64,000 bases of DNA from Cyanodermella asteris (Eukaryota; Ascomycota; Lecanoromycetes; Ostropales; Stictidaceae), in contig UYJD01000004.1 of assembly GCA_900618795.1 (NCBI GenBank), forward strand, positions 62,001 through 126,000. The letters are read 5' to 3'. Positions 1 through 64,000 of the stretch are shown one piece after another. Every line of letters begins with the position of its first letter. The first letter of the stretch is position 1. Position numbers and translations under genes: made by a program. The notes below the pieces were generated by a model. That model searched no databases, had not been told where the DNA came from, and saw nothing but the letters and a program-made list of their open reading frames with translations.

Positions 1-703
1 AACCTGCACGTGCGTCCGCCTCCCCACTGCGTAGGTCAATTCGGTCCGTGGCCGGGAGCATGCGTTGCGGAAGCACATCAGCCAGCAACTTGACCATGAG
101 TAGACCATGGAACAGGACCGCTCCCCAGTATGCACATCTCCGCAAGCCCGACGTCCAAGTGCCTTCGCTCTCGCTCTCATCCAGTATGTAAGAACGAATC
201 CGCGCACGTGGATTCTGAAATCCCAGCCGCGCCTCTTCAATCTCACGACTCGCAAGCCCCTTCACGGCCTCAATCAGACAGAAGGAGACCCAGTACGCCC
301 ACGCACAAAACATCGTAAACGGTAAGCCCGTCATGGCAGTGAGCTTGACCACGGACAGCAACGCGAGTGCGCCTGCCGGGATGCGGGCTAGCCAACTATT
401 TTCCAAATGTCCGGGAGCATTGCGTTTGGGGACCTGGAGGCCGCGGGCTGTTAAGATCGAGGCTGCAGCTGAACATATAGGAATCCCCGTTGTGGTGCTT
501 GCGATGAGACGGATGGGGAGGTCGAAGCATTCGATGGCACAAACAAATGGAAACAGGCGAAGGACTCGGCTTGGGAGGAAGGAGACATTGGATGCGATGC
601 TCCCGGGCTCTTGGAGAAAGACGTTGAGGGCGAGTGCGAGAAGGCCCCAGTAAGCTGTTGTCCAGGAGACCTGGGAATCTGTGGGCGATTCGCTGGTTGA
701 CAT
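1..703 (-). CDS. Multi-pass membrane protein, unknown, cut by window edge
   Basis: An open frame of 234 codons runs from an ATG at 703 to the left edge without a stop, so the C-terminus lies outside the window. The translation begins MSTSESPTDSQVSWTTAYWG and has about four hydrophobic stretches: near residues 15-30, 50-68, 110-145 (long, probably two passes) and 185-210. Between the third and fourth is a charged loop with an ESESEG run. This pattern suggests an integral membrane protein; I do not recognise the family. The start is the first ATG in a frame that is otherwise closed upstream. Competing frames here encode Pro/Arg/Ser-rich translations typical of shadows. It lies in tandem with the MFS gene, with 781 bases between them. 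No intron is needed in the visible part. Reality of the gene is fairly likely; function is unknown. Confidence 0.65.
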   Translation of the reverse strand, partial: MSTSESPTDSQVSWTTAYWGLLALALNVFLQEPGSIASNVSFLPSRVLRLFPFVCAIECFDLPIRLIASTTTGIPICSAAASILTARGLQVPKRNAPGHLENSWLARIPAGALALLSVVKLTAMTGLPFTMFCAWAYWVSFCLIEAVKGLASREIEEARLGFQNPRARIRSYILDESESEGTWTSGLRRCAYWGAVLFHGLLMVKLLADVLPQRMLPATDRIDLRSGEADARAG

Positions 704-1484
704 CTGGTGGTGTGGTTTTGCTTCGATGCTGGACGTGGATATCGAACGGGAGTGGGATGCACTGCAAAAGTAGAAAAATGAGCAACGCACCTCAAGAGTC
801 TAGCTTTCCTTTGTGAAGGCTTCAGAGAGTCTCCAGTAACGTCAGTCAAGTCATGGGATTTCTGCTGCGGTCTTGCAAGGCTGTGCTGCAGCCACTGAAT
901 TCGCCTTGCGCCACCGGAGTAGGGTGACGACCATGGCGCCCGGAATGATTTGGTGTGCCCAACGACCGTTAATAATCAGCAGCAAGTCTAAGTTACGCGC
1001 CTTAGCTCTGGTGTTAGTATATGCTCGAATCTACTTCCAGAGGCCTCGAAGATGACAACCTCAAACCGCTGGCAAGCTGCATGTTCGTATAGCAAATTTT
1101 GACGGACCGGTGTTATTGGTGGCGATGCGGGGCTCATCCGTGGCTGAGAATCGTGGCCCACAAAGCCACAACACCTCCAAGTCAGGATGAACGAAGTCCT
1201 TTCACCCGTCTGGAACGCGTCTAAGGACCTTACTAAGTACTCTATCAAGTGCCCAGCCAAGTATCTAAGCGAGGGCCTAGCCGAGGACCCAGCCAAGTAC
1301 TCAACCGAGTGCCCAGCCAAGTGACAGGGTTCTCATCGCCGCATTGATCTTACCACCGAACTGAACACCAACTTCATTTACGACTCGAGAAATCGACAAT
1401 GTTCCGGAAGAAGGTCTCTATAAGCAGAGATTCAGAGTCCATTTAGCTCTCATCATTATTGCTAGCGGTGCGAGCTCAGTGAGA
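704..1484. other. Intergenic region with a 12-bp-period array
   Basis: Lies between the start of the left-edge membrane protein and the stop of the MFS gene. No convincing gene is seen. Its main content is the degenerate tandem array at 1223-1323, listed separately. The minus-strand frame at 988-1320 is open only because the array period is a multiple of three. Confidence 0.6.
1223..1323. repeat. Degenerate 12-bp tandem array, copy 1
   Basis: About 8.4 units of 12 bp; from 1235 they read AAGTACTCTATC, AAGTGCCCAGCC, AAGTATCTAAGC, GAGGGCCTAGCC, GAGGACCCAGCC, AAGTACTCAACC, GAGTGCCCAGCC, AAGTG. The consensus is roughly RAGTRCYCAGCC. Because 12 is a multiple of 3, the minus-strand frame reads as a four-residue periodic peptide (LAGH, SVEY, LAGS and so on), which I regard as a by-product. 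Related arrays occur at 13160, 15416, 26869 and 43019. Confidence 0.75.
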
Positions 1485-3507
1485 TTACACCTTCTCCTCC
1501 CCAGCTTGGACGCCACCCTGAACCGGAATCGGCTTCGTCTTTGGGTTCGAGCTGTGCACGCCCCAACTATTCCTCCTCTCCTCATGCTCGTCGTCATTAT
1601 ACATGGCCTCCAGCATGAACGGAGACTTCCTGCGGATCTCCTCCCCCTTGAAAAGCAAAACCACTGGCACAACACTTAGCGCCAGACCGATGATTCCAAG
1701 CAAGCTTCCAGCCCAGCCGTAGGTCAAATTGTCAAAGAGCTTGTATGTCGCCAGCGGCAGGAAGGCACCAAAGGCATTCCTCCCCAATGACGCTGCCGAG
1801 AGGGCCGAGGCAGCGTACTTCTCGTAGGCGTCGGTGAGGTAGTTGACGACGCCGAGGTAGATGCTGTAAATGCCGACACCGACCATAGTGATCGCAATGG
1901 TGGGCACGATCCAGTGAATGGTTCCCTGACAGGTCCAGCCGTACATAAAGAGACCGGCCGTGAAGAGGAGACTGCCTGGGACGGCAAAGTAGAGCCGTGC
2001 TTCCGGAATAGGCTTGCCCGGGCGCTGCTTGTTGCGGCGTGCAGATTGCATGTACAGCTTGTCCTGGATTGGGTTGAGCAATGTGCCGATAACGGCCCCG
2101 ACTGAAAGTGCAAGGTCTATCATTCCGGCAGAAAAGGTACCAAAGCCGTAAGAAACGGAATAGGTTTGCGCAATCGAGGAGAAGAATAGGAAGAGTATTC
2201 CTGCGGAAATGTCAGCATCGGCAGATTGTGAGCGGCATCGGAAAACAAACCCCATGCGAACGAGACCCAGAGAGTAAAAAAAGTGACGACGGGCTCAGTG
2301 AAAAGCATGCGGACCGGACGCTTGAACGAGATGGCGAGCAGTTGCCAAACATTTGAGCCGGCAAGTTCGCTCTCGGCGTATACTGGCTGACCGGTCTCCT
2401 TTCTGATCTTCCGGGCACGCTTTGCCAGGATCACGTCGCCTCGGGTTTCGCGGAGGATAAAGTAGAAGACTGGGATGAGGGCACCGTTGTAGATGATCTG
2501 AATGTAGTAGATCCATCGCCAGGAATCGGCCTGGGGGGCTTGAATGATGGCTGCACCGACGAAAGGCCCGAGAGCAATGCCGACGACACCTGGGACTGTC
2601 AGCGCAATCGCCCAACAGAAAATGAAACCGAGTTCGACTCACTCGTAAATCCAAATAGTGACATTGGGACTGATCGCTGCTGGTCTCCCGCCCAAATGTC
2701 TGCTATGCTTCCGCCAACGATGTTGATGGATACGGAACTGGCTCCACCGCCAAAGAAACGTGTGACGACGAGCGTAGCAAAGTTCTGAGCGAATGCTGAC
2801 GGAAAGAGAAAGATTTCGAAAACGATATACGCAGCAAAGTAGCCGGGCATGCGACCTGGTACGAGATGAGCTCAGGCACGACGACTCCACGCATCGATAC
2901 TTACCAGAGTTCTCGGTCAATGGAACGAAGAGAAGAGGGAAAAGGGCAGCCCCAACGTTCCATGAGCACGTGGCCCAGTAGAGATTGGGAAAAGGCTCGT
3001 TCTGGACGTTGAATCGTTCTGACATCTGCTCATTGCCAGCGCCATAGGCGCCTGCCGGGATACCGGTAAGGATAGATATGAAGCAGACGGTGATTGTGAG
3101 GAACCATTTGTATCCTTTACTCCAGTTGAAGGGGTTCTCTGGGTCGCCAGGACCGTCCCAGTCGTGTATAATCTTTCCATCGATAGTCTTCTCGCCCGAC
3201 GCACTTCGCGGTGGGTCGACGTCCGTTGTACCGGTAGCATGCGACTCATTTCTCGATGGCGTCGATCCTGGCGAACCTCTGATACTGTGAAGGCGGTAAT
3301 TGCCTAGGTTGCTGACTGAGAAATCATCGTCAGATTCGTCCCTCAAAAATAGGAATTGGATGATAGATAAAGCCGACATGTCATACCTTCCGATGCTTCA
3401 GAAGCCTGGGTATCATGCTTCGCGACTTCGCTTGATGTAGTGGCTTCGGCATTGTTGCTCGCCGAGCTTCGCGACAAGACATTCGTCATAGTATTGAAGA
3501 ACGACAT
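1485..3507 (-). CDS. MFS multidrug-type transporter (DHA1 family)
   Basis: Predicted plasma-membrane proton antiporter of the drug:H+ antiporter-1 type, 599 residues from five exons: 3507-3387, 3315-2905, 2855-2643, 2589-2251 and 2200-1485. All four introns (49-71 nt) have GT..AG ends and join in frame. The N-terminus is a polar cytosolic tail rich in Ser/Thr, followed by the DWDGPGDPENPFNWSKGYKW segment typical of fungal drug/toxin exporters just before helix 1. Then come the usual hydrophobic segments, including the GGGASSVSINIVGGSIADIW stretch around helix 5 and a central loop RKIRKETGQPVYAESE. The second half has six further helices and a charged tail ending GVQAGEEKV. Length fits the family (about 500-620). 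Substrate cannot be told from sequence; drug, polyamine or secondary-metabolite export are all possible. No biosynthetic cluster is seen beside it. Confidence 0.9.
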
Positions 3508-6410
3508 GACTGCCGATGGTCTCAAAGGATCACCTGTAACCGGAGACCAATGCAAAAGAAATAAATAAGGCAAAGAGCGGGGGAGAGGAGGGGATTATAA
3601 TGGAACACGGGACTGCTGCTACCACCCAGAGGGTCTGCACAATCGGAAAGGGTTGCTAATAGTCGGATGCAGTATGCCTCTTACAAAATTCGAAGCTTGA
3701 GCTCGGCCGATGTGGGTAGTGGGTCTGGGATGAACCAGCAGGCGGAACGAGTGTCTTTCTGCAGGTGCCAAATACATGACGTTGTGCTGGGAGCATGCCT
3801 TCCTTTTCACGTCATACTCAGGAAGCACGTTCATACTAGGATAGCAAGAGATATCGGATTCGGTTCGCGTTCGAACAAGCAAGCGCGACGCCGATCTGTT
3901 CAATGTGTTGTGGTAATGGCATGGATGGCAGTGATGGTAGTGATGGTATGGAAAACAGAAACCAGAGCTCTGTTAACTGAGGCGTCATGGTTCTTGGTCC
4001 ATGCACGCAAAGGGCAGTCATCGGAGCAGCCACCCAGCCATCAGACACACGCTCAACCTGTGGTGTGCTCTTCCTCGGACTGATGAAAAGTTCTGAAAAG
4101 TTCACCATGCAGACCCACTTGATCTGCTTCCATGAAAGTTCTGCGATTTCCACCGAGTATATCTGCGCGCCGTCGTGGCTGATCAATGGAGCTTGACACT
4201 TAGCGCTCCAGTAACGGGAGATGCACAATCAGCCTTCGACCCACTCTCCTTGCATTGTTCTATTTGTGCGGGATAGAGTGGGACGAGAAGTTACGGAGAA
4301 GTCCCCACGGAGGTGTGCTCGGAACCAGCTCTTGGGCACCGCTCTCAACAAAGCCAAATGTGCTTGTAGCTGGAGACCTGATATCGCCAGAACAATTCAA
4401 AAGATCGCGAAGCCAAGCCAAAATGTGGACCAGTAGATCCGGCAATCGGCTAGCCAAGATTGGAAGGCTTCTCAAGGCGGTCGGACAACAGGCGTTTTAT
4501 TCCGGTCAGCCTCGAAACCTAGAGGCTCTGAGGTGAAGCAGAACAACCGACACTGAAGGATGGCTTATAGGAATTTCCGAACGTGCCTTAAAAGCTGTTC
4601 CGGCAGGGGTGGCATTCCGGCCATGGACACCCATGTCATTTAGACTAACGACAACCTGACAAAGTCCTAGCTGGACTATTTCGAACCTTTGCCGAATCAT
4701 TACTCTTGTTGCGCTATTTCTCCCTTGGTCTGTCTTGCTATGAAATCGGATATACAGAATTTCGTCTTCTCATCACAATCGCGTCTTTATAGCAGCACTT
4801 GAACGAGGCTCGGTCGCGTGCCATCATACAGCCTACTAAGGTGGAGGAAACCATTCCATCAACAACTTGATACCTGTTGATCCAGATGCCGACGCATGGA
4901 GCCACACAATTAGGTTTGGACAAGGTAAGGTACGCCAACAATCAGTCAAGTTGCGGGTCTGGACGATGCATTTCGAGCATATCAGCTTGCACATATCGTT
5001 CGATTAATTGAGAATTTCGTGTTTTCTTAGAGCCAAATTCTGTTCGTCCAGCCAACGCTGTAAGTTTACATGGACTGGCATTTCCCCCAAAGCCAAGGAC
5101 CAGGATGCATCGTTTTGCTCGCACCCGTCGTCGCGAATCGTCGCTTTATTTTGTGTCCAAATCATTAGAACCCACCCTTGTCCCATGGGCCATTATATCT
5201 GTAACCTCAAGCACCAACTCCAACTTCCCGCTAAAGTCTTGCCGAATTGAGCCGCCAGTTCCCGTGCGGCGGCGGAAATGATATCAGCTCGGTAGTTGGT
5301 GCTAGAACGGTATCGCATTCGAAACTGCACCAGAACTGTCCGCCGGAGCTGCGAGAAGCCTGTCAGAGAAGCCTGTCAGAGAAGGTAGTCAGCGAAAAAG
5401 AGGTCGTCAGAACGGACTGTGTGGTGGAAACTCACTTCTTGCCAGTTTCTGTCGCGCAGCAGCCGCAGAAAAGGGAGGCCGGCCAGCAAACGACCTGCAT
5501 AGCACGATGAGCTACCGGGATCTCGAACATCAGATCTGCGCTATCTTACAGCGAGAACGATTGCCGTGCAGAAGCCGAGAGTTGGGCCGACGACTTTGCA
5601 ATGGCACGGGTTGTCCTGGTTTCCGCACTCTGCCCCCAGCATCAGTTTTCAAGATCCCGGAGTTGCGCCTTGGTCCAAATACGTACGGATACAGATTGGA
5701 AGGGGAATTCCGCCGACGTTGCACGCCATTTCTTCGATTACCTGGACGGGTCACTTCACTGAACAATCTTCGCTAAGCTGGGGTTTGAAGCAGAGATATG
5801 TGGAGCTTGGTGGAAAGGACGGCGCCGGGGGTGGAGTTGGTGCGATAGGAAAGCAAAACGGGGAATGGGAATATTTTCAATAGATAACGGCCCAGAGACA
5901 GCCACCACGCGTCTGAAACTCTCAAATCAAGGCACGAGAAGTGCTGATCGTCAAAATTGTCAATGGCTCTTGCTATTGTTGTGTTTGCGAGCTCACAATC
6001 GTGCGGCTCCGGACGCCAGTAATGACGTAGATTTGCGCATCCGAGACCACCAATTTCCCGATTCATGGCGAGCTCAGATTGGGTGCTGACCTACCGCTGG
6101 TCGTTCCTCCCATGCATGTGGGACTTCAACCATTCGGCTTTTGTGGAACAGCACCTCACTGGAAAGCTTGGCTGCCGATAGCTTCTGCATCGAATTGTTG
6201 CTGCCTCGGAGTTGTCACCGCCAGCAGCTGATAGCACGAGCGGGGTCTGCTACGTTAGAAGCATTACAGAGTCAAGTCATGTCCATGATGAAACAAAGTT
6301 TATTCTTTTGGGTGAGCTGACCGTGTCGGCTGCTAGTGCCACAATGCCACAGCCTTGTCTGTCGTTTCAAATCGCAGCCCAAGCTCCACGCTTGCTATTG
6401 GCTTGACTCC
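3508..6410. other. Gene-poor intergenic region, 2.9 kb
   Basis: No recognisable protein or RNA gene. Short open frames exist on both strands (the longest about 138 codons at 3667-4083) but none has a recognisable domain, good composition or matching splice signals. It holds one short tandem repeat at 5353-5391, listed separately. It contains the promoter of the MFS gene and the 3' flank of the saccharopine reductase gene. Confidence 0.5.
5353..5391. repeat. 13-bp tandem repeat, three units
   Basis: GAGAAGCCTGTCA occurs twice without change (5353-5365 and 5366-5378), followed by a third diverged unit GAGAAGGTAGTCA. Lies in the gene-poor region. A local slippage duplication is the simplest reading. 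Confidence 0.7.
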
Positions 6411-7835
6411 TTACTCCACATCAACCTCGGACTCGATAAGCTTGATGTCGAACTGGTCTCGTAGACGCTCTCTGATCGGCTTGGCGATCGTCTCATCAAC
6501 AGGGCTGACCAGACCAGGGGTCGTGATCTTGTTCTCCAGAATCTGAAGAATGCCGACAGCTGCCGGGACACCGACCAGCTTGGCCATGGAGCTGTAGCCG
6601 TTGGGGTCACCGTACTCAAGCAGAGTTGCGTATAGGATACTCTTCTTACCATCCTTCTTTGTCACGTGGAACGTGTGCTGGAGCAAGATCATGTCTCGCT
6701 GTCCGGGGGCGTACTGTCCCTGGGCCTCGAGCAGACCGTTCAGGAGGAAGAACGGGCTAGCGGCCTCCTTCGGTGGTGTGATGGGCGACTTGTCAAAAAT
6801 GCCAATGCGCTTCAACCCACGAATCACGTCCTCCCTCTCCTGTTGCGAGTCGAACTTGTGCTTGTTGGTAACGGCACTGACCAATGCCTCCTCCGATGCG
6901 TCGCTGGAGCCAATGATCTTGGCAGTGGCTTCGGCGTATGTGATCTTGCTCTTCAAGAAGTCCTTCTCGTCCATATCCAAGAAACCGATATTGATGAGGG
7001 CTTTGCAAATGTCCGCAAAACCAGTGTATCTGATGGTGCCTCGGATGATGCCAGTCGCATCCTTCATAGCCGGGTAGCGATGTCGGTAGGGTAAGCTGTC
7101 GCCATTGGCATAGCACTCCACAGCGAATCCCTTGTATGGAGAGATGAAAGGCTTCGCGCTCGACATCAGTTCGACGCCAGCCTTCTCGACGTCCTTGCCA
7201 TTCTCGACATATTTTGCAACTCGGTTCAAGGCTCTCAACACACCGGCTGGGGACCACGAGAATCTGTAACCCAAAGCATTGTCGCTAGCCTCGGGTGCCG
7301 GAAGACCACCACAGAAGCTTTCGAAGTTTGTGCACTTGCCGCCAGCATCCTCAACTTCCTGCAAGACCTTGACGGCCCACAAGTGATCCAAGCCGGGATC
7401 CAAGCCAAGCTCATTCATGACAACAATACCGGCCTTCTTCGCCTCTTCTCCCAAAGCTTCGACTTCGGGTGACACGTAGGATGTGGTCAAGACGTGCTTC
7501 TTGTGCTGGATTGCTGCCTTGATGACATAGGGGTGGTCCGGAGGTGGGACGAGACTGACAATTAGGTCATGCTGAGCGACGGCCTCAGACAGCTGCTGGG
7601 CGTTGTGGACATCGAGCACGATAGCATTGGCCTTTGATCCTACTGCGGCAGCAGTCTTCTGTGCTGTGCTCAGATTACGGCATCCGTAAGTAACGCTGAT
7701 GCCCTCCTTAGCGAGAACATCACCAACGGGCTGTGAGACCAGACCCGCACCAGCGATAAGTACGCGTCTAGACTGCTGTTAGTTGAGGCGTGCAAGCTTC
7801 GCTGGCTTGACATACTTGGATTGTAGTCCACTCAT
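6411..7835 (-). CDS. LYS9: Saccharopine reductase (saccharopine dehydrogenase, NADP+, L-glutamate-forming)
   Basis: Catalyses the penultimate step of the fungal alpha-aminoadipate pathway of lysine synthesis: condensation and reduction of aminoadipate semialdehyde with glutamate to give saccharopine, in the cytosol. Two exons, 7835-7816 (only 20 nt) and 7767-6411, with an intron of 48 nt; the product is 458 residues, the usual length. The Rossmann dinucleotide-binding motif sits at the N-terminus (VLIAGAGLVSQPVGDVL), followed by VSLVPPPDHP, TTSYVSP and the strongly conserved NELGLDPGLDHLWA and SFCGGLPAPE blocks of this family. The acceptor after the tiny first exon was chosen among several AGs because only TCTAG keeps the frame and gives MSGLQSKRVLIAGAG. 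No other lysine gene is nearby. The gene symbol follows S. cerevisiae; other fungi call it LYS3. Confidence 0.95.
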
Positions 7836-8411
7836 TTTTGGCTGTAAGCTTAATTGGTAAACAATGGTGTGTTGAGACCTCAATCAGTCAAGTGAGTGTT
7901 TGTGCACGAAAGAGTTCTGGCTCAAAAAGTCGTGCTGCGGATGCGGAGCTGCAGGTCCGCCCCACGTTGGCGGAGAAGTGAGCTCTTTAAATCTTGGCAG
8001 AGCTGCTCATTTCGATGATAAATCGCAGGCCGCAACAGCCGTTTAAGAGTCATTGGAACTGCGAACCCATGAATTGTCCGTTCGTAAGGACGTCCAATAG
8101 GTCAGAGCAAGCTTTGGAAAGCTTGTCATTGCAATGATTCCGACGGGACAGGGTTCTCAGCAGCTGCCCCCGTCCGCACCAACCGCAGCTCATAAGGTCT
8201 GGCCCCAAACAAGAAAGGCTTCAGTCTTGCGTATCGCATGCGAGTGGAATGATTATCCAGGTCCAAAGGCCCTCGATTTGGCTTGTGCCGTCCCGCGAAA
8301 AGTATCTTGGTTCCTGAGCGACTCGTTGAGTCAGAAGTCTTCCAGCCTCTTGAAAGGTGTGCATGACATGAAAGTGAAATATCTTTCGCTGGGAGGAAGT
8401 GTCGAGTGAAC
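7836..8411. other. Intergenic: saccharopine reductase promoter side
   Basis: 576 bases between the start of the saccharopine reductase gene and the stop of PET117, both on the minus strand. A plus-strand frame at 8134-8409 is open but has no recognisable features. A pyrimidine/purine-balanced region with no repeat; nothing else noted. Confidence 0.5.
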
Positions 8412-8696
8412 TTATATAATCCGGCGGTACCAAGGGCGCTGCCCTTGCAAAGTTGTCTTTGAGCCGTCCTCGTTGCTGTCCGTCACATGCTGAACCTGTC
8501 TATATTCCTGCTCGAGCTTCTTCTGCATGTCAAAGTCTAGCTGGCGCTCCTTCTTGACCTTCTGCTGCTCCATATCTCTGACAACGCCTGCATGCATGGC
8601 AGCGCGGCCCGCCTCTTGTGCGTAATGAACGAAGGCAACGGTGCCGGCGCACACGGCGGAGGTGGTAGCCAGCGTCATTTTGGCGCGGAAAGACAT
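8412..8696 (-). CDS. PET117: Cytochrome c oxidase assembly protein, PET117 family
   Basis: A 94-residue single-exon protein. The N-terminus carries a hydrophobic segment (MTLATTSAVCAGTVAFVHYA), followed by QEAGRAAMHAGVVRDMEQQK and a charged, probably coiled-coil helix ending EYRQVQ. This is the layout of Pet117, a small mitochondrial inner-membrane protein that couples heme a synthesis (Cox15) with complex IV assembly; HxGVxRDxEQ is the family hallmark. I chose the ATG at 8696 because it places the hydrophobic segment at the N-terminus as in family members; the frame is open further upstream to an ATG at 8795, which would add 33 residues without family resemblance. The C-terminal tail, about 25 residues after the helix, is polar. 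The gene is divergent from the V-ATPase subunit G gene across a 332-base intergenic region. Confidence 0.85.
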   Translation of the reverse strand: MSFRAKMTLATTSAVCAGTVAFVHYAQEAGRAAMHAGVVRDMEQQKVKKERQLDFDMQKKLEQEYRQVQHVTDSNEDGSKTTLQGQRPWYRRII

Positions 8697-9028
8697 CGGA
8701 GCAAGACCGAATTGAAGCTGAATGGCGAGATTGAAATGTGCGACGGTGGTGACGCTGTGTATGTACTGTAGTTCACGGAACAGATCTGGAGACAACTGCT
8801 GTAGCTATGATCAGGAGGACAAAATTCCCAGCTTACGGCGCGAGCTCCCTGGCGCCTGCCCACGTGATTGAGCAGAAGCGGATCATGCGCTGCCCGCCAT
8901 TCGCTGCCGCTGGGCCTGCATGACGCCGGCTGGTCCGCAGCAGGCAGCTCGAAGCAAGCTCATGCCGCAACTCAACTCGAATACACAGTCGCTCGTTACT
9001 CCCTGCAGTCAATCCTAAAACCACAACA
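8697..9028. promoter_or_regulatory. Shared divergent promoter, PET117 / VMA10
   Basis: 332 bases separate the two divergently read start codons, so the upstream signals of both genes must lie here or overlap the transcripts. I see no clear TATA box. Assignment rests only on gene orientation. Confidence 0.5.
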
Positions 9029-9604
9029 ATGGTACGATCCATGTTCCAAAGACTGATTGACTCCGGCTAACACGCTGCAGTCCGCACAAAATTCCGCCGG
9101 CATCCAGACTCTCCTCGACGTACGTTCGCACTCCAAATGACTGCTCCGGACGGTCAGACTCACGAAAAGATAGGCAGAGCGAGAGGCGCAGAAAATCGTA
9201 CAAAGTGCAAGAGAATGTATGTCGACGTTAGCGGTCATAGCATCATACCTGCGGGAGCTCATTTCGTGAACAGACAGAACCAAGCGAGTCAAGGACGCCC
9301 GATCTGAAGCCCAGAAAGAGATTGAGGAGTACCGATCACGGAAAGAGCAGGAGTTCAAGCAATACGAGCAACAGGTACGACATTGCGATTGGGACTCGGA
9401 GTTGGTGGTGCAAGCTGACTTTATTGATTCAAGCAAACTGGAGGCAACAAGAAAGCCGAGGAGGACGCGAACAAGGACACAGAAGTGCAGTTGAAGAAGA
9501 TCAAAGAGACGGGTAGCAAAGGGGGAGATGCCGTGATCAAAGATCTATTGAAGGCGGTCACCGATCCGAAGCCAGAGGTCCCTGAATCAGCCGCCAAAGC
9601 ATGA
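9029..9604 (+). CDS. VMA10: V-type H+-ATPase subunit G (V1 peripheral stalk)
   Basis: Small V1 peripheral-stalk subunit of the vacuolar proton pump; it pairs with subunit E to hold the catalytic head to the membrane sector. Five exons: 9029-9031, 9081-9119, 9174-9216, 9274-9374 and 9434-9604, giving 118 residues (S. cerevisiae Vma10 has 114). The first coding exon is just the ATG: a GTACGA donor follows directly. The protein starts MSAQNSAGIQTLLDAEREAQ, then KIVQSAREYRTKRVKDARSE, which is the conserved N-terminal helix of subunit G, followed by an Lys/Glu-rich coiled coil and a short C-terminal tail ending PEVPESAAKA. Four introns in a 357-base coding sequence is dense. All junctions keep frame. 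Identification is firm; exon 1 depends on the splice reading. Confidence 0.93.
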
Positions 9605-10141
9605 ACGACGTTTGCTACTATCGGAGTTTATTGAATGCATGTTAAACAGCGACGTCCAAGCTTATTCTGAGCCTTCACCGCTCACTTGCTGGCCCAGAGA
9701 TGTGGTTGCTATTATGAGCTTTTCAAAATAGAGGCGGACTCTTGCTTCAAGCATAGGTACAGCATCTTTCGATCTCCATGGACCCCCTAGAGGCTACATC
9801 ACGAACCACCAGCTGGACATCGCCCGCTATACACAGAACAACGACGGCACACCATTGGCCTCATAGCTATGTTAAGGTCGGTTCCAATTCGTTGATGATC
9901 GTACAGCTCTCCACTATGACTATCTGCACAGCGCGTGCGACGATCACCTCCCATGACTTTTATATTTCTCCTTTCTCTCTCGCCAGGGTCGCAAGATTCA
10001 GAGTGCAGCTGGTAAATGCCCCCAGCATTGTGCTGATTACTGTGTCCTCCCTGGACCATTTGTGAAGTTCATCAAATCTGTGGAGACAAAGCAAAAGTGT
10101 CCAGCACGAGTTCTGCAGTTGACTCCCCCTGCTCTTGTGGT
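9605..10141. other. Intergenic, VMA10 3' side
   Basis: 537 bases between two convergent genes. No gene is recognised; open frames on both strands at about 9780-10065 look like chance. Confidence 0.5.
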
Positions 10142-10393
10142 TCAATGTGGAACGCCGTCGTTAATATTGTAGAGGAACAACCATATCTCCTGGATGGCCC
10201 AAGCCATTGGATTGTTGAGGGCCACATACACCAGAAAGATGAAGCAGATCCCGATGGTGGTGTAAGGTCGGATCTCCTCATGGAAAGCAACATCGACGAC
10301 GAGGACCAGAACTACCATGAAAAGGAACAGCCAGAAGAAGAGGAGTAGGAGGGTGAGGGTCGCCGAACAGATGAAGTCAAAGACGGCACCCAT
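10142..10393 (-). CDS. Small two-helix membrane protein, unknown
   Basis: An 83-residue frame from the ATG at 10393. It begins MGAVFDFICSATLTLLLLFF and is dominated by a hydrophobic stretch at residues 6-35, a short charged loop (FHEEIRPYTT) and a second hydrophobic stretch at 46-60, ending NINDGVPH. A hairpin of two membrane helices is the simplest topology. The upstream extension of the frame to 10561 adds polar residues without features, so I chose the internal ATG. A plus-strand frame overlaps it but is acidic and featureless. I do not recognise the family. The hydrophobic, stop-free pattern gives modest support that it is real; transcript evidence would settle it. Confidence 0.45.
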   Translation of the reverse strand: MGAVFDFICSATLTLLLLFFWLFLFMVVLVLVVDVAFHEEIRPYTTIGICFIFLVYVALNNPMAWAIQEIWLFLYNINDGVPH

Positions 10394-11065
10394 GATCGTA
10401 TTTGTCCTGGGTGTTTTGAGCGGAGTATGATGTTTTCTTCTTTGACGAGAAAGTTCGAGTGTCGGTATGAGTGGGGTGGATAGATGTGGAGTTGAACGGA
10501 TCTGCTTCGGAATAATAGACCCTGGCTTTCTTTTGAACATAAGAACCTTCAACAAGTTCACAGTTCGTCAGCATGCGGGAAGCTATTCCTTCACGGAGTC
10601 ACCACATCGCTATTGTCACCGAACTCATTCGCGCCCTTTCTCGTCATGTCAAGACAGTGAAGCTTTGTACTCTTCACCATTCAGCCTGCCACGGATCATC
10701 ACCCGCGCTGTCACTCTCAAGGCGGGTAATGAAAACTCGCGGCACATGTATGGGCGAGAACACCTCTGAACGTCCTGTGTAAACAACTCAGATACCGAAC
10801 GCTAAAAGCACATCCTGAAGTACGCTGGTATCAACCCTTCGTACGTGCATATGATAGTGTTCATTCGAGGAAGTTAGCAAAGTAGTAGCGTAAGTAGGAG
10901 TCCTCTACTTGCGCAACGATTTTTGCTTACCCGCCTGGCTCTACAGATCCAACATGTGCATTTCGTGATGGGTCATAAATGTATAGTGTTTTGAAGCTCT
11001 GTGAAGCACGTGAATTTTTGCGCCATCTCATTCATGCTCCACCTTCTGGGGCCATGTCGCCTAAT
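10394..11065. other. Intergenic, 672 bases
   Basis: Between the small membrane protein and the 3' end of the MTC1-type gene. No gene, repeat or RNA is recognised. Confidence 0.5.
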
Positions 11066-12664
11066 TTACAACGCTCTCGCGAGCTCTCCCGCACCCACTT
11101 CCTCTGCGTGACCGATCCTGCTACCTTGGACGATGGTCGAGGCAGCTCCTTCGCCGACCCCCATTCGCCTCGCAACATATCGCTGTGCGAGGATGCCAAC
11201 GCCCAATGCGAGGCTCTCTTCAATCCACTCTGACACCCATTCACGGGGATCCACACCGCCAGCGGCGATCAGATCGGCAATGTCCTGCGGAAGATACGAA
11301 GTCGGATTCGTGCCTGGCTCGATTGGTGCAGGTAAATCCATCCAGGTTATCCACTTGGCGGGCAGAGGTTGTGTTACTGTGCCGAATGACAATGAATGGA
11401 TGGGATCGTGAAGATACAACGCGAACAAGGTCTCTTCCCGATCTTCTGGCTTTTCATCTTCCGGGGCGTCTTTATCGGGTGCTTTCCCCTTTGCAGAGGC
11501 ACTTCCAGAGCCCGTGAAAAGATCTGCGGGGCTCGTTTGGTTAATCGCTTGGATGCTGAGGAAGATATTAGAGCTTCTTGTCGGGTTACTTTCGCTGAGG
11601 ACTTCTGTCGCTTGTCTCTTAGCTTCGTCAAGACCTCCCTTGGCAGCGAAGTACTCCGACGCAAACGCCTCAGCGCTTGCACGCACGAGCTTGCTGCCTT
11701 CAACCAGGCCTTTAACGGCGCCAAGATCCCGCTTGTGCTGGGAATCTCTCCACCAAGGTCCATCAGACCAGCCGGCTGAAGAACCAGCCCGGGGACCTGA
11801 TTCGTTGCCCTTTTGAATCACCATAAGATCTCCTCCTTCAACCTGAGCCATGACGCGAGTGAACACTGAATGTACTAAAGGGTCGAGGGAGGGGTATCCG
11901 GTAAGGTCGTGGGTAATGTGTACTTGTAGCCGCTCATGAGAAGAGATAGGTGGTGCTAAGGTATGCAGTAGGTCTGTCAGTCCGGGTAGTGCTCTTGTCC
12001 TCAGATCTCCAGTCAATTGTCGCAAATCACCACCTGAGCTTGATCAGTCTTTGCTGCGCATCACTCGAGTCCCAGACTTACCATAGCTCCGTAGTATGGC
12101 AGCATTTCCCTTCATGTGCTCGGCCCATTTTTGAGCCTCTTCGTTCTTCTGTATTTCCTTTGCGAGATGTTCTGCTTGTGTCTTCGCCTGCTCGACGGCC
12201 GCGCTTGCAGCGCCCATTATGCCTCCTAACCCTCCCCCGAAGCCTCCCCACCAGCCCCCTCCACCAGATGTCTGCGCCTTTGCAGCCTCTAAATTCTGGC
12301 TCACCTGTTCCTCCGCCTTTGCGGCCTCCTTGTGCAGTTTGCTGCTGGCTTCAGCGCCTTCCGATGGCGTCAGACCCTTGTGAAAGTCCCTCTCCCGCCC
12401 GCTCTCAGTACTCTTCCTTGGCGGCGCTGTTGTTGAGTTCTTCTTCGACGAAGGAGTCTGCGGTCGCGAGCTTGCTAGACCCTCGAGCTCCTTCAAGGGG
12501 TCTGACTCCATGGAGTTCGACGTTGCTGTAGTGGGCTTCGCTGCTGGTTTCGAATTGGTCGCTTTGGCCTTCTTCGCCATCTCTGCATTGCCACCGGCGA
12601 GCTGACCCAATTCGGCGAGGAGGTCATCTCCGGTGGGAACATCGTTGCTCTTCTTGCCTGCCAT
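11066..12664 (-). CDS. MTC1: MTC1-family protein (DUF5427)
   Basis: Two exons, 12664-12082 and 12033-11066, separated by a 48-nt intron, encode 516 residues. The N-terminal 170 residues are low-complexity (Ala/Lys/Ser/Thr) and begin MAGKKSNDVPTGDDLLAELG. A Gly/Trp-rich patch (GGGGWWGGFGGGLGGIMGAA) precedes an amphipathic helix EQAKTQAEHLAKEIQKNEEA. The C-terminal half has the blocks I associate with fungal MTC1 / DUF5427 proteins: ISSHERLQVHITHDLTGYPS, DPLVHSVFTRVMAQVEGGDL and a terminal WVSEWIEESLALGVGILAQRY. In S. cerevisiae Mtc1 was named from a telomere-capping genetic screen and is linked to vesicle/COPI traffic; its biochemical role is not clear. Family assignment is from recalled motifs, so moderately strong. 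The gene directly follows the unknown gene at 13254-13984 in the same orientation. Confidence 0.8.
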
Positions 12665-13253
12665 ACTGTTTATCGCTTGCGATTTGGAGATGTCGCTGGC
12701 GCTCGAGAGGGATGGAGACAGCTAAGGAGCTTGGACCATGAAGCTCTGGTATGTCTGGGTCGGAGCTACGTTCCACCGATGCAATGAACGGCGGAAGCGG
12801 ACGTCCTCCTTTGTTTGTCCCTAGAATGTGGAGTAATTTCATCGTGTTTGCATGGACACCTGAATCCTCATGCTCTACGTCGACGTTTTTGAAACAAATG
12901 CAATTATTAATTGTATTTCGAATCCAAACGGTCCTCAGCGATGCTGATTGAACATCTTGATCCGACAACAGGCGGTTTGTGGACGCTATACGGTGAATGC
13001 TTCGGGTCTTGCTACATGTATGCAGTCATGGCCGTCACACTTGATAGAACGTGTCCCGAGTATGGGTCTATAATGGCACGCTGAAGCTCGTCACTATGAT
13101 ACCTTGCGACGATCATGGGCCCTTAGCATAGCAGACACGGAACTCGAGAGCTAAATCACAGGCACTTTGCTGGATATTTCATGGCGTACCTAGCCGAAAA
13201 TCTGGTCGGATAGTTGACTAGATACTTGGCTCGATACTCAGCTGGAAACTTGG
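12665..13253. other. Intergenic with part of 12-bp array copy 2
   Basis: 589 bases upstream of the MTC1-type start. Contains most of the array at 13160-13267. No other feature is recognised. Confidence 0.55.
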
Positions 13254-13267
13254 CTATTCATCTAGCT
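13160..13267. repeat. Degenerate 12-bp tandem array, copy 2 (inverted orientation)
   Basis: About nine 12-bp units on the plus strand, for example AGATACTTGGCT, CGATACTCAGCT, GGAAACTTGGCT, ATTCATCTAGCT. These are the reverse complement of the copy 1 motif (AGCCAAGTATCT). The last unit (13256-13267) overlaps the final codons and stop of the minus-strand gene ending at 13254, so the array begins within that coding end and runs into its 3' flank. Confidence 0.7.
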
Positions 13268-13984
13268 GGCTCTCACGTTTCAGTGCCTGATGCTGCCTCA
13301 CCCACTCGAAAATGCGATTAGTTCGCTTTTCGCGAGCAGCCGGATCCCGCCCTTCTTGTTCCATTGTCCATGTGACGACTGCCCGCCCGAGGCTGGCCTC
13401 CTCAAGATGACCTCGCGGGAACGGTTCCTTCATATATGCTTCATGGGGGTTCGACGTTTGCAACACTGTCCCTTTTGCCATCAAATGGCGATGCATCGCT
13501 TGTTGCTCCATCACCCAAGTCAGGACTTCCGGTTGCGCATCTGTGGCGAATGAATCAGCCGATCCTCGTGGTTTATTTCCCATGTCAGTGCCATCATCGT
13601 TGTCACTGGTCGATTGAACCTTCGGCGGTTGCTGGAATGCATTCTTATCTGGACCTGCTCCACCAAGGACCAATTTGGCTTGAGACCGCCTAGTTAATGC
13701 AGATTTGGTCGAGTGAGCTGGCGTCGAACGAGCTAAGCATACTTCGATGCTCCTGGCGAACGATTCGTTGATGAATGGCTGATTGCGATCATCGGTCCCT
13801 GCTTCCCCGCTTTTTCATTTGCTTTTGCGGCAAGGTAATTCGCGCCTTCATTCATCGAGAGATCAGGACATGCCAGCCAGAGGTCGATGGTTCTTTTGTC
13901 GACGCCGTGAAGCTTGTTGCATTCATTGACAAGTATCTGTTTATCTGCGCATTGCAGATTCTTGCACAGCATTGTCAGACACAT
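13254..13984 (-). CDS. Unknown protein with repeated TWxMEQ segment
   Basis: Two exons, 13984-13743 and 13689-13254, joined across a 53-nt intron (GTATGC donor, TTAACTAG end) give 225 residues in one frame. The first exon begins MCLTMLCKNLQCADKQILVN and contains LHGVDKRTIDLWLACPDLSM. The second has two related segments, VLTWVMEQQAMHRH and VVTWTMEQEGRDPA, followed by a basic helix RTNRIFEWVRQHQALKRES. No known domain is recognised. An in-frame TAG lies just upstream of the ATG at 13984, but a further 5' exon cannot be excluded. The intron with intact signals and continuous frame argues for a real gene. Its last codons coincide with the first unit of a 12-bp array, so the present stop may be derived from repeat sequence. 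Possibly lineage-specific. Confidence 0.5.
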
Positions 13985-15999
13985 GTTGGTCTAAACTCCT
14001 GTATCCATATTGTCGTATCCCCGATATACGATGTGTCGAAAACAGTTGGGACCACGAGGTGTGGAAGAAAGGAGATGGGCTGTTGTCAGATATGAAGGCG
14101 TCAAAAGCATTATTGGACCAGTTGGATCCGCAATCAAGCTTCTGTGAAAGGTGGTTGCCTTTCAGAGTATTCGACAATGTGTGCTCGTTATTTTGGACCA
14201 TGAGCCCGTGCAGTCGCGACAGAAAAAAGCAAATCCCTACAGTCAGCTTCTTGGGACGTTCGGCTATGTCTGTTCGAATTGATGGGCGCTTGATGTTCAT
14301 CGAGTATTCCACCAGTCCAGATCCGCAAACCCGAATTGCCGCATGGCGATGTGCAGAAAGATACCAACCTGAAGCTCGAATCACTTGACGCGCATGTTGT
14401 CATGGAGTCTGGATCGCTGTGGACAGACTAAATAACCGCGTTGACAGACGTCAAGTCAGCTCAAACCTCTTGTGCCATTCACAACCTCCTTCATGTCAAC
14501 TCGCGGCCCCAGCCGCACAGCGAATCCGGTTGCACAGGGCCAAACCGCAACAAAAATCTATCAAAAGACAACGGCGTCAATGGGGGGAATTGCGCCAACA
14601 AGACTGCAAATCAGGTGTCAGAAACTAAGCGAATGGTTTTTTGAGAGCTCCCGTGGAGGTGATCCAACACACACTTTTCCATTCTTTCGTAAGTGAGGCA
14701 TGGTGGACGGTTCCGCCACGGGAACATACGTTTTGACTGCTATCACTCGAACATAATTATATCCACTGTGGTAGTTTGCAAATGTTGATCAAAGCTCCTG
14801 GAGCTTGATGTATACCCTTGAGATGGGTGCGCTCCAGGTGGATGGTCCCGCGCACCTTTATTGCATTAATTATCATGCGACCCAAGATGGCACCTGTTCC
14901 TGTGACAGCCTACGGTGAATTTGCTGTCGATATTGACAAGCTATCGCCGGAATTGCCTGCCCTTGCGGATGCACAACTTGCTAGATACCGTCACCAACGC
15001 TTGGGCACAGCAGCGAAAGTCCTGAACTCAAAGTTATGGGACATCAGACCAAGAACCTCTTCGCTGGAACGACAACTTGCCTGCCTTTCAGGAGCACAGA
15101 AGTCTGTAAGCTTTCGTACTACAAGACAAAGACCCTGTTCTCGAACTGCCCTTCCTAGCGCTCAATAAATAGGGGTTTGATTCTGAAAATTAATTCAAGA
15201 ACACTTGGTCCGTACCGTGGGAAAGACCATCAGTCATTTTTGTGGACCAATAATTCGAAACAGAAAAGCTTGACCAAGTGCTTGATGCTGCCTCACTTCG
15301 CCGAGCGCAAGAGGTAAACGACCGAGTAGCATATAAATGGCTTCGGATCAACGCTACGCGTCGAGCTTTGGAGATGCAAGACGGGCTGCCACATGTCTTG
15401 ACGAATAGTTTCGTCAAATACCAGCAAACTTACCCAGAAGACTGCTGGCACGACTAGCTCAGCTTATGCTCACTCATGTACCTGCAGAAGTACTCACCAA
15501 GGCAGCTTTCAGAGGAGTTTGGCAAGTACCTGCGCTAGATACCTCTGCCAGCCCGCTTTGATGCGCTCCGCACGCGCTTCAACGTGAATACTCACGTGAC
15601 AGCGTGCGCTGAACCTGCAGGTGATACCCCATGGTTTGTCTGTTAGGCAGTACCGGTACAATCCAAGCTCCAAAGTTTTCAGTGACAACGGTTTCAAAAG
15701 TTGCGGAACCATCGTTGAAGCATGGCCATGCGTTGCGCGGCGGGTCGGCTCCACTTCTAAACGTCTCATGGGAAAGTCATTGCTCATCATGGCGATTCGT
15801 TACATCATTGAAATCTGATCCTCTCGGAATACATCTCCGCATAGGTAGCTATGACAGCTCTATCATGGCAAAACGTTCCTCGCTCTCGCCCTTGTTCCGT
15901 TTTCTAGTCACTTTCGACTCCTGCTTGGAATTCTAGGATTGCTACTATTAGTTCTCATCAAGTTCATCCGGGCCGCTCACGCAACATAGAACCGTCACA
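13985..15999. other. Gene-poor intergenic region, 2.0 kb
   Basis: No gene is recognised. Open frames at 13972-14388 (plus) and 13941-14384 (minus) and 14818-15168 (plus) lack domains and splice context. The weak array copy 5 lies at 15416-15547. The last part is the 5' region of the DUF2237 gene. Confidence 0.5.
15416..15547. repeat. Degenerate 12-bp tandem array, copy 5 (weak)
   Basis: Strongly diverged units with 12-bp spacing, best seen at 15476-15547: ATGTACCTGCAG, AAGTACTCACCA, AGGCAGCTTTCA, GAGGAGTTTGGC, AAGTACCTGCGC, TAGATACCTCTG. Same AAGTAC-type start as copies 1 and 4. The left boundary is uncertain. Confidence 0.45.
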
Positions 16000-16744
16000 A
16001 TGTCTGGAAATCCGTCTCGGGGCAAGCAGCTCATGCAAAATAAGAATGGTAAGTGAGGTACATCCGTAAGAATCAAGCGAGTGTCCCAAAGCCGACACAA
16101 TGTTCGGGTACAACGTTCGGGGTTCGCAGCCGGCGTTCATCATTGCGGCTGCTGACATCCTTGACAGTCTTCGGCGGCCCTCTACATCACTTCTCCAAAG
16201 ACCCTCCAACGGGCGCCTATCGCGATGGCTTCTGCCGAACAGGACCCGAAGACAGCGGAAATCACACCGTGGCAGGTAAGCCACAACCCAGTTCAATCCG
16301 AAAGAAAGCCTCTGCCTTCGAACAAGTTCACTGATCCTCGGCTCCCCAGGCACCATCACGCAAGAATTCCTCGATTTTACAGCCTCCAAAGGCAATAATC
16401 TAGCATCCGTGGGCCTGAAGCCAGGCACCAAATGGTGCCTGTGCGCGTCACGGTGGAAAGAAGCCATGCGGGCGGCAAAGGACGCGAATGACCCCATCGT
16501 TCCGAAGGTATCGTTGCACGCGACGGCGACGGAGGCGCTCAAGGAGGTCGATCTCAAAGAATTGAAAAAGTATGCGTTGGAGCAGGAGACGAGTGGAGCG
16601 GGCGGTGGTGTAGGGCCGCGAGGCATCGCTGGACCTAATGTCGGGACAGCGGATAAGACAGGTGGCAGCATAAGAGGTGCCCATCCGGATGTCGGAGACA
16701 AACCGGGCGAGGAGCCGTTTCCCAAGGTATCTGGTAAACAATAA
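16000..16744 (+). CDS. DUF2237 family protein
   Basis: Three exons, 16000-16048, 16168-16275 and 16350-16744, give 183 residues. After a short N-terminal tail (MSGNPSRGKQLMQNKN) come the diagnostic DUF2237 blocks: VFGGPLHHFSKDPPTGAYRD, GFCRTGPEDSGNHTVAG, TQEFLDFTASKGNNL, and GLKPGTKWCLCASRWKEAM with the conserved Trp-Cys-Leu-Cys. This family is widespread in bacteria, plants and fungi; its function is not established to my knowledge. The last 60 residues are Gly/Pro-rich and look disordered (AGGGVGPRGIAGPNVG). The introns are 119 and 74 nt. Convergent with ATG2, whose stop lies 287 bases downstream. Confidence 0.88.
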
Positions 16745-17030
16745 GAAAAAGATAGCCGGAATCTTCGCAACGCCTTGCTCTGACAAAGAGCATATGCGCG
16801 AAGATAATTAGGTTCTCTCGGAAAAGGTGTATCCTAGAGTTGTATACATAATTATCTGAGATGGCGTCAATTTGGCCGTCAACACATGGGCTCATTTCAT
16901 GCACCTTTGGCGATTTCGCAGCGGGATTCCACCAGGCGTAAAACAATAATGACGTTCGCTATGCAGAATGCGATATGGCTGGTATCACAACAAATAAAAC
17001 AAATGCGTCAAAGAACGAGCGATCAGCGAA

Positions 17031-20000
17031 TCAATATCGCTTGTATTTCTGTACCAAGTCAATTGAGATGTCACAACAGCAAGGCGCCATTTTTGAGCGG
17101 TACTTACGTCCTCCGTTCTTCTCCTTTCCTGCTTGTCGAGAGCATTTGTCGCACCCATTAACATCGTTCCGGCCGCGCGACTGACACCCATGGCCGGTCT
17201 TAGTATGACGGTTGGCGCCGCTCGCAACACAGCTTTAGCTGCTCCTTGCGCGCTGCCGCCTTCTCGAATCTCGCCTGGCACAGCGATGATGGCATCTTTT
17301 GCCAACAGGATGTCTCTTTCAAGGTGTCTCCAGGCGCCCCGCATGCCAGCCATGACACCCAAGGGCTGGTCGGCGTATGGAGAAATGTGTTGCGCGACCT
17401 CATCGTCGGCTCCTGCAGTTGTTGCAATATTGCCCGGAATCTCGTCTTCAGAGTTCGATACTCCTACGAGCATGCCCTCGGCGTTCTGCAATGCGGTTTG
17501 TGTACCAAGCGCGATTCTGGCTCCTAGCTTGGCTAGTTCAGTTGTCGTCGTCTTGGCGAAAGTTATGGCGCCTTTTTGGATAGCCCTAACGAGCCGACCA
17601 TCCTTTCGGTATTCTCGCATGGGTACAACGACGAGATCTTTGATGCCGGATCCAACATTGACTATGCCACGCACCGGAGCAAGGCCGGCCAAGACACCGG
17701 GAAGCTGATTGGCCTTGACTTCTGGTGTCCAAATGTCGTTTAGAGTCTTTCCTAGCCGGTCAAAGCCAGAGATACCGTAGATGATCACACGCTCGAGGAC
17801 TAGGTCTGAGCTCTCAAGTACAATGAAATTCATGAACTCGGTAGTGCGCCCAGATCGGAGTCCTGCGTAGTCCACACGTTTTGGCTTGAAATCGAGCTTC
17901 ACCGGGATGGCATTGACCTCAACACGTTGCAAGAACGGCTGCTCTGCAGGAGTCGTGGGTTGCTGTGATGGGCCAGCAGAGGTGTCCTTGAATTCAAAAA
18001 AACGAGTGATGAAATCGAGAGCGTCCTGGTCGACGTGTAGTCGAAGTGGAAGCACACTCAAGCGCATCACAATTTCCGATGCAGCGAGATCAGCTATAGG
18101 CTTGACGTTGAGTAGCTCCACATGTACCATTGGCATGTCAGCTTCGCGTGGTCCAGCGTCGTGCATATACGTCGCGAACTTCTTCCACGTCGAGGTATGG
18201 ATGTGGTCGAAGACCTCGAGATCGCGGATTCGAAGGTCTATCGAATTCTGTGTCTCGCCGGAGTCGGGTGGGAAGACTACGACGTCAGCGGAGACCCCTT
18301 TCAGCTCGAACGTAATTTTGTGATGCTTGCTTCGGTCCAACCTCAATCTTTTTCGGCGTGTTTTCATACCACGACCGCTCGGCGTTGCAGAAATAACTGT
18401 GGTCGGAGTTGCGTAGCTGTCGCTTTCACTGACATCGTCCGCCAGGTTTTTATTCACCTGTCTCGCAAGATCTCGCGGGTCGCTCTTGGCCCCAACGCCG
18501 ATATATATCGAATTGAAGAGAAAGTCGCCGATAACGGAATCCTCTTCTTCTTCGATTTCGAACGATCTGCGGCCCGCCCGTCGAGCTTGACGTTCAGCCG
18601 CTTTCCGCTCCACTTCCGCGACCGCATCCCCGATGATGTCTCGCGTATGCTGCCAGTCGTAACCATCGAAAAGGTTCCAAATGACGTGCAATTCTCGAAC
18701 CTTTACACGAAGCGGGCTTTTGCGGATTTTTTCTGAGTCTGCACGATTGTACACCTTTCCCGTCGATTCCCACTCATATGCTTTACCATCCCAATTTTCT
18801 TCGTGGACGTAGAAGTTATCAGCAAAATTGAGCTTAATCTTACGCGGAGCTCGTGCCTTGGTCTCTGGATTTAGCATGAGATTAGCAGCGCGGCTATCGT
18901 CAGGAACATCATAGCCTAGCTTCTGTGCCAGTTCGGAGGAATCGGAGCCAATGCTACCAGTAGGCGAGTCAGGCCCAAACCCTTCCTCAGCATGCGACTT
19001 CTCCACATATTCGTAGGTGCTAGCAGGGTCTTCGTCGGCGAGAAAAGCATCCCCAGTAAAAGAAGCTATCATGTCCTCGACGGGCTCAATCTCAGTTCGA
19101 TACTTGACATCCGTATTAGGTGGCATCGGCGGAGAAAGACCTGCAAGAATAGCAATCATTGTCTGGGTCGAGTCGGCACAGGAGTCAATAACAAAGAGCT
19201 TATCAAACACCTCTAGATCCATCGTTCGCTCGCCGTCAGCTTGCTTGGCTGACATCTTGACATTCACTTTGGCCGACGAAATGTCCGCTGTATGAACATA
19301 GCCCATCTTCTGTAATGCAAGTTTGTGGCCGCTGCCATATATCAGTGGCAAAGTCAGACCTGGTACCGTCGATTGCTCGGGAAGCACCAGGACTGCAACG
19401 TCATTCACGACCATGAACGATGACTGTTTGAGCTCGACTGATGCATCAAGCTCCGAACTTTCATTCCGGGGCAGAACTGCAGAAACTTTGGCATTGGTGA
19501 GGACAAGTAGCCCTCTGGAAGGCTTTCGAAGGGGATTGAGGGCAACAGCGCAATCGCGCAACCCGACGTCAATTCTCATCCGCTTTGAGGTAGTGGAGGC
19601 TGCACTAATCGCTGATGATTGCGCGGAAAGCTTAGGTGGTGGTGGTGTAGCGCGAGCTAGGTTGGCAATTGAGTGCACCATTTCTGCGACTACCACTTCC
19701 CCCGAGGATGTCTCTTCGATGCCCATGGCTGCCATGATTGTGGTCACATGATACTCAACTATGAGGTTCCAGAATCGTATTTTGAACGTGGGTTCGAGGT
19801 CGTTGCCAATGAACTTGACCAAAAGCATGGGAGTACGTTGCTGGTTAACCTCAACCGTCTTGCCACGCCGCTCCCGTTTCTGTTGCTGCAGAACTTCTCC
19901 GATCAATTTGTTCGTTTTGTGCCAGGCTGAGATACAATCCACTCCCAAAAGTAATAGATACGGCATCGTGACAAGTGCGAGCTCGATATTATTGGATTTA

Positions 20001-23000
20001 AGAACGGCATTGCCAAATCGCTTGTTTGCTTCGACGTCAATATTGACATTCTCGATAAGAGAAAGGATCATCATTCCAGGTCGGTCATCTTCCGGTAAGT
20101 ATTTCGCTACCGTCGCAAGCTTCTTCAGCTCGTCCGCGAGGAGAGTGAAATGCTCCATCTGAGGCATATTCCGAATTTCTCCACTGACCTGATCGATGTT
20201 CAGGCGAAGTAAACTGCCTTTGCGCCGCTGTCTAAGTAAAGTGTCAATCAGGATATCGTCTTCTTCATTATCCTCGCGGAGGCTGGACGGTGAGAGTAAA
20301 CCAATGAGTCGTGCGAGGTCCTGCTCTTTAGGGCTTTGCAAGAATTCAACGTTGAGCGGGCCAAAGTTGACCAGTACGGCCGGCGCATCACGACTGCCGT
20401 GAACGATTGGACCTGTGAAACGCAACTTGTCGATCCTCATTCCGATTCCTTCAGCTCGATGCACTACTTTCAGCGCAGTCCCCTCTAGACACAATGATGA
20501 GTCCTGCCCATGCAGATCAAACAAAAGACCGCCTATACGAGCAGTAATTTTGGCAACTTTGGAGCTTGGACCGATCTTCTCGTCGTGCAAATCTGGCGGA
20601 CCTGGTGAGTCGAAGCGTACCTTCATTGTTTTGGGAGTTGGCTTGAGATCGGTGACTGTTGTGGCAGACATCATAGAGTTGCCGAGTCCCAGCATCACAT
20701 TGAGGCCACCGAACCAGCTGAAAGTCTCGTCCATTCGCCGCAAGTCAAGAACAACGTGCAAGGGTAAGGTCATAATCGTCACGTCAGGTGCTCCCTTCGG
20801 TGTGATCTTAATGGAGATCGAGATATCTTTGCTGCTTTGGATGTCGCGCATGGATTCGCGCATTTTTGCGGAAGAGTCGAATGACAAGATCGCTTCGTCC
20901 GAGTATCCAAATGTGTACTTGCCGAGAGATACATCAATGACAGAAATCCCACCTTTCCGCCTCTGTGATGCCGATAGATCGAGAATTTGGGTCACTAACA
21001 GGACTCCCGTCGAGGCTAATGGACTCTGTGGGTCAAGCTGGGTCTCACTATCCGTTGGCCCTTGGAGGGAATCTACCATGGCCCAAGTGAATTTGTCAGC
21101 CTTGATGCGCCATGGCAGGGCAGCTGAAGGTTCTGGGCTAGTAGGCGACGTCTCAGTTTTGCCCGGAGGCCTCGATGCCAGTAATTGTTGAACCGACATG
21201 ATTGCTAATTTGGTAAGGCACATGTCGTTTGCGAATTCGATCTCGTCGATGTGAACCACAGGCGGAGATACATCTTCTTCACGGTCGCTGCCAAAGCTTT
21301 CTTGACGCGCAGCTGTGATGCTGGCCCGTAAAGTGCTCCGTTCCAAGTGAGATTGGGGGCTGTCGTAAAGAGACATTTCGCCGGGCATCCTTCGCTGCCG
21401 AGGTGCTGGACCGCCGCTAGCAGAGGAGCCTGCCACCTCTGGCGGCACTGGCCGAAGCAGAGTTGGGGGAATCTCGAATGTGATGCGATGAACGTGGAAG
21501 AATCTCTTCCTTAACATATTGGACGACTGTGGCTGTGCTTCCTCCGGGGGAATCTGCGAGTTGGCATTCGCAGATTTGGATCTGGCTTGGTCGGTTACCC
21601 TTTCATCGTCCACGATGTCTGACTGCATCTCTTCTTTCTTCTCCAACGCTATGTCTAGTCCCGATGATTCTGATTTTCCAGTTGCAACAGCATCTCGTGC
21701 AAGGACCGGTGCTGGGTCATATTCAGAATTCCAGCCTCCAGGGATGTGCACCTGGGAATTTTTCTCATCCTGATTCTCGTCTATGACACTCATGTACATG
21801 CTCTGGGCCTGTTCTGAGGTGAAAAGCGTGGACTCCATAAGTTCATTCGCTATCGGAGTTGGCGTGACACTTTCGGAAGCGAATGGATCAGAACCTTCAG
21901 CTGATATACTTTCGTGCCCTGGGCCTAGTTCCGGTCGCTTCTCGGTCGTACTTGACCCCGGCCGAGACTGAGAATCGCGAAAGTCTACTGAATCTTGGAT
22001 TTCGCTCTGCTGGCCATAATCGTCCGTGAATTCGTGGAATACCGACTCGCCAGTAGTAGAAGCTTCCATTTCCAGGCCACCTTGCTCAGAGCTTTCCGGC
22101 TCCTGCAATGCCAGATTCAAAAGCTGGCTGGGAGGCAGACCTGCAGACGAGGAGCCAGAGAGTGCTGAGCTTGTATAAGGGAAAGCTTGCGTAGGTGTCT
22201 TTGGACGCTCAGATTTATATGAATAGTGAGGAAATGTGGCCATTGGTAGCGTATCAGAATCCGCAAGAGGACCAGGAAATGAGTCGGTATGTTCGAGACG
22301 ACCATTTTCGAGGAAGGACTGATCGGGGCTGGAATAGTCTTCAAATTGGCTGATCTCAGCTTCGGAGCCAAAGCCGTGATAACGCGAGCTTATCATGGAT
22401 TCTGAGAGCGGATCCTGCTCAGGGGTGGATTCCTTCCGTTTAGATGAATCCTCAGCATACATGCTGCGGAACATGTCTGGTGGCGCATCAAGAATCGTTG
22501 AGCGTGACATGGCAATCTCCTGGCTCGTGGACAGAGATGCCGGTTTGGAAGCAACAGATCCACGATCAGGCGATGGTGATTCCGGAAAAGATCGAGCAGA
22601 GGCGGAGCTGTTCCCACGCCGGAAGATGCTGGCATGCGTGGTAGTCGGCGATGGCGGCACAGACATGGCGGAAAAGGCAGAAAAGAGGGACGGCTCAGAT
22701 ATCACAAACCCTTGAAGACTACTTATCGTAACATAATGGTTGCCCAAAAGTATGGATGAAGTGCCGTGCGGTTGTGTTTTGCTCGCTGCCTGCGCGCCCT
22801 GGATGTCCAAGCTGTCCACAGTCAAACGCATCGTGACTGACTCGGAGGACGCCTCGATGGAGCTGGTAGAGGGAAGGTCAAGTCTGAACTCAATCTGGAA
22901 CATGACGTTTTTGATGCATATACGCAGGCGTTCGCCAACTTGCCATAGGAAGTCCACTGCCATGCCCGGCAGTGTGTATGCGGGAGCCACTCCTTCGTCC

Positions 23001-23548
23001 TCACCACTGCTACTGGTGCTGATTTGGGATTCCTCCAGTCCTTGTTGTCTTGCCAAAGCTGTCCTCGCCTCTGCTTTCTCTGCTTCGGGTGCATGTTTGA
23101 CGAAGGATTGTGCCAGAGCCTCCACCGTCGGTAAGCCTTCATGCTCATCACCACCCGGATCATGCTTGCGCGGCTGTGTACTTCGAGGCTGGTTGGCTTT
23201 GACGCCTTTTTGTATGCCCTTCTCTTTCTGGTCGTCGTTGGAGATGGTGCACGAGATTTCGACGCCGTCAATCTCGACCCGGATGCTTTCGCGCCATATA
23301 GCAAGCGGAACTGTCAGTCGAAGCCGGAGGACCCTTGCCTTGCTTATCTTGACCCAAGGCGGCAGCGACAAAAGCTCGCTTAGTTTATCAGCTTTGAAGG
23401 GTATGTCTCGGATCTCTCCTGTGCTGTGACTACCCCAGGCACCCTCGAGCCTGTCGAGATCAAAGGCGGCCATGTCGAGAAACGTAAGTTGCGAGAGCGC
23501 ATAGCGGATCAGGCGCTTCTGGAACGAGCCAGGTAGAAGGAAGGCCAT
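17031..23548 (-). CDS. ATG2: Autophagy-related protein 2 (lipid-transfer bridge)
   Basis: Large bridge-like lipid-transfer protein that works at the contact between the endoplasmic reticulum and the growing phagophore with Atg18 and Atg9. Two exons: 23548-17108 (2,147 codons) and 17048-17031 (four sense codons and the stop), giving 2,151 residues. The N-terminus MAFLLPGSFQKRLIRYALSQ is the amphipathic start of the chorein domain. The middle is a long Ser/Pro-rich, probably disordered insertion at about residues 250-700, then repeating beta-groove material, the family's conserved segment FDHIHTSTWKKFATYMHD near residue 1785, and the conserved C-terminal region ending in LMGATNALDKQERRRTED then KYKRY. 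Reading through the 59-nt intron would replace KYKRY with an unrelated tail; fungal Atg2 proteins end with a similar Lys/Arg-rich motif, so I favour splicing. Confidence 0.95.
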
Positions 23549-25206
23549 GACGGGCGATGGCTATTGGGATTCCCAATCGGTGGTTTGGGAAGAGTGTAGA
23601 TAGGTAACTCAGGAAGCTGGGAGCTCACGACGCGGGTGGCATCACGAAGCCATGCCGGTGTCATCGACACGGCATCTCAGCGGGCGGCGGTGGACTGGCA
23701 GTGCATGACCCATCTGATAGAAGATTGGGCGGTGCTAGAGCTGTCGCGTACACGCGTGCAAGGGCTGACGCAGTCTTGGAGGTGGTTGTCTTAGTGACGA
23801 AGTGAGCAGGTGATTCGGATGATGAGCAGCATCGCGTGAGAGCCGGGAGAGCCCGAGCTTGCAACCGAGACCCCACCGGAATCCCGTGCTGTGGGCGGGG
23901 CTGCCGTTGGAGCTACACTATCAGCGACTCTTTATTTCTGATGTCTACGGCCTGCCACAATAGCAAACAATTTTGGGATCGCGAGCAGCAGGGACGCGCT
24001 CATTTCGTTAACATCGGTTACCGTCCCATCTTTGCTGGCAAAGCGCAGCGGCCCTCCATCCGTGGCACGCATCGTGTCATGGAGAGACATGAGCAGATGT
24101 CCAGCATAAGAATCGATTCTCCGAACAGAACACCATTTGTTACCGAGAGTGGCTTGCACAGAGCGTTTTGACGTAGGTTCTTGTTTCCAGGTCCATCGGG
24201 AATCCGGCGCTATCGCGAGCCAGCCCCGGGCACGACATCCTTAGCTGGCTCTTCGATGCTCGCCCTCTAATAGAAGTACCGGCGATGAAGATTAGCCGAG
24301 TCCGCTCAAAGGAACGGACCGATGAGGTGACTGCTGGCTTTGCAGATATATGCTTGTTCATCGCTCAAGTAAAATTGCTCACCATCAAATCGAACAAGCG
24401 GTCAAGGTATCGTCACATTTCTCGGAAATTCTTGAGGCCGTCGCCGATACTTGCACACTGGATGACTGTCGAGGCTGGATGGCTGTGGTCGAGGCCGCCT
24501 CGACGAATTCATGTAGTCCGACTCGAGCGAGTCACATTACGAACAAGATCACAGTCGGAGTCAAAGGGCGCTCCGACTTTTGCCACAGGCGCCTTTCAGC
24601 AGAATCCGCCTGCATTTCAGAAGTCGATGAGTGCCAAGACCGAGTGGCGACGCACCAATCAGCGATCAATGAAGCTGACACTCAGAAAGCTGCCTCAGCT
24701 GCCGACCAATCAACGCGGCCTGAGTTCAGGAGCATCGAACCCGCGCAGATTGTTCACGAGCGATCGGCTGTTTTCTGTGAGCTTGATGCGCTCGCCACAA
24801 CCCAATGGCCGCTAAGCGAGCATGTTTACGGCGCTTCTCCACTTTCGATGCCTCTGAACTTCAATGCTCATTGACTGCTTCAGACCGCGGAAGGGCTGAT
24901 GCGCCAATAAGAAGTTGCTCCTCCCTTTCGTCAACATGATGCGTTCAGTCTGCATGAACACGTGATTGAGACAGAGTGCTTGCCATGACGACAGGCCATG
25001 TCGCGCCTTCCGCGTTGACTGTGTCGAGTTCGGGAAAGATGAATCGGTACCTAAAGCAGATACATAAATGGTTCTTGCCACCATCTGCTGTTTTGGAGTC
25101 ACTCTACATTTTCTCGTAGGTGAGATCCAGCCACTGGCCTCTCTGTCAAAGTCCTATTCGGGACCGTCTCAACCTAACCCCATCTCACGCATCTTGCATG
25201 ACCACG
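23549..25206. other. Gene-poor intergenic region, 1.66 kb
   Basis: Divergent region upstream of ATG2 and of the small gene at 25207. Two overlapping plus-strand frames stay open for about 175 codons each (24285-24815 and 24350-24874). The second is the more protein-like, but neither has a recognisable domain, so I do not call a gene. Confidence 0.45.
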
Positions 25207-25632
25207 ATGTTTACACGACTGTTGCTCCGCGCTCCGGCCGTGCGGACCTGCTCTCAAACACCGACTCGTGGATCATTCGTCCCAGGTAAGTGTGCAGCTA
25301 TCGGTACGCCCATCGGCCAGGAGTCAACAAAGTACTGACATTCTCCAGCCCACTTTCTCCGCTTCAAATCTGACACGCCTGCTTCGTCCTCTGATGCCAA
25401 CTACGGCGCTGCCATTGAGTCTTCCGGGATTAGCGATATAGCCGGTAGTGCCAGTGAAGCTGCGACAGCCACAGACAGCGTCAACGACCAAGATACAACC
25501 ATACCTACGAAGCCGACGAGCGGAAATGATGCAGCCACCGGCGTGAATGAAGAAGGGCATTTCAGCGTTGGTGAGATCCATCAACCTGCGGACAAGCCGG
25601 CCGGTGGAGCGGCAGGTCAATCTTCAAAGTAG
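25207..25632 (+). CDS. Small protein with mitochondrial-type presequence, unknown
   Basis: Two exons, 25207-25285 and 25349-25632, join in frame across a 63-nt intron and encode 120 residues. The first exon reads MFTRLLLRAPAVRTCSQTPT and continues RGSFVP: an Arg-rich, acid-free, amphipathic start of the kind used for mitochondrial import. After HFLRFKSD the remainder is low-complexity, rich in Ala, Ser, Thr, Asp and Glu, with GHFSVGEIHQPADKPAGGAA near the C-terminus. The frame and splice signals are good. I do not recognise the family; a conserved small fungal mitochondrial protein is plausible. Localisation is inferred from composition only. Confidence 0.6.
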
Positions 25633-27443
25633 AGAAGAGGCATGATGGTTTCTCTTTCAGGCTCATGGAGCGATCTGAAATTTACCTCGGTCAGCACGGC
25701 GTGCTCTTCGATCGGATGTGGCTTTAGCAATTTACGGTGAGCACGCGGCATGAGGCCTAGGCACAGCACTAAGCCTTTCCAACGTGCATCGCTATGCACC
25801 GCATGTGGCAAGGACACGCCATCAGCCCCTCGCAGCAACACATGAATTGTCTGTGTAACTTTGCCTGCAGAGCAATTGCACCCCACCTGTCGCATCGAAC
25901 TAGGAATGACTGATTTGACGTGGTATTTTCCGATGCTCAACGAAGTTTGAAAGATCTGAGGATATCACTGATGCTGATTGTGATCATTGGGGGACTTTGG
26001 CAAGCCAATTTCAGCTCGAGCAACCGCCGCCAAAGGCAGACGCTAAGAGAATATAAATCAAATCAGGTTGCCAACTGTGAATTTAGTTCCCATGAACCGG
26101 TATACCGGGTGCCTCGAAAATGCACCGTGGCTTTGAGAATTGATTGGAGCAAACACGGGCTTTGTTCCTTTGTGCTGCCCCTTGTGCGACACCTGTGAAA
26201 TTCCCGTTAAGGTTGGTGCGAGTTTAATTATCCTCTCTGGTAAAGTCCATCATCGCCTCTGAGCCATTTCGGCTTCATCGTGTCGAGGTGCAATGAGGAC
26301 CCCTGGTGCTCCGCGATTCGCTGTTTGTGCGGCTTCTTTCTTCTATCAAGAATTGGATGAACACCATTGAGCAAATCGGTCCACCCAACGAGTACAACCA
26401 TCACGACAGTCGATTCTCGGCTTCCGCAACTCGAAGTGTCATTTGCATGGCTGTGGTGATTCCATCGCGATATCGTATCCGCCTTTTGGTCCGGAAACCT
26501 GAGACTGGTGGTCGTCGCTTGAGCGATGTTCATGCTCATGCTCTTTGGGCTGCTTGCTGGATGCGCTCGATCAGTTTACACGTCAGCGAGAGCTGTTCCA
26601 CTTGGTAGAGCACCGTGTTGCTCCAAAAGAGCTCCCGCAAGCTCACAAATAAGCCAAATTTAGTTTGTAGGTGGTTTCAATAACTTGATGTGTACAAACG
26701 ATAACGCTTCTGAACAGCGTGTTGAACTGAGCAGATCATCTCACCGCCTGAAGCCTTCTACATCTGACATCAGTTCTCATCTCAATCGTCGCAAATGATT
26801 TGTTTCGGGTGCCTCGATTGAAACACAATGCGGGTAGAAAGAAGTCTCTGCCGACGTCCCCCATAAGTAGGTGCTTAGCTAGGTACTTGGCCAGGTACTT
26901 AATTGGGCATCCAACTATCTGTCCAGCTGGTATGAATGGACCACTGGCGGCGACTTCTTTTCTTCCGCCTTGAGCAGTACATGACAGGCGGGAAGTCGTC
27001 CACTTGCGTGGGGAAGTTTGACGATTGCCGAGATCGGGATTCGATGAGTGGATAAGCCGCATCGGAAGGTTAATCCCTGAGTATTCCCCCACCTTGGTTC
27101 TGGGCGGCGCGTCTGCCATGACGGATTGAGCTTTCCTGGGGGCGAAAGAGCTCCTGATTTTTGGTCGAAGCCAGAGCAACAGGCGCAATGTCTTCGCGAC
27201 CGTGTGGCTGTAGCTTATAACGAGGTATGAGCAGACTCCAAGAGCCAGACTGCCCTTTATGAAGGTCGAACGGCATCTTGCTGCTAGATCTATATTAGGC
27301 ATCGGCCGAAGGAGACTCAACTTTGAGAAGCAAAGTGGCAGTTCCGAACTTCCATGGGAACACCAATGAATCAATGCCGGAATTGTTGATTAAGTCTATT
27401 CTGTATGCAAGCCCTGACAATGTTCACCAGTCGCACCACACTC
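25633..27443. other. Intergenic region, 1.8 kb, with array copy 3
   Basis: No gene is recognised. A minus-strand frame at 26736-27374 is open for 212 codons and spans array copy 3, whose 12-bp period keeps that part open. It has no recognisable domain or splice context, so I leave it uncalled. Confidence 0.45.
26869..26928. repeat. Degenerate 12-bp tandem array, copy 3 (inverted orientation)
   Basis: Five 12-bp units on the plus strand: AGGTGCTTAGCT, AGGTACTTGGCC, AGGTACTTAATT, GGGCATCCAACT, ATCTGTCCAGCT. The reverse complement (GGCCAAGTACCT) matches the copy 1 and copy 4 motif. Confidence 0.7.
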
Positions 27444-27969
27444 TTATGCAAGCATCTCCTTCTCGTACTCCGTAATGGCATCCACCTTGGCCGCACTGGC
27501 ACTCGTCGTATCAAAAACATATCCCAGCCACTCCTTGGCCAGCCGCCTCGCCAGCTCGACGCCAATGACCCTCTCACCCATGCACAGCACCTGCGCGTTG
27601 TTGCTCAGCACCGCCCTCTCGACGCTGAAGCTGTCGTGTGCAGTGACGGCCCGGATTCCCTTGACCTTGTTGGCGGCGATGGCGACTCCGAGGCCCGTTC
27701 CGCAGATGAGGAGGGCGCGGTCGCATTTGCCTTCGGCGACGAGTTTGGCGGCAGAGGCGGCGCGATGCGGGTAGGCGGTCTTGTCGGAGGAGGCGTGGCT
27801 GCCGACGTCGGTGACGGATTCGACGCGAGGGTCGGCTTCGAGGTCGGCCTTGATCTTGTCTTTGTAGCCGACGCCGGCGTCCTGATGGCCGTCAGTAGAT
27901 GTCGAAACTGGAAGAGAGATGGGAACGAACATCGCAGCCAATGGCAATCTTCCACTTGGGTGTAGACAT
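27444..27969 (-). CDS. RpiB/LacAB-type sugar-phosphate isomerase
   Basis: Member of the RpiB/LacAB family, which interconverts aldose and ketose phosphates. Two exons, 27969-27931 and 27881-27444, with a 49-nt intron, encode 158 residues (usual length about 150). Family signatures: N-terminal [17 protein letters not shown], the segment [17 protein letters not shown], and [20 protein letters not shown] holding the catalytic Cys73, then [20 protein letters not shown] with His95. The usual GSDHAG is GCDDAG here, so the His in that loop is replaced by Asp. In RpiB proper this region contacts substrate; substrate may therefore differ from ribose 5-phosphate. Divergent from the DAK-type kinase. Members of this family serve as D-erythrulose-4-phosphate isomerases in tetritol catabolism (EryI, Yarrowia EYI2); that role is inferred here from neighbours only. 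Confidence 0.88.
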
Positions 27970-28617
27970 GGTGACCGTAATGTGAGTATTTAGAGAGAGG
28001 TGGCGTGCTGTAGGAGGTGGTTTGGTGTGAAGAATGCAAATTATGAGATGAGTGTTGATGAGCTTAAGAAACTTCCGAAACTTCCATCTTCACGCGACGA
28101 ACACCCCGAAGTCTCCGAATTCCCTTCCATGCACGTTCTACAGCACGATCCAGTCAATTCAGCAACAGCTCGGTACCCACGTCGGCATCGACTCCGTGGC
28201 CCCCACCGCGGGGCGGAAATGGATGTCGCGGATGGCCTAACGGCTCAAGCGTTTGGGGTCCAGAAGCTGCAGGGGATGAGCGGAGGCTCAGCAGGTTTCC
28301 CGATGCCCGGCTTTCAATGCCTGCAAGCTGTCTCGTGAGAACTGCGGGGAAGGTCCTCCATGGTGCATGATTGCTGTTGCGTCAAAGTCGAAGCTTATGC
28401 CTTCATTGCCGCGCTCGGAATCCAACTTGCGCTCTTCCAATCTCGTGTCCATCAACTAATCTCTCCGGTCCACGGCCCTTCCGTGCTGCATAAGACTGGT
28501 TGCTGGAAAACCATCCTCTGAAGCTGCCTCCACGTTCCTCTGCCTTCTCACGAGCCTGCTTGTATTTGTGCGATCCCAGAAGCGCACGCTTCCGTAACTA
28601 TCTAATACTGTACCATC
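27970..28617. promoter_or_regulatory. Shared divergent promoter, RpiB-type isomerase / DAK-type kinase
   Basis: 648 bases between divergent starts. On the plus strand it contains GCGGGG at 28208-28213 and 28344-28349, and CCCCAC at 28201-28206; all match SYGGRG (one as reverse complement), the site bound by the fungal carbon-catabolite repressor CreA. Such hexamers are common by chance, so this is suggestive only. The open plus-strand frame at 28000-28338 is not called. Confidence 0.45.
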
Positions 28618-30439
28618 ATGTCAATGCGCCATCTCTACGACAATCCCGAAGGGCTGGTCAATAAATGCCTTCGGGGTCTAATTTCCTACAACCCGTCACT
28701 TGGCCTCGATGAGAAGAACCGAGTTGTCTTCAACAGCAACTACGACAAGAGCAAAGTTGCGCTGATCAGTGGTGGTGGGTCCGGACACGAGCCGGCATGG
28801 TCGGGATACGTTGGCGAAAACATGCTTGCTGCGTCAGTCGCAGGAGACATCTTTGCTAGCCCGAGCACGAAACAGATAATTGCAGGCATCGACCAAGTCC
28901 CGTCTGACAAAGGAACGATCCTGGTTGTGACGAACTACACCGGGTGAGCTGAGAGCGAAAGCGGCGCTTGAATCAGCGCTAATAATCTGCAGTGATTGCC
29001 TTCATTTCGGACTTGCCAACGAAAAAGCAGTCGCAAAGGGCCACAATTGCCGCATGATCATCTGCGGAGACGACGTTTCAGTCGGTAAGAAAGGCAGCTT
29101 GGTTGGAAGACGAGGTCTCGCTGCTCAGATTGGTGTTCTGAAGGTCATGGGTGGCGCATCGGGTGCCGGACACTCTCTCGACGATGTTTACGATCTTGGA
29201 GTCGCCTTTTCCGAGCAGGTAGTCTCAATTGCGGCGACCCTCGACCACTGCCACGTGCCCGGCCGAACCGAGCATGGTATGCTTGCGGTCGACGAGGTGG
29301 AGATAGGAACTGGACCACACAATGAGCCTGGCTACAAGAAGCTCTCACCGCCGCCCTCGCCAGAGGACTTGATCAAGCAGGTTTTGACATACTGCTTAGA
29401 CGAGAACGACCCAGAGCGTGGATATGTGAAGTTTGCTCCTGGTGACGAGACTGTACTGCTAGTCAGCAACTTCGGTGGCATGTCATATCTAGAGATGGGC
29501 GCTCTGGTCAACGAATTTCTGGAGCAGCTTGCGCGGGATTGGAAAATTGAGCCCGTACGTGTGTACTCGGGACCTTTGGAAACATCGTTGAACGCGCCTG
29601 CGTTCTCCGTGTCAGTCGTCAATATGACTGCTGCGTCAAAGAATTGCAAATACTCAGTGGACGACATGAAGAAGTTCCTAGACGTTAAGACGAGCACACA
29701 TTGGGAGTCTCTGGCCGGCTCACAGGCAGTTCGACGCAATCGCCGGAATCAGTTCGTCGAGTCACCTACAGAGCCTGTCAAGCAAGTGGACGATGCCAAG
29801 GACCTAAAGGTCGACCCGAAGACGTTGGAAAGCATGTTGCGCGGTGCCTGCAACGCACTTGTCGAGCGAGAGCCTGATCTGACAAAGTGGGACACAGTCA
29901 TGGGCGACGGAGATTGTGGTGAGACGCTGAAGACCGGCGCCACATCGCTTCTGGCAGCCCTCGATCAGAAGCAGCTCGCTGCCAAAGGCTCCGTCGTGGC
30001 CGTCCTGCACGAATTAGAAGACATCGTTGAGTCCAAAATGGGCGGCACCCTCGGCGGTATCCTCGGAATCTTTTTCGTGTCCTTGACAACAGCCGTTGAG
30101 CGCAACATCGAGCTAGCCAAGACGAAGGGCATTCCTCAATTATGGGCTCTTGCTGCCGGCACCGCGCTGGACAATTTGGGAAGGTATACGCCGGCAAAGG
30201 TTGGCGACAGGACGGTAATGGATGTCCTCATTCCTTTTGCGGAAGGCCTGAAGAAGAACGGTAGCTTTGATGAAGGCGTCCAAGCGGCGAAGGATGGAGC
30301 AGAGAAGACGAAGACTCTGAAGCCCAGGTTAGGAAGAGCGACCTATGTCGCGGCTGGTGAGGATGGGAAGGAGTTGCCGCCGGATCCAGGTGCTTGGGGC
30401 GCGTATGAGGCCATCAATGGCTTACACCAGGGTGCATGA
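28618..30439 (+). CDS. Dihydroxyacetone kinase-type (DAK) ketose kinase
   Basis: ATP-dependent kinase of short ketoses with fused DhaK and DhaL domains, 590 residues; exons 28618-28943 and 28993-30439, intron 49 nt. DhaK domain: GGGSGHEPA at 52-60, VTNYTGD, and GTGPHNEPG with His218, the residue that in this family forms a covalent hemiaminal with the substrate carbonyl. A linker near 370-390 (RRNRRNQFVESPTEPVKQ) leads to the DhaL domain with MGDGDCGETLKTG near 412, whose Asp residues bind Mg-ATP, and GGTLGGILGIFF. Length and order match fungal Dak1/Dak2. Dihydroxyacetone (glycerol catabolism and detoxification) is the default substrate; the neighbouring RpiB-type and TIM-like isomerases suggest L-erythrulose as an alternative, as for Yarrowia EYK1. 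Substrate cannot be decided from the sequence. Confidence 0.93.
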
Positions 30440-31291
30440 TCTCGCAGATGGGGTTGCTGGTACTCCCCAGTAAAATTATGATAACGGCAATCTGGTTGTT
30501 CCAATATTTAATTTACGAGGGATAACTTTTTCTCAAGAGACATCTTTTCCGATTCGATCAGAGCCAAAGAATTGCACTCCTGTTCATGGTCAACAGCTCT
30601 AGTACTGCTTGTCTGAGTCCCCGTTGAGTCACTCACTATTCAGAGAGGTAGGGGTCGATGTAGGTGGAAATGAGCGTATGCGCCGACTTCTTTCATACGC
30701 CTTGTACCATTCAGGATTGGAGTCAAACTTGGACCGTTCTGCGAACACTGCGAAGTCTTCCTATCTAAGTATCACTCATCCGCTTTTTTTTTCCCTTTTT
30801 TTTTCCCTTTTTTTTTTTTTTTTTTTTTTTTTTAGCTGCGATGAGCCTTCTAGTGGACATTTTTGGGGAGCTTTTGAACCAGCAAAGCCACGGCCGCGCT
30901 GTTTCCTTGAAAACTTGTGTCGTTGATTCCATGTCCAATTCCTTCGCAGCGTACGTCGCCAAAGCATCGTGGGTCTGAGAATGAGCAAGGACCTTGAGTA
31001 CGGCCAGGTTCACATTAACCAGCTGACTGTATACGCGTGCATGACAGCATCGCAGGGTGGGGTCAAGGGTAGTGGTTGGGGCCGCCAGAATGGCAAGTTT
31101 AGCTACCAGGGGTTCCAAAACGTCAAATTTGTAACATAATTCTCGGACAAGGACTTTTGAAGACGCTCAATTAATGATGTCTATGTACACGAATTCCACT
31201 CCTTGATGGAGTCATGCCTGTCGAGTCCTCAAACGCCAATAAAACCTCTCAATTTCGTATCGAGACCGGCAAATCCGTGACTCGCGAACCT
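30440..31291. other. Intergenic, with polypyrimidine tract
   Basis: 852 bases between two convergent genes. Contains the T-rich tract at 30782-30833. A minus-strand frame (31118-30765) ends in the complementary poly-A run; it has no recognised domain. Confidence 0.5.
30782..30833. repeat. Long T-rich tract (T-runs broken by CCC)
   Basis: Runs of T broken twice by CCC, ending in an uninterrupted run of more than 20 T. On the minus strand this is a long poly-A, which could be a simple-sequence expansion or the tail of a retroposed sequence; no target-site duplication was identified. Confidence 0.75.
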
Positions 31292-31915
31292 TTACAGGTA
31301 CTTGATCACAATGATGTCCGTCTGCGTCGTATTCCCTATCACAAAGTCATGCTCCCCAATTTTCCGAAACCCAGCCCTCTCATAAAACCTCTGTGCCTTT
31401 TCATTCTCATCCCAAACTCCAAGCCAAACCGCTGCCTGGTCATTCTCCCTAGTCACCGCACGAATCTTATCAACATACTCCTTCGCCCACTCAAGTCCCT
31501 TTGTCATCAGATATCCACCAATCCCCGACCCCAAATAGTCCTCGGACACATAAATCCTGTGAAGCTCGCACGTCGGGATGCCAGTCGGTATACACGGCTC
31601 CGTCGTCCCAATCTTCATCTGCACGAAGCCCGCAACTCGGGGTTCTCCCGTCGTCGGGTCGGGCACCTCAGCGACGTAGAACTGGTTCTCGGACCGATTG
31701 GCCAGCTCGGTGGTGATGGCGGGCACGTTGTAGGTCGTTCGGAGGTACTCGGCCATGTGCTCCGCGGGCATCGAGTGCGCAAAGGAGGCGTGGAAGGTAT
31801 CGCCGCCGATCCTGCAGATGGCGGTTGCATCGGTTGGAGTCGCTTCGCGGACGGTTACGGAGAGTTTCGGTGAATTGGAGCCGTTTGGGACTCGCGCGCT
31901 GTCTGGGATCGACAT
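31292..31915 (-). CDS. GNAT N-acetyltransferase, PaiA-like
   Basis: Acyl-CoA-dependent N-acetyltransferase of the GNAT superfamily, 207 residues in one exon. After an 18-residue polar tail the fold begins VTVREATPTDATAICRIGGD. Motif A (acetyl-CoA pyrophosphate loop) is YVSEDYLGSGIGGYL, preceded by ELHRI; motif B and the C-terminus are VWLGVWDENEKAQRFYERAG followed by FRKIGEHDFVIGNTTQTD. The WLGVWDxNxxAxxFYxxxGF and GEHxFxxG wording is typical of the bacterial PaiA group (spermidine/spermine acetyltransferase of B. subtilis) and related fungal proteins. A polyamine substrate is therefore possible but not shown. The adjacent divergent gene is PaiB-like, the same pairing as the bacterial pai operon. 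No intron. Confidence 0.85.
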   Translation of the reverse strand: MSIPDSARVPNGSNSPKLSVTVREATPTDATAICRIGGDTFHASFAHSMPAEHMAEYLRTTYNVPAITTELANRSENQFYVAEVPDPTTGEPRVAGFVQMKIGTTEPCIPTGIPTCELHRIYVSEDYLGSGIGGYLMTKGLEWAKEYVDKIRAVTRENDQAAVWLGVWDENEKAQRFYERAGFRKIGEHDFVIGNTTQTDIIVIKYL

Positions 31916-32712
31916 GATTGGGGAAATGCTCGAGCTGAAGTGTCAAAAGTCGTCTGATCGGATTAGAGTATATGCAATGTCACGGTGAGGGTCCGCCACT
32001 CGATGAGAAAGTCGTACGGGCTCTGAGATCGCGTTCGTGTCGTGCACGGCTGGCATGCTTATGTGCGGACAAACGTGATAAGGACGCGGTCAGAAGTAAC
32101 CGTGGTCGTTGACTCATTTTTCCGTAGGACATTCTCGAACCTATCTCCTGTGCGGCACCGCTGTCTTGCATGTTTGGTCGCTTGATTGGCACTGAGCAAG
32201 TGAGCACTGAGCAAGTGAAAGAATCGAAGTGTTTCCTCCACTTTCTAGCCTAGCTTTTTGTTGCGTTTTGCATGGTACTAAGCATTGAGCAAGTGGGTAT
32301 TCGGCAAGCGAAGATGCCTTGCTGATTCTCTTGATTTCCAGCCCGAACTGTCCAGTAAACTTCCTTGTTTCCAGCAGCACGTGTTTGTGATTGCTGAGGT
32401 CGCGGTCCGCGGAGTCTGGGGGATTCCGCCTGGACTTTCCGAAAGCGGAGTCAAGTATAGTACCATGGCAGTTCCTGAGCTCGAATTGACGAATCAATTC
32501 TATGCTATTTCGTTGACTCATGACACCTTGGGTCTGCTTCATGCAACCATGTTATCAATCAGTCGTTGCTCCACCGGTTGTTTTACAATGTTGCTCTTGG
32601 TCTACTTAATATCGGCCGAGTCCGAGTCGTTTCCATCTCATATCTCAGAACAAGACGAGTTCAAACTTAATTGAAGGGTCCCTTTCACAAGTCTGACGTG
32701 CAATCGTACATT
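31916..32712. promoter_or_regulatory. Divergent region between PaiA-like and PaiB-like genes
   Basis: 797 bases between divergent starts; contains the 15-bp repeats at 32189-32311. No conserved promoter element was recognised. Frames on both strands at 32141-32674 are open but partly driven by the repeat. Confidence 0.5.
32189..32311. repeat. 15-bp repeat, two tandem pairs
   Basis: GCACTGAGCAAGTGA is present twice in tandem (32189-32218) without change. A second pair lies at 32282-32311: GCATTGAGCAAGTGG and GTATTCGGCAAGCGA. The AGCAAGT core resembles the AGCCAAGT core of the 12-bp arrays, but the period differs. Confidence 0.7.
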
Positions 32713-33588
32713 ATGCATCTCCGTCCCGTCCACTCCACTTACCACGTTCCTACTATATACAATCTCATCCGCAAGAACCCCCTCGGTCTCTTTACAACCG
32801 TTATCCCCTCCGAAGCCTATCCCTCCCTCCAATCCAGCCACATTCCCTTCGTCCTCGACGGCGCCGAGGACCTCACTCCCTCAGTCCTAGAAGCCAACAA
32901 GGATGTCTCCTCCTCAATTGATACCCCGGCCCTCGACGCCGCCGCCCGCAGAGACGCGGGTCAACCGCTAGGAACCCTCCGCGCCCACCTGTCCCGCGGC
33001 AACCCGCAAGCCAAAGCCGTCATCGCAGCCGCCAAAGCCGCCGCGGCCGGGATCAAACCCGAGGAAGTCGACGAAAACACCCCGACCCCAGACGGCGCCG
33101 TCACGCTGCCCGGCGAAGTCTTGATCATGTTCACGGGACCCGTGCAGCACTACGTGACGCCAAAGTTCTACACGCTCACGAAACCCGATTCCGGAAAGGT
33201 TGTGCCTACGTGGAACTATGAAGCTGTCGAAGCTTATGGGAAGCTGACCGTGTACCCTTCCACGACGTCGGACGCCGCGGACGAGTTTCTGAGCAAGGCG
33301 GTTGTGGATCTGAGTCACCAGGCCGAGATCAGTCTCGGGTATGATGGCAAAGAGGGGAGGGCGACGGAGTGGGAAGTTGCAGATGCGCCGGAGAAATTCA
33401 TCGGCTTGTTGAAGAAGAGCATTGTGGGCGTCAGTATTGAGATTACAAGGTTGGGTGGGAAGTGGAAGATGAGCCAGGAGATGAAGGAGGGGGACAGGCA
33501 GGGTGTTGCGGAGGGATTCAGTAAGATGGGGAACGAGGAGATGGCGGAAAGTGTGAAGCTGTGGAGTGAACGGGCGAAGAAGGCCTAA
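32713..33588 (+). CDS. FMN-binding split-barrel protein, PaiB-like
   Basis: 291-residue single-exon protein of the PaiB family (FMN-binding split barrel, first known as a negative regulator of sporulation and protease genes in B. subtilis). N-terminus: MHLRPVHSTYHVPTIYNLIR then NPLGLFTTVIPSEAYPSLQS, followed by SHIPFVLD, the standard opening of this family. Next, GTLRAHLSRGNPQAKAVIAA and EVLIMFTGPVQHYVTPKFYT, then VVPTWNYEAVEAYGKLTVYP, all family blocks. The C-terminal helix contains GVSIEITRLGGKWKMSQE and the QGVAEG motif. I chose the ATG at 32713, which places the first block at residue 1; the frame is open a further 14 codons upstream. An insertion of about 30 Ala-rich residues around 60-110 is larger than in bacterial proteins. 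Cellular role in fungi is unknown; a flavin-dependent reductase or regulator is possible. Confidence 0.9.
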   Translation: MHLRPVHSTYHVPTIYNLIRKNPLGLFTTVIPSEAYPSLQSSHIPFVLDGAEDLTPSVLEANKDVSSSIDTPALDAAARRDAGQPLGTLRAHLSRGNPQAKAVIAAAKAAAAGIKPEEVDENTPTPDGAVTLPGEVLIMFTGPVQHYVTPKFYTLTKPDSGKVVPTWNYEAVEAYGKLTVYPSTTSDAADEFLSKAVVDLSHQAEISLGYDGKEGRATEWEVADAPEKFIGLLKKSIVGVSIEITRLGGKWKMSQEMKEGDRQGVAEGFSKMGNEEMAESVKLWSERAKKA

Positions 33589-35135
33589 GGTTTCATGTTT
33601 GATGACTGGCTCAGTCTATCGGTGCGGATGCTCTCGTCTGAAATCAGACATGCGCGGCTGAGAACTCAGCCTGAAATTTCATACAAAGCAAGGAGGCCAA
33701 GGGTCGTTGCTGACAACACAGCTGGGTTGGGAACCCTCCTGGAATGGCTCGAGAAGTGTCTTGGGACGGAGGGCTTCGGTGAGCTTCGGAAAAGTTATCG
33801 ACACATAGTGACATCGATATATAGCGACAGAGAGAGGATGAGGGAATACCAAGAACGTTCTGAACTGGAAGTGGAATGTCGGCATTTGCAGATTCATGTT
33901 CGAGCGATCGAGCTCACGCCTGATGTGCGCCTTGCCGCAAACCAAATCTAGCGTAATCGCCTCAACCTTCGTTGATTTACAGCTGCTGTTGCTGGTAATC
34001 TATATGACTAGCAGGCCATGTAGACTTCGTGTCAGGAAAAGGAGGGAAGAAATGAGGCTACGAAAGAGGCCAATGTCGACCGAGACGTTTGCGGCCCGGA
34101 ACGGGTGCACTATTCATCCGATCATCGCCAAAGCTCTTCTGCCAACGAGCAATTTCATCATTACTATATCCTCTGTGACTGGTACATCTCTGGCTGAAAT
34201 TGCTGCTTCCGTAAGCTGAAGTGCTACTCACCGGGGTCATACTCGTCTCCGGCGTTGACAACGAAGGCATGACGGTCCAACACTGCATGTGACCGCTATT
34301 TCAGCCCAGACTTCGGCCGCAAGCCTCACCTGGAATTGCTAAGCTTAACTCGATCCCTGGAGACCACAATCCGAGGCAGGCCAGACCATGCACTTTGTGG
34401 CTGTATCATCAGCCCCGAACGCGTAAGCCTGACAGCCTCTTGTGAACCAACAAAACCAGATGTGGAAAGTTCGACGACCGCTCAAGACGCAGAAAACGAG
34501 CACCTGTAGAGTCGAGCTTAATCCAATGTTTCTCATTTGCTCCTCAGCCCTGCTGAGATGCAGGAACGCTGCGTGGACCTAACCCTCCCTTACGAGATTT
34601 CACTTTGAAGACGACACTTCGCCGTGAAATCCCTTACATGTGCTCAGAATGGTATCTGCAGGAGCTCCGAGCGCTTTCTGACGTGACCAGATCGACAACC
34701 TTAGGGGTAGCCCTGAAACACCCTGCCACGTCACCAACGCCAGCAAATACGATGAGATCTGGTCAACTGGATGAAATGGCCTTCGCAGCAACCTTTGCAT
34801 ACTTCGCTTTATGATTCGATGTCGGATCCACTTAGATAGAAGGGATTTGTGAACTCACTTGTCTGCTCGGGTTTGAACTCCGAGAGGGGCGACCTCGGGT
34901 TTCAAACATTGAGTTCGGGCTAATAGTGGAATCGGCAGAGCCAAGAAGCAAGCTAACTTTCAGATTCATGTATGATTCAGCACTCGTCTTCAAATCTTGA
35001 CTTTTTGATATTCTACAGCCAAGGACCGCGTCTACGAGCTCGCTTCGACTCTGCCTAGACCTCGCTCGGACAGTTTGATGGGCACTCGATTGAAAAGACC
35101 CACCAGGTCATCAATCAGATAATCAGACTCCAATC
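33589..35135. other. Intergenic, 1.5 kb, possible small-gene remnant
   Basis: No confident gene. On the minus strand, between about 34400 and 34114, three short open pieces are separated by plausible GT..AG introns (see findings). The plus-strand frame at 33595-33951 directly after the PaiB-like stop is probably 3' untranslated sequence. Confidence 0.4.
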
Positions 35136-35906
35136 ATGGTAACAACAACACGGCCACGCCGCCTCGTCGGCTTCAGCACAAAAATGTACCTTTCCCACGC
35201 GCGAACACAGTCCTACACCCACGAGCTATTGCAACACCTCTCCGGCTCGCCCTCCCTCCTCAAAGACATCGACGTCTTCATAATCCCCGACCATCTCTCT
35301 CTTACTTCCGTAGTCTCCACTCTCAGCTCTTCCAACTCTGCAATCTGGACCGGCGCCCAAGACGCCTTCTGGGAAGACACCGGCGCCTATACCGGAGAGA
35401 TCTCACCCAAAGTCCTCGCCGAAGTCGGGTGCAAAATCGTGGAATTGGGACACGCAGAGCGAAGACGGATCTTTGGAGAGACGGACGCGGATGCAGCGAA
35501 GAAAGCTGCTGCTGCGGCGCGGAATGGCCTGATTCCCTTGGTTTGCGTGGGTGAAAGAACGAAGGGGGAAGTGAGTGTTGCAGTCGATGAGGTCAAGCTT
35601 CAAGTGGACGAGGTCATGAGAGCGGTCCCGCAGGACAAGGAGGTCATCTTGGCGTACGAGCCTGTGTGGGCGATTGGAGCCGCGGAGCCGGCGGGAGCGG
35701 AGCATGTGGTCGCCGTGACGAAGGAGATTCGGGGACTGGAGAGCGTAAGGGGCAGGAGTGGGACGGTGAGGATTTTGTATGGTGGAAGCGCGGGGCCGGG
35801 ATTGTTTGAGAAATTGAAAGATGGTGTGGACGGCTTGTTTTTGGGGAGGTTCGCGCATGATCCGGCGCAATTCTACAAGACCATTCGAGAAATTGCGACG
35901 GCGTAG
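35136..35906 (+). CDS. Triose-phosphate-isomerase-like protein
   Basis: A TIM-barrel aldose-ketose isomerase of 256 residues in one exon. Catalytic positions of triose-phosphate isomerase are kept: Lys16 in GFSTKMYLS, His106 in VELGHAERRRIFGETD, Glu174 in LAYEPVWAIG, and the phosphate loops ILYGGSAGPG and GLFLGRFAHD. The N-terminal motif NWKMN of true glycolytic TIM is replaced by STKMY, and the flexible loop after Glu174 reads AIGAAEPAGAEH rather than the usual AIGTGKxAT. That pattern suggests a paralogue with a different substrate; TIM-like isomerases act on L-erythrulose 1-phosphate in tetritol catabolism (EryH, LerI, Yarrowia EYI1). With the RpiB-type and DAK-type genes nearby this is the leading hypothesis, but it is an inference. 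Lack of introns is unusual for a fungal TIM, which supports it not being the housekeeping copy. Confidence 0.87.
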   Translation: MVTTTRPRRLVGFSTKMYLSHARTQSYTHELLQHLSGSPSLLKDIDVFIIPDHLSLTSVVSTLSSSNSAIWTGAQDAFWEDTGAYTGEISPKVLAEVGCKIVELGHAERRRIFGETDADAAKKAAAAARNGLIPLVCVGERTKGEVSVAVDEVKLQVDEVMRAVPQDKEVILAYEPVWAIGAAEPAGAEHVVAVTKEIRGLESVRGRSGTVRILYGGSAGPGLFEKLKDGVDGLFLGRFAHDPAQFYKTIREIATA

Positions 35907-36349
35907 TTGAGAATTTGAGCCTTGGGGAAAATGCCCTGCCGCTATTTCCGTACCAGTGCACGTTTCAGCACACTTGCGGCAACAAGCATAGATCCTTACA
36001 GATGCAAGTAAAGATATATGGCCGGTCGAATTGGCCTATCAATCGAAGATAGACACTACGGCTAGCATATTAATTGGAGCAGTATGTACCAGAGTGCGTA
36101 GCTGAATATCTCGTAGCTTCACTAATCCAGGTATGCTACATAGTCTTTAGAGATAGCAAGCTCTGTCATACGCGGTGTAGAATGGGTCACTCAATGAGGC
36201 AGGATGTTGATAAGTACGAGCACGAAATCATTCCATTATACATGTATCAAGACTTTCCGTATATGCCGTTAAACAACCATTCAGCCGTTCCTAATGTTAC
36301 AGCTTGCCATCATGATCATCCTCCCAAATGACCATGGAGCTCAGCTCGT
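35907..36349. other. Intergenic, convergent 3' region
   Basis: 443 AT-richer bases between the TIM-like gene and the stop of the NACHT/TPR gene. Nothing recognised. Confidence 0.5.
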
Positions 36350-39300
36350 TCAGGCCGTAGGAGTCTGCCTAGACGGACTGTTAATTCCGCCATTCATCAG
36401 AACATGATATCCCGAAGCACGCCTCTTGTGCATGAAGTTGACATGTTGGCTGGTGGAGCCGTCGACAATCTCCCAGCTTGTCGGGCTGACGAAGGTTCCG
36501 GTCGAGTCAGCAGCCTCTTTCGCGTTCCACGTGGCGGGGGCTTGAACACTCGAGAACGCCTTCTCCTTGCCAAATGCCTTCTTCAGTTCTTCGTAGAGCT
36601 CGGTGTACACGGAAATATCCTTATCGAATTTGCCATTGCGCTGGAATGTGCGCTTGAGAAGACCAAACTGGCTGGCGACGACTTCGGCTGAGGCAGCGTC
36701 GACGGGCGCGTCGTTCTCATCAGAGACTTCCTCCCGGAGAAGGGCCTCGTGGACGGCAAGAGCCTCGGAGTGGCGGCCAGCAGCGGTCAACAGCGAGGAA
36801 AGCAGGTTGTTGAACTCGACCGTGGTCTTATCCAATGGGCCCCAGACCTGACGAAGGTTGTAGCAAATATCTTGTGCCAGGTGGATAGCGCTCTCCTTGT
36901 GACCATGAGCGAAGCGAGTCTCTACCAGTCGCCGGCCGATGTTGACGATTGTGGCCGGCGACCACGACTTCTGGCTGTGACGGCTGTCCCAAAGCTGAGT
37001 CAACAGCCATTCCAAGTCGACGTAACTTTTCTGGTCTCCCATCAGTGCGACGAGGTTGTTGAGCTCGGTCAGCTGCATCTGCACGAATTCGATCTTGAGA
37101 TGCTTGCATGCGTCAAGTGTGTCGCGCAAGATCTCCTGCGAAAGCTTGAGCATGGATTCGCGAAGCTTGCCTTCCGCAGGTTTTGGCACACCGCGACCAG
37201 CAAGGTAAAGAGCAAGCTTGAATCCGGAGCCGACGTTCTTCTCGTGGTGGTAGCCCTTGTGAGCGTGGACGAACGAGAATACTGCTGTGGCCAGGTCGAA
37301 GGCTTCTTGAAACTTGCCATCTTTGAGGTTCTGCAGCACACGGCTGTTGCCTCCCTCGCAAGCGGCGTTGCCGAGGTGAGCGCTGTGGTTCTCCCTTGAC
37401 AGCTCCTCCAGCATGATGATGAAGAAGCGGAAGGTGATCTCACGAGCCGTCTTGATCTCGGCACCAAGGGCCTTCAAGAACAGCTCAAACAGTTCGGCTT
37501 CGACGTTCTTGACCTGATCAGTGCGACCTTTGCGGATGAGGAAAGCACGGAGACGAGCGCCACTGTTGACGTGTTAGTAGGGCATTTTGACGTGGATGGG
37601 GTTGCTACTTACGTGAGCAGGATAAGATCGATGCGGGTGTGTCTCTGAACCTGGATACGGTACTGCTCATACAGAGCAGACTCCGTAAGCAAGTCTGTCA
37701 TGACAACAGAGAATGACGTCTTCTCCTTCCCTTGAAGGGATTCCTCGAAAGTGGACAAGAAGACGTATGAGGATCGGGTGATGTTATCCAGCTTGAAGCC
37801 CCAAGCACCACTTTGGCTGTAATCGCGGTAGACAATCTGCCGACGCAACTCCTGGAGCAGATCCCAGCCCTTCTGATACAGACCAGCAGAGTTGTAGGTT
37901 TGACCAAGGAATACGGCAGAGTCATACAAGGCCTTGGAGTCCTTCTCGGTGGTGAGGATGTTTGTCGTTGTGGTGGTCAATTCCTTGGAAGCAGCATTGG
38001 TCTGCTCCGAATTCTTGCTCTTAATCCAAAGAGTAACAAGACCCCGGACAGAGTCAAGGGTGCTGTGGTGAGACCATCCGTAGGCAGCCCTGTTGCGAGT
38101 GTACTGGTCCCTGTAGAGGGTAACAGCCTTCTCCGAGTTGGCGCTGTTGGCAGTCGCATTGGCCATGTACAAAGTGCTGAGCTTGCCGCGAGCATTAGCA
38201 AGCAGCGTCAAGAGACCACGGCTGGTGGTCTTGCTCTTCTCAGAATGCTTGAAGCTCTCCTCGTAGTAGCCAATGGCCTCCTGCTGGTGACTCGATTCCT
38301 TGGAGCTGGCGCTTATCTCGGCAAGGTACAGAGTGGCTTGAATGGCTGTCTCGGACTCGGCGCCGTATGTTGCGATAGCTATGTTACGGTACTCAATCGC
38401 AAGTTTACGGAGCGTAGCGTAATCAGCCTTGGACTCTGTTTTGAGAATTTCGACGTAGCGCTCATAGGTAGTCTTGACAAATTCCTCGCGAATTCCGTAG
38501 TCCTTAGCCTTGGAAGTGATGGTGGCCCATAAGAGGTTGAAGACTGTCTGAGCAGACTTGTAGTTCTCACTCTCGTAATAGATGTTGGAGACCGCGATTG
38601 CAGCATCGAAGGCATCCTGATGGCAGACCTTGGCATCCTTGTTGAGTGCGTTTATGATTGCGAGATATACCTCGACGGCTCTCGTCTCCTTGCTACGTAC
38701 CAACAGCGCGGCGAGCGAATATAATGTTGTGATCGTCTTGGTGTTTGCGGTGCCCAAAGACTTGCGGTAGGTCGTGACCAACTCTTCGTAGAAGGCAATG
38801 AGCTTGTCGGTCTGATGAGTCTCCTTGTAGAACTCGATGATGGTTTCAACGAGGCTAGTTAGGCGCTGGTCCTCGACCTTCAGACTCGATTTCGCAGCAC
38901 GGAAGATGTACAAGTAGATCTTCTCCGCACGGTCAACTTGGCTCAGCTTCCAGCGACAGTACGCTTCACGGACAGCGATATCGACCGCCTCTTGAGAATA
39001 ACTGTCAGGGAATTTTTCAGGAGAAGAGAACTTGGTCAGCGAGATCCAGAGAGTAGCCAAAACACGCGAGCAGATCTCAGCTGCTTCGTTCCAGTTGCCC
39101 TGCTGCACATGATACTTGCTGAGAGTTTCAGTCGTGTGAATGGTCGAAGCATCGATGGTTACGGTCTTGCTGGTGCCGAAAGTCGACTGGAAGACCTCCA
39201 TGAGAATGGACGCATAGCCAGTGCCACTGCCGGTTGTAGCGTCTGGAACATCCTTGGCGGTGTGAGTCAGGTTAATGGCAACATCAGCAGCCTCTTTGCT

Positions 39301-42300
39301 GGACTGTCTGTTGGTGCGTTTGAAGTAACTCCACAGGGATGCGAAGATGGAGGTGGCGACGCTGGCAACGCCGAGAGTGCGCAGCTCCTTTCCAACAGTG
39401 GTCAGGCGGCCGGCAACTGCATCAGATTTGATGTCCTTCGTCTCGTATTCAGACCACAGACCCATCAAAATGCTAGAAGCCTCCTGCTCACGCTTGTGAC
39501 GTCGCAAGAAAGCAACGTACTTCAAAACGATATCGATCAGCTGAGAGTGGGCTTCAGCGGTCTGGGAAGTAGTGGCGTGCTGAGCCAACTTCTGCCACAG
39601 CGTGATGTAGGTCTCCTCTGCACGCGCAAAGTCCTTCTGAGCTTCGTAGGTGTCAGCCATTTGGAAGGTGGCATCGACACGACGCTCATCAGAGATGTGC
39701 ATAGTCTTCTCGGCATTATCGAAAATGTTCTTGGTGTAGGGTGTAATGTCGTCATGCTTTCCTTCTCTTGTAATGATGTCGGTGACATCGCGGGACGAGT
39801 CAATGGTCTCCTTGGACGAGACACCATAGCGGGTGACATTGGCCTCGTGAATCTGTCGGAAGATCGCAGATGCCAGACTGACCTCAGCAATGCTCTTGTA
39901 GAGGGACGCAAGAGATCTCTTGTAGCCAAGAGTCACGTCGGATGTGGAGTCATGTTCATGTTCAGAATGAGCGACCTGCGGAGAGTCAGTTCAATTTTCC
40001 GTATACATCTTGGGGCCGTCTACACTGCAATGTCGTGTAATATACTTACAAGGTATTTGAGAGTCTCCTCCTTGCTGGTGGAAAGATCATCACGCTTGCT
40101 GCTCTGGGTAGTCTTAACCAGGTTCCAGTAATTGGTGGCAAAGAGCACAGTCAAGCTAGACCACTGGCCGAGAACCGTCCTGGAGATCGTGAAAGCGCTG
40201 TAGTAATACTTGGTGGCCTCACGAGTATTGCCAGTCTTCTCAGACGTAGTCGCAACATTGAGGTAGCTCTGTAGCACGCTTTTATCGAGACGTCCCAGGA
40301 TACTTTCGCGGATGGTCAAGGCCAGCTCGTGCAGACGAGTGACCTCAATCAATGACAATGAGCTCTCCCAGGTGGTCTTTTCGAGCAAAGGGAAGATAAC
40401 AACATTGGGGAACAGCTTCTTGAACTCGACGGTAAAAGTGTGCTGGCCATTGTCCTTGTAGAGTGTGGTTCTGCGAAAGTGAGTGGTCCAGTGACGAATA
40501 GCATAGGACAACAAGGGGATGTCGTGGAAGAGCTCGTTCACGACATGGGGCTCGAGGCCCTCGACACCGGGCTCTTCGTCACGAGTAAGAGACAATTTGA
40601 TATGAAGGAGGATGCGAGAAAGCAAATCGAGGTTAGCTTCCTGTGGAGGAGCAAGAGTCTTGTTGGTGGTGGCGATGTGGCGGAGGTGTTCACTGATGCT
40701 GAGATGGCGGAAGCGTACACTACCATCTTGAACGACGACAAGGGCGTCTGCGTCCTTGAGGATCTCGCTGACGTCGCCATTGAAGGGGATCTTCGTACCC
40801 TTGCTGACGTCTGTCTCGAGCAAGAGGCGCAGTTCGTCGATTGTTAGACTGTCTTCAGAGACCAGTAGCCAACCGATAATGGTCTTCGCAGCAGGCGTGG
40901 TGATGGCAGTATCAACCAGGGTCTGAAGAACAACATCCACGTTCGGGGCCTTCTTGAGCAGATCAAAGATAGCCTGCTTCGTGCGTTCACGAGCTAGGAG
41001 GTACAATAACAGGTTGGCGGTGACGAAGCTGCCCTGGCTGCGATCAGCTACATCCCACGATGCCTTCTCAAGATCTGCATCATCCTCCGGAATGGAATGA
41101 TGGGTCGAGAGGAAGTGACGAGAGAGGTTGTAGACATCGGTACGAGTGTGCTCAGGCTTGATTGTGAAATGCTTGGTTTTGGGGTAAGCAGTGGGTACCG
41201 TTTGGGAGGCCGTAATGACTCTGACACCAAAGTACTTGGTGGCAAGACTGTGCAGGCGGTCGAAAATACGTTTTGATGTGCCATCGGGTCCAACGACTTC
41301 GTTGACACCATCAACAATCAGAACCATGTCATTGGCCTTGGAGACCGCGTGATCTAGAACGTCCCAAAGAGCGGTCTCGATTTCCGAGCTAGTTCCCGAA
41401 CGAGTAGACAGCTCGTAAACCTGTACAAGCGAATTGTACAGAGTCGTGTCGCCAATATCGCGCTCAAGGACTTGTAAGAGTAGACCCTTCACGAGATTCA
41501 ACGAGGTGGACTTGGATGGAATGTTCGCATCGAGGAAATAGCTAATGCCCTCGATGTATCGGCGACCAACTGGGCGCTGAAGCCGCTCGGCGATCCATGA
41601 TGACAGAACACTCTTGCCCGAGCCAGCCTGGCCCTCGATCGAGAGAATGTCGTCTTTGCTGCGGATGAAGTCGCTCAAATGAGCTTGGAACCACTCACAG
41701 CTGAATTCAGCACGCTCGGCTTTCGGGTTACTGATGCTGACCGGCAGACCAGAGCCAGCGGCACCTAGCCAGATTCGCAGAGTTGAGATTTCCACGTAAT
41801 GATTGCGAGTGTCAGGGCTCTTCTCCAGTCTGAAGGTCCACATGGCGTTCGCTGCGCGGTCCTTACGGCTGAAGAATTCGCGAATCTGACGGCCAAACTG
41901 CTTGGTCAAGTTAACTTGAACTCGAGTTGACGTGCTCTCATGGGCCTTGCGATTGTAGAATGCAGCAATATCGACAATGAGCTGAATCAAAGATAGATAG
42001 GAATGCGCAAGCTCGTGACGAACAGTTCCGACATCGAGTAGCTCTTGGTGGCGGATGAAAAAGCTAAGGGTGACTGCCTCTTCGTAGAAGATGCGAAATG
42101 CTCGCTCAAGCGCCTGCGCCTGGCTCGGACCCATGTCCAGCAGCGCTCTTAACGAGATGTACACCGCGTGGGACGCCTCGAGGCTGTGAACCAGGAAGCC
42201 GTGGACAACCTGTTCAAAGATCGAGACCTGGTCGGCGACGTATTCGGCCCATTTGAGCACACGATCCCATCGTCCGCCCTGATGAGGAATCCGGCGGAGG

Positions 42301-43319
42301 CGCTCAGCCGCAACAAAGTCAAGAAAGTCGTTGATGGTGAGCTTGGTCGCAACATGGTCTTTCTCGGCAAATGAAGTGCGTAGGGAGGCGATCTTCTTCT
42401 CATAGCGGGGAGCAGATTCCTGAAGAATAGTGATTTGAGAGAAATTATCTGGAGCACCGCCCTTGTTGACAGTTCCGTTGCCGTTGACTCGTGCCGCTAC
42501 GGCAGCCATTTTGGATTGGGTAATGCGAATTGGTTCTGGAGTTGCTTGTGTCGAGTCTTGTGTCGAGTCTTGGGTGGGCCGTTGAGCTTCCAACCACTGA
42601 GAAACAGGTGTTTCTCGAGGTCCTGAAGCGATTTGTGGAACTGTTACAGGACTTGTTTCGAGGCCGAATCCAGAAACGGGTCTCGGTTTCGGGGCTGGAG
42701 TGGGAGTCTCTGGCCTTTCGATCGAGGCGGTTTCCAATGGAGCCGATCCTTCACCGCTAGAGTGAGCGACCCCTGGTAAGGCTTGGGAGGAGCCTTCCGA
42801 TGGTGTAATGAAGGAGCTATGTCTACGACTTGAGCTCGCTGAAGCCGGAGTAGAATGCCTGTCTGCGCGTCGTCAGCATTCAGCCATAGGCACAAACCGT
42901 CCGTATCAAAGAATTTCTTTCAAGAACTACAACAGTGACACGAGTCTTGCATTTCGGGGGACATTCACTCGAGTGATCGTAGAGAACCCAAGTTCCGAAC
43001 TAACGTCAGCACTTCGTCAAGTACTCAAGTACTGAGAGAAGTACCCAGCGAAGTGGCCAACAGGGTGTCCAACGGAATGCCTGACGGAGTATCCAAGGAA
43101 GTACTCAGGCAAGAGTCTAGCCATGTGTCCGGCATTTTGGCCCGCCAATGTCACAAGGCAAGCGAGCGGTGTCAAGCAAGGCAAGGGGAAACACTCACGT
43201 CGGAGTCCTAGGAAGGTGAGCACGTCGTCTGTGGTCTCTTTAACTCTTGACCGCCGTCTTCTTCTGCCGGTAGACGATCGGTTGACTGATGCAGGAGTAT
43301 CTGTGGGGGTTCGCGACAT
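36350..43319 (-). CDS. Giant NACHT-type STAND protein with TPR-like C-terminal region
   Basis: Four exons (43319-43199, 42862-40050, 39975-37613, 37562-36350) join in frame to 2,169 residues. Order: a basic, Ser/Pro-rich N-terminus with RRRRRSRVK; a helical region at about 230-340 (GRWDRVLKWAEYVADQVSIF and following) that resembles the DUF7708-type domain found before fungal NACHT domains; a P-loop GQAGSGKS at 451-458; a Walker B-like MVLIVDGVNE at 553-562; a winged-helix-like stretch; then more than 1,200 residues of helical, TPR-like repeats with many A-x-x-x-Y/F patterns. This is the architecture of fungal NLR-like STAND ATPases, which act as sensors or scaffolds in non-self recognition and other signalling; the role of this one is unknown. 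Intron 1 is 336 nt and holds 12-bp array copy 4. A 397-codon plus-strand frame inside exon 3 is a shadow. Confidence 0.88.
43019..43134. repeat. Degenerate 12-bp tandem array, copy 4 (inside an intron)
   Basis: About 9.6 units: AAGTACTGAGAG, AAGTACCCAGCG, AAGTGGCCAACA, GGGTGTCCAACG, GAATGCCTGACG, GAGTATCCAAGG, AAGTACTCAGGC, AAGAGTCTAGCC, ATGTGTCCGGCA, after an 8-bp partial unit. The whole array lies within the 336-nt first intron (43198-42863) of the NACHT/TPR gene. Confidence 0.78.
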
Positions 43320-45176
43320 CGAGAACTGGCGAAGTCAGAGGGTGGGCAAGGAGATATACTGGGAGGAGAATTGAGCTCGCGCTACTGCTCGCTCCATATT
43401 TACCTTTTCACCATTAGAGAGCTCCCAGTAAACCGCAAGCTCTGTCCAATAGGATTACGAGGCTTAGGCGGAGCTCGAGTCATGTCCGCAAACAGCTTCT
43501 ATCCCTGTTCACGATGTTGTGATCGCGCATGATCTCGACCCTCAATCTCGCGTCAACGGTGGAGATCGGCAAGCGTAGTAGGCTGTTGGCGGCGCCTCAC
43601 GGCTTTGGAGCTGTTCAAAATCGGCGAGCTCCATCATTGTGGAGGGATATGCTAGTGCAAGCTCCACCAATGGTCTCACTAACGTCAAGACACTGTATTT
43701 GACGCCACGTATCGACGCCGCGCCGTGGTGCAGCGTGCATCCGAAAGTATACTGAGAGCAGATAGCCGTGCCGCTCCGGGACCATTGGCTGAGGCGCTCG
43801 GATTTTTGCTCAGACATGGTCGAAAGCTACCAATGACGTTCGAGGCGTATAGCCATCGTAAAGTACAATCCTCGGGACTCGTGAGATGCCTTGATGCTCC
43901 GAATACTCCGGTTCAATCACGGCTCTGGAGGTGGAGAGAGGCGGAGGCCGCCCAGGTGCGGTAGCAGCATAGCGTGCAGCAGCTGTGGGCGGCATTATTG
44001 GGACACTGCCTCGAGGTGCAACGCGCGTTCCGCCACCGATGTCTTGTTGTGAGCTGAGCGAATTGTGTCCCTGCATGTGGAGCAAGCGAGGCTGGGCCAG
44101 AATCCTGTAGCCGCTTGAGTAAAATAATGGCATCTTCAATTGAACAGCTGGAAAGTCGAACTGGGCGCTAACACCTCGGCGCTCTCCACACCTCCAGTTC
44201 TTGGGTTCAAATGGGCACTTTGATCAACGCCAATGGGAAGCAAGCAGGCTGCAAGCGCCGCGAAAACTAAGGGGCTCAGCAGAGTGGTTGTCATGGCGTT
44301 CCAAAACGGTGGCTTGTCTCGAAGTAGCCAACCTTGTCAGATCCTGGAAGCGGCAAGAGGGCTAGCTCCAGCCGCGAACATGAGGTTAGTCCAGGGAAAG
44401 CCAGCTCAAGCATGCATTGCAGACTCTGGCCGCCATTGGACGAAACTCAGCTGGAGACGTGCTTGACGCACACCTGTGCTCAACGCTGAAAACAACGGAC
44501 ACCCATCTCAACAGCGCTGCGTGGCAGGCAAGCACGATCCTTAGCCAAACACAAGACGAGCTCTGTGCCGTACCGATCGCAGCAATGCTCAACGATCAGT
44601 GATCATTGCTGAGACGAAGGCCACGCACGATGTTTCACTTACAAAGATCGCTGATCTAAGTACTTTACCAACAGAAATGCGGTCCGCGACCTTCAAGCGC
44701 CAAGATGACAGAAAGAGTTTGAAGAAAGCCCAACCTCCATCTGTTAGCAGGGCGGCAGAGAAACGTTCCGAGACTTGGAAGCGGCCGACTGGCTGGCTGG
44801 ACAATCTTCGCTGAGTGTCGTAAGTAGCTCACGGGGTCGTCCGGGAGCATCTCGATCGGGCATACCGAGACAATCTCCGGCAGGATGCCAAAAGCAGGCT
44901 AACTTCGAGCACTACGTTTCCCGATGAAGAATCGCGTTCGGTCTGGCCCCCAGCAACCACCAACCGCCTGTCGCTGAACATTGCCTGTGAGTTCCGTGGT
45001 GGGTCTCAGATTGAAAGCATGTGCTGCGCATCGACGCCGTTGCCCGTACCGACAACAAGCCTCATCGCAAACGATACCACCACAAGCGCCATGCGATCAT
45101 ACGTTACACCGGACAGTACAACACTCGTCACCGAAGCTCATGTATGAATTTGAAAACATAGCCTGCTTCAATTACA
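43320..45176. other. Gene-poor intergenic region, 1.86 kb
   Basis: Upstream of the NACHT/TPR gene and downstream of the conserved unknown at 45177. Short frames exist (for example minus 43810-44139, 109 codons; plus 44599-44814) but none has recognisable features. Confidence 0.45.
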
Positions 45177-46215
45177 TCAGATGTAGTCTTTGTCGTCTTT
45201 ATCGTCATGGCCTTTGCGTCGTTCGCGGCGTTCCAGCTCTACCTCAACGATGCGCTTGCCTTGTACTTTGTTGCGCAAACCTGTGTCGTCCATGTCGAAA
45301 TATAGCGCCCACTCGTCCTCGCCTTCTTTTACGGCCATGAAACCCTACAAACCCGTCAGCGTATTCATTGAGCTGAACAACTTTCCCTTAATAGCGCGCA
45401 CCTCCCACTGATCAAAAAGCATGCGCCGCTCAAGTTTGGTGCAATCCCAGGGTCCAATGTGGTGACCCCGCGCTTCAACCTTATTGCCATATTTGATTTC
45501 ATGGGTATCCTTGTCGACGTAGATCCAATTGAGTTGCGGTGGATCGGGCATTATCGTGCTCACCAGCCCTTCTCCCTTCCATCCCCACTTGTGCTCAGGA
45601 TGAGGGAGGAAGTACCCTGTGAAAGGGTGGCCGGCAGGTTTCAGAAACTCCAAATCTTCAGTGACGGGAGGATCAATCCAAAGCTTGCCGCCTCGAAGCA
45701 CCACCAAGCCTCCGTCAAGTATGTCTTTATAACGTGCTCCGAGAGGAGTTCTGGTTGAAGCAACGAGATTGACCTTCCTCCCGCGATGCCGTCTGTGAAA
45801 ATTCCTGGATCAGCGGTGTTGTCAAGGTCTTCGACTGCATACGCACTCACTCCCTCTCGTTGTTCCTCTGACCCATTCGAATTCCTTCGATGGTACCGAT
45901 AGCGGCGGGTACGCCAACGATCAGCGTTGTGAGTCCTATTATACGTCAACAGATGGTTGCTGATCATATCGCTTTAGCATGTCGTGACATATTAAGTTGC
46001 GAGTCGGCGAAGCGTCTCGAATGACGGCAGGTCCCAGATGGACCCAGCCTCACCAATCACCCATGTGTCTCTTTTCTTCCAAATCTCGCAACACAGCGCG
46101 GCCTGGATTCAAAGTTTGTAGTGCCTTGACCAGAGTTCGGGGCGCTAAAAAGGGGGCTTGCGGCGCAAAGCCGAACAGTAGGGGCAATGAGCAGGGCGCG
46201 CTTACCGAGAACCAT
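45177..46215 (-). CDS. Conserved fungal protein of unknown function
   Basis: Four exons: 46215-46206 (10 nt), 45935-45851, 45792-45402 and 45344-45177, giving 217 residues. The product starts MVLGLTTLIVGVPAAIGTIE, a short hydrophobic helix, then GIRMGQRNNERERHRGRKVN, then a mixed beta domain with VVLRGGKLWIDPP, GYFLPHP and LNWIYVDKDTHEIKYGNKVE, next ARGHHIGPWDCTKLERRMLF, then EGFMAVKEGEDEWALYFDMD and a Lys/Arg/Asp-rich tail. The MVLG start, the HxxGPWD motif and the GFxAVxE...WALYFDxDD motif are shared by a common Pezizomycotina family known to me only as hypothetical. The first exon holds only three codons and one base, followed by a 270-nt intron; this start was chosen because it alone yields the family's usual MVLG N-terminus. 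Introns 2 and 3 are 58 and 57 nt. Confidence 0.8.
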
Positions 46216-47960
46216 TGTGCGAGCTGAGAGGACCCGAAATAGGAAGCCAGTTGACAGGAGAGGGGCAGATGGATAATTTCTCCCAAAATAAACTAGCCAA
46301 GGGCAGAAGTAAATATCACGTTTGAAGCAAAGCTTGGATAGTAAGGAGGCGATCGAATAAATCTGGCTCTACTCGCCGAGAAAATGACAGGAAAGCAACG
46401 ACAGCTGTCAGATCATGCAGACTGTAAAGTTGCTTACTCCGAGATGCCTTTTCAGATGCAAGGCCGGGAAGTCGACGCCCACTCGAGACCAGCGCCGAGC
46501 TGAAGAGACTTCGAAGCTAGAGCATATAACAGGGATGGCATGGGTACATTACGGTCCGAGCGGCAGCGGGCGCGAGCTGGATCACTAAGTAAGTATATCG
46601 TCCAATGCGACATCATGGTCGAGTCCACTATGATCGGTAAGAAAAAAACGCCAAGTGATAGTCCTACGTGATAGCTGGCGAGCTATATCCGGATTTCGGG
46701 TCTGCCAACAGTGGCCTTGGGCGAAATTGGACATGCTTCCTTGGCGAGCAGTACGTACACGCCAGCTGTCAGAGTGCGACATGACCCCACACAATTGCCA
46801 CAGTTTCTTTGTGGTTGTTTCCACACTTAAGTTGGCAGAGGAGCTTGGGCACATGCTGACCACACTATGGCGATCTCATCGGATCTTCACGCACTTTGTC
46901 CTGACCTTCCGTGCGATCGCGGGACGGAAGCTATCTCTCCCACGTCTTTAGATAATTGGCTGACTACATGTCTAGATGCATAGACGTGCTATTCAGCAGA
47001 TTATCTACACAATGAACATATTTCGATACTCCTGCTGGGCCTAGCTTCCGCAGTGAGTTCCCGCCCAGCAACCTCTGACGCTCGCTACCAATGACAACAG
47101 CTTTCAAATGGCGCTTTAAAGTTTCAGACCGGCTCTGAGAACCGCTGGGAAAAGCACATCGCCGCTAAGCAGAAGATCAGCGACTTGGAACTGTCCACTT
47201 TCGAACCTAGAACCTGTCATAACCAATAACTGGCATCTTCCTCGCCCGCAAAGTGGCCGATCCCTCACTCCACCAATGCACGATCATGTCCGTCGGCGGA
47301 GCTAGCCTTGAGATTTCTCAGTGGCGGGCTTGATGAACTTCAAAGCGGCAAGTACTGAAACATCAGGAATGGTATCGTACACACAGCAAGGAGCGGAACG
47401 AAGTATAACACGTGGTCAGATCGCAGTTTTAGTCGCTATTCAATGACCGTGGTATGTATCTGCTGCGAGGTTTCGTTTACACGGAGCCACTCAGCAGTAC
47501 CCTTTTCTCGTGAGCTTTGGTATGCTGCGTCACTGTGCATGAGAGCAGGAGATCGGTGAACAGCGGAATGAGCTCATGCATACGATATGGTGACTTAATA
47601 GGCGCATATTGCTCCGACAACAGCTCAACAGATCGATCGCAATTACCACCACGGGTCAGTTTCTTGCGCCGTTCGGCGGAAACGTATGTTCCTCGTTTTG
47701 AAGCTCGCGATTGGTCTGGATACAGCTAACGAAGCTTTGCTCAGTCTGCTGAAATCTCCCAACTCCAAGAGCTTGGAGTTCCCGAAGCAGGTCCGCAGTC
47801 AATATCTATAGCTCCCTCCCCTCCATCAACCCAAGCCCCAACTCCGACTCCGGAAACTCCACTGGATCTCAGGCCCATTCCTGAATCCTTAACAAGTCTC
47901 GACACAACACCTCAGCCCTCACGAGCACCTTCTCCAATACATACCCCTCCACAAGACACC
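46216..47960. other. Gene-poor region, 1.7 kb, with coding-like 5' stretch
   Basis: Nothing recognised from 46216 to about 47500. From 47745 to 47971 the frame of the next gene stays open upstream of its ATG and is Pro/Thr/Ser-rich (for example APSPPSTQAPTPTPETPLDL); a donor GTATGT near 47691, a GCTAAC branch and CTCAG at 47744 suggest an intron in front of it. This could be an N-terminal extension of the gene at 47961. Confidence 0.45.
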
Positions 47961-48507
47961 ATGGCTGAAGAGTGAGTTGGTGCCGCTGTTCGCGAGCAGT
48001 TTCAACGAATAATTGTGTTAATTCACGGCTCCAGGGGCGCTCAGAACCTCGTCGACAACGCTGTCGAGGAGGGAAACCCGGCCGGAGGAGCCAAGAAGGC
48101 CGTCGACGATGCCGCCGCGAAGGCGCTCGCTGGTCCGGCTAACACGGACCCGAACGCACTGGGCACACCCAATAATCCGCTCCCATACGGTCTTGTCCGG
48201 CAGAGTCGCATCAAGGACCGCGTTAAGAAGGACGAGAAGGACAGCTCATTGAAAATTAAGATCGAGCTGGATTTGGAAGTCGAGGTATGCACCAGCCTTT
48301 CAGTCTTTCTACTGCCATCCCGCTGTTTCCTGACACTCTGGTCAGCTCGAGTTGTACGCCAGAGTTCGTGGCGATGTGACTATCGGCCTGATGTGACTGC
48401 AACATCAAATCAATTACACATGACTTGAAACTAGCATGAACTAACGAGGTTATAAGCTTGACTTGTACGCCCGCGTGAAGGGCGACGTGACCATTGGCCT
48501 GCTGTAG
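47961..48507 (+). CDS. Small conserved fungal protein with two tandem alternative last exons
   Basis: Exon 1 47961-47971 and exon 2 48035-48284 are followed by two candidate 3'-terminal exons, 48346-48396 (A) and 48457-48507 (B), each 51 nt with its own stop. A encodes LELYARVRGDVTIGLM, B LDLYARVKGDVTIGLL. Either gives 103 residues: MAEEGAQNLVDNAVEEGN, Ala/Gly/Pro-rich middle, RQSRIKDRVKKDEKDSS, then KIKIELDLEVE joined to the last exon. Both acceptors look functional: A has TGACACTCTGGTCAG, B has ACTAACGAGGTTATAAG. Since A ends in a stop the two must be mutually exclusive. Most differences between them are synonymous. The C-terminal motif occurs in a common small fungal family of unknown function. 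The frame is open upstream of the chosen ATG back to 47745, so the N-terminus may be longer. Confidence 0.72.
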
Positions 48508-49790
48508 GTGAGGTTAACTTAATTATACGGGCTTTGACAGGTGGCTAACAATAATGAAAAGAACGGACTGAAAAGGTGGATTTTGGTCGCCATGCCTTCC
48601 AAAGGCATCTTTGTACATACATGGGCATGCAAGTATTAAGTACCTCGCAGAAATGTTCAGACCTTTGCGTGAACCGACTTAGCAAACGCGACCGCCTGTA
48701 ATGAACCGACGTCCGCAAAGCTGGTTCAAGCTTGGACGGCTCCCAGATCTGTACAAGGATGACCGATTCGGCGATTCGGCGAAGCAGGCAGTTCATTGGA
48801 CCTTTCCGTTCGGCTGGATTGTCTTCCTCTCCGACATACCTTGATCCTGGCAATCCACGCGCTAAGCACCGGTCGCATGTGAACAGTGAGCACGTCAGAT
48901 GTTGAAAACGGCCATGATCGCTAACTATAGTTCGAACCACCAAAGGCACTGCTAACACTACTACAAACCTGAGATAAGGATTGTGTATAAGGGATCGATG
49001 CCGAAGCATTATGGCGGAGCTACACCAAAACCAAGAAAGGCCTGTGAAGACCATATGTGAAGTCCTTGGACTGCATTTCAAGGTGAGCTACCAGAAGTCG
49101 TTGCGCAGGTTCTGTTTGAACCATTCTTGCGATTACTCTGACACTCGCTGTTGCAACTGCTCAACTAAGTCCGTCGTTCGACTACACGCACAGCTACTTG
49201 AACACTTTCACTCAGAGGTATAACGAGCGGTATCTCGGCATCTGTTTGGGGTCGTTTTGCACGATCGTTCCCAACCGGCTTCTGATTGCGCGCGTGCATT
49301 CGTGGTCAGCAAGCATTTGCCCGTGAAGAAAGGGCGAGTTTCGCAACAAGCAAGTCAGCACGCGGATGACCAAAAAAGTTGGTCACCCTGAGAAAGGTTA
49401 CAGGGCCAGTGGCCGCCTAAGCCAACTGTAGATGCCACCTGAGCGTCGTTGAATCTTCTCCCTAAAGTCCACTAATCTCACCCGGGGTGGCAACTTGGCA
49501 CAGAAGTGAGCCACTTTTTGTGTCACCCGCATGGTCAGCTAGCAAGTTTTAGCATTCGTGCTGAGCTGACCTCTATTAAAAGCAGATTTACTTGGTTCTT
49601 CAGCCAAGCACGTCCCCCAGCCCGCTGAACAGCCCCGGGACTAACGGTCGATTCGGCGACCAACAATCTTGAGCAACAACCCCCACTTTCTCATCCCCGG
49701 ACCGCTACCACAGTTACACGACTTCATCCGCACACGTGCTCCCAAACTCAATTCATAGGTACCTTTCAGCCACAACACGCTCACGCGAAC
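48508..49790. other. Intergenic, 1.28 kb
   Basis: No gene is called. The minus-strand frame 48545-49081 (178 codons) has no domain, odd composition (Arg/Cys/Ser-rich) and no family resemblance. The last few hundred bases are the promoter of the oxygenase-like gene. Confidence 0.5.
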
Positions 49791-51119
49791 ATGACGACCA
49801 CCAGCACGCATTCGCACGGAGTCTCCAACGATCATTCGACCTCCGATCCCACGTCCCCTGTCGTTGTCCCTCTCAGCAGTCTTGCCGCCAACAGCCTACC
49901 CCTCGAGACGCTGACATCTGCCTTTGGGCCGTCTTCCTTGGGTATAATCTTGGTCAAAGACCTTCCGCCTCAATTCCGCGACCTACGTGCCCGACTCTTA
50001 CAGTACTCGTCGTACCTTGCACACCTGCCCGCCGAAGAACTCGAGCGCGTGACCGTCCCCGAGGCCAAGTACCTCACTGGTTGGAGCCACGGGAAAGAAA
50101 CATTGAAGAGTGGGAAGAAGGATGATTACAAAGGCAGCTGGTACACCAATTGTTCATTTTACCATGAGAAAGGCTCTGCGGTCTCCAGGGGCGCCAACGG
50201 CGGTGGAGGCGGAATAGACGCCATGGTTGCACGGCTGGCGTGCGAAGAGAGCGAAAAGGCGGCCGAGAACGAGGAGGAACAGAGAACAAAGCCAAAAGGC
50301 ACATCTCATACAAACAGTGCGATCAAGGGACACGACCACAAGAGCCCAGACTACAAGGATTATCCCGAGTACAGCAGCCCCAACGTCTGGCCGAGCGAGG
50401 ATCTATTACCCGGGTTCAAGAAAACACTCGAAGAAATGGTCTGTCTGATAATTGATGTTGCGGTCTTGGTCGCACGGCAGTGTGATCGGTTTGCAGCAGA
50501 GACTGGCATTGAAGGCTACCAAAGCGGATATCTGGAACGTGTCGTGAGCACAAGCAAGACTACAAAGGCAAGGCTGCTGCATTACTTCCCGCCAGGAAAG
50601 ACTGGTGCTGCCCCAGCCCGGCAGAACGGTGACGCCTCCCAAGGTGTCGAAGACGACGATTGGTGCACGATCCACAAGGACCATGGCTGTCTGACCGGCC
50701 TGACCAGCGCCCTCTTCATTGATGAATCTTCTCCAGCCCCGGCCCTCAACGACCCCAAGCCCAACCCCGACGGCACGTTCGACCTCCCCCAACTCAACAC
50801 CCTCAAGTCATCACCAGACCCCAAAGCAGGTCTGTACATCTGCAGTCGGACTGGCGAAACGACCAAGGTTGCAATTCCGCCGGACTGCCTTGCCTTTCAG
50901 ACGGGCGAGGCACTAGAGAAAATCACCAAGGGTAAATTTGCAGCGGTCCCGCACTATGTGAGAGGTCCCCAACTGGGGAATGTCGCCGGCGTGGAGAGCG
51001 TTGCGAGGAACACGCTGGCCGTGTTCACTCAACCAAACCTGGGAGAGCCTGTGGACGACAGGGGAACAACGTTCGCGCAGTTTGCGAAGGAAATCGTCGA
51101 CAAAAACACTGTCGGATAG
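49791..51119 (+). CDS. 2-oxoglutarate/Fe(II) oxygenase-like protein (isopenicillin N synthase fold)
   Basis: A 442-residue intronless protein. The second half carries the pattern of the 2OG-Fe(II) dioxygenase superfamily: WCTIHKDHGCLTGLTSALF with the HxD pair at His295/Asp297, the distal His388 in GKFAAVPHYVRG, and Arg406 in ARNTLAVF, the position that binds the 2-oxoglutarate carboxylate (RxS in relatives, RNT here). FQTGEALEKITKGKFAAVPH is the family's usual lead into the distal His. The N-terminal half (SSLGIILVKDLPPQFRDLRA; PEAKYLTGWSHGKE; GSWYTNCSFY) fits DIOX_N-like regions of fungal members. A charged low-complexity insert at about 150-190 (EESEKAAENEEEQRTKPKGT) is unusual. Substrate unknown. 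All metal-binding residues are present, so it is probably active. Confidence 0.85.
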   Translation: MTTTSTHSHGVSNDHSTSDPTSPVVVPLSSLAANSLPLETLTSAFGPSSLGIILVKDLPPQFRDLRARLLQYSSYLAHLPAEELERVTVPEAKYLTGWSHGKETLKSGKKDDYKGSWYTNCSFYHEKGSAVSRGANGGGGGIDAMVARLACEESEKAAENEEEQRTKPKGTSHTNSAIKGHDHKSPDYKDYPEYSSPNVWPSEDLLPGFKKTLEEMVCLIIDVAVLVARQCDRFAAETGIEGYQSGYLERVVSTSKTTKARLLHYFPPGKTGAAPARQNGDASQGVEDDDWCTIHKDHGCLTGLTSALFIDESSPAPALNDPKPNPDGTFDLPQLNTLKSSPDPKAGLYICSRTGETTKVAIPPDCLAFQTGEALEKITKGKFAAVPHYVRGPQLGNVAGVESVARNTLAVFTQPNLGEPVDDRGTTFAQFAKEIVDKNTVG

Positions 51120-51724
51120 TGGGTGATGGATTACCTGGGCACCATTTCTACAAAGCCTGACAGAGAGCTGGCTGGCAAGAGTTTCTTGGATAGCAATCGA
51201 GGTTTGACGTACGGAATGGAAATCTGTGAAAATACGTTTACTTTTGCGCTTGCGCCAAATCTTGCGCGTTGTGCCCCTCAGTGCTGTGCTCTTTTAGTAT
51301 GCCTACTAGTCCGAGTCGTTGTGAATAGCTACGACTGAAGAGTGATCCACAATGTGTTATCTATCCCGACAAGGTGGGCCGACGGAAAGTCGTTGGAAAT
51401 GTCCAGTCATCTCACCTACGCAGGAAGTTTCATGAATATTGTCGCGTGTATCCAGACTACGAATCCATACCAAGTCCAACTTGGGGCGCACCTACTGGAT
51501 CCTTTCAGAAGGTTTCTATCAAGGTTCGACACTGTGTTACATAATACAAAGTATTTCAGCATCGCATATTCATTCTTGTTTGCTTTAGAGCAAGCTGAAT
51601 TGAGATTAAGGTCTTGAATGTAGGCCACATTTCCTGATCCCGACGTGTCGAGCACCTGATGGGGGCCCGATCCAAGGCACAGCGCAAAAGGCTCGTCATG
51701 GGATCACTTCGAGATACACCACAC
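51120..51724. other. Intergenic, convergent 3' region
   Basis: 605 bases between the oxygenase-like gene and the stop of the Dom34 gene, read toward each other. AT-richer than its flanks. Nothing recognised. Confidence 0.5.
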
Positions 51725-52951
51725 TCAAGCGGCAACATCCTCAACTCCGACCGCATTCGCGGCGGCCTCAGCGTCAACCTCCTCGTCCAGATCCTCGCAC
51801 GGAAACGTCAATATCGCCGCGACGCCCCCTAGACCCTCCAATCGTCTTCCGCTCTCATGCTCACTACTCAAGATCCTCACCTCCCCGCCCTCCACATCTC
51901 TGACCCGATCCACCAACGCCACCCACCGTTTTCTCTCGCCCACATCCGTGCTGCGAAACAGCTTATTGCTGACGAAAAACACGCCGCCACCCTGTCCCAC
52001 GGCGCCCTTCTCGATTGCACGCACGACTTCGCGAGGTCCGTACCATGCGCGGCCATCGTCGTTACGGAGCAGCGTCATAAAGTCGTTCATGAGCTTGGTT
52101 TCGCGAGCGTACTTGGTATCCTTCAACCGAGCCAACACGGCGGGCGATTTGAGGACTTCGGATAGGGAGTGCAGGTGGCCAGAACTGGCGTGCGTGACGA
52201 GGAAGTTTTCGCGGGCTTGGAAGGCCAGCGACTTATTTCCCGTCCGGGTGGCGTAGTCCAAAACGTGCTTCTGAAAGGCTTGCGCCGTGAATCCGGGACT
52301 GGCGATCAGTACGGGCAGGTTCTCGGCCGGGTCGATGTGTCGGAGTAGTGTTTCGCACACGATGGTGTAGAAGCGTCCCAGGCCCTTCTCGTGCTGGCTG
52401 GCGTCCTTGCCAATGGCGACCGCGAAGCCAGCTGTGCGTTTTCTCGGAATCGCGAGTTCAACTTTCTGTCGCAAGACCGTACGTTCGCCCATCAGCGCGC
52501 AGATATGTGCTAAGCCCTCTTGCATCACCACGGCCCATGCGCTGGCTCCCTTGGCCACATCGACCGCATCTCGAACTGTTTGCACCGCAACCGAATCCCA
52601 TCCTCCCTCCGCCTTCTCGATAGTAAACTTGCGATTCAACTCCAGGTCCAGCGTGTGGAACTGGCCCATCTTGGCTAGTGATGTCTCGGCTGCGATCTGG
52701 CCGGAGACGTGCAGGGCGGAGGCTTGGGCGTCAAAATCGAGGGAAGTCACTTTGATGGTGAGGTCGGCGTGGACGCGATGCGAGGAAGTGCCGGTGACGG
52801 ATTCAGTTGTGATACGTCGAACAGCGCTGGCGCGAAGGCGGTCTGAAGGCCGTAGGAGGTTGTAGGTTGTCCACATGTCTTCTGGATCTTCGGGGAGGAG
52901 GGTCAGTGTGCCGGAGAGGTCTTTGAGGATGGATTGCTTGAGGAGGCGCAT
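51725..52951 (-). CDS. DOM34: Dom34/pelota ribosome-rescue factor
   Basis: Homologue of eRF1 lacking the stop-codon and GGQ motifs; with Hbs1 it recognises stalled ribosomes and starts no-go and non-stop mRNA decay. The product has 408 residues in one exon from the ATG at 52951: MRLLKQSILKDLSGTLTLLP, EDPEDMWTTYNLLRPSDRLR and VKVTSLDF-like strands (here IKVTSLDFDAQASALHVSGQ) form the Sm-like N-terminal domain; DLELNRKFTIEKAEGGWDS, HICALMGERTVLRQKVELAI and PVLIASPGFTAQAFQKHVLD form the central domain; ARLKDTKYARETKLMNDFMT, WYGPREVVRAIEKGAVG and a terminal acidic stretch (FPCEDLDEEVD) form the C-terminal domain. The frame extends 20 codons upstream to 53011, but MRLL is the conserved start. Divergent from CDC20 across 1.25 kb. 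Confidence 0.95.
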   Translation of the reverse strand: MRLLKQSILKDLSGTLTLLPEDPEDMWTTYNLLRPSDRLRASAVRRITTESVTGTSSHRVHADLTIKVTSLDFDAQASALHVSGQIAAETSLAKMGQFHTLDLELNRKFTIEKAEGGWDSVAVQTVRDAVDVAKGASAWAVVMQEGLAHICALMGERTVLRQKVELAIPRKRTAGFAVAIGKDASQHEKGLGRFYTIVCETLLRHIDPAENLPVLIASPGFTAQAFQKHVLDYATRTGNKSLAFQARENFLVTHASSGHLHSLSEVLKSPAVLARLKDTKYARETKLMNDFMTLLRNDDGRAWYGPREVVRAIEKGAVGQGGGVFFVSNKLFRSTDVGERKRWVALVDRVRDVEGGEVRILSSEHESGRRLEGLGGVAAILTFPCEDLDEEVDAEAAANAVGVEDVAA

Positions 52952-54202
52952 GGTGAAGGTTTGATTATTGAAGTTGCGTGTCGTAAAAAGAAGTCGAGAC
53001 GTATCTGTCAATGGATTGTTGTAGTAGAAAGTCGAATGTGTTCGATGAGCGTAAACGTTTGCTCCCTAGAACCAGCTTGTGGAAGAGAGATTCGAGGGAG
53101 AAGTCGTCGAGGTCAAATGAGACAAAGTGTCGGTCTGGAAAGGGACCGGCGGCTGCTCAATCAGAGAACGGTGGCAAGACCACAATCTCTTTGTTATAGA
53201 AAAGAATTTAGGAAGCACGGCGCGGATGAAGAGGCGTCAAGTGCAATTGAAAGTCCACTGTGAGTCTGAGTCGACTCGATCATTTGGGTTTAAGTGGTGG
53301 GGTCCTGTGAGCGCGAACGAATGAGTGACGCACAGATTTCAGATCTGCTTGGGTCAGTGAAGCCCCAGCGACATCTGTTGACGTGCATCGAATGTGTTCT
53401 AGGGCGAGACTCAAGGGTGCGTTAGTGGGCTTCAACGGCGCTGTCAGCTAAAACATGCGCCGGGGTCTCTGACCTCTGGCAGATCAAAACCGTTGGCGAT
53501 CAAAAATGAAGTTCATGCGACAACGGCAACAGGTTCCACCAAGATGCGAAGCTCTAGAACCCGAATGCCGCTTCTCCGAATCCTGACTATCTCTCTGCAT
53601 AAGGTACTAGATGCTTGAAGTCGAAGCACAACGCTTGGTCAAGCTTGTACAGTGAAGGACACAGCAGACGGACGGAGCTGCGCTCGAAATATGACGCTGG
53701 AAGGTGCCAAGACGCGGACGGGCCAGCCGGCGTTGCTGTGGTGAAGCGCTAGCGTTGCCGGCTGCAACAAATAAATGTGCAGCTCGCAGCTTTCGAAGCT
53801 CTTCGCTCCTCCATACCATACCACAAGCTCTACACTCCCATCTCCACCCCACCCTCTTCCACTCTCCACATCGCATTGCTTGCTTGCACGCTTTGTTCTG
53901 CAGTCCACTAGATCACCTGCATTCCTACCGATTGTCCATCTGATCGCCTCCGACTCTGAGCACTTGCTGCACGAGCACGGTTAAATCACGCTTTCCGGCA
54001 TCCATACAACGCACAATACTAACAACAATACTACCCAGGATCCATTAGGTTGAGAACTCTTGGGAGCTCATTACCCGGAAACACCGTCAAGCCAGCCTCT
54101 GGTTTAATCGACACAGTACTAACGTGAGACCTTTACACGTCTCCACCCCACAGGAAACGGTCCGACACATTCAGTTGTCAAGTCGACCATCACACAGCAA
54201 CA
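52952..54202. promoter_or_regulatory. Shared divergent region, DOM34 / CDC20
   Basis: 1.25 kb between divergent starts. The CDC20-proximal part is pyrimidine-rich (53810-53900), typical of fungal 5' leaders. No gene is recognised; frames on both strands around 53600-53980 are featureless. Confidence 0.5.
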
Positions 54203-56008
54203 ATGGCATCAGTTTCAATCTCGACGCCAACCAAGAGCCACACTGGCCTCTTTTCCACACGCACAGCCGGCGGCCGCATGCCATTGACACCTCCTTCCAA
54301 CAAGCAAAGACGATCGCTGGCAGACACATCAAGAAACTCGTCGCCTTTCACTCCCGTTCGCCAGGCTTCGGGCAAGACATCAGACAGCTACGCCAAGAAT
54401 GTCTCCTCGTACTCATCGCACGTTGCCGCTCGAGGCCACCGTGATTCTCCCAAGTCCAACATCGCAAAGACAAAGACGAGCCCGAAGAAGCTCGAGCTCG
54501 GCGTCTCAGACTGGTCCTTGACTGGCACAGGCCCTGCAAGCCCAGCAAAGAAGACAAAGGCTCCTCTTCGAGCGCAATCCACCAAGACCACCGTCAGACT
54601 TGAGGCCGGCGATCGATTCATCCCGAGCCGCATGGCCAGCGAGGGCATCATCAACAAGGGTTCTGCAAAGCTCGAGAAGGAGCGACCAAAGACCAGCAAC
54701 GGCGAGGGATCATCTGTACTTGCCCGCGCCGCCAGTGCATTCGACGTTGCCGGCCACAGCCTTGACGACGACGCTACAGTCGCTCTCGAGGGCCTGAGCC
54801 TGGACGACGATGAGAAGTCATACACCAAGCCTGCTCCAGATGCCGTTGCATACGAGTCGTCAGTTGCAAATGCCTGCGGCGTCTCCCTCAAGCAGCGAAT
54901 TCTTGCCTTCAAGCCAGCTCCCCCAGAGTCAAACAAGCCGATTGACCTCCGATCTCAGTACAACCGTCCTCTCAAGCCTACCAGCGCAGCCAACGCACAG
55001 TTCCGTCGTCGCGTCTTGACCGCCCCCGAGCGCGTCCTTGATGCTCCCGGTCTGGTTGATGACTACTACCTCAACCTTCTCGACTGGTCATCTGGCAACC
55101 AGGTGGCCATCGGCCTCGAACGTGATGTCTACGTCTGGTCCGCAGAGAGCGGCAACGTTGCGTCCCTTCTTCAGTGCCCATCAGACACCTACATCTCATC
55201 AATCAAGTGGTCCGGCGACGGTGCTCACGTTGGCGTCGGTCTCGGCACTGGTGAGGTCCAGATTTGGGACGTTGAAGAGGGCTGCAAGGTTCGCAGCATG
55301 TTCGGCCACGAGACCCGCGTCGGCGTCATGGGCTGGAACAAGCACATCCTCTCCACTGGAGCCCGCTCTGGGCTGGTCTTCAACCACGACGTGCGCATCG
55401 CTGACCACAAGGTCGCCGAGCTCGTCAGCCACCAGGCTGAGGTTTGCGGTCTCGAGTGGCGTGCCGATGGTTCCCAGCTCGCTACTGGCGGCAACGACAA
55501 CCTCGTCACCATCTGGGACGCCCGTTCTCTCACCGCACCCAAGTTCCAGAAGACCAACCACCGCGCTGCAGTCAAGGCTCTTGCGTGGTGCCCATGGCAG
55601 CCCAACCTCCTCGCTACTGGTGGTGGCTCGTACGACCGTCACATTCACTTCTGGAACACGACGACCGGTGCCCGCGTCAACAGCATCGACACTGGATCTC
55701 AAGTCACATCTCTCCGCTGGAGCCCTCACTACCGTGAGATTGTCAGCTCATCAGGCTTCCCCGACAACAGCTTGAGCCTATGGAGCTACCCTACCCTCGT
55801 CCGCAACACCGAAATCCCAGCACACGAGACCCGTGTCTTGCACAGCTGCCTCAGCCCCGACGGCCAGATGCTGGCTACTGCGGCGGCCGACGAGAGCTTG
55901 AAATTCTGGAAGATCTTCGAGCGCAAGGCGGGCCAGGGCACAGTCAGTGCTGCGCAGAGCGGCATGAGCAAGGGTAGCGAAATGGCCAAGCAGATGACGA
56001 TCCGATGA
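54203..56008 (+). CDS. CDC20: APC/C co-activator Cdc20
   Basis: WD40 co-activator that brings substrates such as securin and B-type cyclins to the anaphase-promoting complex and is the target of the spindle checkpoint. 601 residues, no introns. The N-terminus is basic and Ser/Thr-Pro-rich. The C-box is DRFIPSR at 137-143; an LKQRILAFKPAPP motif (KILxxKP-like) follows near 230-240, then YYLNLLDWSSGNQVAIGLER at the start of a seven-bladed propeller with typical repeats (SGDGAHVGVGLGTGEVQIWD, GSQLATGGNDNLVTIWDA, PWQPNLLATGGGSYDRHIHF). The protein ends in Ile-Arg, the IR tail that docks on APC3. All hallmark motifs are present, and the presence of DWSSGNQVAI and the KILAFKP-like motif favours Cdc20 over Cdh1. 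Confidence 0.96.
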   Translation: MASVSISTPTKSHTGLFSTRTAGGRMPLTPPSNKQRRSLADTSRNSSPFTPVRQASGKTSDSYAKNVSSYSSHVAARGHRDSPKSNIAKTKTSPKKLELGVSDWSLTGTGPASPAKKTKAPLRAQSTKTTVRLEAGDRFIPSRMASEGIINKGSAKLEKERPKTSNGEGSSVLARAASAFDVAGHSLDDDATVALEGLSLDDDEKSYTKPAPDAVAYESSVANACGVSLKQRILAFKPAPPESNKPIDLRSQYNRPLKPTSAANAQFRRRVLTAPERVLDAPGLVDDYYLNLLDWSSGNQVAIGLERDVYVWSAESGNVASLLQCPSDTYISSIKWSGDGAHVGVGLGTGEVQIWDVEEGCKVRSMFGHETRVGVMGWNKHILSTGARSGLVFNHDVRIADHKVAELVSHQAEVCGLEWRADGSQLATGGNDNLVTIWDARSLTAPKFQKTNHRAAVKALAWCPWQPNLLATGGGSYDRHIHFWNTTTGARVNSIDTGSQVTSLRWSPHYREIVSSSGFPDNSLSLWSYPTLVRNTEIPAHETRVLHSCLSPDGQMLATAAADESLKFWKIFERKAGQGTVSAAQSGMSKGSEMAKQMTIR

Positions 56009-56863
56009 TTGTTGTCAAACTGCAGGCATTGATGAGTTGACGACGGTGGTGTAATGATGATGAGCGCCTCCGACTGTGCATAGTGGCTTTCTTTGGTCAT
56101 AGTTACGGGCATCGTCCCCAGATAATCCATGGATTTTCATCGAACGAGCAAGTCTTTCGTAACGGTGTCGTGTGAGCTGCATGCAATTTTGTCACGGCAC
56201 AATTTCGTCGCATATGAATAAGTTATTCGATTGTCCGGGCTTGCAAATAGGGAACGCCTTTCGATCTTCACAAGAACGTGAATATGCAGCGACGCCCAAA
56301 GTAGTCACCTGCAGAGTGTTACATAGAATGCACTTTGCTCAAGTTCAGACAAACTGGTTTTATCTCAATGTATGCATGAAGCCCAGAAGCTACCTATTCC
56401 CTTGACGGTCGGATTCACGCTGGCTGGCTGCAGCGCCAAGGCAGTGCCGTCCAGGGCGTTGTAGCCCGAGACACAGCGGCAAACAGAAGCCGTGGCCGCT
56501 AAGCGAGCTTGCGACCTTTCACTCCTCCCTCTGCCGCCGCATTTACAATCATACATAAACAGGCCGGGATTTCAGTATCCTCAAGAACGGCATTTGCGTG
56601 CCATCAGATCCTGCTAGCCGATATTCTACGAGCTCGGGATTACCTTTGACCAACTTATGAGGTTCTAAACCTCCACTCGCGAGCGCCAGGTCCGCTGGCA
56701 GTTCGCCCTTGCTCATCACCTCAAACCCACCTTTCGACCACAATCCTGACTGATAAGCATCTCTTGCTTCAGTTTTGCCCCTTCTCCGCTTGCGTGCTTG
56801 CTTGGAGCTGTTGCTACCACCTCCTTCGGCGTCTGAAACCTTCTTCCTTCATATCCTGTCAGC
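56009..56863. other. Intergenic, 855 bases
   Basis: Between CDC20 and the TFIIA gene, same strand. No gene, repeat or RNA recognised; includes the TFIIA promoter. Confidence 0.5.
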
Positions 56864-58492
56864 ATGTCGAACACGCAGGTGGTGAGTAATGGGTATCCTG
56901 GGGGCTTGAGCATGAAACCAAGGCTAACGCAACCTCCTTCAGGGCACAGTCTACTCTCGCATCATTGAAGAGGTAGTCAAGCAGTGCGCTGGTCCATTCG
57001 AAGAGGAGGGAGCCTCAGCCAGCGTCCTGGATGACTTCAAGAAGGTGGGTGACTTGTGCATAACTGTTTGTCGGTGTTTTGTCTTCTCGATTCCTGTACA
57101 CATCAGACATGCTGCGATCGCAGCGAGACCATACTATATCAGCATAAAACATCACTTGGTGATGGGTGCGGTGCCAGTCGAGGAGCAGCTTGTGGGCGAC
57201 TTCTTTGTCTGGGGGCGCGAGACGAGCGGCCAAGAGGGCGGGCGGGCGACGGCGGTAGTTGAGGATGCGGAAGTCGCGCGACTTTGACCCTCCATTTTAT
57301 GCTGCTGCCGCCCGCCTTGGCATCGTTAGGCACGCAGTCACGTGCGCCTGTTTATCCGTGCCCCAAATCGTCTTACTATTATAGCCTGTTTTCATACACT
57401 GCATGTTTGGTTTGACGTTTCCACCATGATGGTCGCTGACAACCATTCTTCAACAGACATGGCAGCAGAGGATCAGCGAGCGCAAGGTTGCCGACATGCC
57501 GTGGGACCCTAAGCCGCCTCCCCCTGCCCCTGCAATTCAGCAGCCTCCTCAGCCAAGAACCGCTCCACCATATGTGCCGCCACAATCCCAACAGCAGCAA
57601 CCCCTCAGTCAGATGGACATTAAGCCCGAGATCAAACAAGAACTTCCCGGTCTTCCCCCAGTACAGCCGCAGTATACGCACCATAACCCGGACCTTGCCA
57701 GGGAGAGGGCTGCTGCTCAGATTCGCAGTAAGTATGGCGAAGCCGCCGATGCTTCATTGCAGCAGATGAATCAGCGTATGCCAGAGCCTGCACATGGCGT
57801 GAAGCGTTCCTTGCCGCAGGGAAGCCCGACGGGAGAGGGATTCGACTCGAAACGTCGCATCGTGGACGACTACAACCGTAGCCAGCAAGCAATCGCTCAG
57901 CAACGTATTCAGCAGCTCAGCGCCGCCCAGGTCCAAGGTCAGCCACGACTGGGGAATGCACAGACTGACGGAGCAGCTGACTGGGCGCAAATGGTCGCCG
58001 AGCGCCGCGCTCTCTCTGCTGAAGGAAGCGCCGCTGCCGATATGTCCATTGCTGAGCGCGTTGCGGCTCTTCAACGCGCCGAGGAGGGCAATGGCGCTAT
58101 GCAGCCGCACTCCAAGCAGAAAAAGGCTTTGAAGGTCATGTCCACCACGGCTGGTCCGTCTTCCGGTCCTGCCGCTTTCGATGGTCCGGACGATGACGAC
58201 GACAATTCTTCTCCTCCCGTCGACGATGCCGATGCTATTAACAGCGACTTGGACGACGACGATGAGGATGATGATCTTGTTGACGAGGACGACGAGAGGG
58301 CAGGCGAGATCATGGTCTGTACCTATGAAAAGGTTGCCAGGGTCAAGAACAAGTGGAAGTGTACGCTGAAGGATGGCATTTTGATCACTGGAGGCAAAGA
58401 GTAAGTTGACATCGTCCTTTTGTTATCATGACCGCCCACTGACATTGTGCAGATACGTCTTCAATAAAGCCACGGGCGAGTTCGAATGGTGA
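56864..58492 (+). CDS. TOA1: TFIIA large subunit (alpha/beta)
   Basis: Large subunit of the general transcription factor TFIIA, which stabilises TBP on promoters. Four exons (56864-56881, 56943-57044, 57457-58400, 58453-58492) encode 367 residues. The N-terminal helical domain reads GTVYSRIIEEVVKQCAGPFE, VLDDFKK, TWQQRISERKVADMPWDPKP. A Pro/Gln-rich linker follows, then acidic stretches (DDDDDNSSPPVDDADAINSD and DLDDDDEDDDLVDEDDERAG), and the C-terminal beta-barrel strand region MVCTYEKVARVKNKWKCTLK, DGILITGGKE, YVFNKATGEFEW, which ends the protein as in other TFIIA large subunits. The spliced order matches the family exactly. Intron 2 is 412 nt, long for this genome, and splits the N-terminal helical domain. 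No alternative product is evident. Confidence 0.95.
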
Positions 58493-61400
58493 ATGGAACA
58501 CTGGGTGTTTCAGCTTGCTTGGTAGGTTGGATGAAACTTCCGGGTACGCTACAGCAGCTTTTCCCTCGACCAAGACGAACGCGAATCGCTTTCAGTCCAT
58601 GTACTATCAGCCTTCATGTCAGCCTGAATTGTGGAAGCAAGTGTCACGAGCGTCTTGTATCGGAACCATCTCTGGTGACAGGACAAAGCAAAGAAAGCAC
58701 CCATTAGTCTGCTCTGTTACGGCAAAGGTCTGTTCTATTGGCTGTAATCAGTCCATACGCAGTATGTCGGTTGGAACAGACTGTCATCAGCAAGCATTGC
58801 CAGGCATTTCTTGTACCTCTACTGGGAAAATCACGAACACGAGAATCAATGATTGATGATTATTCATTCACTTGGCTGATTTGTTCGTTTTGGGTTGTGG
58901 ACGTGTTTTGATAGATCGTTTCATCCTACAATGAGGCGAACGCGCAACACCGAGCAGAACTCCTAGCTTAATATCCAGCCAAACAGCCTACTGGCCCCTG
59001 ACCGAACTCTTAGCTAGCCATTGAGCTTGGTACCTCGCCCCTGTACTTTGCTTTCTCATCGGTGCTCTGCCTTACCACGGCTCCATATTGACCACCATTG
59101 CTGACCAGACGAGCCCACGAGACCAAGGCCGTGCAGTCTCGTGTTGGTTTCGAATTACCGCATACAAGCTCCCAATGTTTCGAATTTCTCATCGCCCTCA
59201 TGTCACACGGGCACGCGGACCGAGCCGCCACAGAACGCGAACTACGACGGCCATCGCATTTTCAACCGAAGGCATCGCATCGTATCGTTACTGTTGCGGA
59301 CCCAAAATTTGCCCACGGCAGCAAGGCCGTCGGTGTGTTGATCGAAGCATCGCACCGCAACGCCCGTGAATGGATTTTCTGTGGACATGGATTGTGCGGC
59401 TGCGGACGCCACACAACGTTCAATGTCCCCTCCTGCCGTTCCTCGTAGAAACCGTGGTTTCGGTATATTGTTGCAACCCGATCATGAAAGCATCCGAAAC
59501 GGCAACAGCGTATCCGACAAATGTTCCGCCAGATTTTGTAACGAGCCAGAGACGTAAATTGGTCCCGATATCGAGTCGGAGACGTGAGTTTGAAACGTCC
59601 TTGACTGGTGTTCTGGTCGCTCGACTTTCGAGAGGTCTTTCCATCGCCAAAGACGACGGGGCACGTCTTGGAAAATATGGATTGATGGATTCCAGACTTG
59701 GTTCAGTGAGGACAGAGCTGTGGCTTTGGCTTTGACCTTGATCGATCGCCAGCACCACGTCTACTCTGTTTTTATATGTTGATGGTACAGCAAATCGAAG
59801 CGAGCAAAGCTTCGTGATGCTAGTGTCTGTATGAAAGTGAAGGGGCGCCTCGCTCAGGCGGTCGAAACTCTTGCACCCTCAACAAGTCTTGATTTCACAT
59901 ATATTTCCGGGCCATGGCAGCGAAAACCAGCACACGCCTCCTTTTCACAATCAAGCGCCGTCTTTCAAAACCGTGAATGCCTCGGCATTGGTACCTTATG
60001 CTTGGGCTTCTGCTCCTCAGACTTCCGCGTAATATCTCGATGTAGAAATAGCTCGCCAAGCCGTGGGACTAGCATGTTCAGCAGCAGAGCGGAGGAAAAC
60101 GTGTCTTCGTCGGCTCCATTATCTGCTTTGACAAGGTCCATCTCAAACGGAACCGTAAGCGGGATCGTAGGGGCTAGCTGACTTTGCATTTCACAAGTCT
60201 CATACCTAGAGTATCAACGCAAAGCAGATTGCCACGGAAGCCGTATTCTTCGACATGCGGATTCAAATGAAGGGACTGCGGCAAAGAAGGGCAGATTTCC
60301 AACGGTAGCGCTCACTAACCGACTTTTGCACACCGCCGGGTCATAAAGGCCAGCGTAGACTCTTCATATCCCTCGGATCCAACTTGCCTGAGCACTGACA
60401 AACGCCCACGTGACGACCTCTCATTGCCTGAACAAAGTCCCGAGGAGACGGCGGGGACGTGGACCGTCCCCAACATTGACTTGCCACTTCATGAACGTGA
60501 AGATATTGGCCAGGCTCATGCTCGGCTCAACGACATACAAGCCGTCACTAAAGGACTGTCGGGGGTGCTCTCATTTGTACGTGCGCCTGGACTTTCACTG
60601 ACCTGCCTCGGGTTGTGACTCGAAGCACCAGGGTAATCGACCTGACGAGTCTATTGCGGCTGGCTGATCAGCAGCTATCATGACATCCTCGAGCATCAAG
60701 GACCAGTCGTCGGCGCCGTTGGTGGAAAATATCATTGTGGCCAGAAGCTTTTCGATTGCGTCTGCGTTGTTGTTCCATGCTGTGACTGCCATTTTTGCTC
60801 AAGCAGCCGCCGTGAACGCTATCTCGACATCACAATGAACATGTTGCGATACGGTATGGGACCACTTTTCGCGCAGAACACTTTTGGCATCGTGACCCGT
60901 CTCGCACAGCAGCGAGTGCAATCGTAGACCGCTCAGCGCTTGAGCTTACACGTGTCATTCGAAAGCAGAAAATGTAATCGGACACAGCATGACCGATCTC
61001 AAGACCTGAAGCAGAGAGTCACGACAGAAACGAATGACGAAAGACGTGGTGCGAACACGGGGTAATACCTCAGACTTTCACAAGTTCGTTCGAAGGGCTG
61101 AAGCTTTCCATCCGCCAGCCTCGTCATCTCGCACAGACCTTGACAGGACAAAAGCCTTCACGTCGCACGAAACACAAGGCCGCAGATGGCGCTAGCAGAC
61201 TCCTGCATTCTGAAAAGTGTTGCCGTGCACGACTGCGCCGGACAGGGGATTGGCAGCATCCTGGGGATCATACTGAGTGCTGCTTTCAAGACCGCAGGGC
61301 ATGGAGAACCGAGACGGCACGCGTCAACGTTCAGGGAGATAAAGCACCTTCTGGCCATGGTACCGACACGCGGTGCAATTTAGCACGCAGCATGTTCCAT

Positions 61401-62317
61401 GGGAAACGTGCTTGGAGGCAAGGTGCAAGTGAGAATCGAGGAAAGGAGAAGCACAGCAGAAGGGTCACACCCTTGACGCGTTAATTTGTGGCCGAATCGG
61501 GCAGAAGAAAGCTGACGATCCTTGCCAGCTTTTCGGCGATTCGAAACGCTAACCTCAGTAGAGTTTCTTTTGCGGATGCGCTCCACGCTTGACAACTTTC
61601 AGGAGTCGACGATGCGTCTGATATGCTTGCAAACAAGCATCCTTGCGAAAGGGCAACCTGTAGTCGCCCGATAACGAGATCTGAAGCACTCCGCTCGTGA
61701 CAGGGACATCTATTTACAGCTCGGACAGGCACAACAGGTACGTGATTGGAAGACCAGGATTGGGGTAGAAGCACAGATGCAGCTACTCCATGCAGTCTCG
61801 TGGGCGTACCTCTCAACTAGCGCATGGTGGAGCTTCGCCTGCATCTCGTCGCTCTCCTGCTGAGCGACGTGTATAATTGGCTCAGTGGGCCAACGAAACA
61901 TGGATGATCAAAAGTGGCAGACAGCTCTCCCATGTGCTCCAGCAATTGGCCGCAGAAAAGATGACAACAGCCTGTGCTTCGCCACGATGCAGCGAGCTGG
62001 ACGGTGGTGTTGACGGTGTTGACTGGGGAGCGATGAAGAGGACGCAAGGAAGGCGCCGTGACTTTTGGTCATTTTCGTCGATGGAAGCTAGAAAACAATC
62101 GGCAGCCATCGCGTCCAAGAGAAGTTAAGAAGTCTTCTTTTCCTCTCTTCTTATTTGTCGTCTGCCTTCCTCCCGCTGTTGTTTATCGTGTCGTGCTCGA
62201 AGTCTGTCAACGATCATCCTCGCAGCCTGACTACTCAGTCCTCAGCTCCCGCCACGTTCACTTTTTGTACCTGGCAAGTTGACTTCCTCCCGACTTGACA
62301 CAACATCAATCGCGACA
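58493..62317. other. Gene-poor region, 3.8 kb, with unresolved coding-like pieces
   Basis: No confident gene. Three short stretches are protein-like: minus 60189-59965 (contains FSSALLLNMLVPRLGELFLH), plus about 60320-60618 without an ATG (contains GTWTVPNIDLPLHEREDIGQ), and minus 60792-60595 (starts MAVTAWNNNADAIEKLLATM with a good AAAAATGGC start context). I could not join them into a gene model. The remainder to 62317 holds only chance-like frames. Confidence 0.45.
60595..60792 (-). CDS. Candidate small protein, 65 residues
   Basis: ATG at 60792 in a favourable context (AAAAATGGC) opens a 65-codon frame that begins MAVTAWNNNADAIEKLLATM and contains FSTNGADDWSLMLEDVMIAA. Composition is protein-like, with mixed charged and hydrophobic residues. 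The frame could continue by splicing at a GTCAGT just before the stop. No family is recognised and there is no independent support, so this is a weak call. Confidence 0.28.
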   Translation of the reverse strand: MAVTAWNNNADAIEKLLATMIFSTNGADDWSLMLEDVMIAADQPAAIDSSGRLPWCFESQPEAGQ

Positions 62318-63106
62318 ATGTTCCCCGTCAAGCAGATTCTCGCCGGCCTGGCCTGCATCGCCAGCATTGCCATCGCCGCTCCAGCTCCGACGTCAGTTCC
62401 CACCAGCGTCGTTTCATATCCGTGGGCCCTGCCTTCCAACTTCCCTCGCGCAAACCTCAACGTCAACGACCAGGGCAGCCCCCTCCCCGTCCCAACTCAC
62501 TTTGCGCTCTTCGGCTACTCCTACGATGGCTCAATCGCCAATCAGTCCTTCTACGCCAGCGGTCAACCGTACAACAAGAACGTCTGGGGCTTCCTGACCG
62601 AGCCAGGCGCATTTGGCAACCAGACCTTCGGCTCCTGGGCTTTCGGCATCGGTCCCCACAGCTACCTGTTCGCTCACAGCGACGGCCGCATCGCAACTTT
62701 CAACGACAACGACGGCGAGAAGATTGACACCGTCCTCTTCGAGAGCTGGGAGGACTGGTGGAACTACAAGAACAGCGGCGAGCCCGCCGACCACATTCCG
62801 ACCTGCCAGATTATTCCCTTCTACAATATCCTGTACTGCACGCTCAACGACCAGTCGTTCCATTTTGCGTGGTGCAACAGCAGCGTCCCGTACGGTATCG
62901 GCTACTCGGCGAACACGGTCGGATGGGGCACGGATATCTCGCCTTGCACCGAGATTGTGCTTGAGGCTGTCGAGGTGCCCATTGGCTACGGTGACACTTA
63001 CCCTGAGGCGGCTTGTCCAGAGTTCCCGGGTCTGAGTGCTTGTCAGGGAAAGGGCGGTTCAAGCTCTGCTTCAAACAGCACCAGCAATGGCACAAGCAAG
63101 GCGTGA
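62318..63106 (+). CDS. Secreted cysteine-containing protein, unknown
   Basis: 262 residues, no introns. The N-terminus MFPVKQILAGLACIASIAIA ending APAPTS is a clear signal peptide with cleavage expected after the Ala-rich stretch. The mature part begins with a Pro/Ser/Val-rich segment, then aromatic-rich blocks (HFALFGYSYDGSIANQSFYA, GFLTEPGAFGNQTFGSWAFG, DTVLFESWEDWWNYKNSG). At least six Cys are in the second half (PTCQ, LYCT, AWCNSS, SPCTE, AACPEF, SACQG), consistent with disulfides. Several N-x-S/T sites are present and the last 20 residues are Ser/Asn/Thr/Gly-rich without a hydrophobic GPI tail. The ATG at 62318 is preferred to an in-frame start 39 bases upstream because it starts the signal peptide directly. 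The family is not recognised; a wall-associated or effector-like protein is possible. Confidence 0.8.
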   Translation: MFPVKQILAGLACIASIAIAAPAPTSVPTSVVSYPWALPSNFPRANLNVNDQGSPLPVPTHFALFGYSYDGSIANQSFYASGQPYNKNVWGFLTEPGAFGNQTFGSWAFGIGPHSYLFAHSDGRIATFNDNDGEKIDTVLFESWEDWWNYKNSGEPADHIPTCQIIPFYNILYCTLNDQSFHFAWCNSSVPYGIGYSANTVGWGTDISPCTEIVLEAVEVPIGYGDTYPEAACPEFPGLSACQGKGGSSSASNSTSNGTSKA

Positions 63107-63432
63107 AAGCGGCATTGGCACGGGAAATGCAATGGGAAATGGTGCTAGATGAAGCGCTCAATGTAAACTCAAGCACATGGCGACGTCCACTAGAGATGAA
63201 GCCTTTGATCCATACTTGAATGAGATTCAATGATCATTACAACTGAATTGGCGTTCTGTATTATGGCGTGAAAACGGTGCTCCTCGTAAGAAAGTCGAAG
63301 CTCAAAACTCAATTGACCCGCACACGGCGCAAACTCCGGCGGCATGATGAATTCCAGAAAAAAAAGTTACCCTTTCGCGGACCCGGGTTGTAGACGTTCA
63401 AAGCATCTCTGTTACCCAGTGGAACCTCAACC
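63107..63432. other. Intergenic, 326 bases
   Basis: Short same-strand spacer between the secreted protein and the RMT2-type gene. No feature is recognised. Confidence 0.5.
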
Positions 63433-64000
63433 ATGGACTCCGAGACCGAAGAAAAGATCCTTGCCCAAAACCTCCTCTCCGCCGCCGCCAAGCACGACCT
63501 ACCCCTCGTCCGTAACCTCCTCAAGAAGACCTCCGCCAATGTACAAGATGACGCGACTGGCTTCACGCCCCTGCACGCCGCAGCTGCCGGGTCTTTTAGA
63601 GATAGCAAGCCAAGCATATGGAATGAGGATACTGCCGCAGAGGTTGTCCAGCTGCTATTCGAGAACGGGGCGATCTGGAACGATCTGAACAAGGATAACG
63701 AGACGCCCGGATGCATTGCTTACCGACTAGACCACACAAAAGTCTACCAAGCAATTGTCGACGCAGGCGTAAGAGCGGAGCTATTGCTTAGCAAGTTGGA
63801 CGAGATCGTGGGAGACGACGAAGAGGAGGAGGATCGCGAAGCCGGACCAGAGCCAGTCGAGTCTACGGAGTCCACATCGAAAGATGCAGATGCACAGACG
63901 GACGCACCTACGGTAGAACAAACCCAAGAGCCTCCGGAAGACTATATCGACCACTGGGACTCCAACAAAGACTTCCTCCGCTCCAGCCTTAAATTCACCG
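63433..64000 (+). CDS. RMT2: Ankyrin-repeat N-terminus of an RMT2-type arginine methyltransferase (cut by right edge)
   Basis: The frame from the ATG at 63433 stays open to the window end (189 codons). It starts MDSETEEKILAQNLLSAAAK, followed by ankyrin-type repeats: HDLPLVRNLLKKTSANVQDD then ATGFTPLHAAAAGSF, and AAEVVQLLFENGAIWNDLNK then DNETPGCIAYRL. An acidic linker (GDDEEEEDREAGPEPVESTE) leads into DYIDHWDSNKDFLRSSLKFT. In fungi this order (two ankyrin repeats, acidic linker, then an NxxFLxSxLxYT-like segment) introduces Rmt2, the delta-N arginine methyltransferase that modifies ribosomal protein L12. The methyltransferase domain itself lies outside the window, so the assignment depends on this N-terminal pattern. 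Confidence 0.75.
   Translation, partial: MDSETEEKILAQNLLSAAAKHDLPLVRNLLKKTSANVQDDATGFTPLHAAAAGSFRDSKPSIWNEDTAAEVVQLLFENGAIWNDLNKDNETPGCIAYRLDHTKVYQAIVDAGVRAELLLSKLDEIVGDDEEEEDREAGPEPVESTESTSKDADAQTDAPTVEQTQEPPEDYIDHWDSNKDFLRSSLKFT

Follow-up and report, generated by a model that had tools for sequence, protein, structure and literature searches.

The closest described counterparts of the locus analyzed here are homologous terminal exons, as in human CAPZB, where homologous last coding exons of similar length and phase each carry a stop codon and multiple poly-A sites are present (PMC3228551). The same source reserves strict mutual exclusivity for clusters of internal exons. Tandem exon duplications, in which one of the tandem copies is included, have been treated together with duplicated terminal exons (pip), and with discussion of competing RNA structures, in a paper in which the string 'fung' occurs 0 times (PMC9013439); the homologous terminal exons in the available portions of the papers cited here come from animals. 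In fungi, a single gene can acquire two ends by splicing or readthrough, giving peroxisomal isoforms whose differing C termini retarget the protein (PMC4207609), and the rtnA stwintrons of the Pezizomycotina species Aspergillus niger and Neurospora crassa allow a small exon to be skipped via a farther acceptor (PMC6616335). An earlier note on the DNA studied here had called mutually exclusive terminal exons rare in fungi, a statement that agrees with a survey of fungal pathogens as regards mutually exclusive exons (<0.2% of events) but not as regards alternative last exons, which are among the commonest patterns there (PMC6176087). For Schizophyllum commune, 171 genes are reported to show mutually exclusive exon events, which lie mostly in UTRs and were identified from co-occurrence instead of homology (PMC5034255).

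Here, a small-protein gene of the ascomycete Cyanodermella asteris (28.5-Mb genome, 25 contigs) is described, in which the final exon is present as two tandem copies, designated A and B; the window is the whole stretch of DNA analyzed, 64,000 nt of contig UYJD01000004.1. As in CAPZB, the last coding exons are homologous, match in length and phase, and each end with a stop codon; unlike CAPZB, the gene is fungal, has a single donor and a spacer of 60 nt, and probably uses a shared poly-A region. The tandem arrangement, with one copy predicted to be included, is that of other tandem exon duplications, whereas the competing RNA structures discussed for such genes find no parallel in the 223-nt region that might form an RNA structure switch, which folds no better than its shuffles (z 0.16; folds at least as good in 109 of 200). 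Alternative C termini yielding peroxisomal isoforms were reportedly described in fungi by Freitag in 2012. Similarly, one fungal gene would here have two ends; in contrast to those isoforms, the ends are nearly equal, terminating in GLM or GLL, neither of which is presumably PTS1-like. Predicted skipping of a small exon via a farther acceptor is shared with rtnA, although the excerpted rtnA report describes no duplicated exon. Because both A and B end in a stop codon, they fall outside the class of strictly mutually exclusive internal exons, an assignment that an untranslated downstream exon would change. The pair resembles known homologous terminal exons and is unusual for fungi; among the matches listed from the searched literature (titles and abstract openings), none described a fungal gene with its last exon duplicated in tandem.

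Gene structure

The gene product has ~103 aa, being 103 aa long with either last exon, and its last 16 residues come from exon A or exon B. The features of the gene are as follows.

47961..47971, + strand: exon 1, ATGGCTGAAGA; putative start, from reading of the sequence
47972..48034, + strand: putative intron 1, 63 nt, GTGAGT...CAG; delimited by eye only
48035..48284, + strand: exon 2, ...RQSRIKDRVKKDEKDSSLKIKIELDLEVE, 3′ end in phase 0; from own-genome protein match and homologues
48285..48345, + strand: intron before exon A, 61 nt, GTATGC...CTGAC...CAG
48330..48334, + strand: CTGAC, branch-point consensus of exon A; branch adenosine at 48333, 12 nt before the acceptor
48346..48396, + strand: terminal exon A, LELYARVRGDVTIGLM, stop TGA; resembles the family C terminus
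48397..48456, + strand: spacer, 60 nt, acceptor AAG; would be 3′ UTR in isoform A and the end of the intron in isoform B
48285..48456, + strand: predicted alternative intron before exon B, 172 nt, with exon A inside
48441..48445, + strand: CTAAC, branch-point consensus of exon B; branch adenosine at 48444, 12 nt before the acceptor
48457..48507, + strand: terminal exon B, LDLYARVKGDVTIGLL, stop TAG; family-range residues except L1

The start assigned to exon 1 is the sole ATG in a frame open from 47730, although the gene may have a further exon upstream. Intron 1 showed no good branch consensus on reading by eye. On re-reading, the coordinates, 51-nt lengths, phase, TGA and TAG stops, and peptides that the earlier note gave for A and B all proved correct, as did its ascription of a separate branch point, acceptor, and stop to each copy: in both A and B, the A of a CTRAY motif lies 12 nt from the acceptor.

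Tandem duplication of the final exon

Exons A and B are identical at 37/51 nt (73%) and at 13/16 residues, so that their initial description as near-identical suits the protein but not the DNA. Nine of the 16 codons differ, six synonymously and three by conservative replacement (E/D, R/K, and M/L); the conservative nature of the replacements had been recognized before, whereas the synonymous share, then put at about half, is two thirds (6/9). This likeness is not due to chance. When stop-ended open 16-mers lying 30-400 nt apart were compared across the window and 20 own-genome 10-kb stretches (55,996 pairs in 264,000 nt), the A/B pair had a BLOSUM62 score of 69 and the runner-up one of 29. When the own genome was searched with the protein, the matches were the main exon, the last exon in its two copies, and, more weakly, two places on contig C14 (E 0.002 and 0.004).

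A repeat finder placed the bounds of the repeat at 48344-48394 and 48455-48505 (spacing 111), that is, from the acceptor AG to a point inside the stop codon. Identity between the flanks of A and B is 9/20, 12/40 (30%), and 17/60 upstream and 4/20, 7/40 (18%), and 12/60 downstream; the 20-nt upstream stretch includes the branch point and acceptor, and its 9/20 marks this part of the flank as above background. Equal length, equal phase, homology, and a separate acceptor and stop in each copy, the features by which homologous terminal exons are recognized, are all found in A and B, which constitute an in-phase tandem duplication of the final exon.

Splice signals at the two copies

Splice consensus is present at both copies. 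A CTRAY motif 9-13 nt from the end combined with a final AG arose in 0.0017 of spacer shuffles. For comparison, 13 putative introns of the same genome were chosen by their CTRAY branch from 44 candidates, the other 31 being set aside, which makes the set small and biased. The distance from branch to acceptor is 9-13 nt in 12 of these 13 introns and their median length is 55; the branches are CTGAC (7), CTAAC (4), CTGAT (1), and CTAAT (1), and the acceptors CAG (11) and TAG (2). Among all 44 candidates the base before AG is spread over C (20), A (11), G (10), and T (3), suggesting that many candidates are probably false. AAG acceptors occur in 11/44 candidates, all 11 lacking a branch consensus, and in 0/13 branch-bearing introns. 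The scan reaches introns of about 45-132 nt, and the 172-nt intron lies beyond it. An earlier intron pattern scan did better than its reversed-sequence control for just 2 of the 14 donor/branch combinations and was discarded.

The intron leading to A is like the 13 introns in length, branch, and acceptor. Exon B is preceded by a CTAAC branch, but its acceptor is AAG and its intron measures 172 nt. Because the splice context of A (short intron, CAG) is more typical than that of B, A is expected to be the major form, and B is probably minor or conditional.

Two other routes to exon B were considered and rejected. Joining of A to B via a donor inside exon A would lose the frame, and reading by eye revealed no frame-keeping donor within A. 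Readthrough of the stop of A was likewise rejected as a means of reaching B, the sequence from TGA CTG onward adding only LQHQINYT. As an observation in its own right, the context of stop A at 48394-48399 (TGA CTG) is near the UGA CUA readthrough motif given in the excerpted text of PMC4207609.

A widespread family of small fungal proteins

Judged by sequence similarity, the gene belongs to a widespread, uncharacterised fungal family of small proteins. The family comprises 594 proteins at E<=1, of which the best 120 were listed, and members among the matches listed include Stictis, Toensbergia, Pseudogymnoascus, Penicillium, Fusarium, and Hymenoscyphus. In an alignment of 22 relatives with isoform B, a variable N terminus is followed by a near-invariant C terminus, SRIKDRP..DSSLKIKIELDLEVEVDLYARVKGDVTIGLM.

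Residues at each position of the last exon were counted in 119 of the best 120 of the 594 proteins, P0001 being excluded because its last exon is read in another frame. Position 1 is V in 118/119 (G in one) and position 8 is K in 118/119 (Q in one), whereas position 2 is D in 84, E in 33, K in 1, and Q in 1, and position 16 is M in 105 and L in 14. The C-terminal end is the same in 117/119 members, one being longer by 1 residue and one by 19. Since E/D at position 2 and M/L at position 16 both occur across the family, the differences between A and B at these positions represent the family's own variation. All residues of exon B except L1 are within the range of the 119 members. L at position 1 is present in both A and B and in none of the 119 members, which fits a duplication that followed a V -> L change.

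No Pfam family was found for isoform A, isoform B, P0012, or P0083, and a PDB search with P0012 yielded no relative (best E 0.72). An AlphaFold model of P0012, based on an alignment of 38, was of low confidence (mean pLDDT 60.5, pTM 0.19) and was set aside. Searches with the family alignment gave 57 pattern matches in prokaryote contigs and 16 in viral contigs, none of them a relative.

Selective constraint on the two copies

The difference between A and B is under protein-level constraint. The copies differ at 12/48 sense nt, distributed 3/1/8 over codon positions 1/2/3. When 12 changes were placed at random (200,000 trials), <=3 residue changes resulted in 0.13-0.21% of placements, and a BLOSUM score as high as that of A/B in 0.0035-0.0045%, each such test being small, with 16 codons only. 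The few residue changes, the diverged flanks, and the low odds of random placement bear out what had been proposed from the first reading, namely, a duplicated exon kept under constraint on its protein. Gene conversion, instead of selection on each copy, could also explain the high protein identity of A and B; however, conversion should keep synonymous sites alike too, and 8/16 third positions differ, so that it is regarded as very improbable.

Constraint on each copy separately bears on another explanation, in which one exon is used and the other is a relic that has stayed intact through recent duplication or luck. The AAG acceptor and 172-nt intron of B would suit such a relic, as would the out-of-family residue R8 of exon A; because R8 occurs in none of the 119 family members, constraint on A could be slightly relaxed. 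At codon 8, a change of AAG -> CGT would cost only K -> R, provided that the older state is the one seen in B and P0001. When A was allowed to drift freely from a B-like start, the p value for <=1 out-of-family residue was 0.037 if 5 changes fell within 34 nt (the stretch comparable with P0001), and it dropped with more changes, to 1e-5 at 12 changes in 48 nt; with 5 changes spread over all 48 nt, p was 0.052, a value that leaves some room for a relic. The duplication is not recent, because the flanks, unlike the exons, have diverged, and 8/16 third positions differ, which also speaks against a copy preserved by recency. Overall, a relic is unlikely. The evidence from these comparisons for constraint is good for the A/B pair as a whole and moderate for A alone, suggesting that A and B have probably been under protein-level selection for a long time. 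Alternative use of the two copies is likely.

Age of the duplication

P0001 is encoded on a 672-nt contig; this protein of 125 aa, with 86% identity over 77% of the query, appears to read on into the intron, and its end, SSNFTPGSRET followed by a stop, is a shifted-frame reading of the exon for LELYARVKGDVT. On the protein alone, P0001 fits an A-like exon in the position that A occupies, with an intron of about 83 nt before it. By back-translation, third positions are alike at 5/11 between A and B, 4/11 between A and P0001, and 5/11 between B and P0001, although 11 positions carry little weight. The duplication may date from about the time at which the species of P0001 diverged. P0002 is in frame through an intron-like stretch at the same place (LEVE-VSFHP...IRDQ-VELYAR), and the position of the last intron, as far as the protein indicates, is probably common to P0002.

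Proposed mechanism and possible roles

It is considered fairly probable that the locus combines an exon duplication with a choice between alternative 3′ splice sites from one donor, upstream of a shared poly-A region. A tandem duplication would have copied the final exon along with its branch point and acceptor, and the single donor after 48284 would be joined either to acceptor A (48284^48346) or, past A, to acceptor B (48284^48457), with either choice giving an almost equivalent 16-residue C terminus and a stop. A single poly-A region downstream of B would most likely serve both mRNAs, placing exon B in the 3′ UTR of isoform A, which would carry 111 nt more 3′ UTR than isoform B. That both junctions are used, the ratio of A to B, the common 3′ end, and any function of the choice are thus predictions drawn from the DNA. 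The description of A and B as mutually exclusive, also made in the earlier note, is apt in terms of geometry (one donor and a stop per copy), but no special regulation is needed for it.

Fungal poly-A signals are generally too loose for calling from sequence. Two isoforms with different 3′ ends had been proposed originally, and the separate stop in each copy would accord with two alternative last exons, each having its own poly-A site, as would the precedent of the homologous 3′-terminal exons of human CAPZB with multiple poly-A sites (PMC3228551, excerpted text). The distance of 60 nt from stop A to exon B would, however, make for a very short 3′ UTR, and because stop A lies so close to exon B, one poly-A region with an alternative acceptor is the simpler arrangement. 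Separate 3′ ends are therefore considered quite improbable, and the original proposal is not supported, acceptor choice with a shared 3′ end being preferred.

Since the two C termini are so alike, protein diversity is unlikely as the purpose of this choice; possible purposes include a spare exon, different 3′ UTR content, and retention simply because both copies are used. As a tentative suggestion, more doubtful than probable, exon B might be a built-in spare, selected since missed splicing at A would lose an almost invariant C terminus. If so, erroneous and normal splicing would yield the same protein, and redundancy, not diversity, would be what was selected. A fungal pair kept for so long with almost no protein difference raises the question of whether selection can favor exon duplication on account of robustness or of mRNA 3′-end regulation instead of protein diversity. 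The gene is tiny, and its two spliced forms would be distinguishable by their junctions.

Neighboring genes and other sequence features

Two distant C-terminal look-alikes are present on contig C14 of the same genome: LKLRLDLNIDVEIELKARIQGDLTISLM (L003, G000:C14:108134-108316, minus strand) and LRLRLDLNLDIEIQLKAKIHGDLTLGLLN (L004, G000:C14:110441-110659, plus strand). They lie about 2 kb apart on opposite strands, are uninterrupted at the place of the intron in the window gene, and perhaps belong to a wider family with an alternating tail.

Around the duplicated exon itself, an 85-codon stop-free frame runs antisense across A and B (48256-48513, minus strand) and is probably a by-product of conserved codons. 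In the presumed 3′ UTR, 105 nt past stop B, TGTACATA occurs at 48612-48619 and is taken here to be a Pumilio/Puf3-like element. The sequence TGTANATA occurs 6 times in the window versus 1.8 expected, and 0/100 shuffles reach 6.

The next downstream gene (49791-51119) has its first matches in Schaereria dolodes (53% over 94%) and Agyrium rufum (51%), and the highest identity among the 120 matches listed is to a metagenome protein (64% over 57% of the query). For the CDC20-type protein encoded at 54203-56008, the best matches by score are all from lichen fungi, Xanthoria mediterranea and Ikaeria at 77% and Lignoscripta, Xylographa, Pseudevernia, and Alectoria at 76%. As far as best hits can tell in place of a tree, the host is probably a Lecanoromycete-like fungus, with no close annotated relative in the proteins searched. 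The CDC20-type gene adjoins one for TFIIA alpha/beta (54203-58404); in the lichen record P0256, CDC20-type and TFIIA alpha/beta domains are found in one protein, probably a fused gene model. On the minus strand, positions 37609-42737 encode an NACHT/NPHP3-like protein followed by a TPR-type open frame, a region that looks like an NLR-type fungal gene.
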